A stretch of 33,899 nt of DNA from a virus. The notes beneath the pieces were generated by a model, which saw only the letters and a list, made by a program, of their open reading frames with translations, was not told the origin of the DNA and did not search any database. Positions 1 to 33,899 of this stretch are shown piece after piece. Position 1 is the first letter of the stretch, and each line of letters opens with the position of its first letter. The stretch covers positions 1 to 33,899 of the IMG/VR virus record IMGVR_UViG_3300017719_003080; one strand, 5' to 3'. Made by a program: the position numbers and the translations under genes.

Positions 1-393
1 GACAGTACTTGCTATTACTCTGCTGGGTGTTATTCTGGTGATATATACTATGTGCCTAATGCGTGTTTTGAATGGGTTATCTCAGTAGATCCTTATTGTT
101 GTAATACAACATGGGATGAGGGATGTGATGGATTATATGCATATTGTGCAGATGGTTGGACGGGCCCTACAGATATAGCAATGTTTGAAAGAATGGGTAT
201 TTTACCTTATCCTAATCCATCTACAGGTGTAGTTAATTTTGCATCAAAGATAAATATTAAAGTATACGATTCTGTAGGTAAATTAGTATTAGAATCTAAT
301 AATGTTTTTAGCATAAAACTTAAACAAGGTTTTTATTTAATTGAAATAAATAAAGAAGATTTAAATTTAACAACAAAAATAATTATACAATAA
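1..393 (+). CDS. 3' part of Cys-rich protein with T9SS C-terminal sorting domain
   Basis: The frame is open from the first base, so this is the C-terminal 130 residues of a longer protein; the GTG at 52 is not a believable start. Seen: a Cys-rich segment with DPYCCNTTWDEGC (nt 88-126) and further Cys nearby, then a linker, then a classic type A sorting domain: YPNPSTG (nt 208-228), a V-N-F strand, VYDSVGKLV, IKLKQGFYLIEI and a terminal TTKIIIQ. Known: this fold (TIGR04183/Por_Secre_tail type) routes periplasmic proteins through the type IX secretion system to the outer surface of Bacteroidetes and is then usually cleaved. The Cys motif occurs in secreted bacterial proteins. Inferred: either a tail-fibre or spike end that copies a host surface module, or a secreted cargo protein. 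The N-terminus, and thus any signal peptide, is outside the window. The stop overlaps the next start (TAATG). Confidence 0.85.
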   Translation, partial: DSTCYYSAGCYSGDIYYVPNACFEWVISVDPYCCNTTWDEGCDGLYAYCADGWTGPTDIAMFERMGILPYPNPSTGVVNFASKINIKVYDSVGKLVLESNNVFSIKLKQGFYLIEINKEDLNLTTKIIIQ

Positions 394-581
394 TGGACGA
401 GAATAAAAAACAAATACATTGTGGTAAGCCTAATTGTGAAGCAGAAAATTGTGTTTGCATTACACAAGATCATACTGGTACAGATGAATTTTTTAAAGCT
501 TGGACAGAGTCTTTAGAAAAATTAGATCAACCTACTTGTAATATTACTAATCAAGAAGATTGCGAAAACTGTGGCTCTTAA
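393..581 (+). CDS. Small Cys-rich protein, unknown function
   Basis: This 62-residue acidic protein has eight Cys: a CGKPNCEAENCVC cluster near residues 10-22 and a C-terminal group ending DCENCGS. The spacing suggests metal binding or disulfides, but I recognise no family. Its ATG shares its A with the stop of the T9SS-domain gene (TAATG), so it is probably translated by reinitiation from that message. Its end overlaps the GTG start of the holin gene by 11 nt. Position between a surface-type protein and the holin places it in the late tail/lysis module. Confidence 0.7.
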   Translation: MDENKKQIHCGKPNCEAENCVCITQDHTGTDEFFKAWTESLEKLDQPTCNITNQEDCENCGS

Positions 582-996
582 TAATTTATTAGGCGGTTTG
601 TTTGGCAAGGTACTAGACAACGCAGAAGGCATATTAGATAAAGTTATTACAACTGATAAAGAAAGAGACGAAGCTAAGCTTGCTATACAAAAAGTATTAT
701 TAGACGCAGAGCGTGAGGCATTTGCTAAAGAAGTAGAAGATCGTAAGTCTGCAAGAGAGCTATATAAAGATGATGCTATTATACAAAAAGCATTAGCTAT
801 TTTATTTACTGTTGCATATTTTGGAATTAGTTTTGTAATGTTTAATCATTTTATTTTGGGAGATATTAACTTAGGAGAATTTGAAATTAGTTTTATTTCT
901 ACTATCTTTGGAGCAATGAGTGCTAAAGTTAATACTATTGTAGATTTTTTCTTTGGTGGTAGCTCAAATAAAAATAAAGAAAATAAAGATGGCTAA
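571..996 (+). CDS. Holin, 3TM/GTA-type
   Basis: The 141-residue protein starts with an amphipathic helix (NNLLGGLFGKVLDNAEG), continues with a long charged helix rich in E, K and R (about 28-70, ending RKSARELYKDD), and then has two hydrophobic segments (about 72-95 and 104-128). This matches the plan of the GTA_holin_3TM holins found in many phages and gene transfer agents, which permeabilise the inner membrane at lysis. The start is GTG at 571 inside the end of the preceding gene. It lies about 2.3 kb upstream of the DUF5675 gene, a possible cell-wall partner. The C-terminal tail is polar and Lys/Asn-rich. The topology is clear; the exact family is by resemblance. Confidence 0.75.
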   Translation: MALNNLLGGLFGKVLDNAEGILDKVITTDKERDEAKLAIQKVLLDAEREAFAKEVEDRKSARELYKDDAIIQKALAILFTVAYFGISFVMFNHFILGDINLGEFEISFISTIFGAMSAKVNTIVDFFFGGSSNKNKENKDG

Positions 997-1264
997 GACT
1001 CCTGTATGGCAAAGAAAAGAGGGTAAGAGTCCTTCTGGTGGTTTAAACGCTAAAGGTCGCAGGAGCGCAGGTGTAGGAGCTCCTGTTACTGAAGATAAAC
1101 CTAAAGGTAAAAGAAAAAAAAGAAAAGGTTCTTTTTGTGCTAGAATGAAAGGAATGCGCAAAAGACAAAAACCTAGTAACAATACTGGTAAAGATAGATT
1201 AAGTTTAAGTTTAAAAAAATGGAATTGTCACGATCAAGGTGGTAGGTTTCAACAATTAGATTAA
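989..1264 (+). CDS. Small basic phage protein, DUF6321-like, with QLD tail
   Basis: I use the ATG at 989, which overlaps the holin stop, and not the upstream GTG at 953, whose added residues lie wholly inside the holin gene. The 91-residue product is strongly basic. It carries SPSGGLNAKGR (14-24), SFCARMKGMRK (48-58) and LKKWNC (75-80), a motif set shared by short proteins of marine phages that I believe are called DUF6321. The role is unknown. The C-terminus GGRFQQLD matches the ends of the next genes and of the 59-residue gene at 23492. High charge and the late location suggest a DNA-associated or virion-internal protein, which is inference. Confidence 0.7.
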   Translation: MAKTPVWQRKEGKSPSGGLNAKGRRSAGVGAPVTEDKPKGKRKKRKGSFCARMKGMRKRQKPSNNTGKDRLSLSLKKWNCHDQGGRFQQLD

Positions 1265-1266
1265 TT

Positions 1267-1452
1267 ATGCCAAAAGACGCGTGTTATAATAAAGTAGTAT
1301 CAAGATATGGACCAAAAACATCAGCTTATAGAAGTGGTGCAATGGCTAAATGTCGTAAAGTAGGAGTATCAAATTGGGGAAATAAAAGTAAAAAGAAAGC
1401 TTCTAAAGGAATGAAATATTCTGACGGAGGTATGTATCAACAATTAGATTAA
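1267..1452 (+). CDS. Small basic phage protein with CRKVG motif and QLD tail
   Basis: The 61-residue product begins MPKDACYNKVVSRYG and has a conserved-looking AYRSGAMAKCRKVGVSNWG block (20-38), a pattern I recognise from many small phage proteins near DUF5872, function unknown. The C-terminal part is KGMKYSDGGMYQQLD, nearly the same as in the gene that follows. Start ATG lies two bases after the stop of the preceding gene, in a segment (CAATTAGATTAAT) repeated at the ends of three genes here. Very Lys/Arg-rich. Confidence 0.7.
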   Translation: MPKDACYNKVVSRYGPKTSAYRSGAMAKCRKVGVSNWGNKSKKKASKGMKYSDGGMYQQLD

Positions 1453-1458
1453 TATATC

Positions 1459-1632
1459 ATGAAAAAAAGTTTTAAAAAGCATATGATGTATGCAAAAGAC
1501 GGTAAAAGCGTAATGGCTAATACTATGCAAGATCATTTAGATTTAAAAAAGAAAGGATATGGACACTCTAAGCCTAAAGCTAATAAGGGTATGAAATATA
1601 AAAATGGTGGTCAACTTAGACAATTAGATTAA
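1459..1632 (+). CDS. 57-residue basic protein with KGMKY..GG..QLD tail
   Basis: This short frame starts at ATG 1459, five bases after the preceding stop, and ends three bases before the next ATG, filling the gap exactly. Its N-terminal half (MKKSFKKHMMYAKDGKS) is Lys/Met/His-rich and the middle is DHLDLKKKGYGHS. The C-terminal 15 residues, KGMKYKNGGQLRQLD, repeat the tag of the neighbouring gene. No enzyme motif is visible. The tag conservation and tight packing show it is a real gene; the function is unknown. Confidence 0.7.
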   Translation: MKKSFKKHMMYAKDGKSVMANTMQDHLDLKKKGYGHSKPKANKGMKYKNGGQLRQLD

Positions 1633-1634
1633 TT

Positions 1635-1949
1635 ATGGCGGTTCGTAAAACAGCTAAAGGTGCTGCACTTAAAAGATGGTTTAAGGAAGACTGGAGAACT
1701 CCTAAAGGTAATAAAGATTACAGTAAAGGAGAAAATACTTTTAGACCTACTAAAAAAATATCTAAAGACACTCCTAAAACTTGGAGTCAACTTAGCCCTG
1801 CTGATAAAGCTAAAGCTAAGAAAGAAAAAAATACTAAAGGAAGAGTAAGTAAATACGGACATGGTGGTAGCTATAGAGGTCAAACCGCTAAAAAAAATAT
1901 GTGTTGTTGTGGAGCAAGAATGTCACGATTAAACGAACAGCATGGATAA
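1635..1949 (+). CDS. Basic phage protein, DUF5872-like
   Basis: The 104-residue protein opens KTAKGAALKRWFKEDWRTP and continues with RPTKKISKDTPKTW and SQLSPADKAKAKKEK, the pattern of DUF5872, a small phage and giant-virus protein of unknown role. The C-terminal third differs from the family: KYGHGGSYRGQ, a looser form of the neighbours' KY..GG tag, followed by CCCGARMSRLNEQHG with three consecutive Cys. It overlaps the next start by 8 nt. Fourth member of the basic mini-protein run. Confidence 0.7.
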   Translation: MAVRKTAKGAALKRWFKEDWRTPKGNKDYSKGENTFRPTKKISKDTPKTWSQLSPADKAKAKKEKNTKGRVSKYGHGGSYRGQTAKKNMCCCGARMSRLNEQHG

Positions 1950-2172
1950 AGAATTAGAATTAGCAATGAATAATGCTTATGAAGTTATTATTGATTTTGC
2001 TACTATAGATGAGCTAATAAGCAAACATCCAAATCAACCTATATACTTAGCCTTTGATCCAGAAAAAATGGAGCAAGATGATTATTGGGATAGTACTATT
2101 GATAGTATGATTGAGTACTTTATATTAGCTGAAGAATATGAAAAATGTTCTAAATTAAAAGAATTATTGTAA
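1942..2172 (+). CDS. Small acidic protein, unknown function
   Basis: The 76-residue product is acidic and predicted helical, with DYWDSTIDSMIEYFILAEEYEKCSKLKELL forming the C-terminal helices (split here only by description; Asp/Glu alternate with aromatic residues). No known domain is apparent. It contrasts with the basic proteins upstream, and could pair with them. The stop overlaps the next start as TAATG at 2170-2174. Confidence 0.65.
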   Translation: MDKELELAMNNAYEVIIDFATIDELISKHPNQPIYLAFDPEKMEQDDYWDSTIDSMIEYFILAEEYEKCSKLKELL

Positions 2173-2396
2173 TGGCACAATTAACAACAATAGACGGAGT
2201 TCCTTTGTATAGTACAGTAGCAGAAGCTTTAGAGTATGCTGCACAAAATAACTTAGTGGGTTATCATACTCATTTATACAATGGTGCTATTGGTTATATG
2301 GGTGGTGCTACACATGGGCAAGCATCTACTGCATCATCAGGGTTTCAAGAAGATACTACCATAAATAACACAAATGGTAATATAGGAAATTATTAA
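2172..2396 (+). CDS. Small Gly/Ala-rich protein, probably structural
   Basis: The 74-residue protein contains VPLYSTVAEALEYAAQNN followed by a His/Gly-rich stretch, GYHTHLYNGAIGYMGGATHG, and a polar Thr/Asn-rich C-terminus (TTINNTNGNIGNY). It is translationally coupled to the preceding gene. The composition resembles accessory virion proteins, but I recognise no family. A promoter box follows it before the next gene. Confidence 0.6.
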   Translation: MAQLTTIDGVPLYSTVAEALEYAAQNNLVGYHTHLYNGAIGYMGGATHGQASTASSGFQEDTTINNTNGNIGNY

Positions 2397-2405
2397 TATT
2401 TAAAC

Positions 2406-2413
2406 TATATTTG
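2406..2413 (+). promoter_or_regulatory. Bacteroidota -7 promoter box TATATTTG
   Basis: A perfect TAnnTTTG lies in the 32-bp gap before the gene at 2429, with an A-rich 15-nt leader before its ATG. No clear TTG -33 element stands about 20 bp upstream, so strength is uncertain. Confidence 0.6.
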
Positions 2414-2428
2414 TAAAAAATAAATAAA

Positions 2429-2812
2429 ATGGCACAAAACTATACATTTAACGGATCTTTAACCATGAGTGCTACTTCAGCTACAGGTTATACATCTAGC
2501 ATGAGTGGTACAACTACAATTAATATAACTGGAGTAGATCAAATTGCATCAGGAAGAATTGATTGTGCAACAGATGGTGATGCAACTATTATGGCAGCAC
2601 CTGGAGTTGGTAGAATACTTTATGTTAGAAACATGGACGACACTAACAAAGTTGAAGTTTATGAAGGAGCTTCAAGTGATAATGACTTAATAGGTGTATT
2701 AAAGCCAGGTGAGTTTTTATTTACTATAATTCGTGGAACAGGTACAACTACAGCTAGAGGGCTTGGAGGTACAGTAACAGCAGAATATTTTGCTGTAGAA
2801 ATAGAAGCATAA
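2429..2812 (+). CDS. Phage structural protein (beta-rich, paralogue of next gene)
   Basis: The 127-residue protein is rich in Thr, Ser and Gly at the start (MAQNYTFNGSLTMSATS) and has the core GRILYVRNMDDTNKVEVYEG, then IGVLKPGEFLFTII and a final strand EYFAVEIEA. The layout (variable N-terminus, strand with RN-D-TN, LKPGEF loop) recurs in the following gene, so the two look like diverged copies. Such proteins are typically small virion decoration or fibre-associated components. It has its own candidate promoter at 2406. Confidence 0.6.
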   Translation: MAQNYTFNGSLTMSATSATGYTSSMSGTTTINITGVDQIASGRIDCATDGDATIMAAPGVGRILYVRNMDDTNKVEVYEGASSDNDLIGVLKPGEFLFTIIRGTGTTTARGLGGTVTAEYFAVEIEA

Positions 2813-2829
2813 TTTAACAATATATATAC

Positions 2830-3255
2830 ATGGCAACTCAAGCAACAAGCGTAAGCGTATCAGGTAATTTTACACTAACAGATAGTACTGGATCAGTTGT
2901 ATTTACTTTTAGCCCTAGTTTTACAACATTATCTGACACTACTTCTGGTGCAATAAGTACAGGTGAAATTTTAACTGACGGTACAAGTGATACTACTGTA
3001 AATTTAGCTAGACATCACAAAGATGCATTATTTGCATTTATAAAAAATGTAGATACAGATTATCCTGTAGCCGTAAAACCAGACGGTGATGTTATTGCAA
3101 ATCTAAAACCAGGAGAGTTTATGTTTTCTCCAATTCACATTGATGGAGCAGGTGATGCTTCAAATAATTTAGATTTAGCTGCAACTACAGCTGCGCAAAA
3201 AGTACAATTTTTACTTTGCGATGGCCCTAATACAGGTATTAATACTGACGACTAA
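2830..3255 (+). CDS. Phage structural protein (paralogue of preceding gene)
   Basis: The 141-residue protein starts with an alternating Ser/Thr/Val segment (TSVSVSGNFTLTDSTG), then FAFIKNVDTDYPVAVKPDGD, NLKPGEFMFSPI and QKVQFLLCDG. The order and the LKPGEF block match the protein encoded at 2429. It ends with an acidic NTDD. No signal peptide or enzyme motif. Probably a virion surface or accessory protein. The stop overlaps the DUF5675 start (TAATG at 3253). Confidence 0.6.
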   Translation: MATQATSVSVSGNFTLTDSTGSVVFTFSPSFTTLSDTTSGAISTGEILTDGTSDTTVNLARHHKDALFAFIKNVDTDYPVAVKPDGDVIANLKPGEFMFSPIHIDGAGDASNNLDLAATTAAQKVQFLLCDGPNTGINTDD

Positions 3256-3728
3256 TGCGTTTGGAGGTATTAAGGTTTAGCTCACAAGCAGATTGTACAC
3301 ACGGTCTGCTTTTTGAGCTTACAGATATAGGCAGAAAATTTATTTGTTATACACTAGAAGACGAAGCTAGAGCTTTAAAAGTTAAAGGTGAAACAAGAAT
3401 ACCTGCTGGAACGTATAACATACAACTTAGAAAAGAAGGTGGATTTCATAACAGATATATTAAAAAATACGGTGCTTTTCACATTGGTATGCTTCATATC
3501 GTTGACGTTCCTAACTTTGAGTATATTCTTATACATACTGGAAATACTGATGAGCATACTGCTGGATGTTTAATTGTTGGTGATTCACAAGAAAATAATA
3601 TTATTTTAAAAGATGGGTTTGTAGGTAAAAGTAATAATGCTTATAAACGCATCTATCCTAATATTGCAAATGCAATTAAAAAAGGACAAGAGGTAACTAT
3701 TAAGTATACGGACTATGACCAAATATAG
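3255..3728 (+). CDS. DUF5675 family protein, candidate lysis enzyme
   Basis: The 157-residue protein shows the DUF5675 blocks in order: CYTLEDE (31-37), KGETRIPAGTY (44-54), GGFHNRY (62-68), GMLHI (78-82) and IHTGNTDEHTAGCLIVG (93-109). Function of the family is unproven. The His...Thr-x-Gly-Cys arrangement resembles the L,D-transpeptidase (YkuD) active site, so a cell-wall role is a reasonable inference, helped by the holin encoded 2.3 kb upstream. It has no signal peptide or transmembrane segment. The 3' end overlaps the next gene by 14 nt. Confidence 0.7.
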   Translation: MRLEVLRFSSQADCTHGLLFELTDIGRKFICYTLEDEARALKVKGETRIPAGTYNIQLRKEGGFHNRYIKKYGAFHIGMLHIVDVPNFEYILIHTGNTDEHTAGCLIVGDSQENNIILKDGFVGKSNNAYKRIYPNIANAIKKGQEVTIKYTDYDQI

Positions 3729-4353
3729 ATCTTCTATAAATGAAGCTAAATCTAAAAAAACTATTACTTCAACTCAAAAAAAAGAGTTAGAAAAAAAATC
3801 TACAGATCAATTTTTACAACAAAGTTTTCAGCCTAATTTAAGCTCTAAACCTTATAGACCTACTTCAAGTGTATATACACCTAGACCTACATCTACAAAT
3901 GTTACGACTGTAGCGCAACAAGAAATAGAAGACAGTGATATATCAGTTGTAAAAAATTTACCATTTTTAACTAATACAAGTTCTGATAGATATATTAAAA
4001 TATTTGATAGTAGTGTAAATGCAAAATTACAAGACGTTTTAATTTTAAATAGAAGTACAACAGAATTAGCCAGAGTAAATATATTACTATCTACTTTTGA
4101 TTTAGATAAAGAATACGGAGTTAATAGAAATCAACTTTTAGAAAACAATCCAAATACTGTATATCTATTACATCAATATGATTTAAGAGCTAATACCACC
4201 TTATCTTCAGATGAAGTAACGAGTAATCAAGCATCATTAAGAAATGCTGCTCATTTAGGAGATGTTAAAATCGCATCCAAAAAGAAAACTATATATTTGT
4301 ATGCACACAAACCAACTGATATTGGCATTGTGGATCTTACTATTATAAAATAA
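3715..4353 (+). CDS. Hypothetical protein, probably virion-associated
   Basis: The 212-residue product has a long polar N-terminus rich in Lys, Ser, Thr, Gln and Pro (1-70, e.g. KPYRPTSSVYTPRPTST), looking disordered, then a folded part with ISVVKNLPFLTNTSSDRYI, LILNRSTTELARVNILLS and a C-terminal TIYLYAHKPTDIGIVDLTI. No family recognised. It overlaps the DUF5675 gene and is coupled to the next one by TAATG. Likely structural by location only. Confidence 0.6.
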   Translation: MTKYRSSINEAKSKKTITSTQKKELEKKSTDQFLQQSFQPNLSSKPYRPTSSVYTPRPTSTNVTTVAQQEIEDSDISVVKNLPFLTNTSSDRYIKIFDSSVNAKLQDVLILNRSTTELARVNILLSTFDLDKEYGVNRNQLLENNPNTVYLLHQYDLRANTTLSSDEVTSNQASLRNAAHLGDVKIASKKKTIYLYAHKPTDIGIVDLTIIK

Positions 4354-4610
4354 TGGAAAACAAATTACCTATCTGGATGACAGATTGGACTCTAGAACAT
4401 CCTAAGAAAAAAAATCAAGTTATAGTAAAAGATGTTATCTGTAAAGGTTGGACATCTAAGGACATTATTAACAATGAAATGTTAATAAAAAAAGTGTTAA
4501 GTAAGCTAGGAAATAAGAAAAAGAATTTAATATTGGTACCGATTCATGTTAAGCTCAAATCACAACATGGATATGGCCCTAAATATGAAAACGAAAAATT
4601 ATTTTCTTAA
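4353..4610 (+). CDS. Hypothetical basic protein
   Basis: The 85-residue protein carries IWMTDWTLEHPKKKNQVIV near the start and KGWTSKDIINNEMLIKKVL, with a Lys-rich loop before a hydrophobic strand LILVPIHVKL. No recognised domain. Both ends show TAATG overlaps (4351-4355 and 4608-4612), so it is translated as a unit with the flanking genes, perhaps with the phosphoesterase downstream. Confidence 0.6.
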   Translation: MENKLPIWMTDWTLEHPKKKNQVIVKDVICKGWTSKDIINNEMLIKKVLSKLGNKKKNLILVPIHVKLKSQHGYGPKYENEKLFS

Positions 4611-5899
4611 TGAAAAAAGTTGATACAGATAAAATAAAAGAATATTTATTAGCTAATCCAGAATTTTTAAATTCTAAATACGCTAATACAGCTAAATTAT
4701 TTGACACTAATTACGAAGTAATAAGGAGTTTAGCTAGAGGATTAAGGGATAAAATTAATCCGCAACATAGCAAAGAAACTACAAATTTTGAAGAAAATAA
4801 AGATGGTGCTGTAGTAACCTGTGAGGATAGTAAAAGGGTTAAGTCGTTAGATGACCTTTTAAAGGCTTGTAATGTAAATTTAAATGTTTGGGAAGTAGAT
4901 AAGTACGACATAGGAACTTATGAAGTTACAGGCTTTGATAAAGCTAAACGACCAATAACAATACCAATGTTTAGGACAAAAGCTTGGTTAAAGCGTATTG
5001 ATCCTACAATGAATATACAAAAGATAAGAGAGGAGCTGGTTCAAGACTTAGTTCCTCTTTTTGATTCAGTACCTAGAGAAATAATTAGACCATCTAGTTA
5101 TAAAGATGATGATCCACACCTATTAGAAATTAATGCTTGCGACCTACATTTAGGTAAGATAGGGATAGAAGGAGATAGGTATAGTTTAGATATAGCTAGA
5201 AACAGAATGTTAAAAGCTTTGGAGCATCTAGTTAAACGTGCAAGTGGATTTTATATAGATAAAATATTGTTTGTAGTAGGTAATGATTTTTTAAACTCTG
5301 ATGGAGACTTTCCTATTGCTAGTACAACTAAGGGTACGCCACAATCAAATACTGATTCACATATAGAAATGTATAGAAGCGGTAGAAAGTTGTTAGTAGA
5401 ATGTATTAATATGTTATTGGATGTTAGTGAAGTTCATGTAGTAGTAATACCAGGTAATCATGATAAAGAATCAATGATGCATATTGGAGATGCGCTAGAA
5501 GTCTGTTACGAAAATAATGGTAATGTAACAGTAGATAACTCTGCATCTATGATGAAAGCGTACCAATATGGTACATGTTTAATTATAAATGATCATGGTG
5601 ATGGAGCTAAAATAAATAATTTACCTGGAATTGTTTCTCAAAGATATAGAGATATATGGAGTAGTGTAAGGCACGTAGAAGTGCATAGAGGGCATTTACA
5701 CACTAATAAAGCATATAAGATGCAAGCTGTAGAAGAATTAAATGGACTGACTGTAAGAAATTTATCATCTATGACGGCTACAGACGAATGGCATGATACC
5801 AAAGGATTTGTTGGAAATACAAAGAGAGCCTCTGCATTTGTATGGAGTAAGTTCAATGGTGTTCAGGCTAAGTTAAACTATAATGTTGAGGTTAACTAG
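4610..5899 (+). CDS. Calcineurin-like metallophosphoesterase with N-terminal helical domain
   Basis: The 429-residue protein has an N-terminal helical, HTH-like part (6-48) and a C-terminal phosphoesterase domain. The metal-binding motifs are visible in order: D178-x-H180 (CDLHLGK), VVGNDF (222-227, the GD-type motif with Asn-Asp), PGNHDKES (281-288), INDHGDG (326-332) and RGHLH (360-364). Known relatives hydrolyse phosphodiesters, including SbcD/Mre11 nucleases; phage versions occur near structural or recombination genes. The substrate is unknown; DNA-end trimming is possible. It is the last rightward gene, only 17 bp from the convergent leftward gene end at 5917. Confidence 0.85.
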   Translation: MKKVDTDKIKEYLLANPEFLNSKYANTAKLFDTNYEVIRSLARGLRDKINPQHSKETTNFEENKDGAVVTCEDSKRVKSLDDLLKACNVNLNVWEVDKYDIGTYEVTGFDKAKRPITIPMFRTKAWLKRIDPTMNIQKIREELVQDLVPLFDSVPREIIRPSSYKDDDPHLLEINACDLHLGKIGIEGDRYSLDIARNRMLKALEHLVKRASGFYIDKILFVVGNDFLNSDGDFPIASTTKGTPQSNTDSHIEMYRSGRKLLVECINMLLDVSEVHVVVIPGNHDKESMMHIGDALEVCYENNGNVTVDNSASMMKAYQYGTCLIINDHGDGAKINNLPGIVSQRYRDIWSSVRHVEVHRGHLHTNKAYKMQAVEELNGLTVRNLSSMTATDEWHDTKGFVGNTKRASAFVWSKFNGVQAKLNYNVEVN

Positions 5900-5916
5900 G
5901 CCAAACTACAATTATA

Positions 5917-6099
5917 TTATTCTCCAATTTCTGGTTCAATTACATTATATATTGCAGGATCAACATCTTTGATTTTCCTATAAACTTTTCTAGCTTCACG
6001 CTTTGCGTTTTCTAATGTTGTTTTATTTATATCAATACCAGTTGCGCTATTAATAATTAAATGTGCTTGTTTAAGCAACTTGTGCGTTTCTTTTTTCAT
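5917..6099 (-). CDS. Small basic helical protein, unknown
   Basis: The 60-residue product is helical and Lys-rich (THKLLKQAHLIINSATGID, then ENAKREARKVYRKIKDVDP). No family recognised. It is the distal gene of the leftward region, overlapping the upstream gene by 29 nt, and faces the phosphoesterase gene end-to-end with 17 bp between stops and no evident terminator hairpin. Confidence 0.55.
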   Translation of the reverse strand: MKKETHKLLKQAHLIINSATGIDINKTTLENAKREARKVYRKIKDVDPAIYNVIEPEIGE

Positions 6100-6265
6100 T
6101 TTCTTGTTTTAATAATTTTTTAGCTTTAGCTCCATATCTGTCACGATTGGAACGATCTCGTTTTACCTGTAATTTATCACTTTTAAATCCAAAGTACATT
6201 TCAAACATATCGTAATTTTTATAATTAGATATAGTTTTTGTTATTTTATCTTGAGGATGGTTCAT
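6071..6265 (-). CDS. Small basic protein, unknown
   Basis: The 64-residue protein has YKNYDMFEMYFGFKSDKL followed by a highly charged tail (KRDRSNRDRYGAKAKKLL). Net positive, possibly nucleic-acid binding; no family recognised. Upstream lies a 192-bp gap with three hairpins, so this gene has a structured leader if transcribed from the right. Confidence 0.55.
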   Translation of the reverse strand: MNHPQDKITKTISNYKNYDMFEMYFGFKSDKLQVKRDRSNRDRYGAKAKKLLKQENEKRNAQVA

Positions 6266-6292
6266 ATTGTTTTCATAGTATGTTTAGTTATT

Positions 6293-6444
6293 GCCCAGGG
6301 ATTACTCCCTAGGCTTTAACTTCCAAATTGAACTAATTCTAAAATAAATAATCTGAAAAAAAGTCATTTAATAGAATTATGTCCACACTATCAAACCGAT
6401 GATAGTGTTAAGAACGTCAGGAGTTAAAGTGATCCAGTCACTTT
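6293..6444. other. Three-hairpin intergenic region, candidate structured RNA
   Basis: The 192-bp gap 6266-6457 holds three separate inverted repeats: GCC(C)AGGGA-TTAC-TCCCT(A)GGC at 6293-6314; ACACTATC with GATAGTGT around an 8-nt loop at 6385-6408; AAAGTGA-TCCAG-TCACTTT at 6426-6444. The latter two have perfect 8- and 7-bp stems. None is followed by a clean T-run on either strand, so plain termination is doubtful. No tRNA fold was found. It could be a leader RNA for the gene at 6071, an sRNA or protein-binding site. Confidence 0.55.
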
Positions 6445-6457
6445 GCTAATATAACAA

Positions 6458-6562
6458 TTACTTAAATATATTGTATAAAATACTCAACATAATTGTTAAA
6501 AATCCAAAGTACATAAACAAATATTCTAGTACTAAAGATAGTTTTGGTTTTCTTGGTTTCAT
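6458..6562 (-). CDS. 34-residue single-pass membrane peptide
   Basis: A short frame starts at the ATG whose A is the last base of the radical SAM stop (TAATG on the minus strand). The product begins with a basic MKPRKPK and then has one hydrophobic segment (LVLEYLFMYFGFLTIMLSIL), positive-inside orientation. The exact coupling and the membrane-like composition support a real gene. The role is unknown; candidates are a membrane toxin-like, exclusion or lysis-modulating peptide. Confidence 0.6.
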   Translation of the reverse strand: MKPRKPKLSLVLEYLFMYFGFLTIMLSILYNIFK

Positions 6563-7416
6563 TAAAATATATATCTTATCGTGTTCCAGGGTATAATTTT
6601 GTCGTGCAAATCTACAAAATCTTTAATAAACTCACGCTTTAAAGTATGTTTATACCTAATGTTTTCACCACCATATTGTGATGTTTTAGTTTCCTGTATT
6701 TCTGGTTTCCATAAGTGTTCTTCAGTATCAATTAATCTAGATAGATTAACAATATGTTTATTAGCATTATGCGTTAAGAATATAACTTCAGCTTTAACAA
6801 TGTCTTTGTATTCTACATAGTTATCTAACATAATAAAAAGATCTTCGTAATCTTTAAGCCAATTGTCATATACAATAACAGGACTAAAGTTTACGTGTAC
6901 ATCATAACCTGCATCAATAAAGGCATCAATAGCTTTAATTCTATCAATTATTTTAGATGTATTAGGCTCATGTATATCTGCCATTTTTTGTGGCATTAGA
7001 CTGAACCTTATGCGTATTTTTCCTTCAGGATCAAATGTAGTTAAATACGGATTTACATACTTAGTTGCAAAGCTACCCATAGCTATAGGATGATTTTTGA
7101 AGAAATCAAATATATCTTCCCAGTCATGATACTTAGCATGCAAAGCAAAGTCTTCATTACAACTTATATCATATGTTATATGTTCAGGATGTGTTTGATT
7201 TGGCTTATCTACCAAAGCAAAATAAGCATGATTATTTATACTTGTAAGTATATCGTTAGAGTTTGTAGCAATACTCAATCCTGTAGGCTTGTGTCTTTTC
7301 ATATAGCAATAGCTACAATCATACAAGCAACCGTGTCCAAAACTAGGACTAATAAAATCAGTTGATCTACCAGACGTTCTGATTTTAAAAGTTTTCCTAG
7401 TGTCTTTAGTTATCAT
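6562..7416 (-). CDS. Radical SAM protein, spore photoproduct lyase-like
   Basis: The 284-residue protein has the radical SAM cluster motif GCLYDCSYCYMKRH, with C30, C34 and C37 in C-x3-C-x2-C spacing for a [4Fe-4S] cluster that cleaves S-adenosylmethionine. Later blocks include GSFATKYVNPYL, the strand IRIRFSLMPQKMADIHEP and DAGYDVHVNFSPVIVYDNW, the plan of the SplB family. Known SplB repairs the UV spore photoproduct in DNA; phage relatives are uncharacterised. UV repair in surface waters is plausible but a nucleotide-modifying role is equally open. It is coupled on both sides: ATGA overlap with the upstream 55-residue HTH gene and TAATG with the downstream membrane peptide. Confidence 0.8.
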   Translation of the reverse strand: MITKDTRKTFKIRTSGRSTDFISPSFGHGCLYDCSYCYMKRHKPTGLSIATNSNDILTSINNHAYFALVDKPNQTHPEHITYDISCNEDFALHAKYHDWEDIFDFFKNHPIAMGSFATKYVNPYLTTFDPEGKIRIRFSLMPQKMADIHEPNTSKIIDRIKAIDAFIDAGYDVHVNFSPVIVYDNWLKDYEDLFIMLDNYVEYKDIVKAEVIFLTHNANKHIVNLSRLIDTEEHLWKPEIQETKTSQYGGENIRYKHTLKREFIKDFVDLHDKIIPWNTIRYIF

Positions 7417-7580
7417 TTTTTAAGATATTGATATATTCTGCTTTCAGTTAGTTTTAAATGTTTTGAAATTGTTTTAACACTAAACCCCATATCATGAAGT
7501 AATTTTGCATAAAAACACTTAACCTTAACTTTAAAACTTTTTAGTTTTGTAAACTTATTTGTTACGCTGCTATAATTCAT
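7413..7580 (-). CDS. 55-residue helix-turn-helix protein
   Basis: A short frame joins two longer genes with ATGA overlaps at both ends (7413-7416 and 7577-7580). Residues 24-54 read as a DNA-binding helix-turn-helix: FYAKLLHDMGFSVKTISKHL then KLTESRIYQYLK. The N-terminus is Lys-rich. It could be a small regulator or a DNA-targeting partner of the radical SAM enzyme with which it is translated. The coupling is seen; the partnership is inference. Confidence 0.7.
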   Translation of the reverse strand: MNYSSVTNKFTKLKSFKVKVKCFYAKLLHDMGFSVKTISKHLKLTESRIYQYLKK

Positions 7581-7969
7581 GATAGTTTATTTTTAATAAA
7601 ATTTATTAATTCAGTCATTTTTCTTTTGTAAAACAAATCAAAGTCTACATAAGTAGTTGTGCCTTCAGGGCTTGTTTCTTTAGGTTGCTGTTGTTCCCAT
7701 AGAACATAAAGAACATTACGCATTCTTTGTGAAGGCGTTTTGTTTTCAAATTCTCTATCAACTGTAGCTCCTTCTACAGCGTCTAGTTGTTTTTGTGATA
7801 TAGGCATAGTAGATATAACAACATAACCAGGTTGTTTTAGCATACCATACATATTTCCTACCGTTTCAGGCGTTAACTCAGGAGTTCCTAGTGATACTCT
7901 AACAGAGTTATCGGCAAGAGTTCTAATGTTGTCTATACCGCCTTCAAAGACAATTGTATTTTTACTCAT
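7577..7969 (-). CDS. Conserved phage protein, unknown function
   Basis: The 130-residue product has IDNIRTLADNSVRVSLGTPE, then GYVVISTMPISQ, a charged KTPSQRMRNVLYVLWEQQ block and a C-terminal helix ending FIKNKLS. I recognise the TLxDxSxRVxLGTPEL...SQRxRxVLYxLWE pattern from unnamed proteins in replication modules of other phages; no activity is known. Overlaps flank it on both sides, fitting one leftward message. Confidence 0.65.
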   Translation of the reverse strand: MSKNTIVFEGGIDNIRTLADNSVRVSLGTPELTPETVGNMYGMLKQPGYVVISTMPISQKQLDAVEGATVDREFENKTPSQRMRNVLYVLWEQQQPKETSPEGTTTYVDFDLFYKRKMTELINFIKNKLS

Positions 7970-8234
7970 TTTCAGTTTCTTTAATTATTGTTTTTTTCAT
8001 AGCTATTACTACGTCCATTAGTTCATCGTAGATTATATCAATCTCATCAACGCTATCAGTTGATTTAATTATTTCATCTTCGTATTGTCTAGCAATATTA
8101 ATAAGTTTATTAAACTTTTTTTTCAGAATTTGCGAGTGTACACCCTTAAGGTTGTAAAGCTGTTCATGAAAACATCTAAACATAGCTATTGCTAAAGCTA
8201 AATCTATTGTTTGCTCTTCTTCTATTCTACTCAT
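7962..8234 (-). CDS. Small helical protein, unknown
   Basis: The 90-residue protein is all-helical by composition: TIDLALAIAMFRCFHEQLYN, a Lys-rich middle and an acidic segment (DSVDEIDIIYDELMDVV). No family recognised. It overlaps both neighbours by 8 nt. Could be a coiled-coil partner of either. Confidence 0.6.
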   Translation of the reverse strand: MSRIEEEQTIDLALAIAMFRCFHEQLYNLKGVHSQILKKKFNKLINIARQYEDEIIKSTDSVDEIDIIYDELMDVVIAMKKTIIKETENE

Positions 8235-8559
8235 TTGTAATTTCGTTAATATTAGGGCTTAAACAGCAAGTGCAAAGAGTATTTTTTGTGCTGCTTATCC
8301 AGTTTTCTTCACAATCATTACAAACGTATTCGTATTTAAAGTCTGTTTTTATTAATGTTTTCATACTCATCATTTTATTAAATTGATCTCTAGGATCACG
8401 TGGTATATGATCAAGCCATAGCTTGTTGTAAAGTTCATTAGCCTCCTCTTTAGTTTTAGGTAATGTATTTATAATATGTGACTTGTAGTCTTCGTCATAA
8501 GGACACAATTCTAATATTATTTCTATTTTGTCTATTTGCCAGTATTCTATTGGTTCCAT
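8227..8559 (-). CDS. Zinc-ribbon-containing small protein
   Basis: The 110-residue product has an N-terminal acidic part (YWQIDKIEIILELCPYDEDY), a middle with PRDPRDQFNKM, and a C-terminal Cys cluster: YVCNDCEENW (C80, C83) and LCTCCLSPN (C96, C98, C99). Two CxxC-like knuckles 12 residues apart suggest one structural zinc. Start is at 8559, preceded by a 112-bp gap with two hairpins and a candidate leftward promoter, so it may open a sub-operon. Confidence 0.65.
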   Translation of the reverse strand: MEPIEYWQIDKIEIILELCPYDEDYKSHIINTLPKTKEEANELYNKLWLDHIPRDPRDQFNKMMSMKTLIKTDFKYEYVCNDCEENWISSTKNTLCTCCLSPNINEITNE

Positions 8560-8582
8560 AATGTATAGTAATTAGAGTCAAA

Positions 8583-8647
8583 ATCCCAATAAATTGGGAT
8601 CTCGACATCTAACTAAAACTATGAAAACACAAGGGCAGAACTGCCCT
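8583..8647 (-). other. Two perfect inverted repeats in a leader
   Basis: ATCCCAAT-AA-ATTGGGAT at 8583-8600 and AGGGCAG-AA-CTGCCCT at 8632-8647. On the minus strand both fold in the leader of the 8227-8559 gene; the former is followed by TTTTG, a weak terminator-like end. They could be an attenuator or binding sites for a dimeric regulator. Confidence 0.6.
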
Positions 8648-8657
8648 AGAAGTGTTA

Positions 8658-8665
8658 CAAAGATA
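8658..8665 (-). promoter_or_regulatory. Candidate leftward -7 box TATCTTTG
   Basis: CAAAGATA on the plus strand is TATCTTTG on the minus strand, a perfect TAnnTTTG, in the gap between the DUF1599-like gene and the zinc-ribbon gene. Transcription from here would pass both hairpins. No convincing -33 element. Confidence 0.4.
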
Positions 8666-8671
8666 ATTATA

Positions 8672-8950
8672 TTATTTATTAATCGCTATTTTAAGCAAAC
8701 ATAAATATCCAATAAGATCATCTATAGTATCTAAAGTGTTTTCGTTGATTCCTTTATTTTTGATTCGCATTAACTTATCGTCAATACGTGCGCAAATACT
8801 ATCTACAGCATTACCTTTAGAAAAGATATTTGCTGGTTCCGTAGCTGAGTTTCCGTAAGCTTTGTTCTTAGCTATCAGAAGGAGAGTTACTTTCTCCATT
8901 TGTACTCTGATCTCCGCTTCCATTATTTCCTTTTGACTTAACTTCTTCAT
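8672..8950 (-). CDS. DUF1599/Nmad1-like protein
   Basis: The 92-residue protein has LLIAKNKAYGNSATEP, IFSKGNAVDSICARIDDKLM and a C-terminal DTIDDLIGYLCLLKIAI. The KNxxYGNS...RIDDKLxRI...DxxDLIGYLxLL pattern is that of PF07659 (DUF1599, nucleotide modification associated domain 1), related to all-alpha NTP pyrophosphatases and common in phage nucleotide metabolism. The start is uncertain: Met codons at 8950, 8923 and 8899 are possible, and the last would shrink the overlap with the upstream gene from 83 to 32 nt. Confidence 0.7.
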   Translation of the reverse strand: MKKLSQKEIMEAEIRVQMEKVTLLLIAKNKAYGNSATEPANIFSKGNAVDSICARIDDKLMRIKNKGINENTLDTIDDLIGYLCLLKIAINK

Positions 8951-9197
8951 CTATAGCTTTCATTCTGGTTAGTATTCCTGCTGCATCTGGTATTTGCATA
9001 CAATAATCGTGTAGCATTTTTTCTTCTTCATTATGCTTTTTCTTTTCATTGTATACTTTGTGCACCCAAGTCATAAGAGCAATCTCGTGTTGCTTTAAAG
9101 CTTCTGTAAGGTTTTGTAATACCAAATACACATTGTGATCTACTTTTTGTTGTTTACCATCAATGTTTACTTTCTTTTTTGTTTTAGCTGTTTCCAT
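8868..9197 (-). CDS. Hypothetical helical protein with low-complexity tail
   Basis: The 109-residue product begins METAKTKKKVNIDGKQQ, has a helical core (NVYLVLQNLTEALKQHEIAL, then HKVYNEKKKHNEEEK) and ends in a Ser/Asn/Gly tail (GNNGSGDQSTNGESNSPSDS), which is the part overlapping the downstream gene. No family recognised. It overlaps the DnaA-domain gene by 14 nt. Confidence 0.55.
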   Translation of the reverse strand: METAKTKKKVNIDGKQQKVDHNVYLVLQNLTEALKQHEIALMTWVHKVYNEKKKHNEEEKMLHDYCMQIPDAAGILTRMKAIDEEVKSKGNNGSGDQSTNGESNSPSDS

Positions 9198-9651
9198 TAA
9201 ATTCTAATTTGTAATTGTTAATTTTATTTTTCAAAGATAATATTTCATCTTCGTTTATAGAAATTCTAGCATCTTTTATTGCTATTAATTTCCTTAGCTT
9301 GTTATTAGACAAGCACATTGTGTCAATAATACAATGTATATGTTCAGGCCAAGAATGGTCTGGATTAATTAATCTAAAAATATGTTTAGCTTTAGAATAA
9401 TCTTCTTTAAATTTTTTATCTACATCACTTAAAGCATTGTAGTTTTTAACTGCATGAATTACAGTTGCGTGATCCCTATTAATAGTGTCACCAATTTCTT
9501 TTAATCCAAAATTACCTTCTAATCTAGCTACTGCACAATAAATTATACGTAGATCATTTAGGTTTCTTTTTCTAGATTTAGAAATAAATTCATCTTTATT
9601 AGCTTTAACCGAAGTTAAATAAGAATCTAAAAATTCTGTTAATACATTCAT
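9184..9651 (-). CDS. DnaA domain IV (DnaA-box-binding) protein
   Basis: Residues 23-72 match domain IV of the bacterial initiator DnaA: SKSRKRNLNDLRIIYCAVAR, the loop LEGNFGLKEIGDTIN and the signature RDHATVIHAVKNY, which in DnaA reads DNA boxes. There is no AAA+ ATPase part in the 155-residue protein; the C-terminus (114-150) is a charged helix, possibly a coiled coil. It may recruit host replication factors to a phage origin or compete with host DnaA. It overlaps the RusA-like gene by 4 nt and sits in the replication/recombination run. Confidence 0.75.
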   Translation of the reverse strand: MNVLTEFLDSYLTSVKANKDEFISKSRKRNLNDLRIIYCAVARLEGNFGLKEIGDTINRDHATVIHAVKNYNALSDVDKKFKEDYSKAKHIFRLINPDHSWPEHIHCIIDTMCLSNNKLRKLIAIKDARISINEDEILSLKNKINNYKLEFNGNS

Positions 9652-10010
9652 AATAATTTTATGATTACGCCAGGATTTTCTTTGTCATATTCATAAGGCT
9701 CAAAACAAGGTATCATAAAGTCACAGTTATCATCTTCTATCCAGAAGTTTTTAACCATAAGATCTTGTACTGTTTGAGCTGGGTTTATATAATCAAATTT
9801 ATGTTTGCTCCCTCTTATAAACTTAAAAGATACAGTAACAGTAAAAGTTTTATCTTGACACATTTCTTTAAACTTAGGTTTATTAATAATGTAGTCAGTT
9901 TGACTAGATTTAATATACCTCATAACTGTTTTAGAATTGATCAACATTTTACCTGTCCATCTTTTAGAATTTTTACTTGAAGGCACATTGCCTGGTATGA
10001 ATATTTCCAT
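9648..10010 (-). CDS. rusA: RusA-like Holliday junction resolvase
   Basis: The 120-residue protein begins IFIPGNVPSSKNSKRW, and has the acidic catalytic layout of RusA: KFDYINPAQTVQDLMVKNFW then IEDDNCD, with D73, D83 and D93/D94 as candidate metal ligands. RusA enzymes cut four-way DNA junctions made in replication and recombination, so it would resolve branched phage DNA before packaging. Neighbours include an SSB-like protein and a putative annealing protein, which fits. Length is typical for the family. Confidence 0.75.
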   Translation of the reverse strand: MEIFIPGNVPSSKNSKRWTGKMLINSKTVMRYIKSSQTDYIINKPKFKEMCQDKTFTVTVSFKFIRGSKHKFDYINPAQTVQDLMVKNFWIEDDNCDFMIPCFEPYEYDKENPGVIIKLL

Positions 10011-10014
10011 ATAA

Positions 10015-10040
10015 TTGGGGATGTTTAGTCCCCAAAAATA
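10015..10040 (-). promoter_or_regulatory. Hairpin overlapping a candidate leftward -7 box
   Basis: TTGGGGA-TGTTTAG-TCCCCAA forms a perfect 7-bp stem at 10015-10035. CAAAAATA at 10033-10040 reads TATTTTTG on the minus strand, a TAnnTTTG box pointing to the RusA-like gene whose ATG is at 10010. The stem and box share bases, so it could be an operator, or a processing hairpin between SSB-like and RusA-like genes. Confidence 0.4.
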
Positions 10041-10050
10041 CAGATTTTAT

Positions 10051-10620
10051 TTAAAACGGTAAATCACCATCATCTTCAACACTTGCATTAATAGCTGTTG
10101 CTGAATTTTCTTTGATGTACGTTTCTTCGTCTAAAGGTGAAATAGGTTTGTTGTATTTAGCATCATACTTAATTTTACCTCCGTCTTGACTTGACCATCT
10201 ATAACGTATAGCTTTTCTTTTAACTGGTTGTCCGTCTTTAAGAGTCATGTACTCTTCGTAAGTAAAACAGATGTTAACCCAAGATCCAATTGGTTCTTGT
10301 ATAGCATTAGCATCATCTGTAAACACAGCTACGCCACAGTTTACAAGAAACTCATGTAACGTACTAGTTTTCCATTCAGCTGATTTAGGTGAGTCAGTAT
10401 CTCTAACTACCCAAAACTTTGCTCTACCCGATTCACCACGTTCATTAACAACTTCATACTCTAAGTATGGAGCTCCGCTATAACCGTCTCTATCTTTAGA
10501 ATTACTAAGGCTAAGAACTTGACATCTATGTGCGCCTTCTTTTAACCATTTAGATTCTTTTGTAATGTTAGTTTTTCCTGCCTTGCAAGAAGCTAAGTTA
10601 AATGCTACTATATTACTCAT
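10051..10620 (-). CDS. SSB-like single-stranded DNA-binding protein
   Basis: The 189-residue protein has beta-strand-rich blocks (HRCQVLSLSNSKDRDGYSG, APYLEYEVVNERGESGRAKF, WVNICFTYEEYMTL) compatible with an OB-fold, and ends EDDGDLPF. That acidic tip ending Pro-Phe is the hallmark by which SSB proteins recruit partners. DUF669-type phage proteins have a similar plan. It should coat single strands at phage forks and may hook into the host SSB interactome. It lies between the RusA-like and annealing genes. Confidence 0.65.
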   Translation of the reverse strand: MSNIVAFNLASCKAGKTNITKESKWLKEGAHRCQVLSLSNSKDRDGYSGAPYLEYEVVNERGESGRAKFWVVRDTDSPKSAEWKTSTLHEFLVNCGVAVFTDDANAIQEPIGSWVNICFTYEEYMTLKDGQPVKRKAIRYRWSSQDGGKIKYDAKYNKPISPLDEETYIKENSATAINASVEDDGDLPF

Positions 10621-10621
10621 A

Positions 10622-11128
10622 TTACTTTGATTTTAAATTTTCGTTTATTACTGTCAACATATGTTCTGGTATGTCGTATTGTGAAAGTTTAGCTTTTACA
10701 GCATCACCTTTACCTTGTTCAATAGCTTTAAGCATATTGTTAAATTTAGTTTCATCAAGTGTTGGTTTGACTGCTGGTGCAGCTTGTTGCTTTACAGCAT
10801 TAGCCACTTCTTCGAAGGAAGCTACGGATGTATCTAAGCCAATACCAAGATTAGCAAGAGCACGTCCCCAAGCTGATGTTTCACAGTTTTCTACAAAACT
10901 TGTTTTGTTAATAAAGGATGAGCCTTCTTTTTCATACGCATGACCAGTCGCACGTATGTTTCCGTTTTCATCAAAGATTGTAGCTTTGATTACACAACGA
11001 GTTTCACTTAAATCTACTACGTCTGATGTTAAACACCAGCCTTTAAATGTAGATCTAAAGTGTTTTAGTCTTTCGTTAACTTCAACGTATTCTTTACCTT
11101 TAATGTTAACTGTTTTTAATTTTGTCAT
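10622..11128 (-). CDS. Putative single-strand annealing protein (Rad52/ERF-like)
   Basis: The 168-residue product has KEYVEVNERLKHFRSTF, CVIKATIFDENGNIRATGHA and the block FVENCETSAWGRALANLGIG (78-97). That last motif, E-x-ETSA-x-GRAL-x-LGIG, parallels the conserved helix of Sak/Rad52 and ERF-type phage recombinases. A variable linker (106-122, Ala/Pro/Gln-rich) precedes a helical C-terminal domain. Position one base from the SSB-like gene supports a role in annealing strands. The family assignment is by motif only. Confidence 0.55.
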   Translation of the reverse strand: MTKLKTVNIKGKEYVEVNERLKHFRSTFKGWCLTSDVVDLSETRCVIKATIFDENGNIRATGHAYEKEGSSFINKTSFVENCETSAWGRALANLGIGLDTSVASFEEVANAVKQQAAPAVKPTLDETKFNNMLKAIEQGKGDAVKAKLSQYDIPEHMLTVINENLKSK

Positions 11129-11358
11129 TTCTTTCGTGTTTCATATTTATTAAACATTTCGTGTGTCTTTTTACCAGCACGTATTGCAAATACAATTTTC
11201 AGAAATTTCCTGAACATAACAGGACGACCTCTTAGTATGATAGCAAAGCCAATTTCTTTGAATACTGATATAAGTATTCGCCTAACTAGCTTTTTATCTA
11301 ATCCTAAATCAAGTGCAATTTCTGTAATTATTTTCCTTAGTTTTGTGTTTTCAGACAT
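11125..11358 (-). CDS. Small basic protein, possibly HU/IHF-like
   Basis: The 77-residue protein reads IITEIALDLGLDKKLVRRIL, then VFKEIGFAIILRGRPVMFRK and a basic tail KKTHEMFNKYETRKK. The helix-turn-helix-strand order with a Gly-Arg turn resembles the first half of HU-family DNA-binding proteins. The arm region is short, so this is tentative. It overlaps the annealing gene by 4 nt. Confidence 0.5.
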   Translation of the reverse strand: MSENTKLRKIITEIALDLGLDKKLVRRILISVFKEIGFAIILRGRPVMFRKFLKIVFAIRAGKKTHEMFNKYETRKK

Positions 11359-11381
11359 GAGCTAAATTACTAAAAATTACT

Positions 11382-12695
11382 CTAAAAATCTAAAGTATTC
11401 TCTCTAAATTTAGTCAATTCGCTGATAAATTTAAGGTTAACAGTACCTACACCAATGTTACGTCCTTTGGCAAATATAATCTGCGCAAGACCTTCTGTAG
11501 ACTCACCGTTTTCATCGGTATTTATACCGTAATACTCAGGCCTGTATACTAACGCAACAACGTCAGCAGCCTGTTCTATTTCGCCTGATTCTCTAAGATC
11601 AGATAAAGTAGGTTTACTTTCAGCTCTGTAACCAACACCTCTGTTTAGTTGCGATAACGCAACAACAGTAATGTTTAGTTCTTTTGCCAAGTTTTTAAGT
11701 GCTCTAGCAACTTTGGAGACTTCTTGTTCTCTAGTTCCTTTTGATCCTGTACTTGCTGTGACAAGTTGAAGGTAGTCAACAAACACAAGCTTAATACCGC
11801 AGCTATGTACATACTGTCTAGTTTTAGATAATAAATAATTCAAAGACGTTTGTTTACACTCGTCAATGTATATGGATTTATCCATAATGTTACTAGCCGT
11901 GTTTTGGATTCTTTTTAAATCCTCATCATTAAGCTGTCCATTCTGTATCCACCTAATAGGTATTTCAGACTCAAGCGCTACAAGACGCATTATAAGCTGA
12001 TTAACAGACATTTCGTAACTAAATATTAATGCTGGTACTCCAGCTAAATTTACTGCGTTATAGGCAAGATTTAAAGCTAAGCTTGTTTTACCCATTGATG
12101 ACGCTGCACCAATTATAACAAGATCTGTTTCTTGCCAACCGCCAGTAAATTCGTCAAGACTATTAAATCCTGTGGACACACCAACAATACCATCTGTTGC
12201 TATTCTCTTGTCAATATCTTTAAGAAAATATTTCATTTGACTATGTATGTCAGCTATGTCACCATCTTCAACAACCATTAGCTTAGCATTAATCTTATTC
12301 ATATAAGATATAATTTCATCTGCTTCTTCGTTGTTGTGAAACTTATTACTTGCTTCAAGTATAAGCGTATGCAAACTTCTTTTTTTACTTAGCTCATGCA
12401 ATTCATTTACGCAAGACTTAATAGAACTTACATAGTGCTGTTCACTTGTAAGTATACTAGTAAGTCTAACTCTTTGATTGCTATCACAAGACAAAGCAGC
12501 AGACATAGAAACTAAATCTATGTCCTTTTGCTCTGCTTGCATAACCAAAAACTTTTCATATATGCTTTTATGAAACTGATCCTTAAATAAATTAGGGCTT
12601 AATTTCTGTGCATTTTCATAGTAAAGTTCAGGATGAGTTATAAGTTTACCTAAAAGAGCTGCTTCCAACTCGTATGTTATCAATTCATCGTGCAT
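11382..12695 (-). CDS. dnaB: Replicative DNA helicase, DnaB family
   Basis: The 437-residue protein has the DnaB N-terminal helical domain (EAALLGKLITHPELY at 11-25) and RecA-like core: Walker A GAASSMGKT (196-204), FSYEMS (225-230), Walker B LVFVDYLQL (303-311), VVALSQLNRGV (344-354) and the arginine-finger region SDLRESGEIEQAADVVALV (365-383). DnaB hexamers unwind DNA 5' to 3' at forks. Length is normal for the family. No primase, loader or polymerase gene is seen, so host proteins are probably used. It is the first gene of the replication run in leftward order. Confidence 0.95.
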   Translation of the reverse strand: MHDELITYELEAALLGKLITHPELYYENAQKLSPNLFKDQFHKSIYEKFLVMQAEQKDIDLVSMSAALSCDSNQRVRLTSILTSEQHYVSSIKSCVNELHELSKKRSLHTLILEASNKFHNNEEADEIISYMNKINAKLMVVEDGDIADIHSQMKYFLKDIDKRIATDGIVGVSTGFNSLDEFTGGWQETDLVIIGAASSMGKTSLALNLAYNAVNLAGVPALIFSYEMSVNQLIMRLVALESEIPIRWIQNGQLNDEDLKRIQNTASNIMDKSIYIDECKQTSLNYLLSKTRQYVHSCGIKLVFVDYLQLVTASTGSKGTREQEVSKVARALKNLAKELNITVVALSQLNRGVGYRAESKPTLSDLRESGEIEQAADVVALVYRPEYYGINTDENGESTEGLAQIIFAKGRNIGVGTVNLKFISELTKFRENTLDF

Positions 12696-12728
12696 CTCAT
12701 AATTTTGGGGTGTTAAATTTAATTAATT

Positions 12729-13298
12729 TTATTTAATATCATCAACTCTAAGCATAATAGTTTCACACTCTTCTTTGCATTTAGAGCATTGATAATCTGT
12801 AGGATAAGATCCATTAATATCATCTTCTGTTAAAGTGTAATCATCGTCACCTTCATAATAAACTTTAGCTTCACAACATTCAGATGCTGAATCTGTGTCG
12901 CTATAGTCATCAATAAAAATGTCTTCTGCTTCGTGTGCTGTTAAGATACCAGCAAAACAACAGCCAGGTTCATCATACTCAAGTTCAAACTCTAGGTTTT
13001 TATACTTATGCATAATGTTTTGAATCCAATTGCATGGTGGGCCCCACGCTGTATCAAAAGTAACGTCAAAACATTGTGCTTCTGACTCATTTATATATGG
13101 TTCACACGCATCCCATTTAGTGCCCCAGTTATCTAAAGACCAGTTATACCAGTCTTCACGATCACCTCTAGGTAAAGTTCCCTCAAAAGAGAACTCTTTA
13201 TCTTTGATACTTGTGGATTTTTCTACAAAATTTTGTAGTTCAGCAACATGCTCTTCTGTGCACGTTACCTGTAAATTATTCCAACACCAATTAGGCAT
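12729..13298 (-). CDS. YubB/Api92-like protein with C-terminal zinc ribbon
   Basis: The 189-residue protein opens MPNWCWNNLQVTC and has NWGTKWDA and FDTAWGPPCNW (81-91), the signature of the ferredoxin-like YubB/Api92 proteins of plasmids and phages, whose role is unknown. A C-terminal extension has CC (141-142), an acidic stretch and CSKCKEEC (171-178), which could bind zinc. It overlaps the upstream gene by 8 nt. Confidence 0.7.
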   Translation of the reverse strand: MPNWCWNNLQVTCTEEHVAELQNFVEKSTSIKDKEFSFEGTLPRGDREDWYNWSLDNWGTKWDACEPYINESEAQCFDVTFDTAWGPPCNWIQNIMHKYKNLEFELEYDEPGCCFAGILTAHEAEDIFIDDYSDTDSASECCEAKVYYEGDDDYTLTEDDINGSYPTDYQCSKCKEECETIMLRVDDIK

Positions 13299-13692
13299 AT
13301 TCTTCTATTAATTTACGTGGTTCACCTTTAAAGATTACTTTTTCATCATAAGTGTCATAAACTTTAATTGTTATGTCATCATGATGAACATATATATAAT
13401 ATATATATTCTTCTCCGCAGTCTGCAATGTCTGGATGCATCAAATAAATACCTCCAGGCCCATTTTTAAAGTGAGCAAACATTTGTGCTGCTAAACAATC
13501 AGAACCATTTGCTATTTGCCTTTTTTCATCGAGACCGATACCATTTACTATATTAAAAGGATAAAGCCATGTAGCTAAATCCACTCCATGTACTTCTGGG
13601 TATCCATCCATTTGACGATACATAGTTGTTAATACTTTTTCCTCATTGTCATCATATCTTTGTATGATCTTTGTTAAACTTCTTGTTCCCAT
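13291..13692 (-). CDS. MGTRSLT-type conserved phage protein
   Basis: The 133-residue protein begins MGTRSLTKIIQRYDD and has MYRQMDGYPEVHGVDLATWL, NGSDCLAAQMFAHFK and DCGEEYIYYIYVHHDD. I recognise this as a widespread, unnamed family in phages and plasmids; no biochemical role is known. It is acidic, and neighbours (YubB-like, DUF932, MGLDMYL-type) often co-occur in accessory early regions. Confidence 0.65.
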   Translation of the reverse strand: MGTRSLTKIIQRYDDNEEKVLTTMYRQMDGYPEVHGVDLATWLYPFNIVNGIGLDEKRQIANGSDCLAAQMFAHFKNGPGGIYLMHPDIADCGEEYIYYIYVHHDDITIKVYDTYDEKVIFKGEPRKLIEEYA

Positions 13693-13694
13693 AA

Positions 13695-13979
13695 TTAATT
13701 TTTTAATTGTTTATCTAAATCTATAATTTTTATACGCCCTGTTTTATATGATTCATCAACAGTAGTATATTGTTCTGTAATATTGCATTGCTCCATTTCT
13801 TCGTCAAATATATGATCCCACAAATTTGTTTGTGTGTCCCACATCATTTCTTGTGTTAACGAAGAACTCGGGTGAGGAGGTGATGCATTTAATACATCTT
13901 CTACTGTTTCTTTTTCTTCACATTTTACATATACTTCAGTAGTATATGTTCTTGAAACTTCTATTTTAAACATTTTCAT
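13695..13979 (-). CDS. Small acidic protein, unknown
   Basis: The 94-residue product has a beta-like start (FKIEVSRTYTTEVYVKCEEK), a middle with ETVEDVLNASPPHPSSS and an acidic MWDTQTNLWDHIFDEEMEQC. No family recognised. Two bases separate it from the next leftward gene. Acidic small early proteins of phages often act on host or defence proteins, a guess here. Confidence 0.55.
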   Translation of the reverse strand: MKMFKIEVSRTYTTEVYVKCEEKETVEDVLNASPPHPSSSLTQEMMWDTQTNLWDHIFDEEMEQCNITEQYTTVDESYKTGRIKIIDLDKQLKN

Positions 13980-13981
13980 AA

Positions 13982-14236
13982 TTATAAATTTAGAGTTACT
14001 TCAACCCAACCTTTTTCGCTGTGATCAGCGTTTACATTATAACCATCTTTGGTTAAAATTGTTTCTAGCTTCATTGCCGCTACCCAAAGCTCTGGCTCTG
14101 GTACTTGATCGTGATAGTCATCGTACATTGTTGCACCACGACATTGATAGAATACATCATTCACGTCTTGTTTAACTAATTCAAACTTCCAACCATTAAC
14201 AGTTACATAGTTTGATAAATCATCTATTTTACTCAT
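13982..14236 (-). CDS. Small acidic protein, unknown
   Basis: The 84-residue protein has GWKFELVKQDVNDVFYQCRG and YDDYHDQVPEPELWVAAMKL, ending EKGWVEVTLNL. It looks like a small alpha/beta fold. No family recognised. It sits 12 bp downstream of the gene ending at 14249. Confidence 0.55.
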   Translation of the reverse strand: MSKIDDLSNYVTVNGWKFELVKQDVNDVFYQCRGATMYDDYHDQVPEPELWVAAMKLETILTKDGYNVNADHSEKGWVEVTLNL

Positions 14237-14248
14237 CTTTGTTTTAGT

Positions 14249-14476
14249 TTAATCTACTATTCCACCTTGATAAAACTCTCCCATTGTTTGTGAACGTCTT
14301 ATCTTAGTTTTAGTACAATACATACTTCTACCATATTTTTCTGTACCAACTAGCACCCAATTATACTTTTCAGTATCATTTATATCAGGTACATCTTCGT
14401 ACTTAATTAATGGTATTTTTTTTATTTCTTCTGTTAGTGGATGTTTTGTTTGCCACTTAAAATCATGTACACTCAT
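14249..14476 (-). CDS. Small conserved phage protein with C-terminal EFYQGG motif
   Basis: I place the start at 14476 (MSVHDFKWQTKHPLTEE), since a longer frame back to 14587 would lie entirely inside the preceding gene. The 75-residue product has KYNWVLVGTEKYGRSMYCTK and a C-terminal RRSQTMGEFYQGGIVD, a pattern I recall from other unnamed phage proteins. Overlap with the upstream gene is then only 14 nt. Confidence 0.55.
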   Translation of the reverse strand: MSVHDFKWQTKHPLTEEIKKIPLIKYEDVPDINDTEKYNWVLVGTEKYGRSMYCTKTKIRRSQTMGEFYQGGIVD

Positions 14477-14804
14477 CTTTATTAATTTTAATTGTAAACC
14501 AAGATCCAGTAGGTGCGTCATGGTGGTAACAGACTCCTGAGAGTCCATCACCATCCATCCACACTTCTGTGCGACAGTCTCCGTCATGCATAAGCAATGC
14601 GTCTGCTATCTTTTCAGGATCACTTGATGTCATGTATCCTGTTTGTCCGCGCCAGTTGCCGTTTTTGACTTCTACATCCCAAACGCTACAACTCATATCT
14701 TTTAGCGCAGCCACCATTTCATAGCTATAGTCATCATATTCGTATTCATTTTCTGAATAACAGTCGTAGTTTGCTACAGTTACTTTGTGTTCTTTAATAT
14801 CCAT
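14463..14804 (-). CDS. Acidic protein, unknown
   Basis: The 113-residue product is rich in Asp, Glu and Tyr at the start (YDCYSENEYEYDDYSYEM), with WDVEVKNGNWRGQTGYM, DPEKIADALL and GDCRTEVWMDGDGLSG later. No family recognised. The ATG overlaps the DUF932 stop (TAATG on the minus strand at 14804). Confidence 0.55.
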   Translation of the reverse strand: MDIKEHKVTVANYDCYSENEYEYDDYSYEMVAALKDMSCSVWDVEVKNGNWRGQTGYMTSSDPEKIADALLMHDGDCRTEVWMDGDGLSGVCYHHDAPTGSWFTIKINKDECT

Positions 14805-15679
14805 TATACTTCTTGTAAATTAATTAACATTCCTTTTTCCATTAACTTATCTTCAATGGTTTTAAAAGCTATCAAGTTCTTTTTATAACCAGAACCTGTC
14901 ATAAGATTTTCTTCACCTTTATTATCAATGTGATTCGTATAATAGGTTACAGCGTTAAATAGTCCCCAAAGGGTATTACCTTTTGCTTCAAGTTCGTGTG
15001 ACAAAGCTTTGCCAAAGTCACTAATTTGGTTTTTCTTACGTGTAGAATTGTCTGATGCTTTACTATTCATATCTACTTTGAATATTTTATTCATTACAGA
15101 CTCTATCATAGTTTGATCAACAGAAACTCTGTTCATAGCTTTATATGTAAGCATAAGATTGTCGTCAAGAACAAGAGCTTTTTCAAACTCGTCTACAGCA
15201 AACTGTAATCTTTGCGATGCACTCATAGTATGTCTAAACTTAGATAAGTCTTTCATAGCCATGTGAAAAGTGTTAGAACATGATATAACTGTGTTGGTAG
15301 AACCAAACCCAATAGAATGTGAGCCATCGTGTGAGTTAAGACAAGTAATGTGACGTTTTAAAGTGTCACCATTAATGTTGTAATCTTCTAATGACAATTG
15401 GTAGTAGACTTTTTGTCCATTTATTCTACCCATAGCATCACCTTTGATGTTACCACCAAACCTGTCTTGTATTCTAACCATAATTTCAGCTAGTTCTTCG
15501 TTCTGCATAGGAACGTATCTTTCGCCTACTGTACTTAACCAGGCGTTGTTGTCAGATCTAAATAGACCATAACTTTGTGTTTGTTTTCCATCTTGTGTAA
15601 ACAATGGTTCTTTTTGTACAGACCAAGCTGTGTTAGTATTGTACAATGCGTCAAAAATCTTTTCGTTTTTTAAATCCAT
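14804..15679 (-). CDS. DUF932 (phage/plasmid-like TIGR03299) protein
   Basis: The 291-residue protein carries blocks of DUF932: NTAWSVQKEPLFTQDG, WLSTVGERYVPMQNEELAEI, GQKVYYQLSL, LNSHDGSHSIGFGSTNTVIS, CSNTFHMAM and later GKALSHELEAKGNTLWGLFN with a final EENLMTGSGYKKN. This family is widespread on phages and plasmids; its role is unknown, though a link with recombination or defence islands has been suggested. Length is normal. The leader before 15679 has CATAATTGTTTATT (plus strand), also seen at 19353. Confidence 0.75.
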   Translation of the reverse strand: MDLKNEKIFDALYNTNTAWSVQKEPLFTQDGKQTQSYGLFRSDNNAWLSTVGERYVPMQNEELAEIMVRIQDRFGGNIKGDAMGRINGQKVYYQLSLEDYNINGDTLKRHITCLNSHDGSHSIGFGSTNTVISCSNTFHMAMKDLSKFRHTMSASQRLQFAVDEFEKALVLDDNLMLTYKAMNRVSVDQTMIESVMNKIFKVDMNSKASDNSTRKKNQISDFGKALSHELEAKGNTLWGLFNAVTYYTNHIDNKGEENLMTGSGYKKNLIAFKTIEDKLMEKGMLINLQEV

Positions 15680-15703
15680 AATTGTTTATTTTAATTTTTT
15701 TAT

Positions 15704-15916
15704 TTAATTATTATTTGTGTCTTCATCAGAGGATATGCTAATCTTATTTAACCACTCTTGAGCAACATCTATGCTATCTAACATATCATTATGATGTTGT
15801 TCTAAATGACTTGGCCCTACAATTTCCGCAATATACCAACTCGCCTGACTTAATCCATTATATATAGTTTGTATATCTCTATAATCTTGTTCTGTTATTT
15901 CAAATTCTATTTTCAT
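15704..15916 (-). CDS. Small acidic helical protein, unknown
   Basis: The 70-residue product starts MKIEFEITEQDYRDIQTIY, has a His-rich middle (HLEQHHNDMLDSIDVAQEWL) and a polar acidic tail (SSDEDTNNN). No known domain. It is 7 bp from its upstream neighbour. Confidence 0.55.
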   Translation of the reverse strand: MKIEFEITEQDYRDIQTIYNGLSQASWYIAEIVGPSHLEQHHNDMLDSIDVAQEWLNKISISSDEDTNNN

Positions 15917-15923
15917 AATAGTA

Positions 15924-16196
15924 TTAAATGTGACCTCCGTATCCGTTAGGCAGTTCGTATAAGTATTCAGCTTCTTCTGTTGTGTCTGTCCATCTATTAG
16001 TCAGATCACATAATCCAAAACCGTGATTTAATGGACCTTTGTCCATGTTTTCTGCAAGTTTATCTACCCACAGATCTTCATGATCCATAAGGTATTGATG
16101 ACATGTAGTAAAATCAGAGTCTTCCAAATTAGGAATCTCTATTTCGATTACGCCTACTTTATAGTAGACCTGTCGTTGATATAATTTAACTTTCAT
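15924..16196 (-). CDS. Small acidic protein, unknown
   Basis: The 90-residue protein begins with a beta hairpin-like KVKLYQRQVYYKVGVIEIEI, has HQYLMDHEDLWVDKLAENMD, and ends ELPNGYGGHI. No family recognised. It overlaps the next gene by 4 nt. Confidence 0.55.
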   Translation of the reverse strand: MKVKLYQRQVYYKVGVIEIEIPNLEDSDFTTCHQYLMDHEDLWVDKLAENMDKGPLNHGFGLCDLTNRWTDTTEEAEYLYELPNGYGGHI

Positions 16197-16435
16197 ATTA
16201 CAGGTATTGTTCCTAGTTTTTCATAGTTTGTAATAATAGCACCACCATCATTACCTTCATCATCCATAGACGGTATAAGCATACCGCCATCGTCAAGATG
16301 TATTACGACTGGTGTTTTATACCACATCCATTCTTTTACCTCTTCTTCAGGCATATATTCTATCTTAACGATAGTGCGACCTTCAAGTCTTTTTGCAACT
16401 TCTTTAGTCCAGTACTTTCTTGTGTCTTTAATCAT
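16193..16435 (-). CDS. Conserved phage protein with DDEGNDGGA motif
   Basis: The 80-residue product has RLEGRTIVKIEYMPEEEV, WYKTPVVIHLDDGGMLIPS and MDDEGNDGGAIIT. This pattern recurs in unnamed phage proteins. The role is unknown. The Asp/Gly-rich loop could bind metal, which is speculation. The stop and the next start overlap on one base. Confidence 0.6.
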   Translation of the reverse strand: MIKDTRKYWTKEVAKRLEGRTIVKIEYMPEEEVKEWMWYKTPVVIHLDDGGMLIPSMDDEGNDGGAIITNYEKLGTIPVI

Positions 16436-16638
16436 TATCTCTCTTTTATATTATCATTTAATTGAAATACAACTTCTTTAACCTGTGCAGTTATATGTTC
16501 CTTATCTGGTGCCATGCAATGATGTAACAACCACATAATTTCATCTACAGGTTCATTACATTCTTCTAATAACCATTTTGCATATAAATGCATTTCATCT
16601 AGTGTTAGTCTACTGTACAAATGTCTTTTATTCTTCAT
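16435..16638 (-). CDS. Small helical protein, unknown
   Basis: I choose ATG 16638 (MKNKRHLYSRLTLDEM); a longer frame to 16692 would overlap the zinc-ribbon gene by 65 nt, the chosen one by 11. The 67-residue product has MHLYAKWLLEECNEPVDEIM and CMAPDKEHITAQVKEVVFQL. No family recognised. Confidence 0.5.
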   Translation of the reverse strand: MKNKRHLYSRLTLDEMHLYAKWLLEECNEPVDEIMWLLHHCMAPDKEHITAQVKEVVFQLNDNIKER

Positions 16639-16852
16639 CTCTATTATGTTCTTGTGCATCCTCTCGTCTGCGTTCGTTATATTCTGTTTCACATATTATT
16701 TCATACGTGTAATTATCGTCTCCACATTCAGAGCAATAATATATCTTGCTGTCATCAGCTAAGTTTTCTTTAACATACTCTTCAGCACCACAACATGATG
16801 TAACATCATCATTGTATTCAGGCGCTTGAAGTTTCCAGTTATCGTAATTCAT
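16628..16852 (-). CDS. Zinc-ribbon protein
   Basis: The 74-residue protein starts MNYDNWKLQAPEYNDD and has SCCGAEEYVKE followed by YYCSECGDDNYTYE: paired CC and CxxC knuckles about 20 residues apart that would hold one zinc. The MNYDNWKLQ...CCGA...CxxCG form is common in unnamed phage proteins. The C-terminus is a charged Arg/Glu helix. One-base overlap with the MGLDMYL-type gene. Confidence 0.65.
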   Translation of the reverse strand: MNYDNWKLQAPEYNDDVTSCCGAEEYVKENLADDSKIYYCSECGDDNYTYEIICETEYNERRREDAQEHNRDEE

Positions 16853-17325
16853 TACCAGGAGGATGAATAATTATAGTCTACATAAAACCCATCAACTAAT
16901 TCATGATTTGATATAATTTCAGTTAACTTTTCATAGGTATATTTGATTTCAGCAAAATAATGTTCATCGTAATGTGTATCACCAAAGAAGAATCCTTCTT
17001 GACTTGGTAAACATTCTTCAGCTTTAGATTCATCATTAATTATTTTAGCGCATAATTTTTGTAATTCTTCTAGCTGTTCTATAGAAACACTATAAGATCC
17101 GCAATTATCTTCGCCATCTTGAACTGTGTCTACAAACCATTTGTGTATCATATTGGCTTTTCTCCAATACATACACTCTTCAGTAACGCTTTCTAGTCTA
17201 GTATTTTCAATACCAAGATTTATTTGTTTACCGTCTTTTTCAACTATTAATTTAACGTTTACATTTCTGTGCGAATAATGCGCACCAATGTATGTTTGCT
17301 TGTTGAGATACATATCTAGTCCCAT
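16852..17325 (-). CDS. MGLDMYL-type conserved protein
   Basis: The 157-residue protein begins MGLDMYLNKQTYIGAHY and has MYWRKANMIHKWFVDTVQDG, DNCGSYSVSIEQLEEL and GFFFGDTHYDEHYFAEIKYT, the diagnostic blocks of an abundant family in phages and bacteria with no known function. The aromatic YWRKAN.IHxWF core is fully kept. It lies in the accessory early segment. Confidence 0.7.
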   Translation of the reverse strand: MGLDMYLNKQTYIGAHYSHRNVNVKLIVEKDGKQINLGIENTRLESVTEECMYWRKANMIHKWFVDTVQDGEDNCGSYSVSIEQLEELQKLCAKIINDESKAEECLPSQEGFFFGDTHYDEHYFAEIKYTYEKLTEIISNHELVDGFYVDYNYSSSW

Positions 17326-17326
17326 A

Positions 17327-17476
17327 TTATTTTAGTTTTAATTTATCTATTAGTTTATTATATCTGTATTTAAGCTCAACCTTTAGGTGTCCTACGTTGC
17401 GCTTATATTTAGTTTCATCAAACTGTTCTACAGTTTTCTGTAATTCTCTAAGTTTATTTAGAATCTCCTGTCTCAT
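17327..17476 (-). CDS. 49-residue charged coiled-coil-like protein
   Basis: A short frame fills the gap between two genes: its stop is one base from the next ATG and it overlaps the upstream gene by 23 nt. The product is a single Lys/Glu/Leu-rich helix (MRQEILNKLRELQKTVEQF, then VELKYRYNKLIDKLKLK). Function unknown. The fit and composition favour a real gene. Confidence 0.5.
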   Translation of the reverse strand: MRQEILNKLRELQKTVEQFDETKYKRNVGHLKVELKYRYNKLIDKLKLK

Positions 17477-17666
17477 AATTTATTGACATTTCTTTATTTA
17501 AAATAGCATTCATTAACATAAGATAGTCAGCCATAGCTCTATCTCCATGTATTGTTAGAAAGTTTTCTGCTAACCTCATAGCTCCTTGTAGGTGATATGT
17601 TGTTGTGCAACTTTCGATTACATTTATACAGTAATCGTATCCTTTTTCTTCTAATTCATGTGTCAT
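17454..17666 (-). CDS. Small helical protein, unknown
   Basis: The 70-residue product reads ELEEKGYDYCINVIESCTTT, then LQGAMRLAENFLTIHGD and DYLMLMNAILNKEMS. It is all-helical in appearance, with no family recognised. One base separates its start from the stop of the next upstream gene at 17668. Confidence 0.55.
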   Translation of the reverse strand: MTHELEEKGYDYCINVIESCTTTYHLQGAMRLAENFLTIHGDRAMADYLMLMNAILNKEMSINYETGDSK

Positions 17667-17667
17667 A

Positions 17668-18039
17668 TTATCTATTATTATAAGTATTATATATTGCGTT
17701 TAAATGTTCTTCAGAGAAAGATGCTTCAGCATCTAACTCTTGTATTTCAGGATTCATTATAACTGCTTCAGCTAATTGTTTAGCTTTCTTTATAGCCCTG
17801 CCTTTAGCAACGTCATAATGTGTATTCTGGATAGCATAGTGATCACCATACGCTTGTATGTGTCTTTTGTTATCCATGTTTTCCTCTTTTTGAGGTATTA
17901 TAGTAATAGCTACTTCACCATCTTCGTTGGCTGCATCTATTAGTGTTTGTAGTTTAACTAGTGCGTTAATCTTTTTTGTTCCGTTTCTAGGATCAATGAA
18001 TGATTGAAACTTACCTTTAATTAATTTAGTATTATTCAT
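17668..18039 (-). CDS. Hypothetical protein
   Basis: The 123-residue protein has FIDPRNGTKKINALVKLQTL, EVAITIIPQKE, and AYGDHYAIQNTHYDVAKGRA followed by KKAKQLAEAVI. The middle has a Lys-rich linker. No family recognised. Possibly DNA-interacting by its basic C-terminal helix, but that is weak. Confidence 0.55.
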   Translation of the reverse strand: MNNTKLIKGKFQSFIDPRNGTKKINALVKLQTLIDAANEDGEVAITIIPQKEENMDNKRHIQAYGDHYAIQNTHYDVAKGRAIKKAKQLAEAVIMNPEIQELDAEASFSEEHLNAIYNTYNNR

Positions 18040-18050
18040 AGTTGTAATTA

Positions 18051-18278
18051 TTATTGATTTAATTTTTTCATTGCACCAGTTGCAATAGTAAACATTAGTC
18101 CAGCAAGGATTGCTGTTATCATACCGCTAAATGTTCCGATGAACAATAGTGGTAAGCCAAGTGTTAGTAGGACATCCCATAACACGTTAGTTTTTAGAAA
18201 CATTTTTCTAGACATTACTTTTCTAAGGATAAAGTAAAAACCTGCTGCTGTTGCAGCTGACATCATAATTAATTGCAT
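18051..18278 (-). CDS. Small membrane protein (2-3 TM)
   Basis: The 75-residue protein has hydrophobic segments at about 3-19 (MMSAATAAGFYFIL) and 35-68 (LLTLGLPLLFIGTFSG, MITAILAGLMFTIATG), separated by a basic RKVMSRK loop. The LPLLFIGTFSGMxTAIxAG pattern also occurs in marine phage proteins I have seen. It could be an inner-membrane exclusion or accessory protein; function unknown. Confidence 0.6.
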   Translation of the reverse strand: MQLIMMSAATAAGFYFILRKVMSRKMFLKTNVLWDVLLTLGLPLLFIGTFSGMITAILAGLMFTIATGAMKKLNQ

Positions 18279-18281
18279 AGT

Positions 18282-18554
18282 TTATTGATTTAATTTATTA
18301 ATAAAGTGTTTGATTTTGGTTAGCTCGTCATAGCGAGCAATGATAGTAGGCTCATAGTTTTCATCGACATAGGTTTCTATGTCTTTACGCAACTCTTCGA
18401 GTCGTGTTTCTATGTATTTATTAACCTCATACAATTCATGTATAGCGTCAAATCCTTGATCTGCAAAATCAGTTGTTACAAGAATTGCTTCTTGTTGTCT
18501 TTTTTGAGCTTCGTTAGCCCATTTACTAATTGGATCTTTCATTTTATTTTCCAT
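18282..18554 (-). CDS. Coiled-coil protein, unknown
   Basis: The 90-residue product is predicted helical: ISKWANEAQKRQQEAILV, LYEVNKYIETRLEELRKDIE and RYDELTKIKHFINKLNQ. It overlaps the winged-helix gene by 16 nt, suggesting joint expression. No family recognised. Confidence 0.55.
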   Translation of the reverse strand: MENKMKDPISKWANEAQKRQQEAILVTTDFADQGFDAIHELYEVNKYIETRLEELRKDIETYVDENYEPTIIARYDELTKIKHFINKLNQ

Positions 18555-18799
18555 AGATTAACTGTTCTATTTGTTTCAGAGTCTTTGTAGTCTCCTGCAT
18601 ATATTATTACGTGTTTTTCACGTAGTTCTGATACACGACCTGTAACTCTATTTATATCCCAGCCTAAAGCTTGAGCTATTTGTCTGTTAGTACATTTTTC
18701 AAGCGTCATTATAGCTTCGTATACTTGTGCTTGTCTTTTACTAATTGTTCCAGACTCTAGTAATTGGTGGTAGCTATCTACCGATTTTTCGTTCACCAT
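18539..18799 (-). CDS. Winged helix-turn-helix DNA-binding protein
   Basis: The 86-residue protein has SKRQAQVYEAIMTL, then CTNRQIAQALGWDINRVTGR (36-55) and VSELREKHVII, the helix-turn-helix and wing of MarR-like regulators; it ends RTVNLWKIK. It is the best candidate for a phage transcription regulator in the window and may act at the divergent region near 20600, which is inference. Confidence 0.7.
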   Translation of the reverse strand: MVNEKSVDSYHQLLESGTISKRQAQVYEAIMTLEKCTNRQIAQALGWDINRVTGRVSELREKHVIIYAGDYKDSETNRTVNLWKIK

Positions 18800-18900
18800 G
18801 ATTTATTATTTTTAATTGATTTTTTAATACTATCTTTATTGTAGTCGTAAAGGGCGTAGCCGTATATTACGACTAGCCCTATCATTATATAAGTCCACAT
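18793..18900 (-). CDS. 35-residue single-pass membrane peptide
   Basis: A short frame starts on the last base of the upstream stop (TAATG on the minus strand at 18900) and runs 7 nt into the winged-helix gene. The product begins MWTYIMIGLVVIYGYALYDY, one hydrophobic helix, followed by a basic Lys/Asn-rich tail. Coupling on both sides supports it. Role unknown. Confidence 0.6.
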   Translation of the reverse strand: MWTYIMIGLVVIYGYALYDYNKDSIKKSIKNNKSW

Positions 18901-19355
18901 TATTTCTCTATAAAGTCACTTAGCTTATTAGTAGCCAGGTGGTAGTTAGATACTTGTTTTCTGTTCTTAAACTTAGATAAGTATGAGTTAATGAACTGAC
19001 GCTTACGTTTATTATAACCAGCGTTTTGTTCTTTTACCCATTCTTGTAGTTTAAAGAAATTATTATTAAAGTACAAAGCTGTACGTGTTTGTCCGTCCAA
19101 CATTGTTACTTTCATTGTAGACTTGTCTACTGATTTTATTATGGTATGAGCTTCTTCCCTACGGAAGGCTTGATGTGCCCTCTCGTATGGATTTACTTTT
19201 AGTGACGATAGCAAGTCATCATACTCATCTGATAGTAGGAATTGATCCCAGTTATCATCTTTAGTAGCTGCTTGCAGATACGTTAATTTCATACCTTTTA
19301 GTTCTGTTGCTGATCTATCATACAACAGGTAATCTCTAACTTCGTTAGTTTTCAT
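18900..19355 (-). CDS. Hypothetical protein
   Basis: The 151-residue product has EVRDYLLYDRSATELKGM, DDNWDQFLLSDEYDDLLSSL, HQAFRREEAHTIIKS and a basic end (YNKRKRQFINSYLSKFKNRK). It could bind nucleic acid through the C-terminal part; no family recognised. Its leader contains a duplicated 13-mer (19358-19383). Confidence 0.55.
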   Translation of the reverse strand: MKTNEVRDYLLYDRSATELKGMKLTYLQAATKDDNWDQFLLSDEYDDLLSSLKVNPYERAHQAFRREEAHTIIKSVDKSTMKVTMLDGQTRTALYFNNNFFKLQEWVKEQNAGYNKRKRQFINSYLSKFKNRKQVSNYHLATNKLSDFIEK

Positions 19356-19357
19356 AA

Positions 19358-19383
19358 TTGTTTATTATTATTGTTTATTATTA
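19358..19383. repeat. Tandem duplication of TTGTTTATTATTA
   Basis: Two perfect 13-bp copies (19358-19370, 19371-19383) fill the leader upstream of the gene starting at 19355. On the minus strand they read as A-rich TAATAATAAACAA. It may serve translation initiation or be replication slippage. Confidence 0.75.
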
Positions 19384-19662
19384 TTTTAAATTCATTACAT
19401 AGGTTACGTTAGTGTAGCCATCAATCTGTTTGAAGCTGCAATGCTCAGTCATGAACGTACGGAAGTTATCCGTAACGTTCTTCATCTTGCATATGTTAGC
19501 CCAGTTATACCAATGGTGTAACTTAGGCAACTCAGCTTTCTCAACCTTGTTGACTATTATCATACGTTGATTTCCATTCTCGTCAGAGAATCGAATTATA
19601 TTTTTACCGTTTGGTTTAGTATATGCCTTGATATACTTTGCCGTGAATTTGTGTGATTTCAT
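19381..19662 (-). CDS. Small basic protein, unknown
   Basis: The 93-residue protein has YIKAYTKPNGKNIIRFSDEN, GNQRMIIVNKVEKAEL and LHHWYNWANICKMKNV. It looks like a small beta-rich domain followed by a helix. No family recognised. One base separates it from the upstream stop at 19664. Confidence 0.5.
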   Translation of the reverse strand: MKSHKFTAKYIKAYTKPNGKNIIRFSDENGNQRMIIVNKVEKAELPKLHHWYNWANICKMKNVTDNFRTFMTEHCSFKQIDGYTNVTYVMNLK

Positions 19663-19663
19663 A

Positions 19664-19930
19664 TTACTTGTTTTTAATTGTTAAAGGATTAAATGTTTCT
19701 ATTGTAACATATTTGTCTACTAATTTGTTTAGGACTTTTATGTTATGTAACCATTTCTTAGTAATGAATCTTTTTAGTTCTTCATTACGTTTTTGTTTTG
19801 GTATGAACTTTAGTTCATTGTCCATGTATCGTTGCACTATTTCATCAGCTGTTGCTGTGTGTGCAGGTAGATACTTACTGATCCATTGTGGTGCTGTTGA
19901 CACCTTGCGAGATTTAATTCTTAGTCTCAT
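19664..19930 (-). CDS. Small basic protein, unknown
   Basis: The 88-residue product starts MRLRIKSRKVSTAPQW and has EIVQRYMDNELKFIPKQKRN and FITKKWLHNIKVLNKL. Strongly basic and helical. No family recognised. A 288-bp non-coding gap lies upstream, so its promoter should be in 19931-20218. Confidence 0.5.
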   Translation of the reverse strand: MRLRIKSRKVSTAPQWISKYLPAHTATADEIVQRYMDNELKFIPKQKRNEELKRFITKKWLHNIKVLNKLVDKYVTIETFNPLTIKNK

Positions 19931-20218
19931 AGTTATTACACGCTAACATCTATTGTCGATGACCGAACCGTGTTTGGGTAGTTTTCTGTTTCGTTTTTTT
20001 AAACTCATCAGCACAAATACTCATTTGTGGACAGAAAGGACTTGACTTTGTCGTAAAAAACGGCTAACTTTGGGGTCAAATTACTTTGTTACCTTTTATT
20101 ATAAAGAATAACAACAGTTCTTCGCCTCAAGGTTAACCATCTTAGTTACTTAAATAAATTAGTTTAACACTATAGCGCACTATTTCTTGGTGTTACCGCT
20201 TAATTAATTGATTATCAG
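19931..20218. other. Non-coding gap with hairpin, TTAA palindrome and promoter
   Basis: No convincing gene. Visible: CACAAAT-ACTC-ATTTGTG hairpin at 20012-20029, GGTTAACC palindrome at about 20132-20139, T7 run at 19994-20000, and a rightward promoter-like site at 20042-20072. No perfect DnaA box (TTATnCACA) seen; TGTGGACAG at 20026-20034 is two changes off. May hold the leftward early promoter or origin. Confidence 0.5.
20042..20072 (+). promoter_or_regulatory. Rightward promoter TTG-N20-TAACTTTG
   Basis: TTG at 20042-20044 and a perfect TAnnTTTG at 20065-20072 with 20 bp between, the best two-part Bacteroidota promoter in the window. It points right, antisense into the leftward gene at 20219-20566, and has no rightward gene directly after it. 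Confidence 0.5.
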
Positions 20219-20566
20219 TTACTTAACTAATTCTGAGTAGTTTTTAAACACTTGATTGAATACATTTGCATCGAATGATAGAGTCTCTGACTCTTTTGAT
20301 TTAGCATAATCTTTGAAATCTTGGATTTCTTTTTCAGACATATCTGTGTATATACCACGTTTAGTCTTCTGATCTAGCTTATCACAAGCATTTTCTAGGT
20401 TTTTAGTAGCTCCTGTTACAGTATCTATAAAGTCTATGTTTACTTTAGCAATCCATATAGGTGATGTTACTGTTGCAATAGCAAGTTCTTTACGGAATGT
20501 TTTATCTTCCTTTGCTAATTGTACTGTTGCTACTGTTAATTCTTTTAATGATTTAAATAATGACAT
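20219..20566 (-). CDS. Hypothetical protein, first gene of leftward region
   Basis: I prefer ATG 20566 (MSLFKSLKELTVATVQLAK) over 20626, since the longer form adds a poorly structured stretch that would cover the inverted repeat at 20597-20635. The 115-residue product has a hydrophobic middle (LAIATVTSPIWIAKVNIDF), TGATKNLENACDKLDQ and a C-terminal KSKESETLSFDANVFNQVF. No family recognised. As the first leftward gene it is likely the earliest expressed. Confidence 0.6.
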   Translation of the reverse strand: MSLFKSLKELTVATVQLAKEDKTFRKELAIATVTSPIWIAKVNIDFIDTVTGATKNLENACDKLDQKTKRGIYTDMSEKEIQDFKDYAKSKESETLSFDANVFNQVFKNYSELVK

Positions 20567-20596
20567 AGTATTGTTATTGAGTCTGCTATTAGTTGA

Positions 20597-20653
20597 ATAG
20601 GTTAAGTACATGCAGACATTATGCAATTAACCTATGTAGTCCAATCTAGGTTA
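20597..20653. promoter_or_regulatory. Inverted repeat ATAGGTTAA/TTAACCTAT plus third half-site
   Basis: ATAGGTTAA at 20597-20605 and TTAACCTAT at 20627-20635 form a perfect 9-bp inverted repeat with a 21-bp spacer; TAGGTTA at 20647-20653 is a third copy. It lies between the first leftward gene (start 20566) and the first late promoter, where a divergent operator would be expected. Confidence 0.5.
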
Positions 20654-20673
20654 CACGGGGATGTAAAAAGTTT

Positions 20674-20712
20674 GGAGTGAGGGAGGGGTTAATTAGCATA
20701 AAGTATCACTCC
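20674..20712. other. Inverted repeat GGAGTGA/TCACTCC
   Basis: GGAGTGA at 20674-20680 and TCACTCC at 20706-20712 flank a 25-nt purine-rich, then AT-rich spacer. No T-run follows. It could be a further protein-binding site in the divergent region. Confidence 0.4.
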
Positions 20713-20744
20713 CTGAAAAATATAAATAAAAAAAAATATTATAG

Positions 20745-20752
20745 TATATTTG
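20745..20752 (+). promoter_or_regulatory. Bacteroidota -7 box TATATTTG, leaderless
   Basis: Perfect TAnnTTTG with the ATG of the first late gene five bases later (20758), so transcription probably begins at or near the start codon. Decides the start of that gene. Confidence 0.7.
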
Positions 20753-20757
20753 CATCT

Positions 20758-21345
20758 ATGGATGAAGAAGATATTCAGTATGGGCCTTATATGTTGCCAG
20801 AGGCTACTGTTCAAGATTATACACTAAGACCAATGACTGAAGAAGAAATATCTAATAAGGTTATTGGAGGATCTGGTATGCTTAAGTATATGGGTGGGCC
20901 TAAAATAATATTAAATAGGTACGGAACGATAAGTAATCTTAGTAGTGCCAGTAAAGTAAAAAGGTTTTTTAATGCTGCTAAAAAAAGTAAAGCATTTAAA
21001 ACAATAGGAAGTACTTTAGACCAGATAAGTGAGGTGGCAGAATTTGCAAACCATATTTATAGTCCAATTTCTCTTGTAGAAAAAGTATATAATGACGCTA
21101 AAAGTCAACCAGGAACGCAGATAATAGGAGCAAATCCTAATTCTACGGAATACACTACAGGCCCTTATGCTAATGAATATTACATAGAAAACGGAAAAGT
21201 ATTTAAAAAACCTGAGCTTCCTGAAGAGTGGCTATATGACGATATGTTTAGCGGTGATCCATTAAATCCTAGGTTTCCGTCTAAAATATCATTGTTTTCT
21301 AAGTTTAGCAAACTAGCAGAACAAGAAAGAAAAAATAAAAAATAA
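20758..21345 (+). CDS. Hypothetical late protein
   Basis: The start at 20758 (MDEEDIQYGPYMLPEATV) is preferred because the promoter box ends five bases before it; an in-frame ATG at 20677 lies upstream of that promoter. The 195-residue product has LKYMGGPKIILNRYG, SKVKRFFNAAKKSKAFKTIG and ANHIYSPISLVEKVY, ending in a Lys-rich tail. No family recognised. Coupled to the next gene by TAATG; a virion or packaging-associated role is likely by position only. Confidence 0.65.
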   Translation: MDEEDIQYGPYMLPEATVQDYTLRPMTEEEISNKVIGGSGMLKYMGGPKIILNRYGTISNLSSASKVKRFFNAAKKSKAFKTIGSTLDQISEVAEFANHIYSPISLVEKVYNDAKSQPGTQIIGANPNSTEYTTGPYANEYYIENGKVFKKPELPEEWLYDDMFSGDPLNPRFPSKISLFSKFSKLAEQERKNKK

Positions 21346-22076
21346 TGGAAGAAGAAGAATACTTAATGTCGCAACAGCAACCAGCTACAAGAGTAAGTGA
21401 TTATACGTCACAGAAGACATCATTATTAAATGAGTTTCTAGCTCTTGGTAAAACAGAGTTAAGAAATACGTCACCAGAAACACAGCAAGAGCAATATCTT
21501 AATGATGATTTTTTGGAAGACTACTTAGTAAAAACAAGAGGTGGTACAACTAGTTTATGGCAAGGAGCTGCTGATAATATAGCTTATCATGAAAGTGGAG
21601 CACAGCAAAGAATGGATCCTACTGCTATACAAATATCAGAAAGAAAGGATGGTACACTCTATGATGGGCCAGGAAGGGGTATGTTTCAGTTTGAGTCTAA
21701 GGCAAGTGGGGGTTCTGGATCTTTAGAAACTGCAATTCAAAGATATATTAACGTAGCTAATACATTAGGCAAGCAAGTAGATCCTGAAATCATTAATGCA
21801 AGCTCTGCTGAAAACTTAAACTCAGATCAACAGTATGCATTATTCTATGCTAATATGATAGAAGGCCCAGCTAAGTTAGCTGACTTTGCTACAGGTAAAA
21901 TGCCTTTAGTAGACTTATGGTTACAGGGACATAAGAAAGTAGAGAAGGATGGTAACAGAGCTTCTTTTAAAGGAAGTTATGATGATGCTACTAATAAAGG
22001 TATTAGTTACGTGCAGCCAAGAAATGAAATAAGAGTAACACCAGGTTCAACACCTTACATATATAAACCAAGATAA
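21345..22076 (+). CDS. Lytic transglycosylase/lysozyme-like protein
   Basis: After a polar N-terminal 70 residues, the 243-residue protein shows ADNIAYHESGAQQRMDP (catalytic Glu candidate E83), GPGRGMFQFE (108-117), ETAIQRYINVANTLG, DQQYALFYANMIEGPAKLAD and LWLQGHKK (191-198). The Glu-Ser...GxGxFQFE order is that of SLT/goose-lysozyme-like muramidases, which cut glycan strands. No signal peptide is seen. Its place before terminase suggests a virion-carried enzyme for entry, separate from the lysis genes at the left. Confidence 0.7.
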   Translation: MEEEEYLMSQQQPATRVSDYTSQKTSLLNEFLALGKTELRNTSPETQQEQYLNDDFLEDYLVKTRGGTTSLWQGAADNIAYHESGAQQRMDPTAIQISERKDGTLYDGPGRGMFQFESKASGGSGSLETAIQRYINVANTLGKQVDPEIINASSAENLNSDQQYALFYANMIEGPAKLADFATGKMPLVDLWLQGHKKVEKDGNRASFKGSYDDATNKGISYVQPRNEIRVTPGSTPYIYKPR

Positions 22077-22077
22077 A

Positions 22078-22350
22078 ATGGAAAAAAGAAAAAATATATT
22101 TGAACAGATGAGAGAATATCAATTAGGAAATGATGGTAATATAGCACCTATGGTTCCTTCTGCAAGATTAAGAAATCCGCAAAAAGCAAAACCATTAATA
22201 GATCCTAATAGAAACATTAGTCGTAGAAATTTTCCTACACAAACAGCAAACAATAGTATGATGCCTAATAAAAAATTAGCTCAACAACTAGGAATGCAAA
22301 AAAGAAATTCTATGTATGGATCTAATCCATATTTTAACTCATTTGTTTAG
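22078..22350 (+). CDS. Small basic protein, unknown
   Basis: The 90-residue product has EQMREYQLGNDGNIAPMV, RLRNPQKAKPLIDPNRNISR and a Gln/Asn/Met-rich C-terminus (NKKLAQQLGMQKRNSMYG). It seems largely disordered and basic. It starts two bases after the preceding stop and is followed by a terminator, so it closes the first late transcription unit. Confidence 0.6.
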   Translation: MEKRKNIFEQMREYQLGNDGNIAPMVPSARLRNPQKAKPLIDPNRNISRRNFPTQTANNSMMPNKKLAQQLGMQKRNSMYGSNPYFNSFV

Positions 22351-22437
22351 TAATAAGGTAGGGCTGAGCTTGATTGCAACACGCCCTTAAATCCTTTTGA
22401 GATATTAAAATCTTTGATTTTGGTATAGAAAAATTTC

Positions 22438-22458
22438 GAGGGCTTCGCCCTTTTTTTT
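22438..22458 (+). terminator. Intrinsic terminator AGGGC-TTC-GCCCT with T-run
   Basis: A 5-bp GC-rich stem (22439-22443 with 22447-22451), wobble extension G-T, and eight T from 22451. It lies 88 bp after the stop at 22350 and only 2 bp before the next promoter box. Confidence 0.8.
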
Positions 22459-22460
22459 AT

Positions 22461-22468
22461 TATATTTG
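22461..22468 (+). promoter_or_regulatory. Bacteroidota -7 box TATATTTG, leaderless
   Basis: Perfect TAnnTTTG right behind the terminator T-run; ATG of the next gene begins four bases later at 22473. Confidence 0.7.
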
Positions 22469-22472
22469 TCGC

Positions 22473-22697
22473 ATGCGTCATAATTTTTTTAGTAAGTTAG
22501 GTAGGGTTTATATTGTAGATGATACTTATATATTAGAAAAGTATTATGAAACTTTAGATGATTTGTTTTACGATGAAGAGTTTATGGATGAAGATATTGA
22601 AGATATGGAGTTTGATGTAATTAATAAAATAATATACACAAATACTATAAAGGAAAATTGGATACTTAAATACCATTTGGAATATCACGGAGAATAA
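22473..22697 (+). CDS. Small acidic protein, unknown
   Basis: The 74-residue product starts MRHNFFSKLGRVYIVDD and has a strongly acidic middle (YYETLDDLFYDEEFMDED, then EDMEFDVINKII). No family recognised; composition recalls DNA-mimic or chaperone-like phage proteins, which is speculation. It has its own terminator-flanked promoter, and a further promoter follows two bases after its stop, so it is a single-gene unit. Confidence 0.6.
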   Translation: MRHNFFSKLGRVYIVDDTYILEKYYETLDDLFYDEEFMDEDIEDMEFDVINKIIYTNTIKENWILKYHLEYHGE

Positions 22698-22699
22698 AG

Positions 22700-22707
22700 T
22701 ATTTTTG
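22700..22707 (+). promoter_or_regulatory. Bacteroidota -7 box TATTTTTG, leaderless
   Basis: TAnnTTTG two bases after the preceding stop; the next ATG (22713) is five bases downstream. Confidence 0.65.
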
Positions 22708-22712
22708 CACAT

Positions 22713-23249
22713 ATGTATCTACTTAAGTTAGACAGAAAGGGAGATGTTTACAAGGATGATGACGGCATAACAGGCGTACCTGAGTTTGTAAATATTCTAA
22801 AAGCAGATAAACTGGGAGCAACAGCATTAAAATGGGTTGCGTTAGTTTGTGACTATGATAGTCCTTACAGACACTTTACTGAAGCTGAAAGAAAAAAAGC
22901 GGTGAGCAAAGATTTATACGATAAGTATGAATGGTTTGGAACTAAAAGACCTGAAATACTAGCTGCCGTAGATAAATATAAGCAACTACAGTTTGATCCA
23001 TTAGACGAACAACTAATTGCATTTAATTTAAAGATCAGTCAGTTTACTACCTATATGAACAATATGCATATAGATGAAGAGACTGCTGAAGGATTGCAGA
23101 AGATTATGATTGGTATTGAGAAAATATACAAAACCAGACAGACTCTTGTAGATGCAATAGAAAGACGAGGGGAGCGTCAAAAGATTGTTGGGGACAAGAA
23201 ACTCTCGTTCTTAGAAAATAAAAAAGAAATGCAAAATAATATTAAATAG
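22713..23249 (+). CDS. Conserved late protein upstream of terminase
   Basis: The 178-residue protein has PEFVNILKADKLGATALKWV, CDYDSPYRHFTEAERKKAV, DEQLIAFNLKISQFTTYM and a C-terminal basic helix (RRGERQKIVGDKK). It is mostly helical. I recognise the DYDSPYRxxxxxERxKxV form from phages related to this one, but no name. Position ahead of the large terminase allows a packaging role (small subunit), but no HTH is visible, so I do not claim it. Confidence 0.65.
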   Translation: MYLLKLDRKGDVYKDDDGITGVPEFVNILKADKLGATALKWVALVCDYDSPYRHFTEAERKKAVSKDLYDKYEWFGTKRPEILAAVDKYKQLQFDPLDEQLIAFNLKISQFTTYMNNMHIDEETAEGLQKIMIGIEKIYKTRQTLVDAIERRGERQKIVGDKKLSFLENKKEMQNNIK

Positions 23250-23251
23250 AC

Positions 23252-23479
23252 ATGGCAAAGACAATTAAAACTAAATTAGGAGAAGACATACTAGAAATAG
23301 AAATGAATGAAGATGCTGCTAAAATAATGGCAGATCAAGATCTTGATGATCAAGAAAAAATAAAAGAACTTTATAAGCTAGGGCTTGTAAATAATTTATC
23401 AAGACCATCTGAAATGAAAGAGGGTGGTATAATGGATTTGCCTCCAATGGAAAGGTTTAAAAAAATGTATGGATTTTAA
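23252..23479 (+). CDS. Small acidic protein, unknown
   Basis: The 75-residue product has TKLGEDILEIEMNEDAAKIM, ADQDLDDQEKIKELYKLGL and ends MKEGGIMDLPPMERFKKMYG. No known domain. It sits two bases after the previous stop in the packaging module. The Lys-Glu-Gly-Gly followed by hydrophobic tail loosely recalls the GG tags of the mini-proteins. Confidence 0.6.
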   Translation: MAKTIKTKLGEDILEIEMNEDAAKIMADQDLDDQEKIKELYKLGLVNNLSRPSEMKEGGIMDLPPMERFKKMYGF

Positions 23480-23491
23480 TATTAAATAATT

Positions 23492-23671
23492 ATGTACGGT
23501 AAAAAGAAAAAATATTTAAAAGGTGGACAAGCTAAGCTTGACATGAATAAAGACGGTCAACTAACTGGCGCAGATTTTAAAATGCTTAGTAACAAAGGCA
23601 AGAAAAAGAAAGCCATGAAAGGCATGAAGTATAAGATGTCAGACGGTGGTAGATATGGTCAGCTTGATTAA
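23492..23671 (+). CDS. 59-residue basic protein with EF-hand-like loop and QLD tag
   Basis: The frame from ATG 23492 begins MYGKKKKYLKGGQAKL and has D17-M-N19-K-D21-G22-Q-L24-T-G-A-D28, which fits all positions of a calcium-binding EF-hand/dockerin loop. It ends KGMKYKMSDGGRYGQLD, the same tag as the small genes at 1267 and 1459 over 21 kb away, but written with different codons. Its stop overlaps the next start by TAATG. Calcium binding is predicted only from the motif; a second loop is absent. Confidence 0.75.
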   Translation: MYGKKKKYLKGGQAKLDMNKDGQLTGADFKMLSNKGKKKKAMKGMKYKMSDGGRYGQLD

Positions 23672-23895
23672 TGGCTAGAAAACCAGCTAAATTACAAAGC
23701 TTACGTTATAGATACAATAAAGCTATGAAGCTTGGTAAATTTAACGAAGCTAAAAAAATAGATGCGTATGCTAAAAGTGTACACGGATCAAGCATAGACG
23801 AAGAATATCATGCTAAGCTAGATCAAAAACAAGATCCGAAAGATCCGTTTGGTTTAGGCAAGACACAAAAGAATAGAAGAATAAAATATGGCTAG
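23671..23895 (+). CDS. Small basic protein, unknown
   Basis: The 74-residue product is Lys/Arg-rich (KLQSLRYRYNKAMKLGKFNE, AKKIDAYAKSVHG) with a C-terminal DPKDPFGLGKTQKNRR. It overlaps the large terminase start by 8 nt and follows the EF-hand-like gene. Helical; may assist packaging. No family recognised. Confidence 0.6.
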   Translation: MARKPAKLQSLRYRYNKAMKLGKFNEAKKIDAYAKSVHGSSIDEEYHAKLDQKQDPKDPFGLGKTQKNRRIKYG

Positions 23896-25708
23896 AGCAA
23901 AGCAGGATCCTCAAAGATACAGACCAGTTATTAATAACGGTCATCCTGACTTAAATCAAGAATCTGTAGCTTATCAAGAATATTGGGAACAAGAACTTGA
24001 TAGATGCATTAATGGATTTAAGCCAAAGGGTATGAATTGGATTTCTGGTAAATACTATTTTTATTTAAACTACTACAAGATACTTGGTAACGATGGTACT
24101 CTTGGATCACGTAAAACTTTAATCAGTCCTTGGTACAGGCAAATGGATCATGAATACTTTGATTTATTTGAAACTTGTAAAAAAGAGGAGAAAGGAATGA
24201 TTGTTATTAAAGCAAGGGATAAAGGCTTTAGTTACATGAACTCTGGTATGATTTCACACGAATATACTTTCTTTCCATTTAATGATGTAGGCATTGCAGC
24301 AGGATTGCAGGCAACAGCTGACGCTTTCTTTGACAAAACAAAAAAAGGTCTTAATGGATTACATTCTAACTTTAAACATTCTTTTTTAAAAGATACAGAC
24401 GGTATATTGCGTTCTGGATATAAACAAAAGAATAAAGATGGTAAATGGGAAGTAGGCGGTTATCAATCAACTATTATATGTAGAACGATGGATAATCCAG
24501 AGGTATTCAAAGGTGAGCGTGTTTCTTTAATGGTATTCGAAGAAGCAGGTGAGTTTAAACATTTGAAAAATGCTTATATGTCTTCTAAGGCTTGTTTTAT
24601 GGATGGGAACAAACAGTTTGGTGTTCCAGTCATAGGAGGTACTGGTGGTGACATTAGCAAAGCCTCAAAAGATTTTATGGATATGTATTATGAGTCTGAC
24701 GCTTATAATCTTATACCGATGTTTATACCAGCGTCTAGAGCATACTATGGTTTCTTTGACGTAGAAACAGGAGAGGAAAAAGTTAAAGAAGCTGAAGATA
24801 CTTTGCTTGAAGACAGAGAAGTAATTATAAATTCTGGAGATAGGGAAGCATTTAACTTACACATACAAAACTACCCATTAACAATACAGGAAGCATTTTT
24901 AAATACTAAGACTGCAAGGTTTGATAACTCATTATTAAACGCACAGAGGTCTAGGATACTAGCTAATAAAGATTATAGAAGTCAAATACAAAGAGGTAAT
25001 CTTGACTGGGACTTTGATCAAAACGAAGAGTATGTAGTTAAGTGGAGACCTCATCCTGATGGCCCATTTAGAATCTTACATCATCCAGAACCAGATTATA
25101 AAGATTTAGACATAGGTGGAATTGACTCTTATGATCAAGATCAAGCAGGTGCATCTGACTCTTTGGGAAGTGCAATAATTTATCGTAGATTTGTAGACAC
25201 AGATAAGCCTAGTGATTATATAGTTGCTGAATACACAGATAGACCAGAGAAAAAAGAAGATTTTTGGGACGGATGTTTAAAGTTAGCTGTATATTATAAC
25301 GCTAGAATGTTAGTTGAATATACTAAGATTGGTATACTAGACTATTTTAAAAGAATGAATGCATTAAAATATCTAAAAGAAAAACCAGAATCAGCACACA
25401 ATCCTGGTACAAAAACAAGAAATAGATACGGAGTGCATATGAATAAACAAGTTAAATCCTTAATGGAAGATCTAATGAGTGATTATATTAGAGAAAACGT
25501 TGAGGATATATGGTTTTTAGATTTGATAGAAGAACTATCATCTTATGGTACAAGAAATACTGACCGTGCTATTGCATTTGGTTTATGTCTTATACATAAT
25601 GTTGATAATTATAGAATACAAGCAAAAACTGTAGAAGCAGAAACAATAGACGTAGGTTTTAAATATTATCAGTTAGATCGAAATGGTTTACCAAAAATTA
25701 TTAAGTAG
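23888..25708 (+). CDS. terL: Terminase large subunit
   Basis: The 606-residue packaging motor has an ATPase part with a Walker A-like KARDKGFSYMNSG (108-120) and Walker B LMVFEEAGEF (214-223, catalytic Glu), and an RNase H-like nuclease part with D413 (GGIDSYDQDQAGAS), E477 (ARMLVEYTKIG) and D559 (TRNTDRAIAFG). It cuts concatemers and pumps DNA into the prohead through the portal, whose gene follows three bases later. No small subunit was recognised upstream. Length is at the long end for TerL, typical of large-portal phages. Confidence 0.9.
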   Translation: MARAKQDPQRYRPVINNGHPDLNQESVAYQEYWEQELDRCINGFKPKGMNWISGKYYFYLNYYKILGNDGTLGSRKTLISPWYRQMDHEYFDLFETCKKEEKGMIVIKARDKGFSYMNSGMISHEYTFFPFNDVGIAAGLQATADAFFDKTKKGLNGLHSNFKHSFLKDTDGILRSGYKQKNKDGKWEVGGYQSTIICRTMDNPEVFKGERVSLMVFEEAGEFKHLKNAYMSSKACFMDGNKQFGVPVIGGTGGDISKASKDFMDMYYESDAYNLIPMFIPASRAYYGFFDVETGEEKVKEAEDTLLEDREVIINSGDREAFNLHIQNYPLTIQEAFLNTKTARFDNSLLNAQRSRILANKDYRSQIQRGNLDWDFDQNEEYVVKWRPHPDGPFRILHHPEPDYKDLDIGGIDSYDQDQAGASDSLGSAIIYRRFVDTDKPSDYIVAEYTDRPEKKEDFWDGCLKLAVYYNARMLVEYTKIGILDYFKRMNALKYLKEKPESAHNPGTKTRNRYGVHMNKQVKSLMEDLMSDYIRENVEDIWFLDLIEELSSYGTRNTDRAIAFGLCLIHNVDNYRIQAKTVEAETIDVGFKYYQLDRNGLPKIIK

Positions 25709-25710
25709 TT

Positions 25711-28008
25711 ATGTATAATAGTACAAAGTCAAAATTTCCAGCACAATATGTTACAGAGTCTGAAAAGACAGATGAATGGTGTGAATCATGGATTAATGCT
25801 ATAATTGGTTATATGTCTTATAGTGACTCACCTCATAAGAGTTCTAGAGTAAATGATATACAAAACTACAATATATATAATGGTGAAATAGAATTAGATG
25901 ATTTTAAATATATAACTGAACAGTATGGAATGTCATATCCAGCTAGATTAGTTAACTACCCTATTATCTCACCAAAAATAGATTTACTTGTAGGAGAAGA
26001 TCTTAGAAGACCAATAGACGTTAAGGTAAGCACTACAAACAAAGAGGCTGTATTAAGAAAGGAAGATGTAAAGGTTAGTCTTATAATGAAAGAGCTAACT
26101 GAAGAAATACATAAAGACTTTTTTTCACAAACTGGAATAGAAGTTCCTTCTGTTACTGACATGGAGTTACCTGAAGATATAGATGTATACATGAAATACA
26201 ACTATAGAGAAATGGTTGAAGAAACTGCACAAGATGGTTTAGAATACTTAATACAAAAATATAATTACGTAGATTTATTTAAAGAAGGCTTTAGAGATTT
26301 ATTAGTTACTGGTAAAGAATTTTTTAGAATTTACGATCATAATGGAGATCCATTTGTTAGAAGAGTAGATCCTAGAAGTGTTATATATGAAACAAGTACT
26401 ACATCAGATTACTTAGATGATTCAGCTTGGGTAGGTGAAGAAAGATATTTATCTTATACTGAAATACTAGACGAGTACAGAGATGAGCTTACGCAAGAGC
26501 ATATGCAAGAGTTATCTGCTATGTATCAAATTGGAAGCTATGATGATTTAGCTAATTATAATTCATCATTTGATTGGATAGACTACCAGGAGGGACAAGA
26601 AGTAAAAATAAGAGTAGTATCTATAGAGTGGAAATCAATTAAAACTTTAAAGTTTAAGGTATCTGAAAATAAGTATAATCCAGAAAGACCTTTTATGAAA
26701 CAAGTTTCTGATGATTATAAAGCAAAGAAAAAAGACAATATTAAGACTAAATATGTAGATGATATTTGGGAAGCTACTAAAATTGGTGGTAAGATTTTAG
26801 TTCAAGCTAGACGTAGGCCTAATCAAATAAGATCAGTAGATGATGCTGGTACTACACAACTATCTTACGTAGGATGTATTAGAAATAATACTACTGGTAG
26901 ATCTGTATCTATGGTAGATTTACTAAAGAATATACAGATGTTGTATAACGTAGTTATGTACCAAATTGAATTAGCGTTAGCTCGTTCTGGTGGTAAAGCT
27001 GTAGTATATGATGTTTCACAATTACCTACAAATTTAGGTATGGATATGCAAAGCGTATTGTATCATTTAAAAACAGATGGTATTATTCCAATTAACTCTA
27101 AAGACGAAGGAGGACAGGTCAATAGCTTTAATCAGTTTAGCCAAGTAGATTTTACTCTTAGTCAATCTGTACAACAGCTTATCAATCTAAAAATGATGCT
27201 TGAGCAAACGGCTGGACAAATATCTGGTGTATCACCTCAACGTGAAGGAGCTGTTGGACAATATGAATATGTAGGAAACGTACAACGTAGTGTAATACAA
27301 TCTGCTACAATTACAGAAAGCTTATTCTACTCACACGCAATGGTTAAGAAGCGTATATTCGAAAGAGTTACTAATCTTATGAAAGTTTGTTGGGCTGGAG
27401 GTAAAAAAGCTTCTTATATCTTAGGTGATGGTGCATTTAAATTTTTAAGTGTTATGCCTGATGTAGCTTTACAAGATTATGGTATATTTATTGGAGACTC
27501 TGGTAAAGATGATGCATTACGTCAGTCATTACAACAAATAGCGCAATCTGCTGTACAAGGTGGTCAGGTTACTTTATTAGATGTTATTAAAGTATTTAAA
27601 GCTGATACATTTACTGAAGCTGAACATATACTTGAAAGAGCTATGGATGAAATGAAAGCTAATGAAGCTCAACAACAAGAACAGCAACAAGCAATGATGC
27701 AAGCACAAGCTGAACAGGCTCAAGCAGCATTTGAACAACAAGTACAATTAGAGCAAGTTAAAAACGAGGCTAAGATACAAGTTGCACAAATACAATCTGA
27801 AACAGATCTTAAAATTGCAGATATGAAATCTGATGATGCAAGAGAAATGTCAGATGTTGCACATCAAGTTAAAAACAAGCAATTATTTTTAAATAAAAGA
27901 TTAGAACAAGAACAAAAACTAGAAGATAAAGGCCAGGATGCTGAAGCAAATCAACCTGTTACGGAAGACCGTAAAAAACAAATACAAGATATAATAAAAA
28001 ATTCTTAG
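25711..28008 (+). CDS. Portal protein
   Basis: The 765-residue protein sits in the canonical portal place between terminase and scaffold. It has SPKIDLLVGEDLRRPIDV early, VRRVDPRSVIYETSTTSDYL, WVGEERYLSYTEILDEY, a wing-like core with SVQQLINLKMMLEQTAGQIS and GVSPQREGAVGQYEYVGNV, and a Gln/Ala-rich C-terminal coiled coil (about 660-745). The length is large, resembling P22- and crAss-type portals with a long C-terminal barrel. Dodecameric ring at the capsid vertex is assumed from the family. A promoter box starts at the base after its stop. Confidence 0.85.
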   Translation: MYNSTKSKFPAQYVTESEKTDEWCESWINAIIGYMSYSDSPHKSSRVNDIQNYNIYNGEIELDDFKYITEQYGMSYPARLVNYPIISPKIDLLVGEDLRRPIDVKVSTTNKEAVLRKEDVKVSLIMKELTEEIHKDFFSQTGIEVPSVTDMELPEDIDVYMKYNYREMVEETAQDGLEYLIQKYNYVDLFKEGFRDLLVTGKEFFRIYDHNGDPFVRRVDPRSVIYETSTTSDYLDDSAWVGEERYLSYTEILDEYRDELTQEHMQELSAMYQIGSYDDLANYNSSFDWIDYQEGQEVKIRVVSIEWKSIKTLKFKVSENKYNPERPFMKQVSDDYKAKKKDNIKTKYVDDIWEATKIGGKILVQARRRPNQIRSVDDAGTTQLSYVGCIRNNTTGRSVSMVDLLKNIQMLYNVVMYQIELALARSGGKAVVYDVSQLPTNLGMDMQSVLYHLKTDGIIPINSKDEGGQVNSFNQFSQVDFTLSQSVQQLINLKMMLEQTAGQISGVSPQREGAVGQYEYVGNVQRSVIQSATITESLFYSHAMVKKRIFERVTNLMKVCWAGGKKASYILGDGAFKFLSVMPDVALQDYGIFIGDSGKDDALRQSLQQIAQSAVQGGQVTLLDVIKVFKADTFTEAEHILERAMDEMKANEAQQQEQQQAMMQAQAEQAQAAFEQQVQLEQVKNEAKIQVAQIQSETDLKIADMKSDDAREMSDVAHQVKNKQLFLNKRLEQEQKLEDKGQDAEANQPVTEDRKKQIQDIIKNS

Positions 28009-28016
28009 TATATTTG
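28009..28016 (+). promoter_or_regulatory. Bacteroidota -7 box TATATTTG for scaffold/capsid genes
   Basis: Perfect TAnnTTTG starting one base after the portal stop; a 30-nt A-rich leader precedes the scaffold ATG at 28047. Would raise scaffold and capsid expression over portal. Confidence 0.65.
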
Positions 28017-28046
28017 CAAAATTGGGAACAAAAAAAACTATAAAGT

Positions 28047-29090
28047 ATGTCAGAAGAACAAAGTAATTTAGTAGATGAGGTTTCAACAGAAACTCCTACA
28101 ACAGAAGAAACAAGTAACGAAACAGCTGAAGCTCCAGGATTTGATCCTAAAGCTTTTGCATCGGATCAACCGTTAGAACAATTTCAAGGTAAGTACAATG
28201 AAGAAGCTGCTGAAAAATTTGAAGAAACTCAAAACGTATCTGAAGAATCTGAAACAGATGAAAATGGATTCGCTTGGGATAGCATTGAGGTTGAACAAAA
28301 AGAAGAAGAACCAGAAGTCATTGAAGAAGTCGATGAAGACTGGGACGCTCCTGCTAAAGCCGAGTCTACAGAAGAAGTGGAGGCTGATGAAAAAGAGGGA
28401 GAATTAGAGTGGGGTAGATTTGCTAAAGAACTTGGCTTGTCAGCAGACACATCTAAAGAAGATATTATAAAAGCTCTTAACTCACCATTTATTGAGCAGC
28501 CTAAGAACGAAGTTTTAGATAAGTTGAATGAATACTTATCTTATAGTGACAGAGAATTAGTTGCTGCTGAAATGAAGACTGATGGTATGGAAGAATTTGA
28601 AATAGAGGAAGCTATTGATAAAATGGAAGATTCTGGAGTTCTTAAAAGAGAAGCTTATAGAATTAAAAGACAACTTAATTCTGCTGTAGAAAAAGAAAAA
28701 CAAAAATTCTACAAAGAAAAACAACAAGAATCAATGTCTGCTAAAGAAAAAGTAGATAAGAATAAAAAAGAATTACAAGGTCACTTAAAATCTCTTGAAA
28801 CATTCATGGGAGGTAGAGTGACTAAAGATCAAGCGCAAGATGCTTATAAGTATATTACGTCTGGTAAAATGGCTGATGACATATGGAACTCTCACGACAA
28901 TGCTTCTGAGGTAGCTATGTTTATGCTGTTTAAAGACAAATTTGCTAAGATTTTGCGCTCCCAAGGTTTAGAAGATGGTAAAGCTTCAATATTGAATGAT
29001 ATTACTTCTCCTAGCCTTAGCGGTAAGAATAGAGTTAAGACCAATGCAAAGAGGTCTGGATTTGATCCTTCCGCATTTATGAGAGAATAA
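28047..29090 (+). CDS. Capsid scaffolding protein
   Basis: The 347-residue product is highly acidic in its first 130 residues (e.g. EVEQKEEEPEVIEEVDEDWD), then helical with KEDIIKALNSPFIEQP, MEEFEIEEAIDKMEDSG and a Lys/Gln-rich stretch near 220-245, and ends FDPSAFMRE, echoed by an early FDPKAFASD (residues 32-40). An acidic, helical protein between portal and capsid is the usual scaffold. The repeated FDPxAF could be capsid-binding motifs, which is inference. Confidence 0.8.
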   Translation: MSEEQSNLVDEVSTETPTTEETSNETAEAPGFDPKAFASDQPLEQFQGKYNEEAAEKFEETQNVSEESETDENGFAWDSIEVEQKEEEPEVIEEVDEDWDAPAKAESTEEVEADEKEGELEWGRFAKELGLSADTSKEDIIKALNSPFIEQPKNEVLDKLNEYLSYSDRELVAAEMKTDGMEEFEIEEAIDKMEDSGVLKREAYRIKRQLNSAVEKEKQKFYKEKQQESMSAKEKVDKNKKELQGHLKSLETFMGGRVTKDQAQDAYKYITSGKMADDIWNSHDNASEVAMFMLFKDKFAKILRSQGLEDGKASILNDITSPSLSGKNRVKTNAKRSGFDPSAFMRE

Positions 29091-29101
29091 ATATTAAGTT
29101 A

Positions 29102-29112
29102 GGGCGATGCCC
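29102..29112. other. Hairpin GGGC-GAT-GCCC before capsid gene
   Basis: Short 4-bp GC stem with a 3-nt loop, followed by A6, in the 98-bp gap between scaffold and capsid genes. Could stabilise or process the capsid message; not a normal terminator. Confidence 0.4.
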
Positions 29113-29188
29113 AAAAAACTAATGTAATTATTCTGGAGTAATAAAATAAGTGTATTTAAAAATAATGTTTAATTTAAAGTAAAAAAAA

Positions 29189-30724
29189 ATGGCAAAATTA
29201 TATACTGGAACTTTCGGTTCTGGAACAAGCCCAGAGAATGCTTTGAATACAGCGCTTATGCAATACCCAGAGATTGCGAAGACGTTAATTCAACAGTATC
29301 CTCGTTATTCAGCGACTTATCTTTTAGAAAGAACTGGTCGTTATGCAAGTGAAAAAGTATTAGGAGACAATTCTTTCGAATGGAAAGTAATGGGACGTTA
29401 CAACGCTCCTTCTTTTAGTACAGGATTCTTTAAAGGTGTATCTGCGGATACTGCTTTTACTTCTTCACCAACAGCTTCAACAGGTGTTATTCTTGATGCT
29501 GGAGATGCAGATGGTGATGTATTTGAAATCCTTATGGATGGAACTGCTTCTAGCAGAACTCCAGATTTCTTGAACAAATTTGATATGGTAAGATTCCAAT
29601 CTGGAGCTACTGCAATCGTTGTTGAAGATCCAAGAAGCAATGACTCAGGTCAAGGTGCTGCTGGAGATAGAGTTGTAAAATTCGAAATGGTTGGAGCTTT
29701 AGCTCAGCCTTTATTATCAACTGACGTTGCTGATGAAGCTATTATTGCTTCTATTGGATCTGCTTTCCCTAATGGTTCTAACGGATCTGATGTAGGTGAA
29801 AACTATGCTTATCCTTCTACTTACAAGAACTACCTTACTACAATGCGTAAGAAATGTTCTGTAACTGGTAAAGATATGACAGACGTTACTTGGATTGAGA
29901 ACAATGGTCACAGACTATGGTACTTCTCTAAAGAGCAAATGATGATGGATGAGTACATGTATCAGCAAGAGCTACAAAGATGGTATGGACGTTCTTCTGT
30001 AACTGATACTACTGTTCCACGTCCTGGTGCAATTACTTCTTCTGCTTTAGGTACTTCTGGTACACAAGCTTCAAGTATTGTAACTGGTGATGGACTACTT
30101 GCTCAAATTGATTCTTCTAACCAAGCTTCTTATACATTAGGTGCTTTAACTGAAGACATCATTACTGAATTTTTAGCTAAGCTTTCTTTGAATGCTACTA
30201 ACGCTGAAGGTAACGAGTGGGTTGTATTTACTGGTACTGAAGGTAGATTAGCTTTCCACAAAGCAATGAAAGACTTATTGATTGCTCCTTCTGGATCTTT
30301 CACAGGTGGTTCAATGTCTGGTGTAAGCGGTGATGTATCTTTAGGAGGTAACTTTGTATCTTACGAAGCATTAGGAAATAAGCTTACAATGGCTTACTGT
30401 CCTGTGTTTGATGATTCAAACGTTCACAGTTCTACTTCAGGTACTAACGCATTTGGAGATAACAGATTAAAAGAATCTGCTAAGATGGTATTCCTTGACT
30501 TCGGTAAGACTTCAGGTATATCTAACATTGAATTGATTACTAAAGGTGCTGAAGGTGCTAACCGTAGTTTCACTAAGAAATACGTTGCTGGTATGATCAA
30601 CCCTTACGATCAAAAATCAATGATGGCTGCTAACGCTGATGACAAGTTTGAGTGTCACGTTATGTCTGAATCTGGAATCATAGTTCGTAACCCATTATCT
30701 TGTGGAATTTTATCCGCATCGTAA
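29189..30724 (+). CDS. Major capsid protein
   Basis: The 511-residue protein follows the scaffold and begins MAKLYTGTFGSGTSPENALN, then QYPRYSATYLLERTGRYASE; later RKKCSVTGKDMTDVTWIENN, YQQELQRWYGRSS, and near the end GANRSFTKKYVAGMINPYD. No membrane or enzyme motif. Codon use differs from neighbours: more C-ending and preferred GCT, TCT, GGT codons, as expected of the most abundant virion protein. The preceding 98-bp leader is A-rich with a hairpin. Assignment rests on place, size and codon bias; the fold is assumed HK97-like. Confidence 0.85.
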   Translation: MAKLYTGTFGSGTSPENALNTALMQYPEIAKTLIQQYPRYSATYLLERTGRYASEKVLGDNSFEWKVMGRYNAPSFSTGFFKGVSADTAFTSSPTASTGVILDAGDADGDVFEILMDGTASSRTPDFLNKFDMVRFQSGATAIVVEDPRSNDSGQGAAGDRVVKFEMVGALAQPLLSTDVADEAIIASIGSAFPNGSNGSDVGENYAYPSTYKNYLTTMRKKCSVTGKDMTDVTWIENNGHRLWYFSKEQMMMDEYMYQQELQRWYGRSSVTDTTVPRPGAITSSALGTSGTQASSIVTGDGLLAQIDSSNQASYTLGALTEDIITEFLAKLSLNATNAEGNEWVVFTGTEGRLAFHKAMKDLLIAPSGSFTGGSMSGVSGDVSLGGNFVSYEALGNKLTMAYCPVFDDSNVHSSTSGTNAFGDNRLKESAKMVFLDFGKTSGISNIELITKGAEGANRSFTKKYVAGMINPYDQKSMMAANADDKFECHVMSESGIIVRNPLSCGILSAS

Positions 30725-30741
30725 TACAAAACATTTATATT

Positions 30742-31041
30742 ATGGCTAGAAATTTTTTAGGATTCATTGTAAGCGCTACTGATGGTGCTTATGTGAGTGG
30801 AGATAATATTCAACACATTGAGATAGTTAGCGCAACATCTGTTAAAGTTCATTTTTCAGGTGATGACAATACTTCAGGTAACGCGATATTAACTGTAACA
30901 AGCGGTAAACAATATGATGTTGCAAAAGAAGTTGCAAGAATTGCCCAAACAGGAACAGGAGTTATCACTATAGGTGATTCTGTTGCTGGCAATTTTGCTA
31001 TTGCTGATATTTCAGCGGTTGCATCTTATAGCGCTAACTAG
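30742..31041 (+). CDS. Small head protein, decoration-like
   Basis: I use ATG 30742 (MARNFLGFIVSATDGAYV); an earlier in-frame ATG at 30700 lies inside the capsid gene. The 99-residue protein is beta-rich and Gly/Ala/Thr-rich (QHIEIVSATSVKVHFSG, GNAILTVTSGKQY, GVITIGDSVAGNFAIAD). Small beta proteins just after the capsid gene commonly decorate the shell. No named family recognised. A GNRA-loop hairpin follows. Confidence 0.65.
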   Translation: MARNFLGFIVSATDGAYVSGDNIQHIEIVSATSVKVHFSGDDNTSGNAILTVTSGKQYDVAKEVARIAQTGTGVITIGDSVAGNFAIADISAVASYSAN

Positions 31042-31056
31042 TAACTAACGATTAAA

Positions 31057-31074
31057 GGGAGGGGAAACCCTCCC
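31057..31074 (+). terminator. Perfect hairpin GGGAGGG-GAAA-CCCTCCC
   Basis: A 7-bp all-GC-rich stem with a GNRA-type GAAA loop, 15 bp after the stop at 31041. No T-run follows (AATAATC), so it may be a transcript-end stabiliser or processing site instead of a true terminator. Confidence 0.55.
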
Positions 31075-31152
31075 AATAATCACTTAACTGGTATTGACGG
31101 AAGAGAAGCTTCAACGTTAATACTTTAATATTTAATAATTAAAATAAAAAAA

Positions 31153-31713
31153 ATGGCTTTAAAATTTGATTTTAACAAACTGCGTTCTGCAATAGCAACT
31201 TTTACAACAGGTACAGATGTATCTAATGGAAGTTTAAGTGCAGGCGAAGAGGCGAAATTTACACCTCACATGAGATTAGCTAGACCAGTAGAGGCACTTA
31301 CAAATGCTGCTGCTGTAACTAGAACTTTAACAACTGTAGAATCAGGAACATTGTTTACTGTAAATATGGCTACTGCAGATAATAATGTTGCTTTAACATT
31401 ACCTGCTGCTGCTAGTTCTGCTGGAGTATACTTTGATTTTTGTTTTTTAGTAAATTCTGATGATGATGCAGATTTTAGTATATCTACAGGATTAGATGCT
31501 ACTGATATATATGGAGGTATAGTTACACTTGCTGCTAACTCTACAGTAGTTGCTTTTAATGGTATTTCTAAAATTACTGTTGATGGATCTGTAGCTCAAA
31601 CTTGTGAAGGTTTAAGACTTTCTGTAGTTTGTGATGGAGTAAACTGGCATTTATCTGGACAAATAGCAACTGCTGTTGGTACTGTTCATTTAGTTGGAGC
31701 TGCTTCTGCATAA
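31153..31713 (+). CDS. Structural protein, unknown
   Basis: The 186-residue product is beta-rich and Ala/Thr-rich: MALKFDFNKLRSAIATF, ESGTLFTVNMATADNNVALT, LPAAASSAGVYFDFCFLVNS, and GLRLSVVCDGVNWHLSGQ. The final part resembles phage surface domains that end GxxWxL/VxG. Probably a virion surface protein or short fibre-like component. An A-rich leader (31135-31152) precedes it. Confidence 0.6.
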   Translation: MALKFDFNKLRSAIATFTTGTDVSNGSLSAGEEAKFTPHMRLARPVEALTNAAAVTRTLTTVESGTLFTVNMATADNNVALTLPAAASSAGVYFDFCFLVNSDDDADFSISTGLDATDIYGGIVTLAANSTVVAFNGISKITVDGSVAQTCEGLRLSVVCDGVNWHLSGQIATAVGTVHLVGAASA

Positions 31714-31730
31714 TTAATAATTTGAATGAC

Positions 31731-31749
31731 GGAGGGCCTTGTGCCCTCC
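31731..31749 (+). terminator. Hairpin GGAGGGC-CTTGT-GCCCTCC
   Basis: Perfect 7-bp GC-rich stem with 5-nt loop, 17 bp after the stop at 31713, followed by ATTATTCTTATATTT. T-rich, but not an unbroken run. It directly precedes the next promoter. Confidence 0.65.
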
Positions 31750-31757
31750 ATTATTCT

Positions 31758-31765
31758 TATATTTG
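31758..31765 (+). promoter_or_regulatory. Bacteroidota -7 box TATATTTG, leaderless
   Basis: Perfect TAnnTTTG nine bases after the hairpin; ATG at 31770 is four bases downstream. Confidence 0.7.
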
Positions 31766-31769
31766 CAAT

Positions 31770-31970
31770 ATGACAAGAAGATACGGAGTAAGAGACGGCA
31801 AGGTTGTAGAAATTACAGACGAACCAACGCAAGTAGAAGAAAGAGCATTCCACATTAGCGTAAAAGGTAGTGGTGGATTAAAGTGGCTGAATAATTCAGC
31901 TAATAAAACTTGGATTAACAATGGAAAGGTTTATAAAGCTAAACAAGGTAATCCAACAAATTTAAAGTAA
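31770..31970 (+). CDS. Small basic protein, unknown
   Basis: The ATG at 31770 (MTRRYGVRDGKVVEITD) is favoured over 31722 because the upstream part spans the terminator and promoter. The 66-residue product has ERAFHISVKGSGGLKWLNNS and ends KVYKAKQGNPTNLK. Beta-like and basic. No family recognised. Confidence 0.65.
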   Translation: MTRRYGVRDGKVVEITDEPTQVEERAFHISVKGSGGLKWLNNSANKTWINNGKVYKAKQGNPTNLK

Positions 31971-31996
31971 GGGAGTATTAACAAAAAATTATAAAA

Positions 31997-32683
31997 ATGA
32001 AACACGTAGTATTAATTAAATCAACACAACCATCAAAGTTTAATTACTGTAAGTTTGGTACTTACAAAAACAGAAAAGGAAAAATTATTGAACTAATTGA
32101 TCCTAATGGAATTAAAACAACTGGATATGAAATGTTCCAAGCTGTTTTATCGTTAGATATTAATGACGAAGAAGACAAAAAAGTATATGAATTTCTAAAA
32201 GACCATCCTTTAATTAACAAAGGTTTTGTTATTGAAGATATGTCTGCTAAAGAAAATGCACAAGCAGAAATAGCTTTAGCAAAAGCTGATTCAGTTACTG
32301 CTGCTGCAATGTTATCTAAAAAAGAAATAGAAAACATTTGTAGATTAATTGGTCTTAATGGAGATTGGGATGATAATATTAGAAAAGCAAAGGTTATATC
32401 TTTTGCAAGTGATAGTCCTAAAAGATTTCTTGAATATTTAAATGATGCAGACGCACCTTTTAAAATATTTATTAAAAACTGTATATCAGAAAATATCTTT
32501 GTTAGAGTTAATGGAGTATACAAGTATGGTAGCACTACAATTGGGCTTACAGAAGATCAAAGTATAATGTGGTTAAAAGATAACGCTGATATAATGGCGT
32601 TGCTTAAAAACCAGCTAAGAGGCAATGAGCCAAAAGAATTGGTTTCTGCTAATAACGAAAAACCTGTTAAAAGTAAAAAATAA
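31997..32683 (+). CDS. Late protein, possible head-completion factor
   Basis: The 228-residue protein starts KHVVLIKSTQPSKFNYCKFG and has EMFQAVLSLDINDEEDKKVY, a helical middle (AEIALAKADSVTAAAMLSKK) and a C-terminal MWLKDNADIMALLKNQL with a basic tail. No named family. Its place between head surface genes and a connector-like gene suggests head completion. The stop overlaps the next start (TAATG). Confidence 0.55.
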   Translation: MKHVVLIKSTQPSKFNYCKFGTYKNRKGKIIELIDPNGIKTTGYEMFQAVLSLDINDEEDKKVYEFLKDHPLINKGFVIEDMSAKENAQAEIALAKADSVTAAAMLSKKEIENICRLIGLNGDWDDNIRKAKVISFASDSPKRFLEYLNDADAPFKIFIKNCISENIFVRVNGVYKYGSTTIGLTEDQSIMWLKDNADIMALLKNQLRGNEPKELVSANNEKPVKSKK

Positions 32684-33351
32684 TGAATTTAGACGAGGCA
32701 CACGATTTAATAGACATGCTATTAGATAAAGTAGATCAACCATATTTTACTGACGATGAAAAAAATATGTTTATAGATCAAGCTATTAGTGCTTTTATAA
32801 ATGGTCATTATCAATTTTACGAACAAGAACAAGTTTCTAGGGATGCTTTAGCTTCTTTTATATATTATTCTGGTAAAAATAACACAGATGATACTTGGGA
32901 AGTAGCTGCAGCGCGTTTGCCAGATAATTATGTACACTTAATACAAATTAGTTTAGTTTATAATTCTGTTTCTTATTCAGACGGTAATCAAGCTAAAATA
33001 GTTGGCGTTAAAGATTTTTATGATAGGCTATACTCTTCTGATCCTTTTAATAAGGCTACAACAGAAGATCCTATTGCTTATGTAAGGCAAGATGCTACAT
33101 CAACTTATATAGGTTTTAGCCCAAGCATTCCAGCGGCAGACGCAGATGTAACTAATCCTGGAAAATATCGTTATAATTGTTTAGTGTTTAAAGATCACAG
33201 CGAATGTTTTGATAACAATCCACAAGATGCGTTAAAAGAATTATATCAAAGAGAAATTATTGATATAACAGTTAGAAAAATGATAGGGAATATTGAAGGT
33301 GCAGGCATACAGTTTCAACAAATTGAGACAGAGCAGAGCAAACCAATATAA
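32683..33351 (+). CDS. Putative head-tail connector protein
   Basis: The 222-residue protein begins MNLDEAHDLIDMLLDKVDQP and YFTDDEKNMFIDQAISAFIN, helices like those of phage connector and ring proteins; later RLPDNYVHLIQISLVYNSV, VGVKDFYDRLYSSDPFN, and a C-terminal ELYQREIIDITVRKMIGNI. Coupled to the preceding gene. The role is by gene order and the helical-plus-beta layout. Confidence 0.6.
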   Translation: MNLDEAHDLIDMLLDKVDQPYFTDDEKNMFIDQAISAFINGHYQFYEQEQVSRDALASFIYYSGKNNTDDTWEVAAARLPDNYVHLIQISLVYNSVSYSDGNQAKIVGVKDFYDRLYSSDPFNKATTEDPIAYVRQDATSTYIGFSPSIPAADADVTNPGKYRYNCLVFKDHSECFDNNPQDALKELYQREIIDITVRKMIGNIEGAGIQFQQIETEQSKPI

Positions 33352-33372
33352 AGAGCTTTTTTGCTCCCTGCG

Positions 33373-33420
33373 CAATAATAGGTTTAATCGTCTTAGGATG
33401 TTTGGCCTATTGTTGTTTTT
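33373..33420 (+). terminator. Long-loop terminator CAATAATAGG/CCTATTGTTG + T5
   Basis: A 10-bp stem with one U-G wobble (33373-33382 with 33406-33415), 23-nt loop, followed by TTTTT at 33416-33420. A second small GAGC-T6-GCTC repeat precedes it at 33353-33366. It lies between the connector gene and the next promoter. Confidence 0.6.
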
Positions 33421-33435
33421 AAGCGTAAATTAAAT

Positions 33436-33443
33436 TACTTTTG
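33436..33443 (+). promoter_or_regulatory. Bacteroidota -7 box TACTTTTG, near-leaderless
   Basis: TAnnTTTG placed 15 bp after the terminator T-run; ATG of the last gene is seven bases downstream at 33451. Confidence 0.65.
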
Positions 33444-33450
33444 TAGATAT

Positions 33451-33899
33451 ATGGCAACATTAAATGAAATAGTATATAATATTAAGAATATTGCTGCTGC
33501 TGGTAGTTCTAATAGTGAGTCAGATATATCTAATAGACAAATAAAAGCTTGGGTTCATTATTATAGAGCTGAGATATTAAAAGAGATGTCTGCTAATGGT
33601 AAGAAATTATCTTACTTATGTTATCAATCAGTAAATCCAGTACAAAGTAGTGATACATATTGGAGTATTGATCTTTGGAAAACTTACGTAGAAGATTTAA
33701 CAGCATCACCAAGACAAATGATTGTTTCTTCTGATAGAACTTGGATTTTAGCTGGTATAACTCATAATACAGAATCTATATATCAATATGAAGATTTTTA
33801 CGGTAGAGACTTTTATAATGATTTTCAAGGAAGATCTGAAAATGGAGACTATGGACATTTAAAGTTTTACGTTCCTAGTTTATTGCATATTAATGGTAA
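33451..33899 (+). CDS. 5' part of a head-tail or tail structural protein
   Basis: The frame is open to the window edge (149 codons visible). It starts MATLNEIVYNIKNIAAAGSS and continues ISNRQIKAWVHYYRAEILKE and YGHLKFYVPSLLHING. The opening (I-V-x-N-I-K-N-I-x-x-x-G-x-S..S-D-I-S-N-R-Q-I-x-x-W-V-x-Y-Y-R-A) is common in connector or stabilisation proteins of Bacteroidetes phages as I recall them. It has its own promoter. The 3' end is missing. Confidence 0.65.
   Translation, partial: MATLNEIVYNIKNIAAAGSSNSESDISNRQIKAWVHYYRAEILKEMSANGKKLSYLCYQSVNPVQSSDTYWSIDLWKTYVEDLTASPRQMIVSSDRTWILAGITHNTESIYQYEDFYGRDFYNDFQGRSENGDYGHLKFYVPSLLHING

Follow-up and report, generated by a model that had tools for sequence, protein, structure and literature searches.

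The lambdoid PA-2 porin, lambda Lom and T5 Llp are products of phage genes that alter the host outer membrane, and we know of no use of the type IX secretion system (T9SS) by any of the three. In Bacteroidota, a protein counts as T9SS cargo if it has both a Sec signal peptide and a C-terminal domain (CTD) (PMC12618676), and the Bacteroidetes Q-rule, a glutamine (Q) at position +1, marks Sec export without the Q itself being a sorting signal (PMC5837995). Type A cargo such as RgpB and NucA combines a Sec signal peptide, in most cases followed by Q at +1, with a modular extracellular body and a beta-sandwich CTD that bears YPNP...G motifs. Phages have been linked to this system twice: a 2019 study of gut phages found that, in cluster 2, ORFs with T9SS domains lie beside BACON ORFs (PMC6949934), and Bellas et al. 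(2020) reported that three genes of one phage, Cryophage, carry T9SS tags; these encode an endoglucanase, a GH39 protein and a PA14 protein, and superinfection exclusion is among the roles suggested for them (PMC7468147). In Flavobacterium, the gene of an outer-membrane beta-barrel, the PorP/SprF shuttle, is linked to the gene of a type B cargo (PMC12618676).

Here we describe a family of phage proteins that ends in a type A sorting domain and is encoded with three conserved partners, namely a predicted barrel, a one-TM coiled-coil protein and a thioredoxin-like protein. Its members share with host type A cargo the features listed above and differ in being phage-encoded and part of this cassette. 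Like Cryophage, the family has phage-encoded type A sorting domains that vary among phage variants, and it differs from Cryophage in that a single repeat-protein family with conserved partners extends over about 180 viral contigs (PMC7468147). With gut phage cluster 2 it shares a T9SS domain on phage ORFs near head genes, whereas that study concerns gut phages and BACON repeats, and its passages on these ORFs mention no such cassette (PMC6949934). A search of the open-access literature, which misses most subscription journals, returned no report of the repeat family or the cassette, and the four-gene set appears to be undescribed so far. The initial annotation of this DNA knew of no established phage use of T9SS tags, which stands with respect to experiment and not with respect to prediction; since such tags were predicted in 2019 and 2020 (PMC6949934; PMC7468147), the principle is not new, and the cassette is. 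Where phage use of the T9SS had rested on two isolated notes, there is now a conserved and testable four-gene cassette in many marine phages.

The window, by which we mean the whole stretch of DNA that was analysed, is a linear virus record of 33.9 kb. Its genes include one at 29189-30724 for a crAss-type capsid protein (PF23898, 132.8 bits) and one at 25711-28008 for a P22-like portal, which agrees with the initial annotation that a phage genome carries the tag. The 3' end of the tagged gene occupies positions 1..393 on the plus strand as an open frame of 130 codons plus a stop codon, and because this frame runs in from the contig edge, its true start lies beyond the window. Residues 70-130 (208..390, +) form the type A C-terminal sorting domain that had been recognised from its motifs. 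Both curated models that were proposed as a check match above cut-off at the extreme C-terminus: TIGR04183 scores 36.7-38 bits (cut-off 23) and is matched through its end, and PF18962 scores 37.6 bits (cut-off 27). A sorting-domain HMM built only from host sequences gave the window peptide 65.3 bits, compared with 7.0 bits for the best of 2000 shuffles, in a test that is mildly circular because similarity to the window had guided the choice of six of the nine seeds. Judging by dN/dS values of 0.25-0.36, the sorting domain is under purifying selection. The sorting domain is preceded by a Cys-rich module (1..186, +; CYYSAGC..VDPYCCNTTWDEGC..YCADGW), delimited by family conservation, whose Cys, Trp and Asp columns are invariant or nearly so across 57 sequences.

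The window fragment has 11 viral relatives, seven of them full-length, and the full-length proteins are about 65-76% identical to it across the same 130 aa. Encoded on other marine crAss-like phage contigs and mostly 600-800 aa long, they consist, from N to C terminus, of a signal peptide, two beta domains, roughly 8-12 Cys-rich repeats with the consensus GC(T/M)D..NYN..AN.DDGSC, the Cys-rich module and the sorting domain. Based on these relatives, the missing 5' part of the window gene would encode the signal peptide, the two beta domains and the GCxD repeats. The signal peptides of the relatives end in a site of the A-x-A/G/S type that is followed by Q at +1, and this Q is invariant (57/57 relatives), as in the Bacteroidetes Q-rule. 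When judged by our own strict signal-peptide-plus-Q rule, 68 of 78 relatives have a Sec signal peptide. Among the non-redundant members, TIGR04183 matches 45/57 and PF18962 matches 43/57, which leaves 12/57 without a TIGR04183 match. AlphaFold2, run on 57 sequences of the family, returned a pLDDT of 77 and a pTM of 0.33, and at this pTM the packing of the domains in the model is not to be trusted. In the model of one member (L014), the C-terminal beta strands form an Ig-like beta-sandwich whose best match is 8glk_D (TMt 0.72, 2.3 A, 27% identity), which is the NucA substrate inside a T9SS translocon complex, with further matches to 8gl8_D and the RgpB CTD. The family profile also finds 8glj and 8glk by sequence, and gingipain CTDs weakly.

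Because the family has both a Sec signal peptide and a CTD, as the definition of T9SS cargo requires, export by the host to the surface is to be expected, and we consider it very probable that the tagged protein reaches the surface of the infected cell. Of the three options raised by the initial annotation, the evidence speaks for a cargo exported to the cell surface.

The tagged gene is the last of a co-directional set that encodes, in order, the barrel, the one-TM coiled-coil protein, the thioredoxin-like protein and the tagged protein, and that sits after tail-fibre-like genes and the gene of a giant protein. Among the 68 loci with enough upstream sequence, the barrel is present at 60, the TM protein at 64, the thioredoxin-like protein at 66 and all three at 57; in some loci the barrel gene is instead downstream of the tagged gene. 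The genes lie on one strand, and the start and stop codons of neighbours mostly overlap or abut. As the contig ends before these genes, the three upstream partners of the window phage are predicted from its relatives. Within the cassette, the thioredoxin-like protein is predicted by the rule to be exported and has no CXXC motif. Of the three exported cassette proteins, 207/221 carry a signal peptide plus Q by the strict rule, compared with 5/1095 of the other ORFs of at least 100 aa at the same loci. The sole other recurrent protein of this kind among the 1095 ORFs has about 136 aa and Q at +1 (AQ..GDWYIGTGDIANTAWTEWSIAP), and its gene follows the tagged gene at a distance of 10-14 genes in four loci (L061, L082, L085 and L086). 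A search with all four cassette proteins against the PADLOC defence families gave no match. Relatives of the barrel are encoded on at least 586 viral stretches, a wider spread than that of the tagged gene; at 72 of 80 barrel loci the tagged family is present, and of the other eight, at least four end too soon downstream to show whether the tagged gene follows.

We also compared how the parts of the tagged protein vary. The body and its two export labels, signal peptide and sorting domain, have separate histories, as exchangeable tags would: pairs whose bodies are 83-90% identical have sorting domains with identities as low as 24-32%, and in a reverse pair the bodies are 69% and the sorting domains 92% identical. 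In partial Mantel analyses, in which shared ancestry is a confounder, barrel distance correlated with the body (r 0.63, partial 0.58) and, above permutations, with the CTD (r 0.37, partial 0.21), and the thioredoxin-like protein gave a partial r of 0.52 with the body and 0.29 with the sorting domain. Because shared ancestry inflates correlations with the body, the tracking of the body by both partners is only suggestive, as is the resulting picture in which the cassette and the body would be the working part and the two ends exchangeable addresses. Such swapping of export labels would offer a natural data set for T9SS cargo choice. In eight members (L034, L068, L069, L070, L082, L086, L087 and L090) the type A domain is replaced by an alternative C-terminal tail, ..VTDLLGRPSKIIKNKLLLFIYSDGSVEKKFIK. 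This tail is probably another export tail, since in some Bacteroidota genomes it stands at the end of several unrelated proteins, with up to eight matches per genome, and it perhaps represents an undescribed class of T9SS tail. The barrel was also considered as a PorP/SprF shuttle, and we rejected this candidate: in contrast to the Flavobacterium pairs (PMC12618676), the phage cargo domain is of type A and the barrel matched no Pfam family, PorP_SprF included, at E values up to 1, and it seems to follow the body more closely than it does the sorting domain, a comparison that shared ancestry confounds.

Taken together, the best overall explanation, which we think likely, is that the tagged protein is a surface protein, made by a crAss-like phage that infects marine Bacteroidota and sent out by the host's own export route. 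The gene would be read in the direction of the virion genes, as the last of the four-gene cassette, and its position behind the tail-fibre-like genes suggests late expression. The signal peptide would direct the protein to Sec, after which signal peptidase I would expose the glutamine and the host would cyclise it. The host T9SS would then recognise the C-terminal domain, move the body, which is probably stabilised by disulphides, across the outer membrane and anchor or release it. At the surface, the tagged protein would act with the co-encoded predicted outer-membrane beta-barrel, and the exported thioredoxin-like and one-TM coiled-coil proteins would act on the periplasmic side. The sequences themselves show, in relatives, the tags at both ends and the cassette, together with its conservation and the swapping of the tags; that the protein is in fact exported, that the host T9SS carries it, that the genes are expressed together and what this brings about are inferences. 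Regarding the end effect, surface remodelling that blocks the adsorption of further phages or of released progeny is plausible rather than probable; superinfection exclusion or receptor masking is our lead guess, ahead of uptake or adhesion and then lysis, and the sequence itself does not favour exclusion over adhesion, nutrient binding or lysis. It is possible, and somewhat doubtful, that a large marine crAss-like clade carries a dedicated surface-display machine made of all four proteins and exchanges only the export labels, signal peptide and sorting domain, so as to fit the export machinery of each host. The two address labels and the conserved set suggest that viruses of ocean Bacteroidota may redecorate the exterior of the infected cell. 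If export is true, phages would put their own proteins outside Bacteroidota cells through a secretion system specific to this phylum, and this would bear on superinfection, host-cell aggregation and virus-host dynamics in the ocean.

The fold of the barrel bears on an alternative use of the exported set, in which a porin-like barrel and a surface binder would capture a substrate or attach the cell. The 345-aa protein is a predicted outer-membrane beta-barrel: its model, of moderate confidence (pLDDT 73.5), comprises a signal peptide and 14 beta strands. The best PDB matches of this model are outer-membrane porins, including the oligosaccharide porins NanC and KdgM, and the repeat and beta domains of the tagged protein resemble the bodies of host secreted enzymes, both of which are consistent with uptake or adhesion. 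However, the resemblance to these porins is weak (TMt about 0.55, 9-10% identity), and searches with the tagged family matched no catalytic or carbohydrate-binding family, so we regard uptake or adhesion as unlikely. A search by sequence for solved relatives of the barrel found none, and its best viral match is an unnamed viral protein of similar size.

The neighbourhood downstream of the tagged gene raises the less probable alternative that the cassette is an outer-membrane disruption module for lysis, with the TM protein resembling an i-spanin and the barrel and surface protein weakening the membrane. In the window, a 62-aa Cys-containing ORF (393..581, +) overlaps the stop codon of the tagged gene, and similar short ORFs follow that gene at 17 loci. 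A holin-like gene (571..996, +) comes after this ORF, and a DUF5675 gene lies at 3255..3728 (+; PF18925, 98.3 bits), with its cluster downstream of the tagged gene at 56 loci. The initial annotation had placed the tagged gene next to a holin; a holin-like gene is indeed downstream, but the 62-aa ORF lies between the two and the family matches are weak (phrog_1544, E 9e-4, and for a relative in L005, PHROG holin 3427 at 2.7e-4, with GTA_holin_3TM at E 0.006 under cut-off). These neighbours, and the layout of the TM protein (91 aa, one TM, coiled coil), which to us recalls i-spanins, speak for lysis. Yet the holin-like cluster is found within 6 kb downstream of the tagged gene in just 33/77 loci, the PHROGs matched by the TM protein are solely families without an assigned function, and cargo with a T9SS tag would arrive on the outer face, which has no need of a spanin. 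We therefore find a lysis module quite improbable.

Location and repeats are the grounds for a further reading, similar to the tail-fibre option of the initial annotation, in which the tagged protein belongs to the virion, as a tail fibre or decoration, and its end imitates a fold of the host surface, being a beta-sandwich useful for host contact. The gene does come after the tail-fibre-like and giant-protein genes, and GCxD-like repeats occur in a Synechococcus phage S-CAM3 protein called 'virion structural protein' in one record. In contrast, export signals are present at both ends of the protein, with Q-rule Sec signal peptides in nearly all members, two cassette partners have signal peptides as well, and we consider the Cys content, at least 35 residues in members counted, unfit for assembly in the cytoplasm. 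A virion protein is thus more improbable still, and the signal peptides of the full-length relatives disfavour a tail fibre in particular. The S-CAM3 protein (about 36.6-37.0 kb; NC_031906.1, KU686197-9) is about 37% identical to the family repeats. It came to light in tblastn searches of INPHARED, in which matches of the full tagged protein were confined to repeat regions and came from cyanophages and from one single-cell marine virus, and the window fragment, the barrel and the thioredoxin-like protein gave no match. No cultured relative of the cassette turned up among 50,697 phage records, and TIGR04183 had no match in cultured Fipvunavirus (FpV4, FPSV-S29) or in three gut crAss genomes.

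A profile of full-length members found about 180 IMG/VR viral contigs, of which the best 80 were taken without dereplication (about 40-100% identity), and a single contig among 84,980 GTDB bacterial and archaeal genomes. This sole cellular match, JAAXIF010000025.1 (L091), is a 63-kb contig in a 'Sphingobacteriales' MAG; as genes for the phage barrel and the giant phage protein are on it too, it is probably a phage contig binned into a bacterial genome. The full architecture, sought in 150 genomes of one family and in the sampled cellular genomes, was found only on this probable phage contig. By this distribution, the tagged-protein family is viral. In the class of the L091 MAG, the window sorting domain matches host T9SS domains in 138/395 genomes, the strongest at 40-49% identity, and the N-terminal beta domain of the phage protein is also present in host metalloprotease-like proteins, immediately ahead of their own CTD (L174, L175). 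With both domains occurring in hosts, the phage gene is a composite of modules characteristic of host T9SS cargo, and by now it forms a separate viral family. A recently captured host gene or an assembly chimera at the contig end, both foreseen by the initial annotation and prompted by the position of the domain at the contig edge and by the same domain type in host genomes, can be dismissed almost entirely, as the independent contig L007 crosses the junction with 92% identity over window 101-6469 and the viral contigs stand against a single cellular-genome contig that itself has phage cassette genes.

Farther into the window, several genes lie on the minus strand, opposite to the tagged gene. 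These encode a DnaB-like helicase (11385-12695; 287 bits), a DUF932 protein (14807-15679; 93.5 bits) and a radical SAM protein similar to spore photoproduct lyase (6562-7416; PF20903, 84.6 bits), the last being a DNA-repair-like gene of these phages. An ORF in another of the contigs (L089) has an N-terminal sequence very similar to that of the radical SAM protein.
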